Shown here: positions 1 through 64,000 of the stretch, one piece after another
Position numbering within the stretch: the first letter of the stretch is position 1
Layout of the letters: the number at the start of each line of letters is the position of its first letter
The notes under the pieces: model-generated
The model's input: only the letters and a program-made list of their open reading frames with translations
What the model was told of the DNA's origin: nothing
The model's database searches: none
Origin: Bifidobacterium bohemicum DSM 22767
GTDB lineage: Bacteria; Actinomycetota; Actinomycetes; Actinomycetales; Bifidobacteriaceae
Assembly: GCF_000741525.1 (NCBI RefSeq)
Contig: NZ_JGYP01000001.1
Span: 310,001 to 374,000 of the forward strand
Direction: 5' to 3'
DNA: 64,000 bases
Program-made: the position numbers and the translations under genes

Positions 1-755
1 CCCTGTCCGGAGAAGATGTCATTGACTTTGCCTATGCCAATGGTTTTGACGCCGGCCTGTTGCAACTGATCAAGATCCGTCAAGCCCAGTGGCTTGAGCG
101 TGAAGTCGTGACGGTTGGCGGTGCGGGTAAAATGCCCTTTGCCGCTACCGACATATGGACGTGCGATGATGCGGCCGACGGTGTATTTCGGGCCGTTGAC
201 CAGACTGCGGGCATATTCTGAAATCCGATACAGCTCCTCCACTGGGATGACTTCCTCATGCGCCGCGATCTGTATCACCGAATCGCCGGAAGTATAGACG
301 ATCAAGTCGCCCGTCTTCATCTGATGCTCGCCCAGCTCCTCGATGATCTGCGTTCCGGATTCAGCGCGATTGCCTACGATCTTGCGCCCGGAAAATTCGG
401 AAATCGGGTCAAGAATGTCATCGGGAAAACCGTTCGGGAAGAAACTCAGCTCTTGGACAACGGGAAGCCCCATCATCTCCCAGTGCCCGGACATGCTGTC
501 TTTGCTTACCGAGACCTCTTGCATCTTTCCGAAACATCCGATGGGGTGCTTAGCCGCAGGTACGCCTTCAATGGGCGTGCCCCTAAGATTCGAGATGCCA
601 AGTCTGGCAAAATTCGGCAGTTGGAGTTTACCGTCGAAATATTTGCCGATGGATCCAAGCGTGTCCGATCCTTCATCGCCGAAATCGCCGGCATCCGGAG
701 CGGCACCGGTGCCGATAGAATCCATCACCAACCCGAAGATACGATTGTATTTCAT
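1..755 (-). CDS. deoB: Phosphopentomutase, 3' end outside window
   Basis: Interconverts ribose/deoxyribose 1-phosphate and 5-phosphate in nucleoside salvage. Reading leftward from the ATG at 755 gives MKYNRIFGLVMDSIGTGAAP, a classic DeoB start with the metal-binding Asp of the alkaline-phosphatase superfamily (VMDSIG). Further on are MSGHWEMMG and the TSGDSVIQIAAHE motif, also typical of DeoB. About 251 codons are present without a stop; the C-terminal part lies beyond base 1. A strong ribosome binding site (GGAGGGGA) precedes the ATG. The gene begins 2 nt after the deoC stop, so the two form one operon, which suits the pathway: DeoB makes deoxyribose-5-P, DeoC cleaves it. Confidence 0.95.
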   Translation of the reverse strand, partial: MKYNRIFGLVMDSIGTGAAPDAGDFGDEGSDTLGSIGKYFDGKLQLPNFARLGISNLRGTPIEGVPAAKHPIGCFGKMQEVSVSKDSMSGHWEMMGLPVVQELSFFPNGFPDDILDPISEFSGRKIVGNRAESGTQIIEELGEHQMKTGDLIVYTSGDSVIQIAAHEEVIPVEELYRISEYARSLVNGPKYTVGRIIARPYVGSGKGHFTRTANRHDFTLKPLGLTDLDQLQQAGVKTIGIGKVNDIFSGQ

Positions 756-757
756 AA

Positions 758-1426
758 TCAGTTCCCCTCCGCTCCCTCAAGGATTTCGATGGTGGCGCTG
801 ACGCCCAGGCGGTCGGCGCCCGCATCAATCATCTCCATCGCCTCGTCATAACTATGGATGCCACCGGATGCCTTGACGCCCAAACGATCGCCGACCGTTT
901 GACGCATCAGTGCCACGTCATCGGCCTTGGCCCCAGCCGAGCTGAAACCTGTCGAGGTCTTGACGAAATCGGCGCCCGCCTTCTCCGAAAGTTCGCATGC
1001 GCGAACTTTCTGGTCATGATCCAGGAAAGAAGTCTCGATGATGACCTTCAGCAGTTTGTCGGAGGCATGCACGGTATCCGCAACGGCCTTGATGTCGGCT
1101 TCGACGTTACCGTCCTCACCGGCAAGCAGTTCCCCTATATTGATGACCATATCTATTTCCTCGGCGCCATCTTTAATCGCCTGCCGCGCCTCAAACGCTT
1201 TGGAGGCGGTGCTCGTCGCCCCCAGAGGAAAACCGACCACGCAGCACGTCTTGATATCGGTTCCTGCCAGCTGACCGCTAACCAGCGCCGCCCAATAAGC
1301 GTTGACGCAGACGGAAGCCGTATTATATTGTTTGGCCTCGTTGCAGATCCGAATGATGTCGTCTTTCGTCGCATCGGCCTTAAGATAGGTGTGATCGATA
1401 TATTTGCTTAATGTTGATTTATTCAT
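758..1426 (-). CDS. deoC: Deoxyribose-phosphate aldolase
   Basis: Cleaves 2-deoxyribose-5-phosphate to acetaldehyde and glyceraldehyde-3-phosphate. The product has 222 residues with the TIM-barrel DERA pattern: EIDMVINIG with catalytic Asp92, the Schiff-base lysine Lys156 in [13 protein letters not shown], and the final VKASGGI phosphate-binding loop. An upstream ATG at 1450 is possible, but the ATG at 1426 begins the conserved sequence ([20 protein letters not shown]) and has AAAGGT upstream, so I chose it. It is first in the deoC-deoB pair. The PnuC-like transporter upstream lies on the same strand 91 nt away, consistent with one deoxynucleoside-use unit. Confidence 0.96.
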
Positions 1427-1517
1427 TATTTTTACCTTTATCCTTTGCATGAAGCATGACCGCCGTCAGCACGAAGAACGCCTTCACTGAACCAATCAGC
1501 CGTCTTGCTTCGAAAAA

Positions 1518-2267
1518 TCAATTTTCTACAGCGATCTTGCCATTGGCATTGCCGGCCTTATGCCAGACACTGAAGAACTGTCCGTAAATCGCGGTCGCCG
1601 TATACATAAGCGTGCTGATGAGCATCGGCAAAGCAGCGGGGCTGTAGCCGTCCTTGAGCGCATAGAACCAAAGGAGCACGTTCACCACATCTTCAGCGAG
1701 CCAGAGTGTATACGTGTTGGACACGTGCATCACGCAGAGAATGGAGGCCGTTGCACCGAAGGCGAGCACCAAGGCATCAACTGCCGGCTGCGAATCCTTG
1801 AGCAGGCGTGCCACTTGGAAGAGGATGCCCCACTCGACGACGATGGACAGAATCGTGACCATCCAGCCCTTGAGGTGCAGTTTGCGGACCTTGGCGCCGA
1901 AATCCTGGCCCCAGGTCCTCCACTTCATCATCAACGGGATATCAATGGCACAGGCGAAGATGATCTGATCCACGACGCTCCACCAGTGATGCGCGAACAG
2001 ATTGACCGTGACAAAGCCGAACACGCTGATCAAACCCAGCAGACCATTGATAGGCGCACCAACCATCATGTATACGGTGCAGCCCAAGCCGACGACGGTT
2101 GCCAGATAGGTGACAAAAGCCTGCCACGTGATGGGATTGGTAACCAGCAGTGCCGTCTGGAAACCAATGCCAAAGAACCAAATCATGGCAGCAACCAAAT
2201 TTATCTTCTTGAATTCGACACCCAGCCATTGAACATAATTGCCCTCGAATCTCTCTTGCGTAGGCAT
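1518..2267 (-). CDS. PnuC-family transporter, possibly for deoxynucleosides
   Basis: An integral membrane protein of 249 residues with about seven hydrophobic segments. It has PnuC-like features: an aromatic-rich first helix, a W..SVVDQ motif, and a late helix with TLWLAEDVVNVLLWFYAL, resembling the substrate-binding W/N motif of the nicotinamide riboside transporter family. The ATG at 2267 is preferred over the one at 2285 because AAGGA lies 7 nt before it. No NAD-synthesis gene is next door; the neighbours are deoC and deoB. PnuC relatives near deoxynucleoside genes have been predicted to carry deoxynucleosides (PnuN). I infer that role here from position and operator; nicotinamide riboside remains possible. 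Confidence 0.8.
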   Translation of the reverse strand: MPTQERFEGNYVQWLGVEFKKINLVAAMIWFFGIGFQTALLVTNPITWQAFVTYLATVVGLGCTVYMMVGAPINGLLGLISVFGFVTVNLFAHHWWSVVDQIIFACAIDIPLMMKWRTWGQDFGAKVRKLHLKGWMVTILSIVVEWGILFQVARLLKDSQPAVDALVLAFGATASILCVMHVSNTYTLWLAEDVVNVLLWFYALKDGYSPAALPMLISTLMYTATAIYGQFFSVWHKAGNANGKIAVEN

Positions 2268-2306
2268 AGGCAAATCCTTCCCCATTAAAAGTTTGCTCCA
2301 CTGTGA

Positions 2307-2325
2307 TTCGGTCTCCCTGACCGAA
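2307..2325. promoter_or_regulatory. Inverted repeat in the pnuC leader
   Basis: TTCGGTC, 5-nt spacer, GACCGAA: a perfect 7-5-7 inverted repeat about 40 nt upstream of the transporter start. It could be a leader RNA hairpin or a protein-binding site. Seen directly; function not known. Confidence 0.5.
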
Positions 2326-2346
2326 CAAGTTTAAGACTATCACATT

Positions 2347-2362
2347 TTTTACAAATGTAAAA
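2347..2362. promoter_or_regulatory. AT-rich palindrome upstream of pnuC
   Basis: TTTTAC-AAAT-GTAAAA, a perfect 6-4-6 inverted repeat between the DeoR-like palindrome and the pnuC start. It has the same spacing as its neighbour at 2370-2387, so it may be a second operator or part of the promoter. Confidence 0.4.
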
Positions 2363-2369
2363 TTATTTT

Positions 2370-2387
2370 ATTGAACTTTTGTTCAAT
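2370..2387. promoter_or_regulatory. DeoR-like operator palindrome
   Basis: ATTGAACTTTTGTTCAAT, a perfect 7-4-7 palindrome about 100 nt upstream of the pnuC-deoC-deoB run. From memory it closely resembles the B. subtilis DeoR operator (ATTGAA and TTCAAT half-sites) that controls deoxynucleoside genes. The match of motif and downstream genes supports an operator role; the regulator itself is not in the window. Confidence 0.55.
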
Positions 2388-2516
2388 GCGCTTACAGGTC
2401 CAGAAGAACCGCCACTTATCGATTCGCATACCACCCATTTATCAAAGAAGCATCATAAAAGGTTCACACTGCTTGAAACAATGCGAGCCACTATCGGAAA
2501 CACTCAACGGAAGCAT

Positions 2517-2917
2517 TCACATTCCGGCGCGATACCACATCACGGCCACCTTCACACGCTCGCTCACGCCCAGCTTCCCCATGACGCGTGCGACCGCCTT
2601 CTTCGCGGAGTCAGGCTGAATGGTCAGCCGCTCGGCAATCTCCGCGTTGCTCAGCCCCTCTGCCACAAGCGAAGCAACCTGAAGCTCGCGATCACCAAGC
2701 GTCGCGAAACGTTCGCGTAATGCCCTCGCCTCACTATCGCCCGCCACCTTCGGAATGCCTCGGCGGATCACCTCACCGGTGACACGCGGCGTCAATATCG
2801 CATCGCCTTCATTGACGGCATGGATCGCGTTGCATAAATCCCGAGTCCGCACATCCTTGAGCAGAAAGCCCGAGGCACCTGCACCAAGGCCGCCGTCGGG
2901 AAAACCGAATCGTCATG
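2517..2917 (-). pseudogene. NarL/LuxR-type response regulator, 5'-truncated
   Basis: The C-terminal part of a NarL-family DNA-binding response regulator. The readable part starts at GLGAGASGFLLKDV, the end of a receiver domain, and continues through a LuxR helix-turn-helix (LGDRELQVASLVAEGLSNAE) to the normal C-terminus. Upstream the frame breaks: DDSVF, which belongs to the receiver, is in another frame, and the expected 80-90 residues with the phospho-acceptor Asp are missing. An internal GTG/ATG could still start the DNA-binding part, but there is no good ribosome binding site. I read it as a relic of a two-component system. Confidence 0.6.
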
Positions 2918-2925
2918 TGACGAGA

Positions 2926-3149
2926 AACGCTCCAAGCTGAGGCAGAGCGAAACACAGATATGGGACAAAACCGGTCACGAACAACTTGAGTATAAATCGA
3001 CGAACGGCCGAACACCCCAGGCTACCCCACTTCACATCCATGCGCCCGGACGTCTCCAAACCGATAATCTTTGCGGAAAGGAGCGCGGAAGCAATCGGCA
3101 GGAACAGCGCGACGAGCGAATATGCATCGTTCGATGCCAGACCAACCAT
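2926..3149 (-). pseudogene. Membrane permease fragment (ABC-2-like)
   Basis: A short reading frame of about 75 residues with two hydrophobic helices and a segment SGRMDVKWGSLGCSAVRRFILKLFVTG, quoted here only for its resemblance to the first loop of ABC-2-type permeases of bacteriocin-immunity systems. It has no matching N- or C-terminal part and runs into the response-regulator relic. Probably a decayed fragment; the family call is tentative. Confidence 0.35.
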
Positions 3150-3576
3150 GCATAGTTCAGACGGACCCTAGGCACGGTTCGTCACGATTGCCGCCATCCA
3201 CCAGGCATCAAGGCAGCGACGCCCCCACGTGACATGAGATGCCGAATCCTTCAATGCGTTTGGGGATACGGGTCGAGTCCGAAAATCAGAAGACACATCC
3301 AGGCGACGGCGGCCGAAGGCGGCGAATCAACGTCGACCTTCAAATAGGCAGTCCCGCAAACGATGGTGACCACGCTCAAGCCGTAACGGCAAGAATCATC
3401 GGCAGAAGGCGTATCCCTCAAGCGACGACGAGCAAAATGCATCCGGATACGCCAAACGACAACAGGCACCCGAAAGGTTCTGGGTCCGTTGGCCGAACAT
3501 CCCTGTTGAGCCAACGGACCATGAAGCATTCATCGGTCCCTACGGCATCGCGAGCGCAACCCTTCGACGGATACCG
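3150..3576. other. Decayed non-coding stretch
   Basis: No intact gene. On the minus strand short hydrophobic pieces (for example CLLSFGVSGCILLVVA) are interrupted by several stops, as expected for the remains of a membrane protein, perhaps from the same two-component/permease locus as the fragments to the left. Confidence 0.4.
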
Positions 3577-6270
3577 TTACAGTTTTTCAATCGGTGCGAC
3601 GCGAAGCATAAGCCGCTTGACGCCGTCGGTGCCGAAATCGACCGTAATGATCGAGTTGCGACCCTTGTCCTGTGCGTCGATGATGGTGCCTAGCCCGTAC
3701 TGGTCGTGGGTCACCCTGTCGCCGATGTGGAAGTCGGCGATGTCGAGCTTGTTGTCACGTGAGATCGAACCGGATTCGACTCCTCGTGATGGCAACGCGG
3801 ATTTGGGTGTGGTGCGACGCGTGCTCACCTTGCCGCCGCGTGAGCGCGAACCGGAGCCATAGCTCGAACCGGAACCGTAGGGAGAGGACGAACCATAGCC
3901 GGAACGCGAACCATAGGAGGATCCGCCGGACGAACGCGAGCCGTAACCCGAACGCGACGACGAACCGCGTGAACCGGAACGCGAACCGTACGACGAACCA
4001 GAGCCATAGGAGGAACGGCTCGAACCTCGTGAGCCATACGACGCCGACGAATCGGATCCGCCGAAGGTGACCCCACCCGAAAAATCGTCGTCATCGCCCC
4101 AGCCGCCGAATTCGTCATCGAAATCGTCACCGGAGGCGGAAGCGCCACCACCCCAGCCGGAGCGCATGCGTTCGACACCGGCCTCACGTCGCTTCCAATC
4201 GATCAGCCCGTCAGGGATCTCGTCAAGAAACTGGCTTGGCATCATGTCGTTGGCCTGTCCCCACTGGGCGCGAACGGCCGCCCGCGTCACATACAACCGA
4301 CGCTTGGCCCGTGTGATGCCGACATACGCCAATCGTCGCTCCTCCGAAAGCTCCGTCTCGTCTTCAAGCGAGCGCGAATGCGGGAACGTGCCCTGCTCCA
4401 TGCCCGTGAGGAACACCACCGGGTATTCAAGGCCCTTGGCCGTGTGAAGAGTCATCAGTGTGACCTTGCCGGTGTCCTCGTTCTCGCCGGGCAACTGGTC
4501 GGAGTCGGCCACCAAGGCCGTGGTCTCAAGGAAGCCTGCGAGCGTGGCATCAGGGGTTTTCTGCTCGAATTCGGCCGCCACGGATTGCAGCTGGGAAAGG
4601 TTCTCGACACGGGAGGCGTCCTGCGGATCGGTGGAGCGCTGCAACTCCTCAAGAAGGCCGGACTTGTTCAGCACCTCGGCCACGATCTGTGAGGGCTTGG
4701 AGTCGTTCTCGGCCGCGAAAGCGGTCAGCGAGCGCATCAGATCGCGGAATTCACCAAGCTTCGTGCGGGTGCGGGTAGGCAGATCGGGTATATCATCCAC
4801 ATGATTGACACCCTCCCAGAAGGGCACCTCGTGCTCGTCGGCGTATTGCGCCACGAACGCTTCGGCTCGCGCCCCCAAGCCACGTTTGGGCACGTTCATG
4901 ATGCGGCGCATATTCACCGAATCGGCCGGGTTTGTGATGGCTTGCAAATAGGCGATGGCGTCCTTGACTTCGCGCCGTTCGTAGAACTTCGTGCCGCCTA
5001 CCAGCTGATACGGTATTCCCGCGTTGATCAGCGCCTCCTCCAGCGCTCGCGATTGCGCGTTGGCCCGGTACATGATCGCCATGTCGGAGTATGGCACCGA
5101 CTCTTCGGTTCGTAGGTTCGCGATTTCGTTGGCTATCCAACCGGCCTCCTGCTGGGCGTTGTCCGCCGCGTAACCGACGATCGGCTCGCCTTTGCCCAAC
5201 GCGGTCCACAGCTTCTTGGGCTTGCGGCCGGAATTGTGCCCGATGACGGCGTTGGCCGCGTCGAGGATGGTCTGGGTGGAGCGGTAATTCTGCTCGAGCA
5301 TGATCACGCGTGCACCCGGGAAGTCCTTCTCGAAGTCCTCGATGTTGCTGATATCCGCCCCACGGAAGGCGTAAATCGACTGATCGGAATCCCCTACGAC
5401 GGTGACAGAAGCCGGCTGTTCACTACGCACGCCCTGCTCCTCGGGGCGGGTTTGATTGGTCCGGACCGAATCGGCGCCGAGCCCGGCCAATTCCCGCACC
5501 AACACGTACTGCGCGTGGTTCGTGTCCTGATACTCGTCGACGAGGATGTAACGGAACTTGTGATGATAATATTGCGCCACCTGCGGGCGGTCGCGCAACA
5601 ACTCGACGGTCCGCACGATCAGGTCGTCGAAATCGACGGCGTTCGCCGCGGCCAGACGGTATTCATACTCGGCGTAGACCACCGCGTACAGCTCTTCGAC
5701 ATTGTCGTAGCGGCCGAGCTGGTAGCCACGCTGACCCGGCTTGTAGTCGGCGGCGTACGTCTTGAGCTGTTCACGCCAGCCGATGAGCCTGTTCTTGTAG
5801 TCCGAGATTTTCGCAAGGATGGCTTTGGGCGTGTACCGCTTGTTGTCGATGTTGAGATCCGTTGCGATAAGTTTGATCAGGCGCAGCGAGTCGGCCGTAT
5901 CGTAAATGGAGAAACCTGATTTGAGGCCGATTTCCTTCCCGTCGCGACGCAGGATGCGTACGCAGGCGGAATGGAAGGTGGAGATCCACATGCGATCGGC
6001 CACCGGTCCGATCAAAGCCCCGAGACGTTCACGCATCTCCGCCGCGGCCTTGTTGGTGAACGTAATGGCCAGAATCTGGCTGGGCCACGCGCCGAACTGT
6101 GAAAGAATCCATGCCACACGTCGAGTGAGGACGCGCGTCTTGCCCGAACCGGCGCCAGCCCCGATCAGCAGGGCCGGTCCTTGGTACTGCACCGCCTCGG
6201 CCTGTTGTGGGTTCAAATCGCCCACCAGTTCCTGAGCGCCTCTGGCAATGACTTCTGGATCCTGCTGCAC
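3577..6270 (-). CDS. pcrA: ATP-dependent DNA helicase UvrD/PcrA
   Basis: SF1A 3'-5' helicase for nucleotide excision and mismatch repair and for clearing recombinase filaments. 897 residues starting at GTG 6270, preceded by AGGAGG. It has the N-terminal Q motif (LNPQQAEAV), Walker A GAGAGSGKTR, ITFTNKAAAEMR, DEYQDTN Walker B, VGDSDQSIYAFRGA (motif III), QNYRS (motif IV), LMTLHTAKGLEYPVVFLTG (motif V) and YVGITRAKRRLY (motif VI). Two oddities stand out. About 20 residues (RTNQTRPEEQ...) are inserted between motifs II and III. The C-terminal linker, roughly residues 725-830, is a long Ser/Gly/Tyr/Arg repeat region before the terminal Tudor-like domain (HIGDRVTHDQYGLGTII). Confidence 0.96.
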   Translation of the reverse strand: MQQDPEVIARGAQELVGDLNPQQAEAVQYQGPALLIGAGAGSGKTRVLTRRVAWILSQFGAWPSQILAITFTNKAAAEMRERLGALIGPVADRMWISTFHSACVRILRRDGKEIGLKSGFSIYDTADSLRLIKLIATDLNIDNKRYTPKAILAKISDYKNRLIGWREQLKTYAADYKPGQRGYQLGRYDNVEELYAVVYAEYEYRLAAANAVDFDDLIVRTVELLRDRPQVAQYYHHKFRYILVDEYQDTNHAQYVLVRELAGLGADSVRTNQTRPEEQGVRSEQPASVTVVGDSDQSIYAFRGADISNIEDFEKDFPGARVIMLEQNYRSTQTILDAANAVIGHNSGRKPKKLWTALGKGEPIVGYAADNAQQEAGWIANEIANLRTEESVPYSDMAIMYRANAQSRALEEALINAGIPYQLVGGTKFYERREVKDAIAYLQAITNPADSVNMRRIMNVPKRGLGARAEAFVAQYADEHEVPFWEGVNHVDDIPDLPTRTRTKLGEFRDLMRSLTAFAAENDSKPSQIVAEVLNKSGLLEELQRSTDPQDASRVENLSQLQSVAAEFEQKTPDATLAGFLETTALVADSDQLPGENEDTGKVTLMTLHTAKGLEYPVVFLTGMEQGTFPHSRSLEDETELSEERRLAYVGITRAKRRLYVTRAAVRAQWGQANDMMPSQFLDEIPDGLIDWKRREAGVERMRSGWGGGASASGDDFDDEFGGWGDDDDFSGGVTFGGSDSSASYGSRGSSRSSYGSGSSYGSRSGSRGSSSRSGYGSRSSGGSSYGSRSGYGSSSPYGSGSSYGSGSRSRGGKVSTRRTTPKSALPSRGVESGSISRDNKLDIADFHIGDRVTHDQYGLGTIIDAQDKGRNSIITVDFGTDGVKRLMLRVAPIEKL

Positions 6271-6574
6271 GCCCGTTCCTCCTCAATGTGTTGCACCGAC
6301 GATGTTCGTCGCTGTATGAAGTCCATCCACGTATCGCACGACCGCACCTGACTACCCCAATCCGGCACCGGCCCCTGACGAAAACGCAGATTTCATTTCT
6401 AGCACATCAACAGGTCAATCAGCGGTCCTGTCAGCCTTGTCAACGAACCGTTTATGCAGTACCACACCGTCCGGTTCACTGCAACACTTCTAACTTTGCC
6501 AGCGAGACGCCACAAACCGCGACGATTGTCATCGCGGTTCGGGCTATCCCTCGAGTTCCTTGGCGTCATTGCCT
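6271..6574. other. Intergenic with a hairpin
   Basis: No gene seen. It contains an 8-bp GC-rich hairpin (6515-6522 with 6532-6539) just past the stop of the EcsC gene, without a T-run; it may be that gene's terminator. The right part must hold the pcrA promoter; no clear hexamers were found. Confidence 0.4.
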
Positions 6575-7336
6575 TCAAGCCAGCTCGCCCTTCGCCCGTT
6601 TCATCAGCAAATCGGCGAATCGTGCGCCCATCGGCTTATAGGTCGCATACGTCAGCCCTCCGGAAATGACGCCGCCGACCAGTGGAACCACTTTACTGAT
6701 GGCGTCATCAACCGTCTTCTGGGTGATTTTCTTGCCGACCAGCATCGCGACTTTCTCGACTGCCGGATGCCACATCGTCATCGTCAGAACCTTGGCGGCG
6801 ACCCTCTTGCCCACGACGGCGCTCGCCTGTCGGGAGATTTTCGCGATAAGACCGGCTGAGCCCGCCACGCCTAGCATACCGCCAAGGTACGCGATGATGG
6901 TGATACGCGTTTTTTCGGAAATGTCGGTTTTGCCGTCCTCAAACAGTTCTTGGTCACCGAAAAGATAGGCAAGCCTCTGTGCCATATTGAGCGCGAAACC
7001 GAAATACTGCAACACATCCACGCCGCCTACGGGAATCGCGATCAGCGGGTTGGCCGGCAGCCCGGCCACGAAGGAGGCCAACGCCGTTTGCGTCGCGCTG
7101 CCAGAAATGACTTTATCGGCCATCCTGCGCAGTTCCTCCAGCCCGTAGACGCTCTGCGGCCCCTGAGCGAGAATCTTGTCCAGATACGGAGAATCCGCGA
7201 ACTGACTCCGCAGGAAGTCCTCCCTGTCGACCCGCACCATCGGCGAATGCGCCAGAGCGGTGACCGTCTTGATCGTCGTCTCGATCATTTTGGCTTGATT
7301 TGTAATTCCCACGACCAGCCCCTCATTAAACGTCAT
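6575..7336 (-). CDS. EcsC family protein
   Basis: A 253-residue protein with the EcsC-domain layout: a helical N-terminus, then Gly/Ala-rich hydrophobic segments ([40 protein letters not shown] is the most typical part, residues about 100-140) and a glycine-rich C-terminal hairpin ([17 protein letters not shown]). EcsC proteins are membrane-associated; their biochemical role is unclear. I start at ATG 7336 ([10 protein letters not shown]), since the upstream TTG at 7432 would add 32 unconserved residues. The ribosome binding site is weak. Transcribed alone, divergent from xpt. Confidence 0.75.
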
Positions 7337-7562
7337 AACATACTCGAATTGCTTGCACTCAGCCCGAAGCCGCCAAACTGAAAACACCATATGCGACAAC
7401 GGAAAAAACCATGACGCAGACACGGCTTGCAAACATCACGTCACCTTGGGCGATTCATCAATTGTAGCATCGTCACTAGCGGCGGTTATGCTCTTAATTC
7501 ATATATCCCTTGGGCGGGCGCACGTCGCCGAACCCGTTGACAACCGTGGACGAGAGGTCGAG

Positions 7563-8141
7563 ATGAAGGAACTGGAAGACAGGATTCGCAACGACGGAGC
7601 AGTCAAGCCCGGCGAGGTGCTGAAAGTCGACTCATTCCTCAATCACCAATGTGATGTGACCCTCTTCGAACACATGGGTGCCGAATGGGCGCGGATTTTC
7701 GCCGGCAAGCGTGTCGACAAGATTCTTACCATCGAGGCTTCCGGCATTGGCATCGCCTGCTGCGCGGCGCGACATTTCGGCGACTGCCCCGTCGTCTTCG
7801 CCAAGAAAAGCCAGTCCATCAACCTCGATGGCGATCAGTACATGGCCAAAGTTTACTCATACACCAAGCAGAAGGAGTTTCCCATTATCGTCTCCAAGCG
7901 GTTCCTCACCCCCGGTGAGCACGTACTGCTGCTTGACGATTTCCTAGCCAACGGCAAGGCCATGCATGGTCTGATTGATATCTGCAACGCGGCCGGGGTC
8001 ATCATCGAAGGCATTGGCATCGCCATCGAAAAAGGCTTCCAACGTGGCGGCAAGGAGCTTCGCGAGGCGGGTTACGATGTCGAATCGCTGGCTATCATTA
8101 AGTCCATGAACGGCGATGAGGGCACTATCGAGTTCGCCTGA
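7563..8141 (+). CDS. xpt: Xanthine phosphoribosyltransferase
   Basis: Converts xanthine and PRPP to XMP in purine salvage. It has 192 residues, the usual length. The type I PRTase PRPP loop is seen as [13 protein letters not shown], and [10 protein letters not shown] and FAKK match Xpt. The ATG at 7563 follows GAGAGG; the longer upstream frame has no conserved residues. The xanthine/uracil permease gene follows on the same strand about 115 nt later, so uptake and salvage are probably co-transcribed. No purine riboswitch could be recognised upstream. Confidence 0.93.
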
Positions 8142-8256
8142 GTCCCCGTCAAATCATCATCCATCACCATCACAACCGACGTAACGGACTATAAGACATT
8201 CACGATACGGTCCAGCATTGTCAGCACTATCTCAATTCACCCGGAAAAGAGACCCT

Positions 8257-9795
8257 TTGAGCACTGATAAGCAACCGACAGGCAACGCCTCGGCATCCGA
8301 CAAACCAACAACGTCAACAGCGGAACATCAGCCGGCCGAACAGAGCCGCCAAGCGCAGTCGCATTCCGGATTTGGGTTCCGATTTGGCCGTTCCGAAGCG
8401 ACGCAGGACTATTCATCCGCCATACACGCCTTTCAGTCGCCGCAGTCCGCGCGCTCCAATCGGATCACTGCCGAGGCTTTGACCAGTCTCGACGGGAGGA
8501 TTTCCTTCTGGCACGGCATCCCCTTCGGCCTACAGCACGTCATGGCGATGTTCGTGGCCAATCTTGCCCCGATCTTTCTGGTGACGGCAGCCGCGCACTT
8601 AAGTCCCGAACAGTCCGCAATGGTGATTCAGAACGGCCTGCTGGTGGCAGGTCTGGGCACGTGCCTCCAGCTGTACCCATTGTGGCGCATCGGAAGCCGT
8701 TTGCCCATGGTCACCGGCATCTCGTTTACCTATGTGGCCGCCGCAGTGGCGATCGTCGGCAAGCAGGGCTATGGGGCGTTGGTGGGCGCGGTGATCGTAG
8801 GAGGCCTTATTGAACTGATTCTAGGACTGACCGCAACGTTCTGGAAAAAGTACGTACCCCCCATCGTCTCCGCCATTGTCGTGACTTCCATCGGTTTCTC
8901 ACTGCTGTCGACAGGAGCCTCTTCGTTCGGCGGGGGTGCAGGCGCCAAGGACTTCGGCAGTTGGCAGAATCTCACACTTGGTCTGATTTCATTGGTTGCC
9001 TGCCTGGCTTTCCAATTGCTCATGCGCGGCACGGCAAAGCAACTTTCCGTGCTGTTCGGATTGGTCGTCGGCTATGTGGCCGCCCTGTGCATGGGTAAGG
9101 TCGACTTCTCAGAATTCTCAAACCTGCAAGCGTTCAGCTTGCCGAAGTTCATGCCGTTCGCCCCGACTTTTGACGCCGGAGCCATCGTTTCCTTCGCATT
9201 GCTTTACGTCGTCTCATCCGTTGAGGTGCTGGGCGACACGGCCGCCCTGTCGAAGGTCGGACTGAACCGATTGCCCTCGGACCGCGAAACATCCGGTGCC
9301 ATTGCGGGCGACGGCCTGATTTCAACCATTTCCGGGCTCTTCGGATGTCTGCCACTGACCTCATTTGCACAGAACATCGGTCTGGTCGCGGTCACGAAGG
9401 TGGTCAATCGCAAAGTAATCTTTTCCGGCGGCTTGATCTTGATTCTCGCCAGCTTTGTGCCGGGTGTGGCGCAGGTGTTCAATTCCATGCCGCAATCGGT
9501 GCTGGGCGGCTGCACGATCATGATGTTCGGCAACATCATCCTCTCGGGGTTCCAGATGATCGCAGAAGCAGGATTCAGCCAACGAAACACGACCATAGCC
9601 GCTTTGGCCCTCACGATCGGCATCGGCTTCACTCAGGTGGGCGGCATCTTCGCGAACTTTCCCGCCCTGTTCCAGTCGATTTTCGCCACCAACTGCATCG
9701 CGGTATCGTTTGTCGTCGCGGTGATCCTCAACGCCCTACTGCCCGGCGAAGAACGATTCCTGGTCAACCCGAATGACGACAGGACCGCTGAATAG
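8257..9795 (+). CDS. Xanthine/uracil permease (NCS2 family)
   Basis: A nucleobase:cation symporter of the inner membrane. After a polar N-terminal extension of about 65-80 residues it has 12 or more hydrophobic segments with NCS2 signatures: GLQHVMAMFVANLAP, the QLYPLWRIGSRLPMVTG region, SSVEVLGDTAAL, and GCLPLTSFAQNIGLVAVT. Its place behind xpt makes xanthine the likely substrate. The start is uncertain. TTG 8257 follows GGAAAAGAGA and is used here; TTG 8218 in the same frame lacks a ribosome binding site. A strong hairpin follows. Confidence 0.9.
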   Translation: MSTDKQPTGNASASDKPTTSTAEHQPAEQSRQAQSHSGFGFRFGRSEATQDYSSAIHAFQSPQSARSNRITAEALTSLDGRISFWHGIPFGLQHVMAMFVANLAPIFLVTAAAHLSPEQSAMVIQNGLLVAGLGTCLQLYPLWRIGSRLPMVTGISFTYVAAAVAIVGKQGYGALVGAVIVGGLIELILGLTATFWKKYVPPIVSAIVVTSIGFSLLSTGASSFGGGAGAKDFGSWQNLTLGLISLVACLAFQLLMRGTAKQLSVLFGLVVGYVAALCMGKVDFSEFSNLQAFSLPKFMPFAPTFDAGAIVSFALLYVVSSVEVLGDTAALSKVGLNRLPSDRETSGAIAGDGLISTISGLFGCLPLTSFAQNIGLVAVTKVVNRKVIFSGGLILILASFVPGVAQVFNSMPQSVLGGCTIMMFGNIILSGFQMIAEAGFSQRNTTIAALALTIGIGFTQVGGIFANFPALFQSIFATNCIAVSFVVAVILNALLPGEERFLVNPNDDRTAE

Positions 9796-9851
9796 TCATC
9801 GGCCGCCGCGCTCACATACAGCGCCAGGCCACACCTTTCACCGATAACGAT

Positions 9852-9883
9852 TTGGCCCCTGCATCTTCAAACGCAGGGGCCAA
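9852..9883. terminator. Hairpin between convergent genes
   Basis: An 11-bp perfect GC-rich stem (9852-9862 with 9873-9883, loop 10 nt) between the permease and the convergent M20 peptidase. It can end transcription from both sides; the flanks are only mildly T/A-rich. Confidence 0.75.
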
Positions 9884-9939
9884 GCTTATAAAGTCGCCAA
9901 AGTCAACGCCACCAAATCAGGCGTAAACTCGACTCCCGA

Positions 9940-11112
9940 TCACTGGTTAATGCCTAGGTATTCGTCGAAAATCTCGTTATACATCTCGATGAAATCAAAG
10001 AAGACGGACTTGGGTAGGCTCTCATTGATGCAGTGCATCGTACGGTTGCCGGGACCGAATACTACATAGGCCGTATCCCTCGGGGCGTCCCGCAGCAGTT
10101 CGCTTCCGTCCGTACCGCCGGACACGCCGATCACGGGAATCGGAGCCGTGTTGCCCTGGCTCCTCAAATGCCGTTCACCCACCGACTTGACGATCGAGGA
10201 GAGCTTGGAATCCTTGGGGCCGATGACGGGAACGATGTCCATTGTGACGTCGTAGGACACGCTAGCCTTGTGATTTTCGTTGAACTTGGCGACCTCCTCG
10301 TCAAGCACCGCCAGAATCTCCTTGTTGCTCAGCTCGGGGATGATGCGGATGTTGATCTCGGCGCTGGCCGATTCCGGAATGGCGTTGACCTGCCTGCCGC
10401 CACGAATGACGTCGATGTTGAAGACCGTGTCGCCAAGATCGGCGCTCGTGACTCCCCTGGCCGCGTCAAGTATGCACGTCTTCAGAGAGGTCAGGAACTC
10501 GACGATGGCCTCGACCGCGTTGATTCCGGCATCGGGCATGGAGCTATGTGCGGCCTTGCCTTTCATCCTGATGTTCAGGTTCAGTTCACCCTTGGTCGCG
10601 TAGATGATGCTGTAACCGGAGGGTTCGCCCACCAGCAACGCGTCCACATCTTTCATATAGCCCTGCTCATGCAGCCTGCGGGCACCGGGCATGCCGACCT
10701 CCTCGCCCGCAGTAGCCAAGAACCGCACGGTGCCGTGCATCTGGCTTTCATGAGCCTTCAGATTGACCATCGCCGCGACGATCGCCGCCAAACCGCCTTT
10801 CATGTCCGTTACGCCACGCCCGTAAAACATGTCGCCCTCTTCGGTGAGCGTGAAGGGGTCGCGGAGCCAGCCCTCCTGTTGCGCCGAAACCGTGTCCATA
10901 TGCCCTGTGACACACAGGACCGGCTTGCCGTGGCCGATTTCCGCAACAAGGTTCGCACGCGTGGGGTCATCCTCGAAAGGCAGCACTTTCGACGCTATGC
11001 CGGCCTTTTTGAAAATCCCGTCAATCAGATCGGCCACAACCTTTTCGTTACCGTTCTCGGTGTGCATGGCCACGAACTGACGCAGTAGATCCAAGGTTTC
11101 ATCGGTATTCAT
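9940..11112 (-). CDS. M20 family metallopeptidase (ArgE/DapE-like)
   Basis: A zinc amidohydrolase of 390 residues. It has the dizinc motifs of the family: VLCVTGHMDTVSA (His, and catalytic Asp two residues later), GRGVTDMKGGLAA (bridging Asp), ATAGEEVGMPGA (catalytic Glu pair), VGEPSG and a final MHCINES His ligand. The lid/dimerisation domain sits between. Such proteins remove N-acyl groups from succinyl-diaminopimelate, acetylornithine or peptides; sequence alone does not settle the substrate. ATG 11112 follows AAAGGAG and begins the conserved part. It stands alone, convergent to the permease. Confidence 0.85.
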   Translation of the reverse strand: MNTDETLDLLRQFVAMHTENGNEKVVADLIDGIFKKAGIASKVLPFEDDPTRANLVAEIGHGKPVLCVTGHMDTVSAQQEGWLRDPFTLTEEGDMFYGRGVTDMKGGLAAIVAAMVNLKAHESQMHGTVRFLATAGEEVGMPGARRLHEQGYMKDVDALLVGEPSGYSIIYATKGELNLNIRMKGKAAHSSMPDAGINAVEAIVEFLTSLKTCILDAARGVTSADLGDTVFNIDVIRGGRQVNAIPESASAEINIRIIPELSNKEILAVLDEEVAKFNENHKASVSYDVTMDIVPVIGPKDSKLSSIVKSVGERHLRSQGNTAPIPVIGVSGGTDGSELLRDAPRDTAYVVFGPGNRTMHCINESLPKSVFFDFIEMYNEIFDEYLGINQ

Positions 11113-11273
11113 ATATCTCCTTTCAACAAACAACAGATACCCCTCCATTCAACCACTTTTATCGTTGCCGCCCGGCCAATCGCTCGATGCGACTTACCGT
11201 GGGCCGAAAATACAGCGTGCCCAACACCCGAACAAAGTGTTGGGCACCAAAATTCGAAACCGTCGGCATTTAT

Positions 11274-12122
11274 TCAATGCTGGCTGGGATTGTGGTCAGT
11301 CGATTTAGGATCGGGCATGGAATTCAACGTAGCCATGTCCTCCGGACCGATGACGAAATCCACAGCCGCGTTGTGCTCAATATGCTCTCGCGTCGTGGCC
11401 TTTGGCAACGGCAACACACCGTTGTCCAGACAGAAGCGAATCGCCAACTGTGCGGTCGAAACGCCGTAACGTTCGGCCATCGACTTGATTTGCGGGTCAT
11501 CCAACAGGCCACCGGTCGCCAGCGGTGAGTAGGCCTCCACCAGCACATCATTGGCTTTGGCGAATGCCGTGTTCACCGGCTCGGTCGCGCCTATGTAATA
11601 CTGAATCTGATCAACGGCCGGCTTGACCTCGGAATGGTCCAGGATGTTCTTCAAATCGTGATCATCGAAGTTCGACACCCCAATGGCGCGAATACGCCCC
11701 TGACGGTAGAGCTTGACCAGCTCGTTCCATGCCACGAGGTTCTCGTCGTCGCAACGCACCATTCCTGCCTGGCTCCACGGCCATGGGGCATGGATGATGT
11801 ACATGTCGATTACATCAAGGCCGAGGTTGTCCATGGTCCGTTCGAAATGATCGCGCACACCCTCTGCGTCCTTCACTTCGGCCGGCAGCTTAGAAGTGAC
11901 GAAAATGTCATCGCGGGAGATGCCGGAGTCGGCAATCGCCCGTCCCACGCTCTTCTCATTGCCATACACATAGGCGGTGTCAATATGGCGGTAGCCCGTT
12001 TCAAGCGCCATTCGCACCGCGTCGTAGCAAACCTTACCATCCGGAATCTGCCAGGTCCCGAACCCTACCTTGGGTATCTCCACCCCGTTGTTCAGTGTAT
12101 AGGTTTCAGTCAATACCGTCAT
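11274..12122 (-). CDS. Aldo/keto reductase
   Basis: An NADPH-dependent oxidoreductase of 282 residues (TIM barrel). The catalytic tetrad is visible: Asp and Tyr in HIDTAYVYGNE, Lys in TSKLPAE, His in YIIHAPWP. The cofactor end is VLPLPKATTREHIEHN. It is closest in pattern to 2,5-diketogluconate reductase/prostaglandin F synthase-like AKRs. ATG 12122 with AAGG upstream is preferred over the ATGs at 12143/12140. Physiological substrate not inferable; carbonyl detoxification is common. Confidence 0.9.
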   Translation of the reverse strand: MTVLTETYTLNNGVEIPKVGFGTWQIPDGKVCYDAVRMALETGYRHIDTAYVYGNEKSVGRAIADSGISRDDIFVTSKLPAEVKDAEGVRDHFERTMDNLGLDVIDMYIIHAPWPWSQAGMVRCDDENLVAWNELVKLYRQGRIRAIGVSNFDDHDLKNILDHSEVKPAVDQIQYYIGATEPVNTAFAKANDVLVEAYSPLATGGLLDDPQIKSMAERYGVSTAQLAIRFCLDNGVLPLPKATTREHIEHNAAVDFVIGPEDMATLNSMPDPKSTDHNPSQH

Positions 12123-12143
12123 TGCGCCACCTTCGTTCATCAT

Positions 12144-12493
12144 CGAGATTAGTCAGTCACTTCAACTGTAACGCCTGAAATAGCCGAGGCGCGAATACTG
12201 CGATTAATCGGCTTCGGGCGTAATTGGATGCAGCACGGCCTTTTCATGGCCGAAACAAGCAGACCGGTAGCCATAAACATGGATAAACCCTGCCAGCGAA
12301 TCCGCAAACGCATGATTTTCGCCGACAGGTTTCACAATGGCATTTCTCAGCTGGCCACGGTATGCCCGCAGACACAGTGAGCAACTGATGCCAGACCCGC
12401 AGCAGGCCGGTGTCCGCAGCTTTGACCGGCGACCAAGGGTTTGCACCCTTATGACCGGAATATCGTCCTAAGCCCGAGCCTGGCCTGAATGAC
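12144..12493. other. Intergenic, no supported gene
   Basis: 350 nt between the aldo/keto reductase and guaA. The minus strand has an 80-codon frame (12204-12446) ending in GFIHVYGYRSACFGHEKAVL, which reads somewhat like a protein but has no ribosome binding site or recognisable domain. It may be the tail of a decayed gene. Confidence 0.35.
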
Positions 12494-14056
12494 TTACTCC
12501 CACTCGATCGTGGCCGGCGGCTTGGAGGTGCAGTCGAGCACGACACGGTTGATGCTCGGGCATTCATTTGTGATGCGGGTGGAGATGGTGGCCAGCACGT
12601 CGTAAGGCAGACGATACCAGTCGGCCGTCATCGCATCCTCGGAAGTAATCGGACGTAGCACGATCGGTGAACCATAGGTGCGTTCATCGCCCTGAACGCC
12701 CACCGAATGCACGTTCGCCAACAACACGACCGGACACTGCCATATCTCGCGGTCGAGTCCGGCTCGGCTCATTTCCTCGCGTGCGATGGCGTCCGCGTCA
12801 CGTAACAGATCGAGACGCTCCTTGGTGATCTCCCCTACAATTCGGATGCCAAGACCCGGTCCAGGGAACGGTTGGCGCCAGACCATGCTTTCAGGCAGAC
12901 CAAGCTGGGTGCCGATGGCCCTGACCTCATCCTTGAACAGCGTACGCAACGGCTCGATGAGCTCGAATTTCACGTCATCCGGCAGACCGCCGACATTGTG
13001 GTGCGACTTGATGTTGGCTGCACCGTCACCACCGCCGGACTCGACCACATCCGGATACAGGGTGCCCTGCACGAGGAACTTGACCTCCTTGCCACGCGCG
13101 CCGGCCTCCTCGAGCACCTGACGCTGCGCCTTCTCAAAAGTCCGAATGAACTTCTCACCGATGATCTTGCGCTTGCGCTCCGGCTCGGTGACGCCTTTGA
13201 GGGCGGCAAGGAAGTCCTCGGAAGCGTCAACCGTAATCATGCGAATACCGGTGGCCTCGACGAAATCATGCTTGACCTGATCGGCCTCGCCCTTGCGCAA
13301 CATGCCATGGTCGACAAACACGCATGTGAGCTGATCGCCGATGGCCTTATGAACCAACGTTGCAGCCACAGCCGAATCCACACCTCCGGACAGACCGCAG
13401 ATCACCTCGGCGTCGCCGACCTGGGCGCGGATCTTGGCCACCTGATCCTCGATGATGCCCGACGCATCCCAGTCACGAGGCAGACCGGCGCAATCATGCA
13501 GGAACGTGGAGATAAGCTCCTGGCCCAGCGGCGTATGCTTGACCTCCGGGTGCCATTGCACGCCGTAAAGCCTACGAGACTTGTCCTGCATGGCGGCCAC
13601 AGGCGCGCCGGCGGTGTGCGCCAGCACTTCGAAGCCGGCAGGTGCCTGTTCCACGGCGACACCGTGGCTCATCCACGTGGTCTGGTCGTTGGGTGAATCC
13701 GCCAGGACGCCGTCGGCATGATCAATCACGGTGTCCGTCTTGCCGTACTCGCCCAGAGCGGCCTTGTCGACCTTGCCGCCGAGTTCCTGCGCCATCACCT
13801 GGAAGCCGTAGCAAATGCCGAGCACGGGCACGCCCGCCTCAAAAACGGACTTGTCGATGGTCGGCGCGCCCGGTTCATAAACGGACGCAGGACCCCCCGA
13901 AAGAATGATGGCTTTCGGATCCTTGGCAAGCATCTGGGAAACCGGCATCGTGTGCGGCACCAGTTCGGAGTAAACGTTCGCCTCGCGAACACGCCGTGCG
14001 ATAAGCTGGGCGTACTGAGCCCCGAAATCAACGACAAGTACTGGACCCTCGGCCAT
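12494..14056 (-). CDS. guaA: GMP synthase (glutamine-hydrolysing)
   Basis: Makes GMP from XMP, glutamine and ATP. 520 residues, normal length. The N-terminal class I amidotransferase domain has the nucleophile in [11 protein letters not shown] and the His-Glu pair in QWHPEV. The PP-loop ATP pyrophosphatase has [12 protein letters not shown]. The C-terminal dimerisation domain ends in the expected IEWE. Start ATG 14056 with GGGAGAAG. It fits with xpt nearby, since XMP is the shared intermediate, although the two are not in one operon. Confidence 0.97.
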
Positions 14057-14564
14057 AAGACTTCTCCCTCATATGTGTTCCGTCCTGCACCAACCACACA
14101 TGTTTCGTGCGCGTGCCTACTCGTTTTATACCATAAACCCTGTAGCATGATGCTTTGTGCGAAAGGCTTGTCATGGTCGGCGGATGCGAGCCGGCAGGTT
14201 TTATATCTTCGAGTAGCAATTTAACAAAACATAACCTCACAAAAATCAACACGCCGCACGTTTTTTCTGCGAACCGAACATGCGTAATCGTTGGAAAATA
14301 TAATGTTTTGGCTCTATTGCAACGTTTGCTCGATTCGAAGGGGCGTTCGAAATTCTCACATTCCTCTTGGTAAAAACCACAATAATAACCAAAAATAAAA
14401 CATTTACGCACACAGATGCAAAAAAACGTCCAAAAGTCGTTAACGGAACGTAAACTTGGAGGCGATTTGGGAATGCGTCCCGGGCGATTCGTCAATACCC
14501 GAAACGCACGACCGAAAAAGAAATAACCAACAGCACGTGAACGTGCAGGAGTACAGGAGCATAC
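14057..14564. other. Long divergent intergenic upstream of xfp and guaA
   Basis: 508 nt, AT-rich compared with its neighbours, carrying divergent promoters for guaA and xfp. Visible features are two TTCGAA palindromes (14335-14340 and 14347-14352) separated by GGGGCG, and a polypurine stretch near 14370-14420. A highly expressed gene such as xfp would be expected to have a long leader here. No transcription start can be fixed by eye. Confidence 0.5.
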
Positions 14565-17042
14565 ATGACTAGTCCTGTTATTGGAACCCCGTGGAAGAAG
14601 CTCGACAAGCCGGTTTCCGAGGAATCGCTTGAGGGCGTCGACAAATACTGGCGCACCGCGAACTATCTTTCCATCGGCCAGATTTATTTGCGCAGCAACC
14701 CTTTGATGAAGGAACCCTTCACCCGCGAGGACGTGAAGTATCGTCTGGTCGGCCACTGGGGCACCACTCCGGGTCTTAACTTCCTGATGGGTCACATCAA
14801 CCGCCTGATCGCCGATCACCAGCAGAACACCGTGTTCATCATGGGCCCCGGTCATGGCGGACCCGCCGGAACCTCGCAGTCCTACCTTGACGGCACCTAC
14901 AGTGAGTATTACCCGAACATCACCAAGGATGAGGCCGGCCTGCAGAAGTTCTTCCGCCAGTTCTCCTACCCTGGCGGCATTCCTTCGCACTTCGCACCTG
15001 AGACTCCGGGCTCGATTCACGAAGGTGGCGAGTTGGGCTACGCCCTCAGCCACGCCTACGGCGCCATCATGAACAATCCTAGCCTGTTCGTACCCGCGGT
15101 CGTCGGCGACGGCGAAGCCGAGACGGGCCCCTTGGCCACCGGCTGGCAGTCCAACAAGCTCGTCAACCCGCGCACCGACGGCATCGTGCTGCCGATTCTG
15201 CACCTGAACGGCTACAAGATCGCCAATCCGTCAATTCTTTCCCGCATCCCCGATGAGGAGCTCCACGAGTTCTTCGAGGGCATGGGTTACGAACCCTACG
15301 AGTTCGTCGCCGGTTTCGACGACGAGGATCACATGTCCATTCACCGCCGCTTTGCTGAGTTGCTCGAGACCGTCTTCGATGAGATCTGCGACATCAAGGC
15401 AATGGCTCAGACCGATGATATGGCACGCCCGACCTACCCGATGATCATCTTCCGTACCCCCAAGGGCTGGACCTGCCCGAAGTACATCGACGGCAAGAAG
15501 ACCGAAGGCTCCTGGCGCGCCCATCAGGTGCCGCTCGCTTCGGCCCGCGATACCGAGGCCCACTTCCAGGTGCTCAAGGGCTGGCTCGAAAGCTACAAGC
15601 CCGAAGAGCTCTTCGACGACAAGGGCGCCGTGCGTCCCGAGGTCACCGCGTTCATGCCGAAGGGCGAACTGCGCATCGGCCAGAACCCGAACGCCAACGG
15701 CGGTCGCATCCGCGAGGATCTCAAGCTGCCGAACCTCGAAGATTACAAGGTCTCCGAGGTCGAGAAGTTCGGCCATGGTTGGGGCCAGCTCGAGGCCACG
15801 CGTCGTCTGGGCGACTACACCCGCGACATCATTAAGATGAACCCGGATTCGTTCCGTATCTTCGGACCGGACGAGACCGCCTCCAACCGCTTGCAGGCCG
15901 CTTACGAGGTTACCAACAAGCAGTGGGACAACGGCTATCTGTCCGAGCAGACCGACGAACACATGGCCGTCACCGGTCAGGTCATCGAACAGCTTTCGGA
16001 GCATCAGATGGAAGGCTTCCTCGAAGGTTATCTGCTCACCGGACGTCACGGCATCTGGAGCTCCTACGAGTCCTTCGTGCACGTCATCGACTCCATGCTC
16101 AACCAGCACGCCAAGTGGCTCGAGGCCACGGTGCGCGAGATTCCGTGGCGCAAGCCGATCGCTTCGATGAACATGCTCGTCACCTCCCACGTATGGCGTC
16201 AGGACCACAACGGCTTCTCACACCAGGATCCGGGCGTGACCTCGCTGCTGCTGAACAAGACCTTCAACAACGACCATGTCACGGGCATCTACTTCCCCGC
16301 CGACGCCAATCTTCTGCTGGCCGTCGCCGAGAAGGCGTTCAAGTCCACCAACATGATCAACGCGATTATCGCCGGCAAGCAGCCCGCCGCAACGTGGGTT
16401 TCTCTCGACGAAGCTCGTGCCGAACTTGAAAAGGGCGCAGCCACTTGGGATTGGGCTTCCAATGCCAAGAACAACGACGAAGTCCAGGTCGTGCTTGCCG
16501 CCGCCGGCGACGTTCCTACCCAGGAGATCATGGCAGCTTCCGAGAAGCTCAAGGCCATCGGCATCAAGTTCAAGGTGGTCAACGTGGTCGACCTGCTCAA
16601 GTTGCAGGGAGTCAAGGAGAACGACGAGGCGCTGACCGATGCCGAGTTCGAGGATATCTTCACCGCCGACAAGCCGGTGCTGTTCGCCTACCACTCCTAC
16701 GCGCACGACATCCGCTCCCTGATCTTCGACCGTCCGAACCACGACAACTTCAACGTTCACGGCTACGAAGAGCAGGGCTCCACCACCACGCCATACGACA
16801 TGGTGCGGGTCAACGAGATGGATCGCTACGAGCTGACCGCCGAGGCGCTGCGCATGGTTGACGCCGACAAGTACGCCGACGAGATCGCCAAGCTGGAACA
16901 GTTCCGTCAGGATGCCTTCCAGTTCGCGGTCGACAAGGGCTACGACCACCCGGATTATTCCGAGTGGGTCTACTCCGACGTGAACACCGATCATCAGGGC
17001 GGCATCTCCGCTACCGCTGCGACAGCTGGTGACAACGAGTGA
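14565..17042 (+). CDS. xfp: Xylulose-5-P/fructose-6-P phosphoketolase
   Basis: Key enzyme of the bifid shunt. With thiamine diphosphate and phosphate it splits fructose-6-P or xylulose-5-P to acetyl-phosphate plus erythrose-4-P or glyceraldehyde-3-P. The product has 825 residues, the standard bifidobacterial length. It shows [10 protein letters not shown], the ThDP-binding [16 protein letters not shown], the conserved GYEPYEF region, and the C-terminal domain with [17 protein letters not shown]. Start ATG 14565 follows AGGAG. Codon use is strongly biased toward C-ending codons, as for an abundant protein. It is followed by a very strong hairpin, then pta on the same strand. Confidence 0.98.
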
Positions 17043-17073
17043 GCATGACCGATCGTTGACATTGTTCAGCGTG

Positions 17074-17125
17074 TGATATGCGAAAGGGCGTCCGGACTGC
17101 GGTTCGGACGCCCTTTCGCATATCA
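17074..17125 (+). terminator. 21-bp hairpin after xfp
   Basis: A perfect 21-bp stem (17074-17094 with 17105-17125) and 10-nt loop, 30 nt after the xfp stop. No uninterrupted T-run follows. It is probably a terminator or an mRNA 3'-end stabiliser for the abundant xfp transcript. Confidence 0.75.
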
Positions 17126-17273
17126 TCAGTGATTTGTTCCCGGTAATGAATATATCCTGCCCAAGTCCGCCGAACCATGTGTGTCCGGTCACACCCGCGC
17201 ATAGAATAGAGAGGGTCAATATCGTGATTGACCGCACATCAATGCGCCGAAAGGCACACAAAGGAGTTTCATC

Positions 17274-18959
17274 GTGGCCAATGAAGTCGTTTACATTGCC
17301 AGTCCGGAAGGCGGCAACGGCCGTAATGTCGTTGCTTATGGCGTAGTCAAGGCGCTTGCTGCGCTCGGCAGGACCGCCATTTACCGCCCCGTAGCCTGCA
17401 AGCATGAGTCATTCACCGACGTATTGCTCACCGTTGCCAATGCCGGTCAGACGGAAGCCGGCGAGGTGAGGGCTTTGTGCCCAAGGCACGCCCGCACCGA
17501 CAAGGCCGGTGCGCGTGGGGACATCGTGGCCGCGTACAATAACGAACTTGCAGACATCGACCCTGATTCCATGGTCATCGTCGGCACGGATGGTTCCAAG
17601 GTGTTCGATCCGGAGAACTTCACGTTTAACGCTCAAATCGCCTCCGACCTGAAGGCCAAGACCTTCCTGGCCGTATGCACCATTCCGCGCGATGGCGATC
17701 AGGTCAGAGCGACGGTGGAAGCCTGCACCAGGACCATTGAGAACGAGGGCGGCGAGGTCGCCGGCGTTTTCGTCACCGGCTGCACCGATCAGAAGGCGAC
17801 GGACGCGAAGCGGGCTTTGTCCGACTGGCCCGTGCCGGTGTGGACCATTCCCGCGGTGGACTTCCCTTCGGACGATGACCCGGACGCGCAATCCAAGGCC
17901 GATAAAGCCTTCTTGGATAATGCGCCGGCCTCGGAAGTCGTCGCCGCGGCACGCGCTCCGTTCAACGCCCCCATCACTCCCTATGCCTTCCAAAATAGCC
18001 TTCTGGCCAGCGCCAAGGCCGACAAAAAGACCATTGTATTGCCCGAAGGCTCGGAAGACCGCATCATCAAGGCCGCGGACTACCTGCTCGAACGCGACAT
18101 CGTCAATCTGATCATCGTAGGAGACAAAGACGCAATCCTGGCTCGCGGCGAACAACTCGGTCTCAAGTCTCTGAACAAGGCCACATATCAGCCCATGGAC
18201 GACGAGGCAGTGCTGGAGCCGATGACCTCCAAACTCTGCGAGCTTCGCGCGAAAAAGGGCATGACCCCTGAGCAGGCACGCAAGCAACTGGCAGACCCGA
18301 GCTACTTCGGCACGATGCTTGTGGTATTGGGCAAAGCCGATGGTTTGGTGTCAGGTTCCATCAATTCGACCGCCAACACAGTGCGTCCGGCACTTCAGGT
18401 AATCAAGACCAAACCCAACGCTTCGCTGGTTTCCGGTGCATTCCTCATGTGCTCCAAGGATCACGTAGCCGTTTTTTCCGACTGTGCGATCAATCTCAAC
18501 CCCAACGCCGAGCAACTGGCGGACATCGCCATCCAGTCCGCGGAGACGGCCCGCTCCTTCGGTATTGACCCCAAGGTGGGCATGTTGTGCTATTCCACCC
18601 TTGGTTCAGGCAAAGGCCCGGACGTGGATCTTGTCGAGGAAGCCACCCAGATCGTCAAGCAGAAGGCTCCGGAGCTTCCCGTGGTCGGCTCCATCCAGTT
18701 CGACGCCGCATGGTCTCCCGTCGTCGCGGCCACCAAGGCCAAGGGCAATGATGTGGCCGGACATGTCAACGTGTTCGTCTTCCCGTCCCTTGCCGCAGGC
18801 AACATCGGCTACAAGGCCGTTCAACGCACCTCCGGCGCTCTGGCCATCGGACCGGTCCTGCAGGGGCTGAACAAGCCAGTGAACGATCTGTCGCGCGGTG
18901 CGAACGTCGATGACATCATCAACACCGTCGCTCTGACCGCCGTCGAGGCACAACAGTAA
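17274..18959 (+). CDS. pta: Phosphate acetyltransferase
   Basis: Interconverts acetyl-phosphate and acetyl-CoA. The product has 561 residues: an N-terminal P-loop-like domain (MANEVVYIASPEGGNGRNVV) plus a DRTGG-like region, and a C-terminal catalytic PTA domain from about residue 240 (KKTIVLPEGSEDRIIKAADY, GKADGLVSGSINSTANTVRP, SFGIDPKVGMLCYSTLGSGKG). Start GTG 17274 follows AAGGAG with a 7-nt spacer. It acts between xfp and ackA. A terminator-like hairpin follows. Confidence 0.96.
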   Translation: MANEVVYIASPEGGNGRNVVAYGVVKALAALGRTAIYRPVACKHESFTDVLLTVANAGQTEAGEVRALCPRHARTDKAGARGDIVAAYNNELADIDPDSMVIVGTDGSKVFDPENFTFNAQIASDLKAKTFLAVCTIPRDGDQVRATVEACTRTIENEGGEVAGVFVTGCTDQKATDAKRALSDWPVPVWTIPAVDFPSDDDPDAQSKADKAFLDNAPASEVVAAARAPFNAPITPYAFQNSLLASAKADKKTIVLPEGSEDRIIKAADYLLERDIVNLIIVGDKDAILARGEQLGLKSLNKATYQPMDDEAVLEPMTSKLCELRAKKGMTPEQARKQLADPSYFGTMLVVLGKADGLVSGSINSTANTVRPALQVIKTKPNASLVSGAFLMCSKDHVAVFSDCAINLNPNAEQLADIAIQSAETARSFGIDPKVGMLCYSTLGSGKGPDVDLVEEATQIVKQKAPELPVVGSIQFDAAWSPVVAATKAKGNDVAGHVNVFVFPSLAAGNIGYKAVQRTSGALAIGPVLQGLNKPVNDLSRGANVDDIINTVALTAVEAQQ

Positions 18960-18972
18960 CAGCGAATACCAT

Positions 18973-19030
18973 ATTCCGTCCGTATCGCCGGGATCCATAC
19001 ACCATTGTCGGCAATATGGACGGAATTTTT
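18973..19030 (+). terminator. Intrinsic terminator after pta
   Basis: A 9-bp stem (18973-18981 with 19018-19026), a 36-nt loop and then TTTTTTAT, 14 nt after the pta stop. The rest up to the ackA ribosome binding site (about 230 nt) must hold the ackA promoter; nothing else was seen in it. Confidence 0.65.
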
Positions 19031-19262
19031 TATATCGAAAGCACACAACGAAACAGGCTGCATTCACACTGACACGTGATCGTGCACCTTGTGACTGCGT
19101 CCAGGTTTGGATGAGCGTTGACAACGCGAGTCATAATCTCACCTATGCAAGAATTCGAGAAAGCACAGGAATACAGCTCTTGTAGTAGCTCGTGAGTAGA
19201 CTGAACGTTTGGTAGCCGTGGAGTCCAACCACGGGTCAATTTATATATGGAGGATGCACACA

Positions 19263-20492
19263 ATGGCGAAAACCGTCCTTGTCATCAATGCCGGTTCCAG
19301 CTCTATCAAGTATCAGCTGGTCGACCTCGAGTCCGGCGAGGGTCTCGCCAATGGGTTGGTCGAAAAAATCGGTGAGCCTATTGACGGCCACTACAAGCAT
19401 GAGTTCAACGGAGAGAAGCACGAGCTCGATGAGCCAATCAAGACGCATGCGGACGGTTTGAAGCGTGTTCTCGGTTTCTTTGAGGAGTACGGTCCGAATC
19501 TTCAGGATTCCGGGATCGTCGCCGTCGGTCATCGTGTGGTTCAGGGCGGTTCGATCTTCCCGAAGCCTGCTCTGGTCAATGAGAAGACCATTGCTCAGGT
19601 CAAGGATCTCGCTGTGTTGGCACCGTTGCACAACGGACCCGAGGCCAAGGGTGCGGAAGTCATGGAACAGCTGCTTCCTGATGTGCCGCAGATCTTCGTC
19701 TTCGATTCATCCTTCTTCTTCCAGCTTCCCGAAGAGGCAAGCACCTACGCGCTGAACAAAGAAGTGGCCGAGAAATACAAGATTCGTCGCTACGGCGCCC
19801 ATGGCACGAGCCACGAGTACATCGGCGGCGTTGTACCGGAATTCCTCGGAAGGCCGGCGGAAGGACTCAAGCAGATTGTGCTGCACATCGGCAACGGCGC
19901 TTCGGCTTCCGCTCAGATTTCCGGCCGCCCGATCGACACCTCAATGGGTCTGACCCCGCTTGAAGGGCTCATGATGGGTGGGCGCACCGGCGATATCGAC
20001 CCGGCCGTCGTGTTCCACCTGATCCGTAACGCCCACATGAACGTGGACGAGATCGACGACCTGTTCAACAAGAAGTCCGGCATGATGGGCATGACCGGCT
20101 TTGCGGACATGCGCGAGATCGATCGCCTCATCGGTGAAGGTAACAAAGACGCCATTCTCGCGATGAAGATGTATGTGCACCGTATTGTTGGTTACATCGG
20201 CAACTACACCGCTCAGATGGGCGGCGTGGATGTCATCACCTTCACTGCCGGCGTCGGTGAGAACGATGACAAGGTCCGCGCCCACGTGTGCAAGAAGCTG
20301 GAGCCCTTCGGCGTCAAGCTGGACGAGGAGAAGAACGCGATCCGCTCCAAGCAGCCGCGCATCATCTCCACACCGGACAGCTCCGTGACCATTTGCGTCA
20401 TTCCCACCAACGAGGAACTGGCCATCGCCCACAAGGCCGAAAAAATCGCAAAAGAAGGCAGGGATTCATACGGCAACGTGTTCGAGAAGTAA
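19263..20492 (+). CDS. ackA: Acetate kinase
   Basis: Converts acetyl-phosphate and ADP to acetate and ATP, the energy-yielding end of the bifid shunt. 409 residues with VLVINAGSSSIKYQLVD, VGHRVVQGG, VLHIGNGASASA, TSMGLTPLEGLMMGGRTGDIDP and FTAGVGEND. The ATG at 19263 is right before MAKTVLVINAG and has GGAGG upstream; the in-frame start at 19209 would add 18 unconserved residues. Third on the plus strand after xfp and pta, but with its own leader and terminators on both sides. Confidence 0.97.
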   Translation: MAKTVLVINAGSSSIKYQLVDLESGEGLANGLVEKIGEPIDGHYKHEFNGEKHELDEPIKTHADGLKRVLGFFEEYGPNLQDSGIVAVGHRVVQGGSIFPKPALVNEKTIAQVKDLAVLAPLHNGPEAKGAEVMEQLLPDVPQIFVFDSSFFFQLPEEASTYALNKEVAEKYKIRRYGAHGTSHEYIGGVVPEFLGRPAEGLKQIVLHIGNGASASAQISGRPIDTSMGLTPLEGLMMGGRTGDIDPAVVFHLIRNAHMNVDEIDDLFNKKSGMMGMTGFADMREIDRLIGEGNKDAILAMKMYVHRIVGYIGNYTAQMGGVDVITFTAGVGENDDKVRAHVCKKLEPFGVKLDEEKNAIRSKQPRIISTPDSSVTICVIPTNEELAIAHKAEKIAKEGRDSYGNVFEK

Positions 20493-20507
20493 ATAAGCTC
20501 GAATAGG

Positions 20508-20560
20508 AAAAGCGGTCTTTTCTTGATTAGTCACAATCACGAAAAGACCGCTTTTGTTTT
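20508..20560 (+). terminator. Intrinsic terminator after ackA
   Basis: A perfect 15-bp stem (20508-20522 with 20541-20555), an 18-nt loop and a following GTTTTTAA. It lies between ackA and the convergent aroA, and its A/T flanks could work in both directions. Confidence 0.85.
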
Positions 20561-20667
20561 TAAGGGCATCGCCCCGTCAAATCGATAACGAAAGATGAAC
20601 CGTGATCTCCGAGGTTCTCAACACCCAAAAATCCCACGAATCAGAATAATCCGGATAACTGCGAATT

Positions 20668-22176
20668 TCAACGCAGCATCGCGCTCCACATGCCCGTGAA
20701 ATCGGGTAATGTCTTACGTGTTGTACCCACGTTTCGAATGCGTGTCCCCGGCACCTTCAATCCGATCATGGCCGCGAAAGTGGCCATGCGGTGGTCGGCG
20801 TAGGTCTCCATCGTTTCGCCATGCAAACGGTCAAGGGTCGCGGGGATTATGCGCAAACCATCAGGCAGTTCCTCCGCACCGGCGCCAATACGGGTAATCT
20901 CAGTGACCAGAGCGGCGAGCCGATTCGTTTCATGACCACGTAAATGGCCGATGCCCACCAGTTCGCTGGGTTCATCAGCGAGTGTGGCCAGTGCGGCGAT
21001 GCTTGGGGCAATCTCCCCCGCGGCCGCCAAGTCAAAACCGTCTCCAAGCCCATGAATCGGGCCGCTCATCGATACCGTCAACAGCCCATGTGCGCCAGAC
21101 GAATCGTTGCCGGCCAAACCATCCGTCCCGCCGTCATCATTACCCGTCAATGGCCGACCGTCCAACGACACCGTGGCCCCCATTCTGGTCAGGATGCCAG
21201 GCAACAAGGCTCCGGGCTGGGTACTGGACACAGGCCAGTCTGGCACACTGACCGAGCCACCGGCAATCATCGCCGCACCAAGGAACGGTGCGGCGTTCGA
21301 CAGATCCGGCTCAACGACGACGCCCTGCGGCAACTGAATCGGCTTTGCGGCCACCACCCACCGCCCCGGTTGCGGCATGCGTATCGAACCGCCTGCGGTC
21401 TCCACATCAGCCATGGTCATGCGAATGTGCGGCAGACTCGGCAGGCTTTCACCGGTGTGCCGAAGCTCCAGCCCATATGGCAGCCGCGAACCGATGAGCA
21501 ACAGACTTGATATGAACTGTGACGAGGCTGAAGCGTCAATGGACACTCGTGTGATGCCGGCCGCCAGCCCACCCTTACTGTCCCCGGAAACATCATCGTT
21601 CGACGGCGGAATGATCGTGAAAGGCAGAAAACCCGGCTTCCCCTCATATCGCACACGCGCCCCCAGCTGTTCCAGCCCGTCAAGCACCGGATGCATCGGA
21701 CGCGCGTAAGCCTGTTCGTCGCCGTCGAAATGTACCGGCCCATCAGCGAACAAGGCCAACGAAGGCACAAACCGCATCACTGTACCAGCTAATCCGCAAT
21801 ATACCGTCACGTCACCACGAAAACGCCCACTGACCGGCGGAGTGACGGTTGCCAGAGTGTCGTCATTGGGATCATATTCAATACCGACCCCCAGTCCACG
21901 CAACGCAGCGGCCATCAAATCCGTATCCCTCGAGCGCAGCAAGCCATGTAAAGTCACCGGTTCACGACCCAAGGCGGCTATGATCAGGTACCGGTTTGAC
22001 AACGACTTGCTGCCAGGCACGTCGACCGTCGCGTTCAACGGGCCGCTTGCCACGGGAGCGGGCCACGGGTCAGCGAGTTGAGCCGTAGTCTTAGAGCCAC
22101 CCTGACGACGAAGGTCGCAATGTGAATCTTTGCGACCATTGGTCGCTTGGTAGATAGCCTCATTGGTCATGGTCAT
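20668..22176 (-). CDS. aroA: 3-phosphoshikimate 1-carboxyvinyltransferase (EPSP synthase)
   Basis: Shikimate-pathway step that joins shikimate-3-P and PEP. About 502 residues. After a 45-residue N-terminal extension it shows VDVPGSKSLSNRYLI, CGLAGTVMRF, RPMHPVLDGLEQLGARV, SSQFISSLLL and YADHRMATFAAMIGLKVPG. A Gly/Asp-rich insert near the TGNDDGGTDGLAGND segment makes it longer than usual. The start is unclear: GTG 22191, ATG 22176 and ATG 22170 are in frame and none has a ribosome binding site. A TATATA sequence at 22194-22199 could be a -10 box, which would leave a very short leader. Confidence 0.93.
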   Translation of the reverse strand: MTMTNEAIYQATNGRKDSHCDLRRQGGSKTTAQLADPWPAPVASGPLNATVDVPGSKSLSNRYLIIAALGREPVTLHGLLRSRDTDLMAAALRGLGVGIEYDPNDDTLATVTPPVSGRFRGDVTVYCGLAGTVMRFVPSLALFADGPVHFDGDEQAYARPMHPVLDGLEQLGARVRYEGKPGFLPFTIIPPSNDDVSGDSKGGLAAGITRVSIDASASSQFISSLLLIGSRLPYGLELRHTGESLPSLPHIRMTMADVETAGGSIRMPQPGRWVVAAKPIQLPQGVVVEPDLSNAAPFLGAAMIAGGSVSVPDWPVSSTQPGALLPGILTRMGATVSLDGRPLTGNDDGGTDGLAGNDSSGAHGLLTVSMSGPIHGLGDGFDLAAAGEIAPSIAALATLADEPSELVGIGHLRGHETNRLAALVTEITRIGAGAEELPDGLRIIPATLDRLHGETMETYADHRMATFAAMIGLKVPGTRIRNVGTTRKTLPDFTGMWSAMLR

Positions 22177-22371
22177 CGAGTCTAGTGCCACTTATATACA
22201 GAATGACTACGGCGACAGAGATCAACCCGCGCCATGGCCGGAACGACGCCAGCTGCCGGAATACGCGACATGTGTCCCAGAAAACAAAAACAAAAACGAA
22301 AAACGTTTATGGTCCGCACTACGGCATATCCTTTTGACTGCCGACAGTAATGCATTGCAGATTTTGACACG

Positions 22372-23030
22372 ATGGGGGTCAGTCAGACGGCTATGACGTT
22401 CAACAATGATATGCGCAACGAGCAGACCAAGACCGCAATGGCCACATCACATGATGACGCGCCCTCCCGTAAAAGGATGCCCCTTCATGCCCGGCGTAGC
22501 GCTCCGCATCTACCGTATGTGTGGAAGCTTATAGTGGCCGTAACAATAGCCATGATTCTCGTACTTGTCGGAACAATCGGAGGCGTCGCATGGTGGCGTA
22601 TGAGTCGCCAGAACCCACATGATCCATACCGGCAATTCCAAACCACCTCTGTCAAGCCCGCGAATTCGACGAGCGAGGGCGCCCTTCCTGCATATACCCC
22701 TGCCGAGTATAATCACAAAGCTCCGACCGTCGAAATCTACGTCGACTTCCTATGCCCGACGTGCGGTGAACTCAGCCGTCGACTTGACCCGACTCTCCTG
22801 AAAATGCAGCGGGCCAGGCAGATCAACCTGCAATTCCATCTCATCAACTTCCTTGATTCGGCAACCACCAAACATTATTCAACCCGCTCCGCCAGCGCCT
22901 TGGCGATGTCGCCGATCGCTTCGATGCCCTCATCGGCATCGACGGCAGCAAAGTCGGAGACTTGAATACACTGCCATCGCTCGGTTCTCAAGGCAAACCA
23001 CACGGCATGCACGAAACCAACAACCGTTAA
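22372..23030 (+). pseudogene. DsbA-like membrane-anchored thioredoxin, frameshifted
   Basis: An N-terminal basic region and one membrane helix (about residues 52-75) are followed by the start of a DsbA/thioredoxin domain with EIYVDFLCPTCGEL (CPTC active site). The normal frame then drifts after HYSTRSASALA. Reading continues in another frame (DVADRFDALIGIDGSKVGDL) to TAA 23030. The domain is about 80-100 residues short and lacks the cis-Pro region, so both a frameshift and a deletion are likely. It would have been an exported thiol oxidoreductase; the loss looks recent because the rest is clean. It is convergent to the copper ATPase. Confidence 0.65.
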
Positions 23031-23105
23031 GGTCGGACCGACAGGGTGCAGGCAACCATGGAGTCAGTGATGCCCTCACCCTGCGAAAATGGTTCGCCGA
23101 ACGAT

Positions 23106-23276
23106 TCAGTCCGCGTATTTGGCGGGATCCTTGGCGAAGTTCTCGGCACAACCGGCACTGCAGAAGTAGTAGGTCCTCCCGTTGTGCTCCTGGCTACCGG
23201 CGGCCGACTCCGGGTCGATGGTCATCCCGCACACCGGGTCTTTGACCTTGTTGCCGTTGTTCATATCCATATCCAT
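23106..23276 (-). CDS. Possible internally initiated YHS-domain protein
   Basis: Within the 3' end of the ATPase gene, in the same frame, AAAGGA (23283-23288) stands 6 nt before ATG 23276. This would yield a free 56-residue YHS protein beginning [21 protein letters not shown] domains bind metal through their Cys residues and often accompany copper and mercury ATPases as separate small proteins. The ribosome binding site codons (Lys-Gly-Thr-Thr) would also be read in the fusion. Seen: the site and frame. Inferred: dual expression, or a relic of a former gene boundary. Confidence 0.4.
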
Positions 23277-25598
23277 AGTGGTTCCTTTCGTTGATTGACC
23301 ATATTTGGCTGGCGCATCCGAAGATGCGCCAACGGATGATACCGACCGTGCTTGCGTGGTCTGCACTGAGTCTGGCTCGGCAGGAAGGGATTCTGCGGGC
23401 GATGGGTCGCCTTCCTGTGGGGATTGTGCGTCAAGCTCGACATGCCGTTCATGCCGCTTGAACCTGACTCTGCGAGGCTTGACGGCGTTAGGGTCAAAAG
23501 CGCGCAGACGATTGGCGTTGAGCACGACCGAAAGCGAGGAGAACGCCATGGCCGCACCCGCAATCATGGGGTTGAGCATGACATGCCAGATCGGATAGAG
23601 CGCCCCGGCCGCGACCGGGATGCCCAATGCGTTGTAGCCGAAGGCAAAGCCGAGGTTCTGCGATATGTTACGCATGGCCGCACGCGAAAGGTCGACGCTT
23701 GAGACGACACCCATGAGCGAGCCGGAGACCAAGGTCACGTCAGCCGATTCGATGGCGACATCGGTGCCGGTGCCGATCGCGAAACCTATGTCGGCTGCCG
23801 CGAGCGCCGGAGCGTCGTTGATTCCGTCGCCCACCATCGCGACCATCCTGCCTTCATTTCGCAAGTCAACTATCCGCTCGGCCTTGTGTTCCGGGCGCAC
23901 GCCCGCAATCACTCGATCGACACCGACCTGTCCGCCCACGGCTTTGGAGGTCGTTTGGTTGTCTCCGGTAAGCATCACGATATTGAGACCCCGTTGTTTG
24001 AGTTCTGCGATTGCTTTAGCCGAGTCAGGCTTAACCATATCAGCCACCGCGAGCACCGCGACGGCTGCGCCGTCGACGGCCACGACGACCGGAGTCTTGC
24101 CTTCATCGGCAAGCCGGTCAAGCACCTCGGAAGCAGTGAAAATGACACCCGAACCGGTGATGAACGCTTCGTTGCCCACGAGAATCCGCCGCCCTTCGAC
24201 TTGCGCCGAAAGTCCGGAACCCGCAGTTGCCTGGAACGACGAGGGCTGCCCAATATCGAGGTTACGTTGTTTCGCGGCCTCCATGATGGCCTGAGCAAGA
24301 GGATGTTCCGAAAGGCTCTCCGCCGAAGCCACAATTCTCAGTATGTGATTTTCCTTCTCCTGCCGTTTTGCATCGCCATGCCGACCAGAAGGTCCATCGG
24401 CGGGATCGAGCATCACCACATCGGTCAGTTCCGGCTTCCCGCGCGTGATGGTGCCGGTCTTGTCCATCACGACCGTATCGATCCTACGAGTGTTCTGCAA
24501 CGCCTCGGCCGAACGGAACAGAACGCCGAAGCGAGCCGCTTTGCCCGTCGAGATCGTTACGGAGAGCGGCGTCGCGATTCCCAAGGCGCACGGGCAGGCG
24601 ATCACCAGCACCGCCACCGCCGAGACCAGGCCGTGCACTCCACGAGGCGCGGGCCCTATCAGCCACCAGATAGCAAAAGTCCAGATCGCCACGATAATGA
24701 CGCCCGGCACAAAAAATCCGGATATTTTATCCGCCAACCGTTGGATGGGAGCCTTGGAGGTCTGCGCAGTACGCACCAGGTCGATAATCTGGGCGAGGAC
24801 CGTATCCGAACCGACCCTCGTGACCCGATACCGGAACGCGCCTGTGGTGTTGATGGTCGCCCCGGTGACCGTGTCACCCTCATGTTTCGTTACGGGCATG
24901 GACTCCCCCGTAATCATTGATTCATCGACGCTGGAGACGCCGGCGACCACCACACCATCCACCGGCAGTTTCTCGCCCGGACGTATCACGACGATATCTC
25001 CGGGTTTCACCTTCTCCGCGTCAATCGCTACTTCCGTGCCGTCGCGCACCACACGTGCGGTTCGCGGTTTGAGCCCGATCAACGCCCGGATCGATTCGCC
25101 GGTGCCCAGACGCGCACGAGCCTCCAGAAGCTGACCTACGAGCATCAGAGAGATAATGGTTCCGACGGATTCATAATATGGTTCCCTCGCCATCGCGGGT
25201 AAAAGCTCCGGCACCGCGGTGACCGCCAGACTGTAGCCGTAGGAAGCGGCGGTGCCAAGCGCCACCAGCGAGTTCATCTCGGGCGAACGATGCACGAGCG
25301 CAAGCCAACCGGTTCGATGGATTGGCCAACCGGAATAGAACATGACAGGGGTGATCAATGCCAGCTGAACCCACGGATTGGTCATGAAATCAATGACACC
25401 CATCGGCACGAACGTTCTGAGCCACATGCCGAACATCGCAAAGACGAAAACCGGCACCGTGAACACGACCGCCACCACCAACCTGCGAATCAACGCCTTG
25501 ATCTCACGGCGGCGCTCCGAATCGCCGTCATCATCGGCAAGATTCGCAGTCCTGGCGTTTTGGAGCGCCTCGTCGGTCCTTTTCATCGTTTCAATCAT
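23106..25598 (-). CDS. copA: Copper-transporting P-type ATPase with C-terminal YHS domain
   Basis: A P1B-type ATPase of 830 residues that exports copper. Membrane helices start near residue 38; there is no N-terminal CxxC metal-binding domain. Visible motifs are the intramembrane [14 protein letters not shown], the phosphorylation site [14 protein letters not shown], the HP motif SLSEHPLAQ, the [12 protein letters not shown] nucleotide region, [11 protein letters not shown], and the last-helix YNALGIP and [13 protein letters not shown] disordered linker then leads to a YHS domain (DPVCGM...[12 protein letters not shown]). YHS is usually N-terminal or a separate protein. An internal start with its own ribosome binding site lies just before it (23276). 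ATG 25598 follows AAGGTG. Upstream lie the cupredoxin and divergent csoR. Confidence 0.93.
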
Positions 25599-25778
25599 CC
25601 GTTCACCTTACATTCGCCGCATCACCGGCCCCGTTCGTCTGCGCGACCATCGAACCGGAACCCTCAGATAGAACCGAATGATGGGCGGGGAGTCGAAATT
25701 CTCATCGTTCCATTTATCATTTGAATTTTTATTTTAAAAGCGCTCACAGCTCGAAAGCAACGCCACCAGAAAACCAGT

Positions 25779-26153
25779 TCACCCTTTGGCCACGACCCGC
25801 ACCAGGCCGTGCAGCATGTTCATGCCGCACGCGTATGGGATCTCGCCGGGTTTGCTTGGAGTGAACTCGACACTCGTGGTCTGGAAGGCCGGAAGGGTGC
25901 GGTCGATGCCCAGATCGCTGAACACCACATGGGACGAGCATTCACCATCCTCCTGGCGATCGAATTCGAGCCGCACGGGCGAGCCGGCCTGAACTTCGAC
26001 AACCTGCGGGCTGTAGCCTCCCTTGACCACGATATGCGCAACCTGCACGGCTCCTTGGCGGTTCGCCGCAGCAGCTTTACGCGGCGCGAAGAAATACCAT
26101 ACGATCGCCGCCGTGAGCACGACGGCGATGATCACGACCACGATATTGCCCAT
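25779..26153 (-). CDS. Membrane-anchored cupredoxin-domain protein
   Basis: 124 residues: one N-terminal membrane helix, then a cupredoxin fold (QVAHIVVKGGYSPQVVEVQAG). Copper ligands are visible: His in SSHVVF, and Cys and Met in YACGMNMLHG. It probably binds copper on the outer face of the membrane and hands it to, or scavenges it near, the ATPase. GGAGG precedes GTG 26156 and ATG 26153; I used the ATG. Same strand as copA, 180 nt upstream of it, divergent from csoR across the CsoR-like operator, so likely copper-induced. Confidence 0.85.
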   Translation of the reverse strand: MGNIVVVIIAVVLTAAIVWYFFAPRKAAAANRQGAVQVAHIVVKGGYSPQVVEVQAGSPVRLEFDRQEDGECSSHVVFSDLGIDRTLPAFQTTSVEFTPSKPGEIPYACGMNMLHGLVRVVAKG

Positions 26154-26216
26154 CACGCAATCCTCCCCTCAACCTCGCATCAATAACGTACAACCTTTTC
26201 ATCTACCCTACGAACA

Positions 26217-26233
26217 ATACCCCCCTAGGGTAT
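26217..26233. promoter_or_regulatory. CsoR operator candidate
   Basis: ATACCC-CCCTA-GGGTAT, a perfect 6-5-6 inverted repeat between the divergent cupredoxin-copA and csoR units. It has the ATACCC...GGGTAT pattern typical of CsoR sites. TATACT (26231-26236), a possible -10 box for csoR, overlaps the right half, so bound CsoR would block the promoter. Confidence 0.75.
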
Positions 26234-26371
26234 ACTGTGTCAAGATGTAACGCTTCAGGTAAAACAAGGAGACAGACGGCACGGCAGCATGCAATACGCC
26301 ACGAAATGGCTGCCGGGTATCATCCCAACCACGACCGGACTGCCTACGGCACAGCAAATCGGAGGTTTCGA

Positions 26372-26872
26372 ATGGCCAAAAACATCAACAGCCGCAATGG
26401 AATAAAGCCCACGCGCAAGAAGTCGGGCACCACTCAGATCGACACCACCGCCGGTCGGCCGCGCTCTGCCGCTTCAGACGTGAACATTCGCCCGCACGGC
26501 GGCAACGCACAAACGCAGCGAAACGCGACCGGAACCAAAAACACGGACGGTCTTCACGTTCATGATTCAAGCGATGACCTCACCTGCACCCACGTGGGTT
26601 ACGTCCACGACAAACGCAAACTCATGGCCCGCATGCGCCGCGTCGAAGGCCAGGTACACGCCATCACCTCGATGATCGAGAGTGACACGTACTGCGTCGA
26701 CGTGCTCACCCAGATCGCCGCGTCGACCAGCGCCCTCAAATCGGCGGCGCTCATTCTGCTCGAAGACCATCTCAACAGTTGCGTGGCTTGCGCCGCCGCC
26801 CAAGGCGGTCCTGTGGCCGACGAAAAAATGGACGAGGCCATCGCCGCCATCACCCGCCTGGTCAAATCCTGA
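26372..26872 (+). CDS. csoR: Copper-sensing repressor CsoR
   Basis: A DUF156-type all-alpha repressor of 166 residues. The conserved core starts at about residue 80 (KRKLMARMRRVEGQVHAITSMIE). All three Cu(I) ligands are present: Cys in SDTYCVDVL, and His and Cys in LEDHLNSCV. The N-terminal 75 residues are polar, with a His-rich stretch (LHVHDSSDDLTCTH), an extension most CsoRs lack. ATG 26372 follows GGAGG; the in-frame GTG at 26237 is less likely. This leaves a leader of about 130 nt after the operator. It is expected to repress itself and the divergent copper genes until Cu(I) binds. Confidence 0.92.
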   Translation: MAKNINSRNGIKPTRKKSGTTQIDTTAGRPRSAASDVNIRPHGGNAQTQRNATGTKNTDGLHVHDSSDDLTCTHVGYVHDKRKLMARMRRVEGQVHAITSMIESDTYCVDVLTQIAASTSALKSAALILLEDHLNSCVACAAAQGGPVADEKMDEAIAAITRLVKS

Positions 26873-27092
26873 ACCATGTCTGTTCGCACATACCGCGCTC
26901 GAAACCACCGAATCGTCCATTATATCTATTTCACACGAGGCGTGAGGTCATTTTATTAAAGGAAAATAAATAATGTTCGTAAAAGGGAAAACCAGAATGA
27001 AATTAAAAATATATGGCTAGGCTTCAATTCGAGTTGTATAGTTAGTTATTGTCATTGTAATAATCGTGTTTCAGAGTCGAAGGCTTCAATCA

Positions 27093-28391
27093 ATGAATCA
27101 TTTAGACAGGGCACTAAAATATTCTATTGCAATATCGACCTTGCCTTTCGGCAAATCAGGGTTACTTGAAGAAAGTCAAATTGGAATGGATGCTCTTTCC
27201 TTGTGTTTGACAAGTCCATACATTGATTGCGAGGATGAAAAGTTAACGAAAGAATTGGCAGAATTCTTTGAAGCCGAAACGGTCGACAACCAGAATCAAG
27301 AGAATATCCTGTGTTTAAATTGGAATGTAAGCACTAGTGTTAAATACAGTCTCACGGGTTCAACGATAAAACTACACGCATTAAAGACCGGAAAATTCGC
27401 CAATCTAATAAACATGATGTCTTTCGAAGCAGATGATCGACAAAAATGGTTTTTGCAGAACACACATTCTTTGGGCATTCCATTCATCGACTCAGGCAGA
27501 CATAAGGTGGGATGGGTAGCAACTATTACCGATAGCGAGGCAGGACACCCAAAGCCTGTAATTGCAGTGTCTTCCAGTTCTCAGAACCCTAAAGCAATAG
27601 AGGCAAAGCTTCGTAAAGATAAAAAATGGGATTTTGAAATAGGCGTTGGTGATATGTACGCCGCAGGAGGACAGGATGTACCGAATGATCATTTTATTAT
27701 CCTCAAGTCCGATCAAAAAAGCAACAATATTCCAGACCGTATTAAATCTAATTCTGGATGTGTTCTCTGCAACGACCAAGAAACAACCGTAGAACATATC
27801 ACGCCTAGATGGCTAGTCGAACTTTTAAAAGTGAAACCATATACAAGTAGTCTTCTGTGCAAAGAACATAATACAAATCTGTTAGGGGATAATATCGAAA
27901 TACCCATAAGCAAAGCATATAAAAAGGGAGAACTGCTCAGCCACTGTAATATCGAAAAGTTCAAGTTTTGGTGCGTAAAAACTGCTCTTCTCCTCTCTTA
28001 CGCTGAGGGAGTTCGAATTCCCGAATCATGGATGCAAGCAATAGGAAAGTTGAAAATACCTGAAAACTTTATAGTTTTTTGTGCGGATAAACCAGCAGAA
28101 AACGGAACAGGTTATTCCGCAGGGATAAGTTTTTTCAATGGGGCAAGAACTAAAAAACAATATTATCTCGTTACGTTTATGTGTTCTGGAATACAGTTTT
28201 GCGTTATCCACTTACCAAAAGACAAACAAACAGAAAGCTTGAAGGAATCAATCTTACAATACATAAGTGCATCTGGATTTGTCGAAGAAGTTCAATTACA
28301 CCTAGGACTAATGGAAAGAATGACCGGAAACCCAATGAAATTTGATGCGACCAACAAAGTTGCCACGACTTCTTTCACATCTAGGCAATGA
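27093..28391 (+). CDS. HNH-motif protein of unknown function
   Basis: 432 residues, AT-rich and very different in base use from its neighbours, so probably acquired. The central part has a zinc-finger-type HNH motif: GCVLCN, 10 or so residues later EHITPRW, then LLCKEHNTNLLG, resembling HNH_5-type nuclease domains (CxxC ... EHI ... CxxH.xN). The N-terminal 220 residues and the C-terminal 150 match nothing I recognise. ATG 27093 follows GAAGG; GTG 27066 is also open. It stands alone at the left edge of the accessory island. An orphan nuclease of a defence or mobile element is a reasonable guess, not shown by the sequence. Confidence 0.65.
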   Translation: MNHLDRALKYSIAISTLPFGKSGLLEESQIGMDALSLCLTSPYIDCEDEKLTKELAEFFEAETVDNQNQENILCLNWNVSTSVKYSLTGSTIKLHALKTGKFANLINMMSFEADDRQKWFLQNTHSLGIPFIDSGRHKVGWVATITDSEAGHPKPVIAVSSSSQNPKAIEAKLRKDKKWDFEIGVGDMYAAGGQDVPNDHFIILKSDQKSNNIPDRIKSNSGCVLCNDQETTVEHITPRWLVELLKVKPYTSSLLCKEHNTNLLGDNIEIPISKAYKKGELLSHCNIEKFKFWCVKTALLLSYAEGVRIPESWMQAIGKLKIPENFIVFCADKPAENGTGYSAGISFFNGARTKKQYYLVTFMCSGIQFCVIHLPKDKQTESLKESILQYISASGFVEEVQLHLGLMERMTGNPMKFDATNKVATTSFTSRQ

Positions 28392-28477
28392 GCAAAACTC
28401 ACCAATGAGAACCCTAATAGTTAATTCATAGGCCATTCTGGATAGGTCCTTCAACTTGTCTAGATTTTCAACCATTT

Positions 28478-28925
28478 GTTTGCCGATAATGAAAAGTAAG
28501 CCTCCATGGGCTTTCAAGGCCGGTCCATACGTTGCAGATGGGGGTGTCGTTGTCTCGGCCGAAGGCGAGGTAGCCGGTTGAAGGTTTGGGCCGGTTGCGA
28601 CTGGATGTCCGAGAGCGATATATCCAACCCTTTAGCATCCTTGGCGAAGTATTGCCTTAGTTTCTCAGTGCGATCCGGGCTGTCGGTGACGTAGTCGGCA
28701 AGTGCCTTGGGCGCTATCCGCTCGCACACCTGCTCAGGCTCCAGGACTGGGACGGCATGGCTCTTCTTTCTGTATTCGGTTTTCGGCATATCGATACCGA
28801 TGGTCTGGGAGGCCGGACGTGTCTCCTGTTGGCGGATGCCGGCAGGCCAAAGGCATCGCAAGCAGGCCCACAACGATAATCGTGCCAAGCGCAGCCAGCG
28901 CCAGTTTTCGTTTCCTGTCGAACAT
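28478..28925 (-). pseudogene. Small membrane protein of a conjugative element, frameshifted
   Basis: It starts MFDRKRKLALAALGTIIVVG (one membrane helix) and continues in a second frame (SQTIGIDMPKTEYRKKSHAV...VCERIAPKALADYVTDSP) and a third (STGYLAFGRDNDTPICNVW) to TGA 28478. Two frameshifts, near 28845 and 28585, break it. Conjugative elements often place such an anchored accessory protein after the CHAP gene, as here. A related remnant lies at 36185-36415. Confidence 0.55.
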
Positions 28926-29379
28926 TCTCTTGTTCCCCTCGTATGTCTCAATGGATGAAGCTGATGCCGTCGCCCATGGCTTTGAGTTGTTGCGGGCTGA
29001 TGGTTTCGATGACGACGGCCATCCATCCGGTGCCTGACTGACTGATGATGATGGACCCGTCGTCCTCGACCTCCTCGACCACGGCCACACGCCCGTAGAC
29101 GGGGTCGGTGCCGTGCACGCCCGCCTCGAAGCACATCACGTCGCCGGGCCTCGGGCTGCGGGAGACCGGGTAACCGAGTTTGGCGGCGCTGTCGTTCCAT
29201 TGGGCACCGTTGCCCATGTAGGGGTCGACGGGTCTGCCGATCTGCCGGCGGCGGATGAAGGCCCACCAGGTGCATTGGAATCTCTCGTATGTGACTGATG
29301 ACTGGTCGGTGCCGGTGGCCTCCACGTTGACGTGGCGGCCGTCCGAGTTCAACACCAGCAGCGGACTGAGCCTGCCGAT
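28895..29379. repeat. Direct repeat, CHAP copy A
   Basis: Nearly identical over long runs to 36385-36862, same orientation. Similarity ends abruptly at the GAGCCTGCCGA shared by both copies (29379 here, 36862 there). The two copies bracket about 7 kb that includes the IS256-family element and the epipeptide locus. Confidence 0.75.
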
Positions 29380-29622
29380 GTTGCAGCTCTGTCCTCCGCC
29401 AATTATGCGATGTTCGTTCTCAAGGCATTTCCACATGTTTCGCGGGGTGCTGGTTATTTTGAGGCTACCCTCGCCGACGTTGTGCGCGATGATCAACGCG
29501 TCCCCGTCGCCGAGTTGCGCGCCAGCTCCATACTGAACATGACCGCCAGCACGACAGCCGTCAACGGCTTCACCGCCGTCTGGTGGATGTTCAGGGCAGT
29601 CTGATAGAGGCCGCTGTTCCAC
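28948..29622 (-). CDS. CHAP-domain peptidoglycan hydrolase, altered copy A
   Basis: The last 130 residues form a CHAP amidase/endopeptidase module: RFQCTWWAF with the catalytic Cys, GAQWNDSAAKLGYPV, SPRPGDVMCFEAG, and VYGRVAVVEEVEDDGSIIIS. The catalytic His expected in G-H-V-A-V is Arg here; copy B at 36.5 kb keeps His. The N-terminal 45 codons are only a shadow of the TrbL-like fragment, so the true N-terminus has been lost. Conjugative elements use such enzymes to open the cell wall. Probably inactive. Confidence 0.5.
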   Translation of the reverse strand: MEQRPLSDCPEHPPDGGEAVDGCRAGGHVQYGAGAQLGDGDALIIAHNVGEGSLKITSTPRNMWKCLENEHRIIGGGQSCNIGRLSPLLVLNSDGRHVNVEATGTDQSSVTYERFQCTWWAFIRRRQIGRPVDPYMGNGAQWNDSAAKLGYPVSRSPRPGDVMCFEAGVHGTDPVYGRVAVVEEVEDDGSIIISQSGTGWMAVVIETISPQQLKAMGDGISFIH

Positions 29623-29723
29623 GCCTCCGGACTCGATAACAGCAGGCTCGAGGCAAGGTTGCCGACCCCTCCGCCGACGACGGCGTTGAGCATGCCGACG
29701 ACGAGGTCCTGCAACGCGGACAT
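29493..29723 (-). pseudogene. TrbL/VirB6-like conjugation protein, N-terminal fragment
   Basis: The first 70 or so residues of a large membrane protein of the conjugative channel: MSALQDLVVGMLNAVVGGGV..., then NIHQTAVKPLTAVVLAVMFSMELAR. Full-length relatives have several hundred residues; here the frame ends after SATGTR and runs into the CHAP gene, so a deletion has joined the two. The ATG lies right after the stop of the Maff2-like gene, as in intact elements. Confidence 0.55.
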
Positions 29724-29724
29724 A

Positions 29725-29927
29725 TCAGAGGGCGACCGTCTTGAAGATCGCCGCAGCCGCGCAAATCAGGCACCGCCCAGAATCTGCCACATGCCCGACT
29801 TCATGTCGGGACCGTTCTGGTCCTTCAGCGCGCCGCCGAACGTGATTGCGCCCCACACGGCCCACAGGCCGCCGCCGATGATGGCGAACTTACTGAACAA
29901 CTCCAATATCTGCGGCAACTGCGTCAC
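29725..29927 (-). pseudogene. Maff2-like small membrane protein, frameshifted
   Basis: From GTG 29927 (AAGGGG upstream) it reads MTQLPQILELFSKFAIIGGG...GALKDQNGPDMKSGMWQILGGA, then meets a stop. Shifting frame gives CLICAAAAIFKTVAL and a stop just before the TrbL-like ATG. The two-helix layout with an QxLGGA...AAA end resembles the Maff2/pilin-like proteins next to TrbL in Gram-positive conjugative elements. Confidence 0.5.
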
Positions 29928-30151
29928 AGCCACACCCCTTACAAAAGCAAGAAAATCGGCCACGCGGACGCGCAGCCGGATATCAGTCTCTACCCCTCAG
30001 AGTGGAATATAGGCGGACGCAAAATGTTTTTCAAAACTATACTTACGCTATTGTTGCAGGCAGGATGAATTTAAGTGTTTGATAATCTTTTTCGAAAAGA
30101 ATCGTAAAATTAAAATATACTGCCACATAATCGTATTGCAAAAGGAGCATC
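29928..30151. other. AT-rich intergenic
   Basis: No gene seen. It separates leftward conjugation remnants from a rightward AT-rich gene and probably contains a junction between segments of different origin, since base composition changes sharply around 30000. Confidence 0.4.
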
Positions 30152-31008
30152 ATGCAATTGCTTTCAGAGTCTAAAATAAGCGAACTTCTACTGCTACCAA
30201 TCAGCACAAATCAAGCAAGAACATGTAGCATAAAAAATAATCAACTGCTTACTTCTTACAAATGTGATGTGACATCTGGTAATCACGATCCTGATATGTC
30301 CGATATAGCGATGAAGTTTTATCTAGCGCTATGGCCTGATTACATTAACATTATTATATAGGAAATTCTAAAAAAATTAATTTCGATAAATCCTTTATAG
30401 ACGTCTGCGGCGATACGATAAACTCCTTTAATGCAATCGCCACTAATGCAAGCAAAGAATTGAAAGACAACGACAACTTTTACATTGCCCCTGCAAACAA
30501 GCGAAGTTCACAAGATAAGCGTGAGTGGCCACCCTATTTAAGAGAATATTATGCTTTTTATCATTGCCTTGCGAATTTTTGGATAGCTCCAAAAGGAATA
30601 GGCCACGGCTGGCACCCTCACCACAGACAATGCGATATAAACCGAGGCAGATTTACCGGTCTACAGGATTATATTGATGCTTATTTACAAAAAATCTATG
30701 GCTTCTTTTGTCTTAATCAAAAAAATAATTTCCAATGTAAATACGATCCAGACAATAAGCACAGAACGTTTTACGAACAATTTGGCGATGAGCAAAAAGG
30801 ATGGGACACATTCATTAACGTTTTCTGCCTAGAACCATATCTTTCCAGTACAGTAAAGAACGAGTTCATCCGTCTAAGCATAATGAACGCTGAAACTTTT
30901 TGTGTAATCGTAAAGACATTAATTCAACAGAGAGCAGTTCTTTTAGCAGAAAAGTATCAGACTGAACTATCAATACTTTTTTCATCTCTGAAAACAGTGG
31001 ACCAATAG
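30152..31008 (+). pseudogene. Unknown AT-rich gene split by a frameshift
   Basis: A first frame of 69 codons (ATG 30152, GGAG upstream) stops at 30361. A second frame, open from about 30346 to 31008, continues with matching character (GNSKKINFDKSFIDVCGD ... YYAFYHCLANFWIAPKGIGHGW). Joined, they would make roughly 285 residues. The overlap of open frames is 30346-30358, so a 1-2 nt indel in the ATTATTATA repeat explains the break. The YHCLANFW motif recalls small phage/defence-associated proteins, but I recognise no family. The gene is near 35-38% G+C. Confidence 0.5.
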
Positions 31009-31112
31009 ATATTCATAGGTGGCGCACAAGTAAGCTACGCTTAATGCGCACCACCTAAATTCAATACTATTTATTACGTTTTCTAACCCAAACGGTATCC
31101 AACCCTATGGCA

Positions 31113-32481
31113 GTGTCTGGTAGTTTGCGCAAATTGGGTTTTCGGATTTGATAGGGGGCGTGGCCCCTTGCCTGTGTGCGATTTTCAATCGCCAGATCAA
31201 ATAATCGCTGATTGGAGAGCGGGTTGGGACCATGCCCGACAGCAGAATCATACAGGTCGACGAGTCCAAGTTCGAGACCGAGCTCGGCCGGCTCGTCTCC
31301 TCGAAGGTCGAGGAGATCCTCAATGCGATACTCGACGCGGAGCCCGACCAGGCCGCCGGCGCCGCGCGCTACGAGCGCAAGACAGGTAGGAAGGAAGGTC
31401 TATATCGCGCGGGCCATTACGAAAGGAGCCTGATAGTGAAGGCCGGCAGCATGACCGTCAGGGTGCCCAAGCTCAAGAGGGGCTTTGTTCGAGTCGGTCG
31501 TCATCCAGCGCTACCGGACGCGCGAGTCGAGCGTCGAGGAGGCGCTCATGGAGATGCACTTCAGTGGGGGTGTCGACCCCGGGTCGACGACATCAGCCAG
31601 GCGCTCTGGGGCGAGCGGGTGCCGCCCCAGACACTCTCGGACGATCTGAAGAGGGTCTACGGGGGCATCGACGCATGGCGGAACATGCCGTTGGAACGGG
31701 CCTTCCCGTACGTGTTCATGGACGGGATATGGCCGGAACGCAGCTGGGGCGGGGGCATCGAGAACGTGTCCGTCCTGGTCGCCATCGGCGTCGGCGAAGA
31801 CGGTCGCCGCGAGACCGTCGGCATAGCCGAGGGCATGAAGGAGGATTCTGCCAGCTGGGAATCGTTCATCCGCTCGATGCTCGACTGCGGGCTGGCCGGC
31901 GTCAGGCTCGTCATAGGCGACCGCAACCCGGGTCTGGCGCGCGCCGTCGGCGAGCTGCTCCCCCGCAGGCCCGCTACCAACGGTGCATGGTCCACTTCGA
32001 ACGCAACGTCCTAACCAAGGTGCCCCACCGGAAGAGCAAGCAGGTGGTGGCCATGCTCAAGGCCGTGTTTGCCATAAGAGGACCGCGGAAAGACACTGGC
32101 CAAGGCCGAATCGGTCGCCGTGGAGCTGGACGGCATGAAACTGAAGGAGGCCGCCGGATACCTGTGCGAGGGCATCGGAGAGACCACGACCCATCAGCTG
32201 CCGGAATTCCCCATGGAACACTGGAAGCTGATTCGCACCAACGACATGATCGAACGCCTCAACAGGGAGATACGCCGCAGGACCCGGGTCGTCGGCCAGT
32301 TCCTCGACGGGAAGAGCACCCTCATGCCCGTCACCGCGAGGATCCGCCACGTCACCCAAAGCTGGCCAGACCGCAGATACCTCGACATGTCCCTACCCGA
32401 ACCGAAAACCGAAAAAACGGTAGAAACACCGCACGAAGGCAATCAAGGCTGAAAACCAGAAGTGCACAACAAGCCTGACAT
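31113..32481 (+). mobile_element. IS256-family insertion sequence, inactivated
   Basis: About 1.37 kb bounded by imperfect inverted repeats of about 33 bp. The left end starts GTGTCTGGTAGTTTGCGC (31113), and the right end, read inward from 32481, starts ATGTCAGGCTTGTTGTGC. Both continue to a shared GGTTTTC; about two thirds of positions match. It carries a frameshifted mutator-type transposase. No 8-bp target duplication is visible, so one flank may have been rearranged. Confidence 0.7.
31232..32452 (+). pseudogene. IS256 (mutator-type) transposase, three frameshifts
   Basis: Starts MPDSRIIQVDESKFETELG at 31232. The N-terminal part has YERKTGRKEGLYRAGHYER and the VRVPKL motif; then the frame changes near 31485 (ESVVIQRYRTRESSVEEALMEM continues elsewhere). 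The central DDE core reads YVFMDGIWPERSW (first Asp) and VRLVIGDRNPGL (second Asp). A second shift near 31975 leads to RCMVHFERNVLTKVP, and a third near 32085 to the last part with RTNDMIERLNREIRRRTRVVGQF (catalytic Glu region). No single frame is complete, so it is inactive unless helped in trans. Confidence 0.85.
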
Positions 32482-32518
32482 TATCAAAAATCGCAACACC
32501 ATATTTTCCGTCAGCATA

Positions 32519-32570
32519 ATATAATAAATAACTTATACTGTGATAAGAATAACATTTTGTTATTTTTTTA
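32519..32570 (+). promoter_or_regulatory. Promoter and AT-rich hairpin before the epipeptide genes
   Basis: Two -10-like hexamers, TATAAT (32520-32525) and TATACT (32534-32539), lie between the IS right end and the precursor gene; no convincing -35 was found. Just downstream AATAACA-TTT-TGTTATT (32548-32564) is followed by TTTTT. This could be an attenuator-like weak terminator or an operator. Confidence 0.4.
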
Positions 32571-32587
32571 TTCGAAAGGAGGCGATT

Positions 32588-32710
32588 ATGGAAAAGTCGT
32601 CTGAAATCCTAAACAGTTTGCAGGCCAACGAGAATGTCATCGACCTCGAAGACCAAGACGATCTGTGGTATTTCATCAAGGGCGGTGGCAACTGGATTAT
32701 GGGCTCTTGA
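32588..32710 (+). CDS. epeX: Epipeptide precursor peptide (YydF/EpeX-like)
   Basis: A 40-residue peptide with a very strong ribosome binding site (AAAGGAGG, 5 nt from the ATG). The leader, residues 1-26, is acidic (ENVIDLEDQDD). The C-terminal core is DLWYFIKGGGNWIMGS. The B. subtilis epipeptide precursor, as I recall it, ends DLWYFVKSKENRWILGSGH; the W-Y-F-x-K and N-x-W-I-x-G-S parts align, with three residues fewer in the middle and no final Gly-His. In B. subtilis the mature peptide starts at that Trp, and a Val and an Ile are turned into D-forms. The equivalents here are Ile30 and Ile37. The radical SAM gene follows after a hairpin. Confidence 0.88.
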   Translation: MEKSSEILNSLQANENVIDLEDQDDLWYFIKGGGNWIMGS

Positions 32711-32723
32711 TCAACAACCGCTA

Positions 32724-32762
32724 GCCTAGGTGGGACAAAATGACATACATCCCACCTCGGGC
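32724..32762 (+). terminator. Hairpin between precursor and radical SAM genes
   Basis: An 8-bp stem AGGTGGGA/TCCCACCT (32728-32735 with 32750-32757), extendable with GCC/GGC outside it, in the 72-nt gap. There is no T-run. Such leaky hairpins are common after RiPP precursor genes and would keep precursor mRNA in excess of the enzymes. Confidence 0.6.
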
Positions 32763-32782
32763 TTCCCAAAGTAACAGAATAT

Positions 32783-33751
32783 ATGGAATCGGCTATCATT
32801 ATGACATCAATTTGCCTTACCTTCAGTTCTAAATGCAACATCTCGTGCGCTCATTGTTGCTTTAGCTGTGGCCCTCACTCAGAAGACCACTTATCAGAAG
32901 AGCAAAGTGTAAAAATCGTAGATGATGCGATTGCAAATGCTCATGTCAATTCGATAGGATTCTCAGGCGGAGAGGCTTTGCTTCATCGAAATCTTCTATT
33001 AAGCCTGATGAAAAGAGCATCGGAGGGAAATCTGAAGACCACCCTCGTATCGAACGGTTTCTGGGGACATTCTGTTGCAAACGCCCAGAATATATTGACC
33101 TTGTTAAAGAATGCAGGATTATCGACACTGACGCTGAGTTTTGATGAATTCCACGAAAAGTTCATCCCCACACAAAGAATAATCAACATCCTCCAAGCTA
33201 ATAAATATATAGGGATTCCCTGCCACATAAGCATGGCTGTCACAAAGGACCATACCGGCGAAGAACTAATCCACGATTTAGGCGAGGCTGGTTTCACCAT
33301 ACCAATCACCAGATTCCCAGTCGTTCCCGTAGGAGCCGCCGCACAATTACCGAAAGAAAATATCTATTCACACTACGACGCCAACGATCCTTTAATCTGT
33401 CCTGGCCTACAAATTACATATCATTTCAACGGTGACGTCTATCCCTGCTGCTCACCAGCCGTATTCCACACCTGCCTAAGCATAGGTGAAGTGAGCAATA
33501 CGCCAACCCACACCGCCTTGGAGAGGGTTTCCAGAAACAAACTATTTGCCCTCATGCAAAGAATAGGTCTACGAGGCATAGCAGAAATATGTAAAGAGCA
33601 TGGCATAGGACCTGATCTGACCAAGGTACCCGTTGTTGACCCGTGCGATCTTTGCCGGAAGATATTTGCCAATTCCAAGACTTTAGAAGCATTACTTCCC
33701 TATATCGATCAAGCCTACAGGAAGACGTTGCCAGACAAAGTCCAGTCATGA
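32783..33751 (+). CDS. epeE: Radical SAM peptide epimerase (YydG/EpeE-like)
   Basis: 322 residues, close to the length of B. subtilis YydG. The AdoMet iron-sulphur site is CxxxCxxC at Cys18, Cys22 and Cys25 (KCNISCAHC), followed by GFSGGEAL (residues 59-66) for SAM binding. The C-terminal part has further Cys residues (Cys206, Cys222-Cys223, Cys231, and DPCDLC near residue 289) that can hold a second cluster. YydG uses a C-terminal Cys as hydrogen donor in turning L- to D-residues; Cys222 or Cys223 is the candidate here. The start is ATG 32783 or 32801; neither has a good ribosome binding site. The stop overlaps the next start (ATGA). Confidence 0.85.
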   Translation: MESAIIMTSICLTFSSKCNISCAHCCFSCGPHSEDHLSEEQSVKIVDDAIANAHVNSIGFSGGEALLHRNLLLSLMKRASEGNLKTTLVSNGFWGHSVANAQNILTLLKNAGLSTLTLSFDEFHEKFIPTQRIINILQANKYIGIPCHISMAVTKDHTGEELIHDLGEAGFTIPITRFPVVPVGAAAQLPKENIYSHYDANDPLICPGLQITYHFNGDVYPCCSPAVFHTCLSIGEVSNTPTHTALERVSRNKLFALMQRIGLRGIAEICKEHGIGPDLTKVPVVDPCDLCRKIFANSKTLEALLPYIDQAYRKTLPDKVQS

Positions 33752-34521
33752 AATCATCTTTAGAAGAATATTACTCCGATGATGACGTCGAAATACTCAA
33801 AACTGGCAGCACAGCGGTCATCAGAAACAAAAGCAACAATCACTATTTCCAAGTACAAGTCGACTCATTACCGACTAATATTATTTGGGCCCCCGTAGTG
33901 CCACATATCAAAAGAACAATATTCATTGCTTATACTGTCATATGGATTATTGCCTTCGCATATCTTCTTTACCAGTACATAAACTCTTATAAGTCGTCGC
34001 TATCTCAACTAGTAAAACCCGTAGGCCTGTTATTATTTTTTGGCTATAGCCTAGTGAGTGTAGTATGCCATGAGTATTCTCACATACTAGCCTTGAAATA
34101 CTGCAAGGCGAATATAGATAAAGTGGGAATGAAGATGAATTATGGTGTTTTCCCAGCATTCTATGTCAGGATGAACAAAGTTTACCTTTTACCCAAGCGT
34201 GATCGTATAGTCGTCCATTCTGCTGGGCTCTTCGCTAATGTTTGCCTTGGTGCAGGCACAATCTTGATTAATAATATTTTTTTCCAAAATGCTGTTTTGT
34301 TCTCAGCAGTTAACATCTTTACGTATGGCATCATATGGAATTTACTGCCTATACTGAAATCCGACGGACAAAAGATTCTATTCACTATCCTTGGAGAGGC
34401 GCAACCTAGGCATGTTCATGACTACGGTAAAGTCGCACAGATCATAAACGTTGTAAGCTGGTTTGTGGCGATCTATTCCGCGTCAATGTTGGTGTTCGAT
34501 ATTTGGAGGCATTTCGTATGA
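33748..34521 (+). CDS. epeP: M50-type membrane peptidase (YydH/EpeP-like)
   Basis: 257 residues with about six membrane helices. The site-2-protease zinc motif HEYSH (108-112) lies in a helix, and the second M50 motif NLLPILKSDG near residue 205-215 supplies the Asp. It probably cuts the leader from the epimerised precursor in the membrane. Its ATG (33748) overlaps the epeE stop and its own stop overlaps the next start, so translation is coupled. AT-rich like epeX and epeE. Confidence 0.85.
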   Translation: MKSSLEEYYSDDDVEILKTGSTAVIRNKSNNHYFQVQVDSLPTNIIWAPVVPHIKRTIFIAYTVIWIIAFAYLLYQYINSYKSSLSQLVKPVGLLLFFGYSLVSVVCHEYSHILALKYCKANIDKVGMKMNYGVFPAFYVRMNKVYLLPKRDRIVVHSAGLFANVCLGAGTILINNIFFQNAVLFSAVNIFTYGIIWNLLPILKSDGQKILFTILGEAQPRHVHDYGKVAQIINVVSWFVAIYSASMLVFDIWRHFV

Positions 34522-35216
34522 ATATGAAACGCGTAGCCACCCAAGGGAAAGTCTATTTCACTGATTTTTCAGTCAAATACGGGAAACGGACGGTTCTGGA
34601 CGTGCCTGCGGACGGGTTCGAGCTCAGCGGGCAGACCATAGGGCTTTTCGGACCGAACGGAGCGGGTAAGACGACGATGATCAGGACGTTGGCGGGACTG
34701 ATCAACCGGTTCGGCGGCACGGTCGGCGCCCCAAGCCCGGATGCCATATCGTATGTGCCGGATGAGCCGTACCTCTACCCGTTCCTCGACATCAAGCAAT
34801 GCGTGAATCTTTTCGCCAACCGATATCCGGACTTCAATCAGGAGAAGTCCCTGAGCCTTGTCCGCGAATTGAACCTGCCTCTTGACAGGCCGCTGTCCTC
34901 CTTTTCCAAAGGCCAGACCGAGCAAGCCCATCTGATACTGAGTCTTTCCAGGGGATGCCCCTTGTACGTGCTGGATGAGCCGTTGGCATCGGTGGACCCG
35001 TTTACCAGGGACAAACTGCTCTCGATCATCCAGAAATCCACCAGCAAAAACTCGACCGTATTGATGAGCACCCACATCATCGCCGAGATAGAGGGGATAT
35101 TCTCCCACGTAATCATGATCAACAACGGACGCATCATCGCGAATGACTCCGTGGAACAGTTCAAAAAAGAATCCGACACGCTGGAACGGGCGTTCAAAGA
35201 CAGAATGGCGAGATAA
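34518..35216 (+). CDS. epeA: ABC transporter ATP-binding protein (YydI/EpeA-like)
   Basis: 232 residues, a standard ABC ATPase. Walker A GPNGAGKTT is at 45-53, the signature reads SSFSKGQTEQAHLIL, Walker B is LYVLDEPLASVDP, and the switch His is in MSTHIIAEIE. ATG 34518 has GGAGG 8 nt upstream and overlaps the epeP stop (ATGA). With the permease it forms a drug-type exporter; in B. subtilis the equivalent pair gives the producer relief from its own epipeptide. G+C is clearly higher than in the three genes before it. Confidence 0.9.
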   Translation: MNMKRVATQGKVYFTDFSVKYGKRTVLDVPADGFELSGQTIGLFGPNGAGKTTMIRTLAGLINRFGGTVGAPSPDAISYVPDEPYLYPFLDIKQCVNLFANRYPDFNQEKSLSLVRELNLPLDRPLSSFSKGQTEQAHLILSLSRGCPLYVLDEPLASVDPFTRDKLLSIIQKSTSKNSTVLMSTHIIAEIEGIFSHVIMINNGRIIANDSVEQFKKESDTLERAFKDRMAR

Positions 35217-36022
35217 TGACGAAACGGCCGACAATGAGAATGCTGCTCAACGAGACGAAAATCCAGGCACGCAAGTACCTGCACTTCAGCGCGGCTCTGT
35301 TGGCCATGCTGCTGCTGTGCGATGCCGTCAGCGTCATATTCCGCTCGACGCCCGCAGTCGTGAGCATCGCTGGAATGATACGCATCATCGCATGGTGCTT
35401 CACGATATGCTATTTCGCATTCGAATTGTTTCGATACGGAAACGGGGCCAACGACTATCTGCTCCTGACATTGCCAAGCAGAAAAACCAACGGCCTCACC
35501 CTCAAGGCGGTGACGTTCTTCTGCATCCTCCTCGTATTCACCCTGTTGGAATGCCCATTCACCGCGTACACGCTGTCCACGCACCTCACCGGAGCCGACG
35601 TGGCGAAAGTCATCGCCTACGACAGGGCGTCCCGCCTGCTGGGAATCATAGCCTTCCTCCTCATCTTCATGGTCGTCTCCTATCTCTCATTCCTTTTCAG
35701 GAACGTCGTCGTATCGGCGATCTTCACGTTCGGGATCTACCTCTCCGTGACCATCGCAGAAGGCTGCATGGTCCTCCTGCCAAGACTGCTCCACCAAACC
35801 GCACTGACCTGGGCCATCGGCTACAACTCCGACTTCGCGGGTGCAAGCCAATTCATCAACATCTTTCCGATCATGGTCTGGAACAACCAGAAGACCGGAA
35901 GCTTACAAGCCCTAGGAACGATATCCGGTACGGCCATCATCGCGAACCTCCTGCTAATCGCGGTTTTCTACTTCATTTGGAAACTCGTAAGCTCACACAT
36001 CCCGATGAACTACATAAAATAA
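35216..36022 (+). CDS. epeB: ABC transporter permease (YydJ/EpeB-like)
   Basis: 268 residues with six predicted membrane helices in ABC-2 arrangement (LNETKIQARKYLHFSAALLA at the N-terminus, loop with GNGANDYLLLTLPSRK, late IIANLLLIAVFYFIWKL). Its ATG overlaps the ATPase stop (TAATG). It would form the membrane half of the exporter or immunity complex. It is the last gene of the locus; no clear terminator follows. Confidence 0.85.
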   Translation: MTKRPTMRMLLNETKIQARKYLHFSAALLAMLLLCDAVSVIFRSTPAVVSIAGMIRIIAWCFTICYFAFELFRYGNGANDYLLLTLPSRKTNGLTLKAVTFFCILLVFTLLECPFTAYTLSTHLTGADVAKVIAYDRASRLLGIIAFLLIFMVVSYLSFLFRNVVVSAIFTFGIYLSVTIAEGCMVLLPRLLHQTALTWAIGYNSDFAGASQFINIFPIMVWNNQKTGSLQALGTISGTAIIANLLLIAVFYFIWKLVSSHIPMNYIK

Positions 36023-36184
36023 CCTACTTGTACGCATACATCTATGGCTCAGCTATGAAGCGGCATTCAGTGTGTCCCCTCTTGCCCGCTTTCCGATTCT
36101 CATCTTGACCACAATCGAAAATACACTATCTAAGATTTCCGGGTCAATCAATACATTGTAGACAGCGGCGTCTTGTTGACGACC
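36023..36184. other. Intergenic after the epipeptide locus
   Basis: No gene seen. It joins the end of the RiPP locus to the second set of conjugation remnants. Confidence 0.4.
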
Positions 36185-36415
36185 TTAGGTGCGGAGGCGA
36201 TTCGGCGGGCTGATCATTGTCGCTTCCATGTTTATCGGTTTTGGTTTATTGATGATAACCGATTGAATCGGAATGGAGGGAGGGGCAAACAACAAGTTGG
36301 ACGGGAGTGCGGCTTCATGATTTGGCATAGTAGAACAGAAGGCCATCACGCACAGTCCGGTCACAATGATTACTCCAGTACCATCAGCAGTTTCTTGCGT
36401 TTCCTGTCAACAAGC
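36185..36415 (-). pseudogene. Small membrane protein remnant, copy B
   Basis: Matches the start of the broken gene at 28478-28925 (DRKRKK then a hydrophobic IIVTGLCVMAFC), but one frameshift separates the basic start from the helix and no start codon is left. The rest (SVIINKPKPINMEATMISPP) has diverged and ends at TAA 36185. Confidence 0.45.
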
Positions 36416-36862
36416 TTCCTCTTCCCCTCTCTCCCGTGTATTTAGTGGATGAAGCTGATGCCGTCGCCCATGGATTGGAGTTGTTGCTGGCTGATGGTTT
36501 CGGTGACGACGGCCATCCATCCGGTGCCAGACCGGCTGATGAGAACCGACCCGTCGTCCTTAACCTGCTCGACGACGGCCACATGCCCGTAGACGGGGTC
36601 GGTGTCATGCACTCCCGCCTCGAAGCACATCACGTCGCCGGGCCTGGGGCTGCGGGAGACCGGGTAGCCGAGTTTGGCGGCGGTGTCGTTCCATTGGGCG
36701 CCGTCGCCCATGTACGGGTCGACGGGTTTGCCGATCTGCCGGTGGCTCACCAGGTGCATTGGAATCTCTCGTATGTGACTGATGACTGGTCGGTGCCGGT
36801 GGCTTCGACGTTGACGTGGCGGCCGTCCGAGTTCAACACCAGCAGCGGACTGAGCCTGCCGA
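36385..36862. repeat. Direct repeat, CHAP copy B
   Basis: Partner of 28895-29379 in the same orientation, with small differences and a 10-nt deletion. The right end is sharp at 36862. Confidence 0.75.
36442..36862 (-). pseudogene. CHAP-domain hydrolase remnant, copy B
   Basis: The C-terminal 105 residues are open (RQIGKPVDPYMGDGAQWNDT ... VYGHVAVVEQVKDDGSVLIS), and the catalytic His that copy A lost is present. A 10-nt deletion near 36742 separates this from the Cys part (SSVTYERFQCTW in another frame), and the 5' end is cut at 36862. Confidence 0.7.
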
Positions 36863-36904
36863 CGGCCGCTTCTGCGGACGGTTATGGGCTGCGCCCCCTG
36901 GAAT

Positions 36905-37492
36905 CTATTTGAAACGAATCGCGGAGACCTTGTCGAGGTACCTGCGACGGCGTTCGGGCGAGGAGCCGGTGACCCCGCCGAAATTGACCCACCTGCGCCC
37001 CTTCATCCCGAGCTGTTTGAGGGTGCCATCGACAAACACGCGTTTGATGCCGTCACCGGCCATGACCCTCAGCCAGATGGTGGGCGAGGTCGAGGTCGTG
37101 AACACGTAGGTGTGGCGTATGTTGCCCAGCTCGCCGTGGATGCCGGTGGGGGTGACGGTGTGGCTCAACCCCTCGCCCTCCTTCATGACCTTGTCGATGA
37201 AGCCTTTGAGCATTCCAGGTACGCTGTTCCACCAGACCGGCGTGACGAACACAATGCCGTCGGCCGAGCGGACCATGTCGAGGTATCTCCCGACCAGCGG
37301 GTCGTGGGTCCCGCCGGTGTGGAAAAGCCGCAGCTCCTCCCTGTCGTAGACGGGGTTGAATCCTTCGGCGTAGAGGTCGATGAGCCGCGTCGAATGCCCC
37401 CGGCTTTCCAACGCTTCGAGGACTCGTCCAAGAATGGCGTGGTTGAAGCTCTTCTCGTAGGGATGGCAGTACACGACGACATAGTTACTCAT
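36905..37492 (-). CDS. Flavodoxin-fold NAD(P)H oxidoreductase
   Basis: 195 residues of the NQO/KefF/MdaB type. The FMN/FAD site is seen in VVVYCHPYEKSFNHAIL at the N-terminus and in VTPVWWNSVPGMLKGFIDKV; DLYAEGFNP is typical too. Such enzymes carry out two-electron quinone reduction. ATG 37492 follows AAGGA; the longer frame from 37588 overlaps the repressor gene and is not conserved. It lies 79 nt behind a TetR gene with strong operators, so it is likely induced by an electrophile or quinone-like compound. Confidence 0.88.
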   Translation of the reverse strand: MSNYVVVYCHPYEKSFNHAILGRVLEALESRGHSTRLIDLYAEGFNPVYDREELRLFHTGGTHDPLVGRYLDMVRSADGIVFVTPVWWNSVPGMLKGFIDKVMKEGEGLSHTVTPTGIHGELGNIRHTYVFTTSTSPTIWLRVMAGDGIKRVFVDGTLKQLGMKGRRWVNFGGVTGSSPERRRRYLDKVSAIRFK

Positions 37493-37571
37493 ATGTGTTC
37501 CTTCCGGTTTGTTGCTGGTCGATGGCGTTCGTATTCGAAGATGGCGGCGGAGATCATATTCCGAAACGGAT

Positions 37572-38144
37572 TCAATGACGTCGGGCACCCAGAAAATCCC
37601 GCAACGTAATCACGAGCGATCGCTCGTCGTATGCGACGGTTCCATGACGCACCAGCAGGCTGTAGCCCTGTATGAACGACCAGACCTGAGTGAGTAGAAG
37701 GTCCGGGTCACCGGCGTGCTCATACTGGAGGCAGGCCTGTTCGACGATCGCACGTATCCGGGAGAGGAACAGTGGTGGCGTACCGCCGTATCCGCTTTTC
37801 GCCGCCTTGGCGTACAAGGGCCCATAGAAGAAGAAATCAACCAGGTTCGGGTCCGTCCGCGTCAACGAGAGCAGTTCCACGCCGACATGCAGAAGAGCGT
37901 CGAACGCGTCCGCACCACCCCCGTCCTCCGGAACCACGCGCCGGGCGAGATCCTCGGAGACCACGTAGCCCGCCCGGACCAGCAGATCCTCCTTGTCGGG
38001 GAAATGACGGTACAGGCAGCCCGTGGTCAGCCCAGCGGACGAGGCGATGTCACGCAGGGAGATATTCATGTACCCGTTCCGCTCGATGGCCTTGACCGTC
38101 TCCGCCAGCAAGCGCCGCTCCGAATCCGCCGCCGAATGCACCAT
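37572..38144 (-). CDS. TetR family transcriptional regulator
   Basis: 190 residues. The N-terminal helix-turn-helix is clear: LLAETVKAIERNGYMNISL, then RDIASSAGLTTGCLYRHFPDKEDLL. The C-terminal ligand domain is of the common PsrA/TetR_C type. ATG 38144 follows GGGGAGG. Two inverted copies of a 15-bp palindrome lie right upstream, so it represses itself and the oxidoreductase behind it. Confidence 0.9.
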   Translation of the reverse strand: MVHSAADSERRLLAETVKAIERNGYMNISLRDIASSAGLTTGCLYRHFPDKEDLLVRAGYVVSEDLARRVVPEDGGGADAFDALLHVGVELLSLTRTDPNLVDFFFYGPLYAKAAKSGYGGTPPLFLSRIRAIVEQACLQYEHAGDPDLLLTQVWSFIQGYSLLVRHGTVAYDERSLVITLRDFLGARRH

Positions 38145-38160
38145 ATTCCTCCCCTGCATA

Positions 38161-38204
38161 AAGATAACGCTGTTATCTTACCACCGAAGATAACAGCGTT
38201 ATCA
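38161..38204. promoter_or_regulatory. Double TetR operator
   Basis: GATAACGCTGTTATC (38163-38177) and its exact reverse complement GATAACAGCGTTATC (38189-38203), 11 nt apart, just upstream of the TetR gene. Each is itself a near-palindrome (GATAAC...GTTATC). Together they can bind two repressor dimers and cover the promoter. Confidence 0.8.
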
Positions 38205-38642
38205 GGCGCGTTTCGTCTATCCCGCATGACCGTTCACGGAAAGACCGGACGATTCAACGCACGACTACGGCACACAACAGCTCGGTCCACCCATTCGGTC
38301 CTGCCGTCGTCGAATCGACCCGTCTTACAACCCGCAAGGCAAGCCAAAGCCGTTCCCATCACGACAGAAGAGCGGCAGCGATGGGCCAACGCATATGGCA
38401 CCGCCCGTGGCGGCCTACGAGCCGGCATGCACGCTTCCGTCGGCCATGGGCGCCCATCCATTTCACGTTCACGCAACGGATAACCGCACGACCGATGCGA
38501 CACCTCTTATGACGGGGCCGGCAACGCTACCGACAGCGCCATCCGGCGAGGACATGCAAGCAATCGTCACCAATCGTTACCGACTCGATTTGTTCCAGTT
38601 TTGGCGATACCCTGAAACTCCAGTGTTTCCAAGGGTTTTCAG
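38205..38642. other. Intergenic, no supported gene
   Basis: About 440 nt between the TetR operators and tRNA-Pro. Reading frames of 60-90 codons exist on both strands but have no domain, ribosome binding site or protein-like composition. Confidence 0.5.
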
Positions 38643-38716
38643 TCGGGGCGACAGGATTTGAACCTGCGACATCCTGCTCCCAAAGCAGGCGCGCTACCAA
38701 ACTGCGCTACGCCCCG
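38643..38716 (-). tRNA. tRNA-Pro (TGG)
   Basis: A 74-nt cloverleaf: 7-bp acceptor CGGGGCG/CGCCCCG, D arm with AGTTTGGTAG, anticodon arm CCTGC-TTTGGGA-GCAGG (anticodon TGG), and T arm GCAGG-TTCAAAT-CCTGT. CCA is not encoded. The neighbouring genes are unrelated; as a tRNA it could serve as an integration site, but no att repeat was found. Confidence 0.95.
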
Positions 38717-38824
38717 ATGTGCCGTTCTGCTTCATAAACAACGGCACGGTATATCAGTATAACGCATGGGGGCAGACGACTCGCTACAATGGCGTAGGTC
38801 ATTGCATATACGAAAGGAACTGCC

Positions 38825-40114
38825 ATGGGGTTGCATCAGCGCACCGAAACCGCAGGCATCCTTTCATTCCTCGTTTGCGCAGCCGCCGGAGCCGGTGCGA
38901 TGAGCCTCGCAGGCACGCTGCTCTCCGCGGCATGGAAAATCAGTCTGCGCAGACTTCTTGTGGCGTCTGTTATCATCGCCGCATGCGGCACCATCTCGTT
39001 TATTCTCGGCTATGCGCATCCGTCACAGAACCCGCAAAACACGAGACTCCGTTGGCTCTCACGTATCCGCAGACTGGCCGAAACGCTTGCACTGGCGACG
39101 GTGTATGCATCCACGATTTTCCTGACATCGTATGCCGCACTCTACATCGTCAATGCGGTTATGGGGCCGCTGTTTCTTGACTATCTGACCGCCATCTGCG
39201 CGGGTCTTTCCGGCATCGCAGGGTACGTAACGCTGGTGCAGGCCGAGATGATGGACGCGAAAACGCTGGCCAGTCTGCTGCCGGTTTTCGTCATAGCCGG
39301 AGTGAGTGTCGCGGGACTGACCACCGACGACCAGAACTGGTACACCAACAATTTCTCGCAACTGGGCGATCGCACAACATTCGCAGCCAAAATGTTCAAC
39401 TCCACCGCGATTCTGACCGGCATCTGCATTATCATCATCAGCTATTTCTGTGTCTCCGAGCTCATCACCACCTACCGTCAACGCGTCGAATGGCGCCAGA
39501 ACCAAGGCCCTTTGCAAGGCGGACACACCATCAAGCACTACAAACTGCGCCTGACAGTGCTTTCCCTATTGCTTACGCTCGCCGGAATGGGATTCATGGG
39601 GGTGGGCACATTCCATTACACCCCGCACCCGATGCTGCACAACGGCTCGGCACAAGGACTGACCGCCGCAGCTGCGATACTGTTGATCGCGCTGCCTTGG
39701 ATCGCCCCACAGCTCTCGATTTCGATTTATGCAGCTGGCTATCTGGCCGTTGCAGTCTGCTCGGTTGAAATGCGGCAATGGTTGACCGGGCATAGCACCA
39801 TGACGAACGCCGAAGCCCTGGCCGCGATGTGCTTCCTTGGCTGGTTCATCATGTTTTCACGTCAGATCGCATCCATTGAATCCGACCGTATCGCCGAACA
39901 AATCGTGCGTACGGCCAACGAAGAAGCCGGACTCGCCGCTGCGACAAGCCTCGCGTCAGGCGGTTCGATGAACACCGCGGATGCGGTCAGCGCAGCCGGG
40001 GCGGTTACGGATTTGGCGGGGATGACCACCGTCAACATCCCCGCGCATACGGTGGACGCGGTCAAACCAACGAGGGGAAGACGAATCCACTCCCGCATCA
40101 CACCGTCCGCATGA
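38825..40114 (+). CDS. DUF998-like integral membrane protein
   Basis: 429 residues with about nine hydrophobic helices. The loop DDQNWYTNNFSQLGDRTTFAAKMFNS is typical of DUF998 membrane proteins. The C-terminal 70 residues are cytoplasmic and Ala/Thr-rich. ATG 38825 has AAAGGAA upstream. Function unknown; single gene. Confidence 0.8.
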   Translation: MGLHQRTETAGILSFLVCAAAGAGAMSLAGTLLSAAWKISLRRLLVASVIIAACGTISFILGYAHPSQNPQNTRLRWLSRIRRLAETLALATVYASTIFLTSYAALYIVNAVMGPLFLDYLTAICAGLSGIAGYVTLVQAEMMDAKTLASLLPVFVIAGVSVAGLTTDDQNWYTNNFSQLGDRTTFAAKMFNSTAILTGICIIIISYFCVSELITTYRQRVEWRQNQGPLQGGHTIKHYKLRLTVLSLLLTLAGMGFMGVGTFHYTPHPMLHNGSAQGLTAAAAILLIALPWIAPQLSISIYAAGYLAVAVCSVEMRQWLTGHSTMTNAEALAAMCFLGWFIMFSRQIASIESDRIAEQIVRTANEEAGLAAATSLASGGSMNTADAVSAAGAVTDLAGMTTVNIPAHTVDAVKPTRGRRIHSRITPSA

Positions 40115-40241
40115 ACAATGATCGCAGAGGCACGGGGTCGCACACAGTCGTCAGTTTTAGGCACACATACCGGGCCGAAACCTTACAATCGCGGGACAGT
40201 GATCCATATTTTGCAACGTAAGCGGAACACGACGGAACACT

Positions 40242-41057
40242 TTACGAAATCAGACCGGCTCGAAGGCGACGCAACTGTTCATACTGCAACGCGATGATCA
40301 CTTGTGCCCCTTTGAATTCAAGCGCCGCGAGCTCATCCCAATTCACCCACGCCGACTGCACATGCTCATCAGGGTCGAAATGTCGCTCACCACGCCGCCA
40401 CTGCCCCATGCGCACGGCCATGATGTTCGAACATTCCGAGCTCATGCCTTCGGAAAGGTAGCAGCTGGCGATGGTTTCAAAATCGAACGGATGGTCTTCG
40501 ACCGGCTCAATACCGGTCTCCTCACGAAGTTCACGCAGAGCTGCGACCTCGATATTCTCGTCGCCGTCAATGAGCCCTGCAGGCAGGCCATAGACGAAAC
40601 CGCCCGACCCCACACGATATTCGCGCTCGATAAGATACAAGTCGTGGACGGTATCATGCGACAGCATCACGACCGAACCCGCATGGCGCACCACCTGTCT
40701 GCGAATGACCACCTGATCGGAAGACTGACCGTGCGAGCCGAAACCATTTCCACCATTACCTTCAACTACGTCGTTTGGCCGAGGGGCAGCCTCCAAACCG
40801 CCGTGCTCGGTGGCTTCGATACCCTGTTCGCCATATTGAGCCGAACTCCCATCCAAGTCAAGCTTCTCACGGTTAAGGGCGATTCGCATATCGTCGACAT
40901 GAAAAATGGCGCCCTGATACACCGTCTGACTTGAAAGAACGGTCGGCTCGGCGTCCATGTCGATGCCGTCCGAAGTCTGCCGTAACCGCTGATTGACCTT
41001 ATGACGAACCTCAGCATTATTGTTCGAGTTCTGCCTATTTTGAATCACGGTATCCAC
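40242..41057 (-). CDS. Nudix hydrolase, probable ADP-ribose pyrophosphatase
   Basis: 271 residues. The Nudix box is complete: GLPAGLIDGDENIEVAALRE followed by LREETGIE. The YLSEGMSSE loop and the N-terminal beta domain fit ADP-ribose/nucleotide-sugar pyrophosphatases. A 40-residue polar insert (about 75-115) in the N-terminal domain is unusual. I use GTG 41057, which has GGAAGG 7 nt upstream; the TTG at 41072 contains that site. Confidence 0.85.
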   Translation of the reverse strand: MDTVIQNRQNSNNNAEVRHKVNQRLRQTSDGIDMDAEPTVLSSQTVYQGAIFHVDDMRIALNREKLDLDGSSAQYGEQGIEATEHGGLEAAPRPNDVVEGNGGNGFGSHGQSSDQVVIRRQVVRHAGSVVMLSHDTVHDLYLIEREYRVGSGGFVYGLPAGLIDGDENIEVAALRELREETGIEPVEDHPFDFETIASCYLSEGMSSECSNIMAVRMGQWRRGERHFDPDEHVQSAWVNWDELAALEFKGAQVIIALQYEQLRRLRAGLIS

Positions 41058-41218
41058 CCTTTCACCTTCCAACCACCAACGACCGGCACCTTCAGCGACT
41101 CAGATGCCGACAGCACCAGTGCACGTTCCGGCGTGAACGAGACTCCTCAACCTTCCGACGGCACACCACCAATGCCGCGACCTACAACGATTAAAGAAAC
41201 GCCAGGCCACACGCCTTC

Positions 41219-42337
41219 TCAATCCCGACCAAGCACCAGCAGCCACGGGTCGGTGCTTTCCGTCAGTCTTACAACATCGGGACGATAGCCGGTGACTCGT
41301 TCAATGGCCGCCGGCACGTCCTGAGCGGCGTAGTCAAACCACATCGATTCTATGGCCGAGTGCGGAGTGTTGATCAGGGCCGGGCGCATCACGTCAGCCG
41401 CCCCTACTGATTCGACTCGATTCTGTGCACCAATCCCAACATAATGGCCCGAACCGGCCGCCTCAACACAAGCCGTTCCGCTGAAAACGTCAAACTTGCC
41501 AGAAGCATTAGCATCATCGGAATCAAATTCGACGTCGGCATCATCCCGCCGCTCCGTCATTTTGCCGACATCCACACCGGCACGACGCAACGCCGCCTCG
41601 TGACGGGCCTGTTCCAACGCATCCGTGGCCGGATGATGCCGCAAATCACTGGTTACGTATACATCAGCATCGGCGGCTCGCACCTGATCGAATTCGGAGT
41701 CCCCAGAACCCGGCAAAATGGCCACTTTCGTCACCAACGCCTCGAGGTCACCCGCCACCTCAATGCCATATTCGGTTTTCGGTACGACGTCAGCCACATG
41801 TTGTGCGAACGCCCTCAACGTCATGGGTTCGGCCAAGTAACCGACGCGTCCGATACCAATCTGCATGCCGTTCTGCTGCCCAGTGACCACCAAAGGCCGT
41901 TCCTCGACAAGTCCGAAAGCATCGGCCGCCGCCTGACCGACCCCACGGAAGGCCGCGTCCGCGTTGGTATGTCCAACCCACAATGCGCAATGCCCCCGGT
42001 ACAATTTGCCCACAATCGCACCGTGCACGCCGAAACCGCTGACTTCATGCACCGAGCGGAACAACAACGGGTGATGACAGACGATAAGATCCGCCCCGGC
42101 TTCAAGAGCACGATCGATCGTCGCCATCGTGGGATCGACCGCGAAAACGATACGACGGACCGGGTCGGTGGGATCACCCACAATCAACCCCGGATGATCC
42201 CAACTTTCAGCGTATTGCAGTGGATAGAGCGTCTGTAAAACCCTTACGACTTCAGCCAGAGTCGGCGCTTTCGCATCAGCCGACAGGAGGGCGCGCTCCC
42301 TTGGATGCTCCGATTCGCCATATGAAGCAGTTACCAT
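41219..42337 (-). CDS. Nif3-like dinuclear metal-binding protein (YqfO/GCH1-type-I family)
   Basis: 372 residues. The N-terminal half has SWDHPGLIVGDP and the metal site VCHHPLLF; the C-terminal half has HTNADAA, and the closing metal motif is replaced by a more variable part. A low-complexity insert (MTERRDDADVEFDSDDANAS, about residues 240-300) sits where some relatives have a PII/CutA-like domain. ATG 42337 follows AAGGAGG. Molecular role of the family unsettled. Same strand as polA and the Nudix gene, not overlapping. Confidence 0.85.
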   Translation of the reverse strand: MVTASYGESEHPRERALLSADAKAPTLAEVVRVLQTLYPLQYAESWDHPGLIVGDPTDPVRRIVFAVDPTMATIDRALEAGADLIVCHHPLLFRSVHEVSGFGVHGAIVGKLYRGHCALWVGHTNADAAFRGVGQAAADAFGLVEERPLVVTGQQNGMQIGIGRVGYLAEPMTLRAFAQHVADVVPKTEYGIEVAGDLEALVTKVAILPGSGDSEFDQVRAADADVYVTSDLRHHPATDALEQARHEAALRRAGVDVGKMTERRDDADVEFDSDDANASGKFDVFSGTACVEAAGSGHYVGIGAQNRVESVGAADVMRPALINTPHSAIESMWFDYAAQDVPAAIERVTGYRPDVVRLTESTDPWLLVLGRD

Positions 42338-42484
42338 GACATCCTCCTTGTTTGATAACAACGCAATCATGCCTGTTCGCCACTCTAAAAACAATACAGG
42401 CACAATGTTATCGTCCACGTAGTGCGCTCGGTGGATCCAGCGAATCAAACAGCCACCCGGTGCGACAGCGCTCCGCCTTCCCTA

Positions 42485-45460
42485 TCAGTGCGCGGCATCC
42501 TGCCAGTTCGCGCCCTCCCCGATCGAGACGCTGAGCGGCACCGCAAGGTCGACGGCGTGTTCCATGGCATCACGAACCAGTTCGCCGGCGGATTCGCTCT
42601 CTCCCGGAGCGATTTCGAGTACCAGTTCGTCATGGATCTGCAGAATGACGCGACTGTTCAGACCGGCCTGCCGCAACGCATGATCGGTGCGGATCATGGC
42701 GATCTTCATAATGTCCGCCGCAGTACCCTGAATCGGCGCGTTAAGAGCCCCTCGTTCGGCGGCTTCACGTCGCACTCGGTTGGTCGATTTCAGGTCACGG
42801 AAGTACCGCCTGCGGCCGAACAGCGTCTCCGTGTATCCCTTTTGCTTTGCGGTTGCGACCAGGGATTCAAGATAGTCATGCACCTTGCCGAAAGTGGCGA
42901 AGTACTTGTCTTTCAACACGTCGGCCTCGGCCGGACTGATTTTGAGCTGCTGGGACAGTCCATACGTGCTCAGCCCGTAGGCCAGGCCGTAGCTCATCGC
43001 CTTGACATGACTGCGTTGATCGGCGGAAATCTGATCGATTGGCAGTCCGTACACCAGGCTTGCCACGTATTTGTGGAAGTCTGTGCCTGATTTGAATGCT
43101 TCGATCAGGGTCTCATCGCCCGAAAGGTCGGCCATAATGCGCAACTCGACCTGGGAATAGTCGCAACTCAGTAGCGACTGGTAGCCTGGACCGGCCACAA
43201 AAGCCGAACGTATTTCACGACCTGTCGCGTTTCGATTGGGAATATTCTGCAAATTCGGGTCTACTGAGCTCAGACGTCCCGTCGCGGCCACGGTCTGTTC
43301 AAAAGTTGTGTGGATACGCATGTCATGTCGATTGACCGAATCCAACAAGGTCTGCACGATCTGCTTGAGCTTATTGGTCTCGCGATGCTGGAGCAAAGCG
43401 CCGAGGAAATCGCTCGCCTGCTGATTGTTCGCATATTTGACGTACAGACTTTGCAGTGTCGCGGCATTGGTGGTGTATGAGCCGTTTTTGGTCCTTTTGG
43501 ATGGCTTGAGTCCCATTTCGTCAAACAGCACCTGCTGAAGCTGCTTGGGACTTTGCAGATTGACCTGATGACCGGCCGCCTCGAATGCGATGTTCTGTGC
43601 CTGATCCGCCTCCGCCGAGAATTGGTTGAGCAGACCGGTAAGACGTTCGATGTCGACTCTCGCCCCGGCGTCTTCGATACCGCTCAGAACACGCGAAACG
43701 GGAAGTTCAATCGAACGCAACAACCCGAACTGCTGTCTCTGATCAATCAGAGGAGCAAGATATGCTGCCAGAGCCGCAAGCGTCGCGACCTGTCGCCCGC
43801 ACAACACGCTTTTGTCATGCTTCTCCGAGGATTCCGTTTCGCCGGCACCGTCGAAATCCAATTCACCCTGAACGTTCTTCGGCTGTTCGGAGAAATCCAG
43901 ATTGAGGAAGTGGGAAGCGGCCTTTTCAATATTTTCGGCATGGAAGTCGGGGTGCACCAGGTATCCAGCCAGTTTGACGTCGAACAGCGGGCTTGCCATG
44001 CGTATGCCCACCGTTGCAAGCATGTGAAGCTGCTCCTTGTAGCCGAACACGACCATTGACCCATGGTAACGATCGATCAGCATCTGAAGCTCACGCGCCA
44101 CGGAAGAAGAATCATCCGCATCCGAACCCTTTGTTTTACCCAACAGTGACGCCTCGATCATGGCAGCCTGATCGCCCGCCAACACCGTGACGGTTTCGAG
44201 TTTCGATGCTCCGGGTTTGGAACTGCCTGAGGCATGAAGCGCCCACGAATGCCCGACATCCTCATGGCATTGCGCATTCTGATCAACCAGCTCCGGGCCA
44301 GTCTTGCCTTCGACAATCAGCTGTTCAACAAGTTCGTCCGGACCGGGACCACCCGCCGCGTCACCGCCATTCGAACCGTCGACAGGGCCGAAGCCGGAAA
44401 CGATATGCTCATCAACCCAATGATGGAAATCGTCGGCGCTTTGGATGCTCTCAACATTTACGCTCGCGATCTCCGGCTCGTTGTTGCTTTCCGAGGCCAC
44501 CTCAGCCCCGAACTTCGGTATCACTCCGCCGTTAAACGCCTTGAGGATCTTATTTTTAGTCCTGACACCGAATTCCAGTTCGGCAAATATCTTGTCGACT
44601 GCCGCAAGATCGGGATTCCCCAACACGAGGTCCTTCATTTGCACGCCCAGATCCAAGTCCCGCAATACCGCGTTGACTTTTCTATTCAGGCGCACCTGAT
44701 CGATGTTGTCGCGCAGCGACTGCCCCTTTTTGCCGGGCAGTTCATCAGCATGTTCGAGCACGCCTTCCAAGCTGCCGTATTGATTGATCCATTTGGCGGC
44801 GAACCCGTCACCGACCCCCGGCACACCCGGAATATTGTCGGCGGTCTCGCCCCGCATCGCCGCCAAATCCGGGTATTGCTGCGGGGTCACATGGTACTTT
44901 TCAAACACGGATTCGGGTGTCATATGCTTCAAATCCTTGAAGTGACGCCCCGGGTACAGCACGGTAACATCGTCGTCAATCAGTTGAAAGGCATCGCGAT
45001 CACCGGAAAGCACCAGCGTGCGATACCCGGCATCCTCCCCCATTTTTGCCATAGTGCCGATGATGTCGTCGCCTTCGTACCCTTTCATTTCGACGTATTT
45101 GACGCCGAGAGCCGTCAAAAGCCGCTGAATGATGGGTAGTTGTGTGAGCAGATCCTCGGGCGCGGCATCCCTGGTGCCTTTATATTGAGGCAGCATCTTA
45201 TTGCGGAATGTCCCACCTGACATATCGAATGCCACGGCGATGTGATCGGGTTTTTCATCCTCAATAACCTGCACGAGCATGGTGGCAAAGCCCCACACCG
45301 CGTTCGTCGGCTGACCTGCATTGGTGGTGAAGTTATCAACAGGTAGTCCGAAAAAGGCACGAAAGGCCAGCGAGTGTCCGTCCACCACCAGTAATGTTCC
45401 ATTGGCTTTCCCACCCCGGCCGTTCTCTTGTTCAGACCCTCTGTCTTCGGCTTCGCTCAT
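42485..45460 (-). CDS. polA: DNA polymerase I
   Basis: 991 residues in three parts. The 5'-3' exonuclease (about 20-320) has LLVVDGHSLAFRAFF, MKGYEGDDIIGT, SGDRDAFQLI and PGVPGVGDGFAAKW. The middle 3'-5' exonuclease domain (about 420-600) lacks the usual DxE and YxxxD metal ligands, so proofreading is probably lost, as in other actinobacterial Pol I. The polymerase domain has DPNLQNIPNR, SCDYSQVELRIMA, the O-helix RSHVKAMSYGLAYGLS and QIHDELVLE. It acts in Okazaki-fragment maturation and excision repair. ATG 45460 with GGGGAG upstream; the frame from 45505 is unconserved. Confidence 0.97.
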   Translation of the reverse strand: MSEAEDRGSEQENGRGGKANGTLLVVDGHSLAFRAFFGLPVDNFTTNAGQPTNAVWGFATMLVQVIEDEKPDHIAVAFDMSGGTFRNKMLPQYKGTRDAAPEDLLTQLPIIQRLLTALGVKYVEMKGYEGDDIIGTMAKMGEDAGYRTLVLSGDRDAFQLIDDDVTVLYPGRHFKDLKHMTPESVFEKYHVTPQQYPDLAAMRGETADNIPGVPGVGDGFAAKWINQYGSLEGVLEHADELPGKKGQSLRDNIDQVRLNRKVNAVLRDLDLGVQMKDLVLGNPDLAAVDKIFAELEFGVRTKNKILKAFNGGVIPKFGAEVASESNNEPEIASVNVESIQSADDFHHWVDEHIVSGFGPVDGSNGGDAAGGPGPDELVEQLIVEGKTGPELVDQNAQCHEDVGHSWALHASGSSKPGASKLETVTVLAGDQAAMIEASLLGKTKGSDADDSSSVARELQMLIDRYHGSMVVFGYKEQLHMLATVGIRMASPLFDVKLAGYLVHPDFHAENIEKAASHFLNLDFSEQPKNVQGELDFDGAGETESSEKHDKSVLCGRQVATLAALAAYLAPLIDQRQQFGLLRSIELPVSRVLSGIEDAGARVDIERLTGLLNQFSAEADQAQNIAFEAAGHQVNLQSPKQLQQVLFDEMGLKPSKRTKNGSYTTNAATLQSLYVKYANNQQASDFLGALLQHRETNKLKQIVQTLLDSVNRHDMRIHTTFEQTVAATGRLSSVDPNLQNIPNRNATGREIRSAFVAGPGYQSLLSCDYSQVELRIMADLSGDETLIEAFKSGTDFHKYVASLVYGLPIDQISADQRSHVKAMSYGLAYGLSTYGLSQQLKISPAEADVLKDKYFATFGKVHDYLESLVATAKQKGYTETLFGRRRYFRDLKSTNRVRREAAERGALNAPIQGTAADIMKIAMIRTDHALRQAGLNSRVILQIHDELVLEIAPGESESAGELVRDAMEHAVDLAVPLSVSIGEGANWQDAAH

Positions 45461-45577
45461 TGCATCTCCCCACGTACTGCCATCCCGCACCGTAGTGCCT
45501 GGCACTCGTTACTGCTTCACCCAGTATCCCAACCACGCTCTACAACCGGTAAGTCATACTGTCGAACCAAATACAAA

Positions 45578-45616
45578 ACCGTCCGTATCCCGCGAACTCG
45601 CTGGGATACGGACGGT
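45578..45616 (-). terminator. Intrinsic terminator of the ANTAR regulator gene
   Basis: A perfect 14-bp stem (45578-45591 with 45603-45616) followed, on the minus strand, by TTTTGTATTT. It lies 16 nt after the stop of the upstream response-regulator gene. Confidence 0.88.
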
Positions 45617-45631
45617 CTATCGTTTCGCCTC

Positions 45632-46396
45632 TTAGCGCTCGATGCCAGATTCTGGCTTTGGATCGCCATATTTGGCGATAATTGCCATAGCGAGACGCTT
45701 CTTCGGGATTCGCTGATCCATGGAGGTCTTCTGAATCCAACGGAACGCACCCTGCTCGGAGAAGTCCGCCTTATCCATCAACAAGCCCTTCGCACGGTCG
45801 ACCAGCTTACGTTCCTCGAGCGAGTCCTCGGCCTTCTTAAGCTTTTGCTCAGCCTCTTTGAGTTTGCTTTCAGCTTCCTTGAGCCTCCCTTCGCTGCGCT
45901 CTACGCTATCCAGCAAATCGTTGATCTCGGCAAAACGACCCATGGCCACTTCGAGAGCAGGCAAAAGCTTGGATTCCTCGTAGGGCTTGGTGACATAGGC
46001 CATAGCGCCCGCACCTGTGGCCTGCCTGACCAAATCAGTCTGAGAATAAGCGGTGAGCATCACAACAGGTGCTATGTTCTCGTCGCAAATGGTGCCGGCG
46101 GCCGTGATGCCGTCCATACGAGGCATCTTGACGTCCATGCACACCACATCCGGACGGAACTTACGCGTCAGCTCAACCGCTTCCTCGCCGTTCGCGGCCT
46201 CACCGACCACTTTGTATCCGTTGTCTTCAAGCATGGCGACAAGATCCATACGATTCACCGATTCGTCTTCGGCCACCACAACCGTGCGCTGACGTGGCTT
46301 GCCGTCATCTTCATGCTTGGTGGCCTCAGTCGAAGCGACTTCACCCTGTGCAGCCGCCTGCAATTCCTCATTCGTCAATATTTCATCCATAACCAT
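45632..46396 (-). CDS. ANTAR-domain response regulator (AmiR/NasT type)
   Basis: 254 residues. A receiver domain (RTVVVAEDESVNRMDL, VCMDVKMPRMDG with the phospho-acceptor Asp, AYVTKPYEESKL) is followed by a long heptad-rich coiled coil (KEAESKLKEAEQKLKKAEDS). It ends in an ANTAR RNA-binding domain (RKLVDRAKGLLMDKADFSEQ...AFRWIQ). ANTAR proteins bind two-hairpin leader RNAs and prevent termination. The N-terminus before the receiver is a 40-residue polar tail. The start is ATG 46396 or 46390. It has no partner kinase nearby, though such kinases are commonly distant in actinobacteria. Confidence 0.9.
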   Translation of the reverse strand: MVMDEILTNEELQAAAQGEVASTEATKHEDDGKPRQRTVVVAEDESVNRMDLVAMLEDNGYKVVGEAANGEEAVELTRKFRPDVVCMDVKMPRMDGITAAGTICDENIAPVVMLTAYSQTDLVRQATGAGAMAYVTKPYEESKLLPALEVAMGRFAEINDLLDSVERSEGRLKEAESKLKEAEQKLKKAEDSLEERKLVDRAKGLLMDKADFSEQGAFRWIQKTSMDQRIPKKRLAMAIIAKYGDPKPESGIER

Positions 46397-46511
46397 TTTC
46401 CGTTCCCACACGCGATTCTTGCTTCTTCAGTCCTTCTTCTATAACAATAGTAACAAGAGGACCGGCAAAAAAGTCTAGCCGCTACATATGAAAGCGGCAA
46501 GGGACTCGACG

Positions 46512-46585
46512 TGCCCTTGGTGGGACTCGAACCCACACTGCACAGATTTTGAGGCTGTTTCCTCTACCAATTGGGATACAAGGGC
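46512..46585 (-). tRNA. tRNA with CAA anticodon (tRNA-Leu), short variable loop
   Basis: 74 nt. Acceptor GCCCTTG/CAAGGGC, D arm TCCCAATTGGTAGAGGA, anticodon loop CTCAAAA (anticodon CAA, Leu UUG), short variable loop, T arm GTGGG-TTCGAGT-CCCAC, discriminator A. tRNA-Leu normally has a long variable arm (class II); this one does not. CCA is not encoded. Confidence 0.8.
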
Positions 46586-46923
46586 TTGTATCTTACGACA
46601 CCTTGAGCGTCGCAACTCTTGATACGATACCACGACCAAACGACCTGACGAGACCCAAGACACACCTTTACAGACGACAAACATCACATTTTCGGATTAT
46701 GCTATCAGTAAACAACGATTCATATTTGCCTCTTCGAGCCTTTTCGTTTTTTGGTCGGCCGTCGAATGAGTGTCACGAATTGGTTCGAACCGATATCCTC
46801 GCCTACAAAACCGCCGAACGGCCTACATCCCGGTATTCATCTGTAACCCTGACACTGGGATCTCATGCTTCCGTCGTTCTATCCGGTTTCGTCACATCGG
46901 TGCCAGTGTCTTAAGACGCAAAA
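46586..46923. other. Intergenic, no supported gene
   Basis: About 340 nt between the tRNA and the pyk terminator. Only shadow-like reading frames. The tRNA promoter must lie in its left part. Confidence 0.5.
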
Positions 46924-46979
46924 CCCGCTACAGCTGATGGTCGAAACGGAATAACCGCAATGACCACCATCGTAGCGGG
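46924..46979 (-). terminator. Terminator of pyk
   Basis: An outer stem CCCGCTAC/GTAGCGGG (46924-46931 with 46972-46979) and an inner stem GATGGT/ACCATC (46936-46941 with 46966-46971), followed on the minus strand by TTTTGCG. It lies 30 nt after the pyk stop. Confidence 0.75.
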
Positions 46980-47011
46980 CCCAAACATATCAGAAGGAAC
47001 TGTCAGTCAGC

Positions 47012-48460
47012 TCAGTCTTCGTCGCAGGCGCCAACGGTATGAACGTAAATCGAGTCGGTACGACCCGGCTTGTTCTCACCTTGAGCGGAGCTGAGAACAA
47101 CGATCTTGTCGCCGTTGACAACCTTGCCGGCGTCGCGCAGCAACTTGTCCGTGAACACCATGAGATCATGGCGGCTCTTGTCATGGTAGTTCTCCTCGAC
47201 GCAGAACGCCTCGGTGCCCCAGCTCAGAGCCAACCAGTGATAGGTGTGCTCATCGTTGGTGATGCCGTAAATCGGCATGGACGGGCGTTCACGCGAGACG
47301 CGATGAACCGTGGAACCGGTCAGCGTGTAAGACACGATTGCCTTGGCGTTAACCTTGCTCGCCAGGTCGACGGCAGCCGAAGAAACGGCACCGGTCGAGG
47401 ACATGTCAAGGTCATTGATACGAGGAATCCGCTCGAAACCGTGCTCGGTGGCATAATTGGAGATACGGGCCATCGTGTTCACTGTCTGGGACGGGTACTT
47501 GCCGACCGCAGTCTCATTGGAGGTCATGGTGGCATCCGCTCCATCAAGGATGGCGTTGGCGCAGTCGGAGGCCTCGGCACGGCTCGGCACCGGCGAGTTG
47601 ACCATGGAGCCCAAGACTTCAGTTGCCACGATAACCGGCTTGGAGTACTGGCGCGCCAGCTCAATGCAACGCTTGGTGACCAGCGGCACCTCCTCGAACG
47701 GCATCTCCACGGCCATATCACCACGCGCGACCATGATGCCGTCAAACGCCTTGACGATCTCTTCGATGTTCTCCACGGCCTGCGGCTTTTCAATCTTGGC
47801 GATGACGGGGACGCGACGCCCCTCCTCATCCATGATTTCGTGGGCGCGGTCGATGTCGGAGGCAAAACGCACGAACGACATGGCAATCATGTCGGCACCG
47901 TTCTGAATCGCCCAACGCAGGTCGGTCTCATCCTTCTCGGTCAACGCCGGCAAGCTCACGGCCACACCCGGCAGGTTGATACCCTTGTGGCTCGAAACCG
48001 GACCCGCCACGACAACCTTAGTGTGGACGTTATTGCCTTCGACCTTGGTGACCTCAAGGCGAACCTTGCCGTCATCGATCAGAATGGGATCGCCGACGTG
48101 GCAATCCCCCGGCAGACCCTTGAAGGTCGTGGAGGTGATGTGCTCGTCACCCTTGATGTCGTCGGTGGTGATAATGAACTCCTGACCTTCGGTCAGTTGA
48201 ACCTTATCCTCGCCCTGTTCATTCTCCTTGAACCAACCACAACGAATCTTTGGCCCCTGAAGATCCACCAGAGCCGCAACATTGCGACCGGTGGCCCTAG
48301 CTGCCTCGCGCACATTGTGCATCACTTTAAGATGGTCTTCTGGAGTGCCGTGAGAACGATTGAGGCGCGCCACATCCATGCCGTTTTCCACCAGCTTGGT
48401 GAGGTTCTCCAGTGATTCGCTCGCTGGTCCGATGGTGTCTACGATCTTTGCCTTGCGCAT
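47012..48460 (-). CDS. pyk: Pyruvate kinase
   Basis: Converts PEP and ADP to pyruvate and ATP at the end of the lower glycolytic arm that follows the phosphoketolase step. 482 residues: RKAKIVDTIGPAS, ARLNRSHGT, LVDLQGPKIR, IAKIEKPQAVENIEEI (catalytic Lys and metal Glu), MVARGDMAVE and a C-terminal allosteric domain. The usual ATQML segment reads ATEVLGSM and DA-M-LS-ETA reads DATMTSNETA. ATG 48460. A perfect palindrome 113 nt upstream is a likely control site. Confidence 0.96.
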   Translation of the reverse strand: MRKAKIVDTIGPASESLENLTKLVENGMDVARLNRSHGTPEDHLKVMHNVREAARATGRNVAALVDLQGPKIRCGWFKENEQGEDKVQLTEGQEFIITTDDIKGDEHITSTTFKGLPGDCHVGDPILIDDGKVRLEVTKVEGNNVHTKVVVAGPVSSHKGINLPGVAVSLPALTEKDETDLRWAIQNGADMIAMSFVRFASDIDRAHEIMDEEGRRVPVIAKIEKPQAVENIEEIVKAFDGIMVARGDMAVEMPFEEVPLVTKRCIELARQYSKPVIVATEVLGSMVNSPVPSRAEASDCANAILDGADATMTSNETAVGKYPSQTVNTMARISNYATEHGFERIPRINDLDMSSTGAVSSAAVDLASKVNAKAIVSYTLTGSTVHRVSRERPSMPIYGITNDEHTYHWLALSWGTEAFCVEENYHDKSRHDLMVFTDKLLRDAGKVVNGDKIVVLSSAQGENKPGRTDSIYVHTVGACDED

Positions 48461-48572
48461 AAAATCTATCTGCTTCCGTTAAATTGTTACTACTACCATG
48501 TACTTCGGTGGCTTGCACCGGTCACAAGACATCAGTTTACTAGCAACACACTACTAAAGAACGGACAACACA

Positions 48573-48602
48573 CGGCAGTATGTGAGCGCTCACATACTGC
48601 CG
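48573..48602. promoter_or_regulatory. 30-nt perfect palindrome, LacI-type operator candidate
   Basis: A perfect palindrome of 30 nt without a loop, with TATGTGAGCGCTCACATA at its centre, between the terC stop and pyk. The core TGTGAGCGCTCACA is the pattern of LacI-family sites, including those described for global carbohydrate regulators (AraQ-like) of bifidobacteria. It could also act as a terC terminator, but no T-run follows. Confidence 0.65.
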
Positions 48603-48617
48603 CACGATGTCATGCCT

Positions 48618-49613
48618 TTACTTGGGCTCAGCCTGGAGTCCCTTATCGATCCTCATTTTGACAATGCTCGCCACTGCGGCCGCACCGATGCATACCACAA
48701 TGACGACCAGGGAGACCCATGTAGGTATTTCGGGAACAGAGGAAATGGACCGGCCACCATTGATGAACGGCAACGTGTTGCCGTGCAGCGCCTCCATGAC
48801 GAGCTTGACCCCGATGAAACCAAGGACGGCCGCAAGTCCGTATGGCAAATACTCAAGCTTATCAAGCAAAGCCCCCAGCAGGAAGTAAAGCTGCTGTAAG
48901 CCAAGTAGAGCAAACACGTTGGAAGTGAAAACGATGAATGGATCATGCGTCAACCCGAAAATGGCCGGTATTGAATCGAACGCGAACATTACATCGGTGG
49001 TACCGATCGTCAGGAAGACGATGAGCATCGGGGTGAAGTATCGATGACCCTCCTTCTCGACGCGCAACTTCTCGCCGTCGTATTCGTCGGTAATCGGCAC
49101 GACATGACGCAATGAACGAACGACGGCGTTCTCGTGGTACTCCTCGTCGTCATCCGATCCACCGACGACCAGTTTTACGGCCGTGTACAGCAGGAACACA
49201 CCGAACAAAAAGAACACCCAGGTAAAGCGTTGCACGATTGCGGCGCCGACCAGAATGAAGAAGCCGCGCAGCACCAAAGCCACGGCTATGCCAACGCTCA
49301 AAACATACCGTTGCAGCTTTTTGGGTACTGCGAAGTTCGCGATGATGATGACGAAGACGAACAGGTTGTCGATGCTCAGCGAGTATTCGGTCAGCCATCC
49401 GGAATAGAACTCCAGCGCCGGTTTGGCACCTGACACCAGCCAGACGAGCGCACCGAACACGAGTGCGGCAACAACGAAAAAGACGATGTGCCGCAAGCAC
49501 TCCTTGGTCGAGGGTTCTCGTGGGTTACGACCGACGACAAAGATATCGACGACGAAAAACACGAGAAGCACGGCCAACGTGACGGCTTTGAAGACAAATG
49601 GAATTGTAGACAT
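48618..49613 (-). CDS. TerC family membrane protein
   Basis: 331 residues with eight or nine membrane helices. It shows the TerC motifs: SLSIDNLFVFVIII, and later LTIGTTDVMFAFDSIPAIFG with the membrane Asp pair. TerC/Alx relatives export Mn2+ or act in tellurite resistance and protein metalation. ATG 49613 begins the conserved part; only GAAG is present upstream. No yybP-ykoY-type leader was recognised. Confidence 0.9.
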   Translation of the reverse strand: MSTIPFVFKAVTLAVLLVFFVVDIFVVGRNPREPSTKECLRHIVFFVVAALVFGALVWLVSGAKPALEFYSGWLTEYSLSIDNLFVFVIIIANFAVPKKLQRYVLSVGIAVALVLRGFFILVGAAIVQRFTWVFFLFGVFLLYTAVKLVVGGSDDDEEYHENAVVRSLRHVVPITDEYDGEKLRVEKEGHRYFTPMLIVFLTIGTTDVMFAFDSIPAIFGLTHDPFIVFTSNVFALLGLQQLYFLLGALLDKLEYLPYGLAAVLGFIGVKLVMEALHGNTLPFINGGRSISSVPEIPTWVSLVVIVVCIGAAAVASIVKMRIDKGLQAEPK

Positions 49614-49667
49614 AGGCTTCAGATTACGGCGTGGCGATGACCGCCCGAGATGACGCATATAAAAAGG

Positions 49668-49705
49668 GGTGCTGTGGGCCAAATCCGAAAACAGCCCACA
49701 GCACC
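49668..49705 (-). terminator. Terminator of the MFS transporter gene
   Basis: A perfect 12-bp stem (49668-49679 with 49694-49705), followed on the minus strand by CCTTTTTAT, 35 nt after the stop of the transporter. Confidence 0.85.
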
Positions 49706-49739
49706 TTTGAAGCGTCACCGCTCCTCACCTGACCCAGGA

Positions 49740-51071
49740 TCAGGCTTCCTGCTTGGCGGCGCGCTCCTTCTTCAGTGTGAACAAGTGCAACAGGACGGCA
49801 CACACGGTGCAGAGCACGACGGCGATCAGCAGCATAATCAGGCCGGCGTTCCAGCCGTAGTGATCGACCTCGACACCCAGGAGGCTCGTACCGAGGGTGG
49901 AGCCGAGTACGTAGCTCATCAAGCCGCGTAGGCCGACCGTCGAACCAACCGCAAACGGCGGAACGACCTCCATCGTCTGCACCGAGTCTAGGAACTGCGG
50001 AATGTAGACGAGGCATCCGGCTAGCGCCGCGAACACGGTGACAACAATGACGGACTCGCTGGTCCAGTAGCCAATGATGCAGAAGACGATGACGATCAGA
50101 GAGATGATGGCCGGCGGCATGCGATGACCTTTGAACAGCTTGTCGGAGACGATGCCGGCAAGCAGGGTAGACGGAATCGCAGCCCATTCAAAGAACGTGA
50201 AGGCCACCATCATCTGACTGTGGCTGAAACCCTTGGCCTGGATCAGGAAGATCGGCAGCCAGGTGAGGATGCCGAAACGGATCATGTAGACGAAGGTGTC
50301 CATGAACGAGACGAGCCAGGCACCGGGGTTCGGGAAAACGTACTTGGTGAGGATCTGCCATGATGAGAGATCCTTGTAGTCCACGTCCTCCTGCTCCTTG
50401 GTGGTCTCCTCAAGCGGCGGAAGACCCTCTTCCTCGGGGCGGCCCTTGATCAGGAAGTAGATGACCACGGCGACCACGAGCGCGATGATCGCCGGGAAGA
50501 CGTAGTATGCGATGCGCCAGTTGCCCGTTCCCACTGCGCCCAGCATGAAACCGGCGAGCGGGGAAACCAGACCACCACCGACATTGTGTGACGTGTTCCA
50601 CACCGAGGTGATGAAACCACGGTTCTTCTTCTTGAACCATGTCGAAAGCGTGATGAACGCGGGGCCTACGCCCATACCTTGGAACAAGCCCAGAAGGATG
50701 AGGATGAAGGCCGTCGCCCAAAAGGTGACGCCGAAAAACGCCAGACCGATGTTGAGCAGGGCGCAGATCACCAAGCCGGTCACCATGAAGCGCTTGGGGT
50801 TGGCCTTGTCCGCCAGGGAGCTCATGAAACCTTTGCCGAGTCCGTAGGAAATCAGCAGGCAGCTGGAAAGCATACCGACCTGGCCTTTGCTCAGGTGCAA
50901 CTGCTGTTGCAACTCCGGGGTCGACAGAGTGAAGTTGTTGCGCACGATGTAGAACGCGGCGTATCCGACGAACACCCCCACCAGTGACAACCATTTGTAT
51001 CTGGCGAACAGCGACTCGGCCTGCTCGGCCGGAACTGGAGGCTTGTGCTGTATCTCTAGGAATCGGATCAT
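49740..51071 (-). CDS. Organophosphate:phosphate antiporter (UhpT/GlpT-like MFS)
   Basis: 443 residues with 12 membrane helices. Typical family parts are GYAAFYIVRNNF in helix 1, LISYGLGKGFMSSLADKANPKRFM, GMGVGPAFITLSTWFKKKNRG and SVWNTSHNVGGGL. The two Arg for phosphate binding are at expected places (YIVRNN in helix 1 and MIRFGILTWLP later). It should take up a sugar phosphate or glycerol phosphate against phosphate. ATG 51071 follows AAGGG; the frame from 51191 adds 40 unlikely residues. Confidence 0.9.
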   Translation of the reverse strand: MIRFLEIQHKPPVPAEQAESLFARYKWLSLVGVFVGYAAFYIVRNNFTLSTPELQQQLHLSKGQVGMLSSCLLISYGLGKGFMSSLADKANPKRFMVTGLVICALLNIGLAFFGVTFWATAFILILLGLFQGMGVGPAFITLSTWFKKKNRGFITSVWNTSHNVGGGLVSPLAGFMLGAVGTGNWRIAYYVFPAIIALVVAVVIYFLIKGRPEEEGLPPLEETTKEQEDVDYKDLSSWQILTKYVFPNPGAWLVSFMDTFVYMIRFGILTWLPIFLIQAKGFSHSQMMVAFTFFEWAAIPSTLLAGIVSDKLFKGHRMPPAIISLIVIVFCIIGYWTSESVIVVTVFAALAGCLVYIPQFLDSVQTMEVVPPFAVGSTVGLRGLMSYVLGSTLGTSLLGVEVDHYGWNAGLIMLLIAVVLCTVCAVLLHLFTLKKERAAKQEA

Positions 51072-51660
51072 TACGTACCCTTCTCTCTCACTCTCATGCC
51101 GCACCTCGTCGATCACGACATTGCGAATCCATTCCTTTACATAATGGAAACGATTAAAGATGGTACCGCGGAACACATCACAGCGCAACAAGAAAGTACT
51201 TCAGAGTATTAGCGGACGCTCAGCAATAAGCACCAGAAAAAAGTGAACGCTTGCTTCTCCGTGTTACTTTTTCAAGCAAAACTACAGCAGAGCAATATAT
51301 TATTCTTATCTACAAATTTTATCGTATTGTAACTGATGGAAAATCGTTCTTTAACAACGACTCAATAAAAGATTTAATACAATCTTGTTTCAAAATATGA
51401 AATTAACGTTCCTGATTTTATCAACATTTTTCCTTATCGATTCAGCTCGATCCCCACTCCGACCGGACCCACGACGAATAGCCTACGCAGGACTTCCATC
51501 CCGGGTTTTATAAGGCAACGGCGGGATAGAGGGATACGGAAAGAAAGACCATGCCCCAGTCATTACCCTCCAACCGCTACCCGGCCATTGCCCAATCACT
51601 ACTTAATCATCACCAAAACAATAGAAGACGCCAGCCCCATCTGGCCATACAACCGCTACT
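51072..51660. other. AT-rich intergenic upstream of the transporter
   Basis: 590 nt, AT-rich between 51230 and 51430. It carries the transporter promoter at one side and the uvrB 3' flank at the other. No gene or clear operator was found; the long leader suggests regulation. Confidence 0.5.
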
Positions 51661-53775
51661 CTACTTCTGGGCCTCAGTAATCTGACGGAGCTCCTTTTTC
51701 AGGTCGCGAATCTCGTCGCGCAGTCGGGCGGCCAGTTCGAACTGAAGCTGCTCGGCGGCCGTGTGCATCTGATCGCTCATCTGCCGAATGAGATCGGCTA
51801 GGTCTTGCGCGGGCAGACCTGCGTTGATGATGTCATCGCGATGCTTCTGCAGGTCCTGCTCATCGAGGCTAGTCAAGGCGACGCGCCTGTCGGAACCGGC
51901 CTTCTTGTCGTCGCGATAGCCGCCTGCCAGCAGCGTTTCGGTATCGACGTCCTCCTTGGCAAGCATATCGTTGACGTCACTGATCTTTTTGACCAGCGGC
52001 TTGGGGTCGACATGGTGCGCCTTGTTGTAGGCAATCTGCTTGGCACGCCGACGGTTCGTCTCGCCGATGGCCTTGTCCATCGCATCGGTGACCTCGTCGG
52101 CGTACATCAGCACGGTTCCCTGCACGTTGCGCGCCGCACGGCCAATCGTCTGGATCAGCGAACGATACGAACGCAGGAAGCCCTCTTTGTCGGCATCGAG
52201 GATCGCCACCAATGAAACCTCAGGCAAGTCAAGACCCTCGCGCAGCAGATTGATACCCACGATCACGTCAATCTTGCCCTCACGTAGCTCACGTAGCAGC
52301 TCCACGCGCTTCAACGTATCGACGTCGGAGTGCAGATATTCGACCTTGATGTCGCGTTCCAACAGATAGTCGGTCAGATCCTCCGCCATCCTCTTGGTCA
52401 ATGTGGTCACCAGCACACGTTCATGCTTGGCGACACGAGTCTTGATCTCGCCCAACAGGTCATCGATCTGCCCTTTGACAGGGCGTACCTCGACCACCGG
52501 ATCCAATAGGCCGGTCGGACGGATGACCTGCTCCACCACACCGTCGGAAAGCCCCAGCTCGTAGTCGCCGGGAGTAGCGGACAGATAGACCGTCTGCCCC
52601 ACACGATCGAGGAACTCCGGCCATTTCAAAGGCCGGTTATCCATTGCCGAAGGCAGACGAAAGCCGTTGTCGACCAACGTACGCTTACGACTGGCGTCCC
52701 CCTCGTACATCGCACCGATCTGCGGGACCGTGACATGCGACTCGTCGATCACCAGCAGAAAATCGTCGGGGAAAAAATCAAGCAGCGTGTGCGGCGCGCT
52801 ACCCGGCTCACGCTCGTCAAAATGGCGTGAATAGTTCTCGATGCCGGAACAGAAACCGACCTGCTGAATCATCTCCAGATCATAATTGGTGCGCATCTCA
52901 AGACGTTGTGCCTCAAGCTCCTTGCCTTGTTTGCGAAACTCCGCCACACGATCGACCAGCTCGTCTTTGATGGTCTTGAGCGCATGTTCGGTGCGCTCCG
53001 GACCGGCGATATAATGAGATGCCGGGAAGATATGGACCTCCGGCTCATGGGCGATCACATCACCGGTGAGCGGATGAAGTGTCGATATGCGGTCGATCTG
53101 GTCTCCGAAGAATTCGATTCGTATGGCCAGCTCCTCGTACACCGGAATGATTTCAACGGTGTCACCACGCACACGGAAGGTGCCGCGAGTAAAGGCCACA
53201 TCGTTGCGTTTGTACTGCATAGCGACAAACTTACGCAACAGTGAATCGCGATCGACCTGCTCCCCCTCCCGCAAAAACAGCATGCGCCCGGCATATTCCT
53301 CCGGCGTACCCAGGCCATAGATGCATGAGACGGTGGCCACCACCACGCAGTCGTCACGCGTCAGAAGATTTGCCGTGGCCGCGTGACGAAGGCGCTCCAC
53401 GTCGTCGTTGATGCTCGAGTCCTTTTCGATATAGGTGTCGGTCTGCGGGATATACGCCTCAGGCTGGTAATAATCATAATACGACACAAAATAGCTCACG
53501 GCGTTGTCGGGCATAAGCTCACGGAACTCTGCGCACAGCTGGGCGGCCAGCGTCTTGTTCGGCTCAAGGATGAGGGTGGGGCGCTGGAGCTTTTCGATTA
53601 GCCATGCGGTGGTGGCCGTCTTGCCGGTGCCTGTGGCGCCCATGAGCACCACGTCGTTCTCGCCGTTCTCGATGCGTGTGGCCAGCTCGTCGATGGCCTC
53701 AGGTTGGTCGCCTGAAGGCTGGTATGGCGACTTGACCACAAACGGCTTGTGCGTACGCTCGATATTGAACCCCAT
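51661..53775 (-). CDS. uvrB: UvrABC excinuclease subunit B
   Basis: Damage-verifying helicase of nucleotide excision repair. 704 residues. Walker A is [13 protein letters not shown], the beta-hairpin has [12 protein letters not shown], and [13 protein letters not shown] holds Walker B. Also present are [33 protein letters not shown] and a C-terminal UVR domain ([24 protein letters not shown]) that binds UvrC. ATG 53775 with AGGGG upstream. No SOS box was found near its start. Confidence 0.97.
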
Positions 53776-53912
53776 ACTCGTCTACCCCTCTCAAACCTGC
53801 CTAGCGCTGAACCCCGAACCTCGACCTCGCACGAAACTTCAGCCGAAGAAATCACTCATATCCGGATCCCTCACCACGGACAACTTCTCAACCACGATAC
53901 GACCTACGCCGT

Positions 53913-54596
53913 TCAGCACGCTTGCCATTGTGCAATCAGCATATCAACATGCTCGAACATTTGTTCGACTGGTTGCGTCGCATCAACCACCACGTCCGCG
54001 ATGGCTTCACGCTGGGCACGCGTGGACTGATGAGAGATACGGGCCTCGGCCTGTTCGCGGCTCATCGCCCGCGTATCCATCATGCGTCGCACACGCACCT
54101 CCTCAGGTGCCTCGACCGTAATAATATGGTCGAAATCGAACGGGATCTCATCGATGACCTCGGCCAACAGCGGCACGTCATGGACGATTACCACGCAGGA
54201 TCCACCCCTCAAGTCGGCGCTCCGGCCTCCGCCTGCATGCCGGCCTTCCTCCGTCTGTTCCGCCGGTACATGCGCATGTTCCAACAGTGTCTGGGATTCC
54301 TTGACTTCAGCCAGTTGATACACCAGCGGATGCTCGATGGCATCAAGCCTCCTGCGCGCGCCTTCATCCGCGACGCCGAACACATGACCGGCCAGCCACG
54401 CTCGATCAAGTGAACCGTCCTGCATCAACGCCTCAGGCCCGAAGGCGTGCACGATCTTTTGCAGCCCCGGACTTCCCGGTGCCACGACCTGACGAGCGAG
54501 CTTGTCGTAGTCGATGATGACAGCACCGAGCTCGGTCAGGTGAGCCGCCACCGTGCTCTTGCCTGCGGCAATACCCCCGGTCAATCCGATCCTCAT
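53913..54596 (-). CDS. coaE: Dephospho-CoA kinase
   Basis: Last step of coenzyme A synthesis. 227 residues. P-loop GLTGGIAAGKST, DYDKLARQVV, and HDVPLLAEV. The usual short stretch before that motif is expanded by about 30 Gly/Glu-rich residues (EEGRHAGGGRSADLRGG). It ends with MMDTRAMSREQAEARISHQ and VVVDAT. ATG 54596 follows AAGGGTGA. Same strand as uvrB and rpsA, in the common actinobacterial order. Confidence 0.93.
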   Translation of the reverse strand: MRIGLTGGIAAGKSTVAAHLTELGAVIIDYDKLARQVVAPGSPGLQKIVHAFGPEALMQDGSLDRAWLAGHVFGVADEGARRRLDAIEHPLVYQLAEVKESQTLLEHAHVPAEQTEEGRHAGGGRSADLRGGSCVVIVHDVPLLAEVIDEIPFDFDHIITVEAPEEVRVRRMMDTRAMSREQAEARISHQSTRAQREAIADVVVDATQPVEQMFEHVDMLIAQWQAC

Positions 54597-54707
54597 CAGC
54601 AATCACCCTTCATCCCGAAACAATCGATGCTACGAAAAAGGTCCGGCACAGGTCATGTTGACCCGCACCGAACCTCATCATGAATCCACACTATCGGTGG
54701 TATTCAC

Positions 54708-56192
54708 TCACTTCTTCTCGTTGAGCAGTTGCTCGCGGAGAGCGGCAAGCTTATCGCTGTCCGCGAGAGTGCCCTCGCTCTCAATCTGCGAAGAGTAGTC
54801 GGAAACCGTCGACTCGACCGGCTTTTCGGCCTTGGTGCCCTGTCCATCCTCTTCCGCGGACTCCTCGGCGTTCTCGAGTTGCTTGGCGACGAACGCCTTG
54901 TGCTGCTCCCACAGATCGTGGGCGGCGGCGTACTGGCTTTCCCACTCCTCGCGCTGCTTCTCGTAACCCGGAATCCACTCGTTGGTCTGCGGGTCGAAGC
55001 CTTCGGGGTACTTGTAGTTGCCGTCCTTGTCGTAATCGGCAGGCATGCCGTACAGAGCCGGATCGAAGTCCTCGCTGGCCGGATCAACGGAATCGTTGGC
55101 CTGCTTGAGCGACAGGGAGATGCGACGACGATCGAGATCGACGTCGATGACCTTGACGAAGATTTCGTCACCCTGCTTGACAACGGTCTCGGGGTTCTCC
55201 ACATGACGGTTGGCGAGCTCGGAGATGTGCACCAAGCCTTCGATGCCGTCCTCGACGGACACGAAGACGCCGAACTGCACAATCTTGGTGACCTTGCCCT
55301 TGACGATCTGGCCGGGAACGTGGGTACGCGCGAAACGCTGCCACGGATCCTCTTGTGTCGCCTTGAGAGACAGGGAGATACGCTCACGATCGAGATCGAC
55401 GTCGAGCACCTCGACGGTGACCTTGTCTCCGACCTTGACGACCTCCGACGGATGATCGATGTGCTTCCAAGAAAGCTCGGAGACGTGGATGAGGCCGTCC
55501 ACCCCGCCCAAATCGACGAACGCGCCGAAGTTGACGATGGAGGAAACGACGCCTTCGCGAATCTGGCCCTTCTTGAGCTGCGCCAGGAAGGTCTCGCGAA
55601 CCTCGGACTGGGTCTCCTCGAGATACTGACGGCGAGAGAGCACCACGTTGTTGCGGTTCTTGTCGAGCTCAAGAATCTTGGCCTTGATCTTCTGACCGAT
55701 GTACGGCGAGAGATCGCGGACACGACGCATTTCGACCAACGATGCCGGCAGGAAGCCGCGCAGACCGATATCGACGATCAGGCCGCCCTTGACAGCCTCG
55801 ATAACGGTGCCTTCAACCACACCGTCATCAGCCTTGATCTTCTCAATGTCGCCCCAAGCACGCTCGTACTGCGCGCGCTTCTTGGACAGGATCAGACGAC
55901 CCTCTTTGTCTTCCTTGGTGACGACCAGGGCTTCGATGGTGTCTCCGACCTCAACAACCTCGTCGGGATCGACGTCCTTCTTGATGGAAAGCTCACGGGA
56001 GGGAATCACGCCCTCGGTCTTGTAGCCGATGTCCAGGAGCACCTCGTCATGATCGACCTTGACTACCGTACCCTCGACCAAATCACCATCGTCGAAGTTC
56101 TTGATGGTGGAATCGACTGCCTTGATGAAGTCCTCTTCAGTGCCGATATCGTTGATAGCGACCTTGGCGACTTCGTTATTGTTCTCTGCCAT
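54708..56192 (-). CDS. rpsA: 30S ribosomal protein S1
   Basis: 494 residues with four S1 RNA-binding repeats starting near residues 37 (DLVEGTVVKVDHDEVLLDIG), 122, 208 (REGVVSSIVNFGAFVDLGG) and 294 (IVKGKVTKIVQFGVFVSVED), followed by an acidic, less ordered tail. It brings mRNA to the ribosome. Strong codon bias. No good Shine-Dalgarno precedes ATG 56192, which is usual for rpsA. Confidence 0.97.
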   Translation of the reverse strand: MAENNNEVAKVAINDIGTEEDFIKAVDSTIKNFDDGDLVEGTVVKVDHDEVLLDIGYKTEGVIPSRELSIKKDVDPDEVVEVGDTIEALVVTKEDKEGRLILSKKRAQYERAWGDIEKIKADDGVVEGTVIEAVKGGLIVDIGLRGFLPASLVEMRRVRDLSPYIGQKIKAKILELDKNRNNVVLSRRQYLEETQSEVRETFLAQLKKGQIREGVVSSIVNFGAFVDLGGVDGLIHVSELSWKHIDHPSEVVKVGDKVTVEVLDVDLDRERISLSLKATQEDPWQRFARTHVPGQIVKGKVTKIVQFGVFVSVEDGIEGLVHISELANRHVENPETVVKQGDEIFVKVIDVDLDRRRISLSLKQANDSVDPASEDFDPALYGMPADYDKDGNYKYPEGFDPQTNEWIPGYEKQREEWESQYAAAHDLWEQHKAFVAKQLENAEESAEEDGQGTKAEKPVESTVSDYSSQIESEGTLADSDKLAALREQLLNEKK

Positions 56193-56384
56193 TAAATTGG
56201 TTTCTGTTCATTAGTTGGATGGATATTATCGTTATTAAGTTATGGACGCACGATCCTCAGAACCATGCAGTGCACTAGAATACTAGTGCCCCTAGCCAAA
56301 CCGAGACGACAATTCCGGGCGTGTCGAAACGGTCGACTTCGTGGCTGAAAACCGGAGCGAAAACCACTCGAGAACACGGCGCCG

Positions 56385-57284
56385 TCAGACGGCCAAATCG
56401 TTTGCGGCGTTCATCCGACGCTCGGCCATCTCAACCACGTTGGTCAGCAACATGGCTCGCGTCATCGGCCCCACCCCACCGGGGTTCGGAGTATATGCGG
56501 AACACACTTCACGACATCCGAGGTCGATATCGCCTTTGACCCGATAACGGCCCGCCTCTTCGTCATAAACGCGCGAAACCCCAACGTCCACAAGCACGGC
56601 TCCGGGCTTGACATCCTCAGGTTTGACGAAACCGGCACTGCCCATCGCGGCAATGACAACATCCGCACGGCGCATCAGCTCATGCACGTCGCGCGTGCCT
56701 GTGTGGCACAAGGTGACAGTGGCGTCGACTCCTCGTGCGGCAAGCATCAGGCCGATGGTGCGTCCTACGGTGATTCCACGACCCAATACGCACACTTCCT
56801 TGCCGCTAAGATCGATGTTGTAATGCGACAAGAGCGTGATGATTCCCCTAGGCGTGCAAGGTTGAGGGGACGAATCACCGCCGTCAATATGCAGCACCAA
56901 TTCGCCAAGGTTATACGGGTGCATGCCGTCCGCGTCCTTGCTTGGATTGATCCGCTCGATGACGGCGTTCGAATCGACGCCCTTCGGCAACGGCAGCTGC
57001 ACGATGTAACCGGTGCACGAAGAATCGGAGTTGAGCCGTTCCATCTGTTCAAGGATCTCGGCACGCGAAGCGGAGCCCGGCAGTTCGACGGCGATCGAGC
57101 GGATGCCCACCTCGGCGCAGTCCGCATGCTTGCCGGCCACGTATTTGCGGCTTCCGACATCGTCTCCCACGAGGATAGTGCCCAATCCCGGCTCGACGCC
57201 CGTTTGGCGCAGTCTTGCGACACGCAAGCGCAGGTCGTCCTTGATCGCCGCCGCCACTAGTTTGCCGTCGAGTTTTTGTGCCAT
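56385..57284 (-). CDS. folD: Methylenetetrahydrofolate dehydrogenase/cyclohydrolase
   Basis: Two-step interconversion of methylene-, methenyl- and formyl-tetrahydrofolate. 299 residues with [18 protein letters not shown] (YVxxK; the catalytic Lys), [47 protein letters not shown] and the closing [19 protein letters not shown] 57284 follows GGAGGAGAGG. Divergent from the metal-binding lipoprotein gene. Confidence 0.96.
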
Positions 57285-57421
57285 AGGACCTCTCCTCCGC
57301 TAAGGTTCGCCAAATAACTTGTATTGTAGAGTATAGTAAGGTGACGTCGCCGTTGCGAACACGGCCCAAAGCATCGAATGGGACCGCCTCGCTCCGAACC
57401 GATCAAGATGGGGGGTGTGGG

Positions 57422-58500
57422 ATGAAACGACACGGATTGCGCATTGCTGCGGTGACCGCCGCCGCATGCCTGGCACTTACGGCGGGCGCCTGCGGTCGCA
57501 AGGAACCCGGTCCAACACCACAACCGCAGGCTCAGGAGCCGGCTGCGCCAATCATGGTGACCGCCTCAATAAACCAATGGGGATCGCTGGCCAAGCAGAT
57601 CGGTGGGCAGGATGTCACCGTGCGCTCGATTCTCGACTCGACGTCGATTAAAACGCACGATTTCACACCGCAAAACGCCGATACGACGAAACTTACCGGA
57701 GCGGAAATCGTCGTGGCCAACGGAGCCGGCTATGACTCATGGGCCACCGGCAAGCTCGGCAAAAATGCCGTGACCGTTTCCGCAAGCACGACCGTGGGCG
57801 CCACCAACGGGGATAACCCGCACCTTTGGTTCTCCAAGGACGCCCGCTCGGCGATGGCGACCGAACTCGAAAATGCGTTCGCCAAGGCACGACCCTCCGA
57901 AAGCGCGACGCTTCGCCGCGAGGCTCAAGGCTTGGAAAACCGATGAGGAAAAGCTGGAAAAGACGATGGCGGGTTTCAAGAAAGACCACCCTGACGCGAC
58001 ATACGCGGCGACCGAATCCGTGGCGTACTACCTCATGGATGACCTTGGATTTACCGACAAGACGCCTCAGGGTTATATACAGGCAATGACGACCGGAGCG
58101 CAACCGGATCGCGCCGATATGGACAATCTGCGGATGCTGGCTTCCAGCCGTACCATCAACGTGCTTGTCAACGACACACAGCAAGCCAACGATATGACGA
58201 ACACGATAACCGGCGCGGCCGGGCGTAGCCAACTGCCGGTCGTGGACATCACGGAGCAGATGCCGTCTGATCAGAAAACGCTGGGCTCGTGGATAGCGGC
58301 CCTGATCGAGCAGTTCCAGAGCGCGATGACCGCTTTCGACAACACCGAAGAAGGGCACCGCAAAGTCGATGGCGCGGATGCCTCCCGGAATCACAGTTCC
58401 GACAGCACCCCGGACAGTGGAATAAGCGACTCCGAACACCAGCCGACGAATAGCGAGCACATGCCATCCAATCAAGGTCAAACCGACCCCGGCAAGTAGG
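57422..58500 (+). pseudogene. Metal (zinc/manganese) ABC transporter substrate-binding lipoprotein, frameshifted
   Basis: Signal peptide with lipobox LTAGAC, then a cluster A-I solute-binding protein: IMVTASINQWGSLAKQIGG, SIKTHDFTPQNADTTKL with a metal-ligand His, VANGAGYDSW, and NPHLWFSKDA. The frame ends after LRREAQGLENR at 57946. The second half continues one frame over (ARLKAWKTDEEKLEKTMAGF ... YAATESVAYYLMDDLGF) to TAG 58500. The indel lies in about 57904-57935. No ABC ATPase or permease is beside it. A sequencing error is the main alternative, because both halves look well kept. Confidence 0.75.
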
Positions 58501-58657
58501 GCATTGCAACTAGGCTGAATTGGCCGCTTAAATAAGCGAACCTTGGTAAAAAGGGCTCCGCCGTAAAGCGAGTCGAGCGTTGTAGACGATGCGACGAATA
58601 CAACCAACCGTACCGAAACAACGGCACAGCCAGGCCACCATTGATGAAAGTCTAAAG

Positions 58658-59263
58658 TTACTTCTTCTTTTTCTTGGCTTCCTTGCTCTGCGCCTCGAGA
58701 CGAGCCAGCGTCTTATCCGCGGCTTCCTCAGGTGCCTTGGTATGATGCAAGGCATCGTCAGGACGAGGATCCGCATAGCCGAGATTGACGTCAAGCAGCC
58801 GCTGGACCTCATCCTCGTCAATGTTTTCCGACAAGGCGATTTCAGAGGTCAATATGCTGCGGGAACGGGTCAGCATGCGCTTCTCGCCGGCGGAAAGCCC
58901 ATGCTCGTCCACATCACGCTGCGATAAGTCACGCACGACCTCGGCGATTTTGTTGACGTCACCAGTGGCGATTTTCTCGACGTTAAGCTTGTAACGACGG
59001 GACCAGTTCATCTTTTCGCTGTCGACAATGGGCGTGCGGATAATCTCGAAGACCTTCTCGACCTCGTTGCCGTCCACGATATTGCGAATGCCGACCTTCT
59101 TTGCGTTTTCGACTGGCACGTCAATGACCAGGCCGTCAGAAGAAAGGACCGAAAGCTGGAGGTAGTCACGAGTGACCCCTTTTACGGTGCGCTGGCTCAA
59201 AGCCACCACCTTCGCGGCTCCATGACGCGGATATACCACTACATCGCCGACTTTGTAATCCAT
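58658..59263 (-). CDS. carD: CarD-type RNA polymerase-binding regulator
   Basis: 201 residues. The N-terminal RNAP-interacting Tudor-like domain is MDYKVGDVVVYPRHGAAKVV and the C-terminal helical domain contains the conserved Trp (MNWSRRYKLN). CarD stabilises open complexes, notably at rRNA promoters. A Lys-rich tail (SKEAKKKKK) follows. ATG 59263 with GGAGG 4 nt upstream; the frame beyond 59263 is unconserved. Confidence 0.93.
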   Translation of the reverse strand: MDYKVGDVVVYPRHGAAKVVALSQRTVKGVTRDYLQLSVLSSDGLVIDVPVENAKKVGIRNIVDGNEVEKVFEIIRTPIVDSEKMNWSRRYKLNVEKIATGDVNKIAEVVRDLSQRDVDEHGLSAGEKRMLTRSRSILTSEIALSENIDEDEVQRLLDVNLGYADPRPDDALHHTKAPEEAADKTLARLEAQSKEAKKKKK

Positions 59264-59467
59264 GAAACCTCCGAAAACGACTGAAAACCAGAAACCTCGT
59301 TCGATTATTTCACTTGGCGCAGACCTTCCGCTTACCATGAAAACAGCACAAACATGGTTGCGATACAGACCTTACACGGCGCAAACGCTGCCTTCGGCAG
59401 TGAGATTGGGTGTGGCGAGAACTATAATGGACAATCTGCTATACGGTTCATGAAAGGCGGAAGAGAC

Positions 59468-60208
59468 ATGCTCAACACTTCGGCACCCCAGAAGACGCCA
59501 CGCACCATTCTGGTGGTGGAGGATGAGCCCGACCTCGCCACGGCCATCGCCCAGCGCATCACGGCGAACGGATGGACCGCACGAGTCGCCTCCGACGGGG
59601 CCAGTGCGGTGCGTGCCGCAGGCCAGCTCAAGCCCGATCTGGTGATCATGGACATCATGCTTCCGGTGATGGACGGCATCGAAGCCACCAAACGCATCAT
59701 CGCTGAGCGCCCCGTTCCCGTGCTCATGCTTACTGCGCGGGATTCCGAAGCGGATAAGGTGATAGGGCTCTCAGCCGGCGCAGACGACTACATGACCAAA
59801 CCCTTCTCCCCTCGCGAGCTGATCGCGCGGTGCGAGGCCTTGCTGCGTCGCGTTGAGCGTGCCACCATCATTGCCAAAAACAACGAGAACGAAAAGGTTC
59901 TCGACTTCGGCTCCCTGATCATCGACCCACGCCAGCGCATTGTGATCCAGAACGGCGAACAGGTGCACCTGACCCCAACGGAGTTCGATCTGTTGGCGAC
60001 CCTCGCACGCCGGCCAAAGTCGGTGTTCAAGCGCGAGAAACTGCTTGAGGAGGTCTGGGACTGGCCCGACGCCTCCGGCACCCGCACGGTCGACTCGCAT
60101 GTCAAAGCCCTGCGGCATAAGCTCGGCAGCGACATGATTCGCACCGCGCATGGAGTCGGATACGCGTTTGAACCTCCGGAGAACGCGGACCTCGCACCCG
60201 AAGCCTAA
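59468..60208 (+). CDS. OmpR-family response regulator
   Basis: 246 residues. The receiver has TILVVEDEPDLA, LVIMDIMLPVMDG (phospho-acceptor Asp), VLMLTARDSEADKV and DDYMTKPFSPRELIAR. The winged-helix DNA-binding domain has HLTPTEFDLLATLARRP and VDSHVKALRHKLG. ATG 59468 follows GGAAGAG. The kinase gene starts 52 nt later, so they form one operon. The stimulus is not evident. Confidence 0.93.
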   Translation: MLNTSAPQKTPRTILVVEDEPDLATAIAQRITANGWTARVASDGASAVRAAGQLKPDLVIMDIMLPVMDGIEATKRIIAERPVPVLMLTARDSEADKVIGLSAGADDYMTKPFSPRELIARCEALLRRVERATIIAKNNENEKVLDFGSLIIDPRQRIVIQNGEQVHLTPTEFDLLATLARRPKSVFKREKLLEEVWDWPDASGTRTVDSHVKALRHKLGSDMIRTAHGVGYAFEPPENADLAPEA

Positions 60209-60260
60209 GACGTTTTTCGTATTCCCAATCGTTCTGAGGACGAAAACAAAAGAGGCAGTT

Positions 60261-61379
60261 TTGAAACCATCGCAACAATCAGCAGCTGAACCCACAAAGC
60301 CTCTGAAGACCGACGATAAGGCAAACGCGAAGGACCTCATCGACCGCACACGTTCGTTCGGGTTTTTCTCGTCCCTCAAGGTCGAGCTGAGCGTCATTAT
60401 CGTCATTGCCACGGCCATCGCGTTCGTCATGGCATGGTTCCTTCTGAAAATGCATCTGAGCGGATGGATTTCCATGCCATTGACGTTGATCGTGGCGCTT
60501 GGCATCACATACTTCTTCTCGCGAGGACTGACCGCACCCCTGCGCCAGATGCGGGACGCCGCCGAGGCGATGTCCGAAGGCGATTACATGATGCGCGTGA
60601 AAGTCGATGAAAGCCGCACCGATGAAGTGGGGCAGCTGGCACGGTCGTTCAACGAAATGGCCGGAGAGTTGCAGCACGCCGACCAGATGCGCCGCGACAT
60701 GGTGGCCAACGTAAGCCACGAACTACGCACTCCCGTCTCCGCCCTCCAGGCGATGGTCGAAAACCTGGCTGACGGGGTGGTCGAACCGACCCCGGCCAAT
60801 CTTGAAGGCATCCTCAAACAGACGCACCGGCTTTCGGATTTGATCGCGTTCCTGTTGGATCTGTCGCGCATGGAGGCCGGGGCGGCAAGCCTGGAAATCG
60901 AACGGTTTAACTTCGCGGACTTTATCGACGAGACCGTGAAGCCCTTGGAAATCGCAGACTCAGGACATGCGCACCGAGTCGAGGTTCATGTGCCGGAAAG
61001 CATCGAACTGGAAGGAGACCAGGACCGGTTGCGCCAACTGTTCACCAATATCATCTCAAACGCGTTCAAGCATTCTGCCGACAACACCACCATCCTCATC
61101 GAGACACACGAGGACCGCACACATAGCACCGTGGTGACCAACGTAGTCAATTTCGGATCGCAGATTCCCAAGGAAAGTCGCGCCGACATCTTCCACCGTT
61201 ACGTCAAGGGCAAAACAGGACCCGGCACTGAGTCGGGAGGCACCGGACTCGGACTTTCAATCGCGCGGTGGGCGGCACAGTTGCACGGTGGCAATGTCAA
61301 AGTCGTGGATGACAAGCGTGGGGCCGATTTCGAAATCACCCTGCCCAAATACCACATTCCCGAAGACCGAACCCGCTAA
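60261..61379 (+). CDS. Sensor histidine kinase
   Basis: 372 residues. Two membrane helices (about 42-62 and 72-90) are separated by only a few residues, so there is almost no outside sensor part and it may sense the membrane itself. HAMP domain, then the H-box VANVSHELRTPVSAL, N-box NIISNAFKHS, and G boxes GGTGLGLSIARW. The start TTG 60261 has AAAGAGG upstream. Partner of the regulator just upstream. Confidence 0.92.
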   Translation: MKPSQQSAAEPTKPLKTDDKANAKDLIDRTRSFGFFSSLKVELSVIIVIATAIAFVMAWFLLKMHLSGWISMPLTLIVALGITYFFSRGLTAPLRQMRDAAEAMSEGDYMMRVKVDESRTDEVGQLARSFNEMAGELQHADQMRRDMVANVSHELRTPVSALQAMVENLADGVVEPTPANLEGILKQTHRLSDLIAFLLDLSRMEAGAASLEIERFNFADFIDETVKPLEIADSGHAHRVEVHVPESIELEGDQDRLRQLFTNIISNAFKHSADNTTILIETHEDRTHSTVVTNVVNFGSQIPKESRADIFHRYVKGKTGPGTESGGTGLGLSIARWAAQLHGGNVKVVDDKRGADFEITLPKYHIPEDRTR

Positions 61380-61646
61380 GGAGCGCAAAACGCAACCTGG
61401 TGTGATCCGATTCGTGCCACGACACGGTCGTAGTCGATTCTGCGTCGCTCTTTTATGAAACCCCGCCGAACAACCGCACCCTTCTTCCAGCGTCAAGGAA
61501 CCCTCGCATCTGAGGAATTTTTAAGCTCTTCGGCCATCCAAACGAAGCCGTCGGACGCGGATATCGATTCCCGAGTTCGAAAACCCTTGCCCTATTTCCG
61601 AACTCGCCGAATCCATCACATGTCCGAGCTTTCAGCCATACTTATT
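61380..61646. other. Intergenic upstream of the umuDC-like operon
   Basis: About 270 nt with no supported gene. It should hold the 3' flank of the kinase gene and the SOS-regulated promoter; no -10/-35 pair is convincing by eye. Confidence 0.5.
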
Positions 61647-61660
61647 CGAACAAACGTTCG
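61647..61660. promoter_or_regulatory. SOS box (LexA site)
   Basis: CGAACAAACGTTCG, a perfect match to the Gram-positive/actinobacterial consensus CGAACrnryGTTCG, 15 nt before the start of the UmuD-like gene and just ahead of its ribosome binding site. Confidence 0.9.
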
Positions 61661-61675
61661 ATTACGGAGGTAGGC

Positions 61676-62494
61676 ATGAGGACTGCGGCAGTAACGCGAG
61701 TGACTTATCAGACTGCTTGCGAGCCCACCAGCACAAAGGTTCACCAATGCCTCGTGCAGCAGGTTTTCCAACCCAAAATTGCCCCCACACCCATACCTAT
61801 GGCCCTGGAGGCCGTACACGCCGGTTTCCCCTCGGTTGCCCAAGACTATTTTGCGGGCGATTTCAGCTTTGACGAGCACGTCATTCAGCATCCGGATACC
61901 ACATTCATCATCACCGTGGCCGGCGACTCCATGCAAGGCGCGGGCATCTGGGATGGCGATCTTCTGGTCGTGGACCGTTCGCTCGACCCGCAACCGGGTG
62001 ATGTCGTAATCGCCATCCTCGATGACGAACTGACCATCAAACGGCTGATCATCGAAGCCGGGCACCCCGTGCTGCACGCGGAAAACCAAGCCTACCCCGA
62101 TTTCATACCAGCCGAAGCCGAGGAACTGATCATCTGGGGAGTGGTGGTGGGCAACTTCCACTCGCAAATCCACGCGGGACGCGGATCCGGACCCACGACG
62201 AGGGTAACACGACCGGGAATGAGCCGTACACAGTCCACGCAACCCACACGGCAGCGGTCTCGCAGCGCCACCACGCCCAATACCTCAACCCGAGGGCTCC
62301 ACTCCACCGAGCACAGTCAACACAACAACGCAACAACCTCCATCCGTGCCAACAGCGAATACAAAGCCAGCGAAAACCCCCAGCAGGCAACCGACACGAG
62401 ACCGCAGCAACGGTCTTCCTGCGCAGCACAACCACCCACCAATGCATATGCCTTCCCAGCCACCGAATGGGATGGGGGAATAAACCGTGAGTGA
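61676..62494 (+). CDS. umuD: UmuD-like S24 peptidase with long tail
   Basis: 272 residues. Residues 38-165 are a LexA/UmuD-type serine protease fold: [26 protein letters not shown] with nucleophile Ser, and ELTIKRLI with the Lys base. The last 100 residues are a Gln/Thr/Ser/Arg-rich, probably disordered tail that ordinary UmuD (about 140 residues) lacks. ATG 61676 follows GGAGG. The stop overlaps the umuC start by 8 nt, so the two are coupled. Part of a DNA-damage-induced translesion polymerase. Confidence 0.85.
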
Positions 62495-63830
62495 CGGCGA
62501 ACCTTCCACAGGTCGGCTCGTGGTGCTTGCCGATGCCAACAGTTTCTTCGCCTCATGCGAACGCGTGTTTGACCCCAGCCTCACCAATAAACCGGTCGTC
62601 GTACTGTCCAACAACGACGGATGCGTGGTCGCGCGCAGCGCCGAAGCAAAGCGCCTAGGCATCCGGGAGGGCACGCCGTGGTTCACCATTCGCGAAGAGG
62701 CACGACGGCAAGGGGTTGTGGCACGCAGCTCGAATTACGAGCTGTACGCGAGCCTTTCAGCACGGATGATGTCGGTGATGAGCCGATACTTTCCCGACCA
62801 ACAGGTGTATTCAATCGACGAATGCTTTTTCACCACCACTCTCGAAGCAGACGACGCCGTGGAAACTTCCAAACGCATGCGCGAAGCGGTGCTCAAAGGC
62901 GTCGGCGTGCCGGTGAGCGTGGGGCTGGCCACAACCAAAACGCTGTCCAAAGTGGCGAATCATTGGGCCAAACGACACCCGGAATGCGAAGGCGTGGCCC
63001 TGTGGAACGACATTGTCGAAGCCGAAGGAGATGCGGCGCTCGCCAACGTGCCGATAAACGATGTATGGGGCGTGGGTCGACGCCTGACTAAAAAGCTGCA
63101 GGCCCTCGGCATTGTGACCGCACTGGACCTGCAGCATCATGATCCTGTGGACATACGGCACCGGTTCTCGATTCTGCTTGAACGTACGGTACATGAACTC
63201 AACGGGATACCGTGCGTGCCGGACGATGATGCAAATTCCAGCGCCAACGGCGGCAAACGTACCACCGAGATTTTGTGCTCCCGCATGTTTTCCACCCCTA
63301 TCACCAACTTCACACAGATGAGCCAGGCTTTGAGCGTCTACTCCCAACGAGCATGCCACCGACTACGACAGCAAGGCAGCCTATGTTCATACGTTTCAGT
63401 GTTCTGCGCCACCAGTCCTTACGGCGCGGAAGGCACCTATTCCTCCCTTCATGTCACGGCAACCCTGCCCGACCCAAGCGATGACCCTCTGATCATCAGC
63501 AAGGCCGCATGCAAGGCGGTCGAAAACCGCTTCGACCCCCACGCCCGCTACATCCGAGCCGGCGTACTGTTATTGGGACTGACGGATGCTGCGCGATTCA
63601 AGACCTTGAACGGTTTGGAACCCAAACAGGACACTCACGGCCTAGGTGCCGTGCTCGACGAAGCCGCCAAACGCTTCGGTCCACTACGAGTCGGCGTCGG
63701 CTACGCGGGCATTCGCGGCAAAGGTCAGGCCAATGAGGACACGGGGGCAGCATGGACAATGCGCCGAGATATGCTCTCCCCGCGTTCCACGACCCGATGG
63801 GACGAAATCGCCGTCGCCCAAGCGAAGTGA
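62487..63830 (+). CDS. umuC: UmuC-like Y-family DNA polymerase
   Basis: 447 residues. The palm motifs [20 protein letters not shown] and YSIDECFF (catalytic Asp-Glu) are clear, with [23 protein letters not shown] and the [17 protein letters not shown] helix-hairpin-helix. The little-finger domain and a C-terminal UmuC-type part ([22 protein letters not shown]) follow. Start GTG 62487. Error-prone bypass polymerase, working with the cleaved UmuD-like protein. Confidence 0.94.
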
Positions 63831-64000
63831 GGCGAGAATGAAGGGAACCTTCATCAATAGGAAAACCACCTGTGGCGCTCACCAGCGCATCACAAATTCA
63901 TTTTCTTTTAAAAGCGATGTCGCAATTCATTTTTTCAACGGCTATATTGCACGACATAGAACGGAAATAGTCGGACAAACGTTCCAATCCATGAAAAAAG
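63831..64000. other. AT-rich end of the window with SOS-like site and possible gene start
   Basis: CGGACAAACGTTCC (63972-63985) matches the SOS box at 12 of 14 positions and is followed by ATGAAAAAAG at 63991, which may start another gene beyond the window. A TATATT (63943-63948) could be its -10 box. Confidence 0.4.

Follow-up and report, generated by a model that had tools for sequence, protein, structure and literature searches.

A probable epipeptide-type gene cluster of an actinobacterial branch in Bifidobacterium bohemicum

A probable epipeptide-type cluster with a divergent core

Within the window (the whole stretch of 64,000 nucleotides of Bifidobacterium bohemicum DSM 22767 that was analysed), positions 32588 to 36022 are best explained, with high probability, as an epipeptide-type cluster of an actinobacterial branch that would act through the steps proposed below. 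Judged by sequence, its precursor, epimerase and protease are epipeptide-family members, though divergent ones: none of the three reaches its NCBI curated cut-off, a point that counts against the reading. The initial annotation had listed an intact set of precursor, radical SAM enzyme, M50 protease, ABC ATPase and ABC permease, and all five genes are indeed intact on the forward strand, with overlaps of 4, 4 and 1 bases confirmed between consecutive members of the last four. The gene order is that of B. subtilis epeXEPAB (yydFGHIJ), with which the locus also shares the EpeX core pattern, Cys223 of EpeE, an M50 EpeP and a terminal ABC pair, and the earlier assignment to this class and gene order is supported. 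A phosphoketolase of the bifid-shunt type agrees with the genus Bifidobacterium. Beyond the cluster, no second copy of either the EpeE or the permease was found elsewhere in the genome, an Rfam scan of positions 26000 to 39000 gave no match other than tRNA, and PADLOC gave no match for two neighbouring ORFs.

The precursor and its predicted core peptide

The epeX-like precursor gene (32588..32710, + strand) begins with an ATG, upstream of which AAAGGAGG ends 5 bases before the start codon, and its 40-residue product matched TIGR04077 at 23.6 bits (E 3.8e-5), below the curated cut-off of 35. A profile HMM made from the EpeX peptides of eight Bacillota loci, run over all 1007 window ORFs with 15-150 codons, ranked the precursor ORF first (E 3.6e-6, with the next ORF at E 6.7), and its real score of 23.7 bits was reached by none of 5000 shuffles of the peptide (best shuffle 11.0). 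A lack of relationship to YydF in profile searches, which the initial annotation had named as counting against its reading, is thus not what these searches revealed, and the precursor falls within the YydF/EpeX family even though it lies below the TIGR04077 cut-off.

Alignment of the window peptide with 18 other precursors gives a predicted leader of residues 1-26 and a predicted core of WYFIKGGGNWIMGS, in which Trp27 is the predicted first of 14 residues, by comparison with Bacillus-type EpeX, and Ile30 and Ile37 are the residues predicted by alignment to be epimerized. The core retains the aromatic/aliphatic pattern WYF(I/V)...W(I/V).G, and the 14-residue product with two D-residues proposed earlier stands as a likely prediction, its Trp27 start coming from the EpeX alignment. 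Counting against the epipeptide reading, the two predicted sites are spaced by 7 residues rather than the 8 of the Bacillus-type peptide of B. subtilis; the leader also ends in DLEDQDDL instead of the LAKVNDL of B. subtilis, and the core has 14 residues to the 17 of that species and lacks the C-terminal GH. Epimerization leaves the monoisotopic mass of WYFIKGGGNWIMGS at 1614.77, and a screen by mass alone would therefore not distinguish the modified peptide from the unmodified one.

Between the precursor and epimerase genes, folding predicted a stem-loop (32723..32763, + strand), a feature that is also present between X and E of a Bacillus locus (L018) and that could be an attenuator or an mRNA stabiliser. 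Also counted against the epipeptide reading, the window's stem-loop was not significant against dinucleotide shuffles (z -1.5, with 13 of 200 shuffles as good); across the 16 X-E intergenic stretches folded, 10 had one at z <= -2 against letter shuffles and 6 did not.

The epimerase and the protease

The epeE-like radical SAM peptide epimerase (322 residues; 32783..33751, + strand) scored 275 bits on TIGR04078 (YydG; cut-off 300) with the next family at 59 bits, and its best sequence match among solved structures was EpeE itself (PDB 8ai1, 203 bits), whose fold the predicted model resembles at TM 0.88-0.90 to the EpeE structures. Family score, modelled fold and tree all point to the YydG/EpeE family. 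The radical SAM motif CNISCAHC supplies C18, C22 and C25, which, together with C206, C222, C223, C288 and C291, are present in 25 of 25 aligned EpeE rows. C206, C222, C288 and C291 are the presumed ligands of the auxiliary cluster, such that cysteines for two [4Fe-4S] clusters are in place alongside Cys223, with binding of the second cluster presumed from these positions. The window's C223 aligns with Cys223 of B. subtilis EpeE, the hydrogen donor proposed in passages of PMC8326336. Counted against the epipeptide reading, the position of B. subtilis Asp210, which by its entry title is the residue changed in PDB 8ai6, is Gln in the window; this column is acidic (Asp or Glu) in 20 of the 25 aligned rows, whereas 4 rows, the window among them, have Gln and 1 has Gly.

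That the enzyme instead installs a sactionine, a ranthionine or a C-C crosslink in the precursor is highly improbable. Weak matches to the SkfB and PqqE models and structures would fit such a reaction, but these stand at 33 bits (SkfB) and 28 bits (PqqE) against 275 for YydG, and the query-normalised TM of the predicted model is 0.55 to SkfB, 0.51 to the sactipeptide maturase 5why and 0.47 to PqqE. Such maturases are not the best match, the cysteine-bearing precursor expected for sactipeptides is lacking, and no thioether with the precursor is possible because the precursor has no cysteine. Grouping with PqqE or the sactisynthases, the other outcome that the initial annotation had set against itself, did not occur. 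The PoyD-type proteusin epimerases are likewise radical SAM enzymes that epimerize peptides, a cysteine of the protein being the proposed donor, although the passages of the review that treat them report no significant homology to EpeE (PMC8326336).

The epeP-like membrane M50 metalloprotease (257 residues; 33748..34521, + strand) matched NF058609 (YydH/LiaK) at 162 bits (cut-off 225; next family 59 bits) as well as PF02163, and it carries the motifs HEYSH and NLLPILKSDG. As HExxH and N..P....DG are kept in 26 of 26 EpeP proteins checked, family score and zinc motifs agree in placing it in the YydH/EpeP family.

A different ABC transporter module

The ABC pair had been read as that of yydFGHIJ, and this part of the initial annotation did not hold up. 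The ATPase (232 residues; 34518..35216, + strand) is PmtA/DrrA-like rather than YydI-like, with PmtA as its best NCBIfam match at 110 bits (cut-off 350) and the YydI model (NF058610) not among its best 25 NCBIfam matches; to the PmtAB/PmtCD exporters of phenol-soluble modulins this score indicates a likeness of transporter type only. The permease (268 residues; 35216..36022, + strand) had no match to the YydJ model (NF058605) and no detectable homology to EpeB profiles (hhalign probability 0.59%), and the pair of the Bacillus locus L018, used as a control, scored 333 bits (EpeA on YydI) and 350 bits. A single-sequence search with the window permease recovered only itself and one 59% relative, and in Foldseek no PDB entry reached E <= 0.001. 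VIA-align returned ABC-2 exporters with Z values that are middling for a helical protein, consistent with a likely ABC-2 (type V) exporter fold. The YydI/YydJ (EpeAB) transporter typical of epipeptides is accordingly absent from these matches, the window-type permease occurred in 0 of the 16 Bacillota loci scanned, and at the level of sequence the window's ABC module differs from those of the Bacillota loci examined.

Proposed function

We propose that the EpeE-family enzyme would turn Ile30 and Ile37 into D-residues by stripping the alpha-hydrogen of both isoleucines, with Cys223 giving one back from the other face, and that the EpeP-family protease would then cut before Trp27 to yield the roughly 14-residue WYFIKGGGNWIMGS peptide. 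The non-YydIJ ABC pair would likely export the peptide or clear it from the producer's membrane. In B. subtilis, PspA/LiaH is part of the main resistance to EPE, but a search of the genome studied here, which is 96% complete, gave no match to it, whereas 9 of 14 control genomes were positive; self-protection would accordingly fall to the ABC pair. The peptide may perturb the membranes of Gram-positive competitors, by analogy with EPE of B. subtilis, which passages of PMC7026026 describe as killing by membrane permeabilization; epimerization, cleavage and killing are all carried over here from that species, for which passages of PMC12871923 describe the roles of EpeP and EpeAB. If active, the cluster would equip a Bifidobacterium with a small D-amino-acid antimicrobial.

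Alternatively, the product could be a modified peptide that is secreted as a signal among cells of the producing strain, with the ABC pair exporting or importing it for sensing, a reading encouraged by the short name of the NCBI precursor model, which denotes an exported signalling peptide (expor_sig_YdyF). We consider this unlikely, as the family member that has been characterised permeabilizes membranes and so kills (passages of PMC7026026), the core pattern noted above is preserved in the window, and the interval from 32588 to 36022 contains neither a receptor nor a regulator gene.

Relatives, base composition and origin of the cluster

The initial annotation had treated an actinobacterial copy as an isolated surprise, which it is not, since 15 of the 44 loci fetched are actinobacterial, all 15 with EpeP, and the window's EpeE groups with actinobacteria. 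In the EpeE tree the window pairs with Bifidobacteriaceae UBA2724 (99/95) inside an 8-row actinobacterial clade (96/98). An EpeX-like ORF lies near EpeE in 26 of the 32 loci scanned (window included), 7 of these outside the seed; counting against the epipeptide reading, 5 of the 32 are without one and 1 has a weak candidate.

Among the actinobacterial X-E-P-A-B loci, those of UBA2724 (L004), Cellulosimicrobium (L002), Cellulomonas (L003) and others share the window's transporter module and its clade in the E, A and B trees, and L002-L004 have a near-identical leader motif, whereas identities are modest (EpeE <= 45%, EpeB 22-29%) and the cores differ. A second group, from Bifidobacterium sp. 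B4142 (L005), KR13 (L006), Corynebacterium (L007) and UBA2724 (L030), has the E-P core in common with the window, and L005-L007 also its DLxDQDDL leader motif, but its transporters are FtsX/MacB-like and differ in order and families (Pfam identifies FtsX in L005 and L007, and NCBIfam a MacB-like ATPase in L007; L006 and L030 were assigned by gene layout and sequence). Its cores terminate in HW or NW and lack the W(I/V).G segment, the precursor candidate of L030 being weak. The E-P core is therefore found in Actinomycetota with two transporter modules other than YydIJ. In three of three relatives inspected, the counterparts of the window's left and right flanks were far apart or on separate contigs, so these relatives offered no readable empty site.

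A recent transfer from Bacillota, suggested by the low G+C of E and P and by the published family being known from Bacillota, is highly improbable. The window's EpeE shares 41-45% identity with actinobacterial L002-L005 but 31-34% with each of four Bacillota proteins, although more distant actinobacterial proteins also lie at 31-39%; the actinobacterial clade and the absence of the window-type permease from the 16 Bacillota loci scanned also argue against it.

The initial annotation had further proposed a composite origin from the abrupt G+C change. The step is real (epimerase 45%, protease 39%, ATPase and permease 54% each), is the largest among the loci compared and extends to third positions (44-47% in E/P versus 73-77% in A/B), and the P tree leaves the window's partner unsettled (77/83), all of which would suit the fusion, within this lineage, of the ABC pair with an X-E-P block acquired from elsewhere. 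Against this, the same UBA2724 locus is the partner in the A (91/90) and B (92/92) trees, each with moderate support, as in the E tree, the pair adjoining Cellulosimicrobium and Cellulomonas in both (A 87/85, B 99/98), and 9 of 11 relatives likewise have a higher G+C in A/B than in E/P, though with a smaller step (2 of the 9 with only P measured). Such a joining thus seems improbable, and the G+C step no longer carries the claim.

As candidate carriers, phages were represented in viral_contigs by a single weak fragment (L070, 39% over 75 residues) and plasmids by 5 of 72,556 records at 24-32% identity, two of them annotated YydG from Macrococcus/Macrococcoides; neither was retained.

Passages of the literature describe epipeptides as a Bacillota family; our search found no paper treating epeXEPAB and Bifidobacterium together, papers in which YydF or epipeptides occur alongside bifidobacteria deal, by title, with Staphylococcus aureus, Heyndrickxia, Bacillus or feed supplements, and the passages on epipeptides or YydG and actinobacteria name no actinobacterial epipeptide, with an earlier description being possible. 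The five EpeE matches bearing an actinobacterial organism name are annotated just 'radical SAM protein', and actinobacterial loci may have been overlooked because of such plain labels and below-cut-off scores.

More broadly, the chances seem to us evenly balanced that Actinomycetota hold an epipeptide branch of their own, with a fixed X-E-P core, exchangeable transporters and a second D-site that shifts or is dropped, and that bifidobacteria carry both versions as D-amino-acid weapons against Gram-positive rivals. In such a branch YydIJ would be replaced by exchangeable export or immunity modules, either PmtA-like or FtsX/MacB-like. How EpeE chooses its positions becomes directly testable with natural cores whose sites lie 7 or 8 residues apart or that seem to have a single site, and the swapped transporters offer a test of whether the pair serves immunity, export or both.

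Gene content and family assignment

The cluster occupies positions 32588-36022 on the + strand, exactly where the initial annotation had placed it, and encodes a peptide of 40 residues (X), a radical SAM protein (E), an M50 protease (P), an ABC ATPase (A) and a permease (B). Reading of the window bore out these five genes, the strong ribosome binding site of the peptide gene (AAAGGAGG, ending 5 bases 5' of the ATG) and the overlaps of the last four genes, which measure 4, 4 and 1 bases. A short palindrome, AATAACATTTTGTTATT, lies at 32548-32564 between a possible -10 element (TATACT) and that ribosome binding site, and is a possible operator.

The peptide's best NCBIfam family was TIGR04077 (23.6 bits; cut-off 35), that of the radical SAM protein TIGR04078 (275 bits; cut-off 300, next family 59) and that of the protease NF058609 (162 bits; cut-off 225, next family 59), all of them epipeptide families. 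Because all three scores fall under their cut-offs, we regard these proteins, judged by sequence, as divergent epipeptide-family members. The proposed epipeptide class of the enzyme held not only by its best family but also against PDB sequences (203 bits to B. subtilis YydG/EpeE versus 24 to SkfB) and by fold, with its AlphaFold2 model (pLDDT 91) reaching TM 0.88-0.90 to EpeE structures and non-EpeE structures, among the matches listed, TM ≤0.56 (query-normalised).

Aligning the enzyme with 24 of 107 related proteins revealed that C18, C22, C25, C206, C222, C223, C288 and C291 are invariant in 25/25 rows. Window Cys223 occupies the aligned position of B. subtilis Cys223, put forward as hydrogen donor in PMC8326336, and C206, C222, C288 and C291 would be the second-cluster ligands. 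At the position of B. subtilis Asp210, the residue changed in PDB 8ai6, the window enzyme carries Gln; this position is Asp/Glu in 20 rows, Gln in 4 and Gly in 1.

Precursor and proposed mode of action

The suggested relation of the precursor to YydF was likewise upheld, as a profile built from eight Bacillota precursors ranked the peptide first of 1007 window ORFs of 15-150 codons (E 3.6e-6; runner-up 6.7), a score that none of 5000 shuffled peptides reached. Alignment predicts the core WYFIKGGGNWIMGS, in which Ile30 and Ile37 align with B. subtilis Val36 and Ile44. These predicted sites are 7 residues apart, as in the Boudabousia and Nocardiopsis precursors, whereas the Bacillus-type spacing is 8. 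The second W(I/V) site is missing from the precursor cores of Bifidobacterium sp. B4142 (L005), KR13 (L006) and Corynebacterium (L007), e.g. SYFVTQGTVLHW, which suggests a single D-residue or a displaced second site.

In the mechanism we propose, the precursor would be made in excess of the enzymes, perhaps via a weakly supported X-E stem-loop; EpeE would epimerize its two isoleucines, EpeP would cleave it in the membrane on the N-terminal side of Trp27, and the ABC pair would export or expel the peptide. The B. subtilis product, EPE, is described as permeabilizing membranes, with LiaIH rather than YydIJ as main resistance (PMC7026026); a later paper presents EpeAB as the immunity transporter (PMC12871923). 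PspA/LiaH had no match in the window's genome.

Distribution of related loci

Relatives of the enzyme turned up at 44 loci in a pattern scan of 84,980 species genomes. Actinobacteria account for 15 of these: Cellulosimicrobium, Cellulomonas, Bifidobacteriaceae UBA2724 (two), Bifidobacterium sp. B4142, Corynebacterium, Arcanobacterium, Boudabousia, Microbacteriaceae, Curtobacterium (two), Nocardiopsis, Actinomyces (two) and one unclassified actinomycetote. EpeP was present in all 15. Precursors and neighbours were surveyed in 32 loci (the window plus 31 of the 44, 15 actinobacterial and 16 Bacillota), with an EpeX-like ORF in 26 (19 of which were seed), a weak candidate in UBA2724 locus L030, and none found by the precursor scan in loci L017, L024, L031, L032 and L034. 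Streptococcus sciuri (L012) and a Eubacteriaceae locus (L022) have a precursor-like ORF 3' of the protease gene, not first in the operon.

The Actinomycetota precursors examined showed three leader types: DLxDQDDL (window, L002, L003, L005-L007; variant ELADQDDM in L004), VVDD(L/M) (L009-L011, L013, L016), and HNDDLW (L008) or DSDDLGW (L026, L029). One UBA2724 genome carries two epipeptide-type loci, L004 and L030, one per transporter module (PmtA-like and FtsX/MacB-like, respectively).

Window-type loci are rare. The epimerase gene occurred in 1/112 genomes of the genus (E 1e-10), the window's own, and in 2/394 of the class sample (E 1e-40), one again the window's own and the other carrying the same precursor sequence as Nocardiopsis L016. 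The version with the FtsX/MacB-like transporter is represented in the genus too, by B4142 and by protein P0012, named for Bifidobacterium and 80% identical to the B4142 protein. Epipeptides are a known class; an actinobacterial branch with swapped transporters appears new as far as the searchable literature shows, the main distribution paper lying outside that search.

Origin and surroundings of the cluster

In an EpeE tree of 29 rows (window plus 28/44 loci), the window pairs with UBA2724 (99/95) within an eight-row actinobacterial clade (96/98), and a single clade of all Actinomycetota would have support of 48/86. The initial annotation had taken the G+C change to suggest a composite origin, and the step itself is there (E 45%, P 39%, A and B 54%), but that origin was not supported: the window's partner in the E tree recurs in the trees of A (91/90) and B (92/92), where Cellulosimicrobium and Cellulomonas follow (87/85 and 99/98, respectively), and in 9/11 related loci A and B are likewise richer in G+C than E and P, by less than in the window (in two of the nine, P alone measured). 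The P tree (77/83) leaves the window's partner undecided. The simplest reading is that the block was inherited jointly in this branch, with the transporter swapped earlier relative to Bacillota.

Upstream of the precursor gene lies a partial Mutator-family (IS256-type) transposase (31232-32452), whose ORF at 31232-32014 covers just positions 23-247 of the 379-position profile, while an ORF in a different frame (32120-32452) resembles the remainder by eye. Flanking this remnant and the cluster are two minus-strand copies of a CHAP-domain gene fragment (28952-29378 and 36446-36862), ~7.5 kb apart, with pieces 91-97% identical. Both look truncated, because the six closest listed relatives, from other genomes of the genus, have open frames of 355-681 residues; they are perhaps remains of a conjugative element, and the transposase and CHAP debris would fit arrival of the cluster on a mobile element. 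A low-G+C ORF at 27066-28391 (441 aa), with no Pfam or PADLOC match, contains CVLCNDQETTVEHI, an HNH-like motif by eye only.
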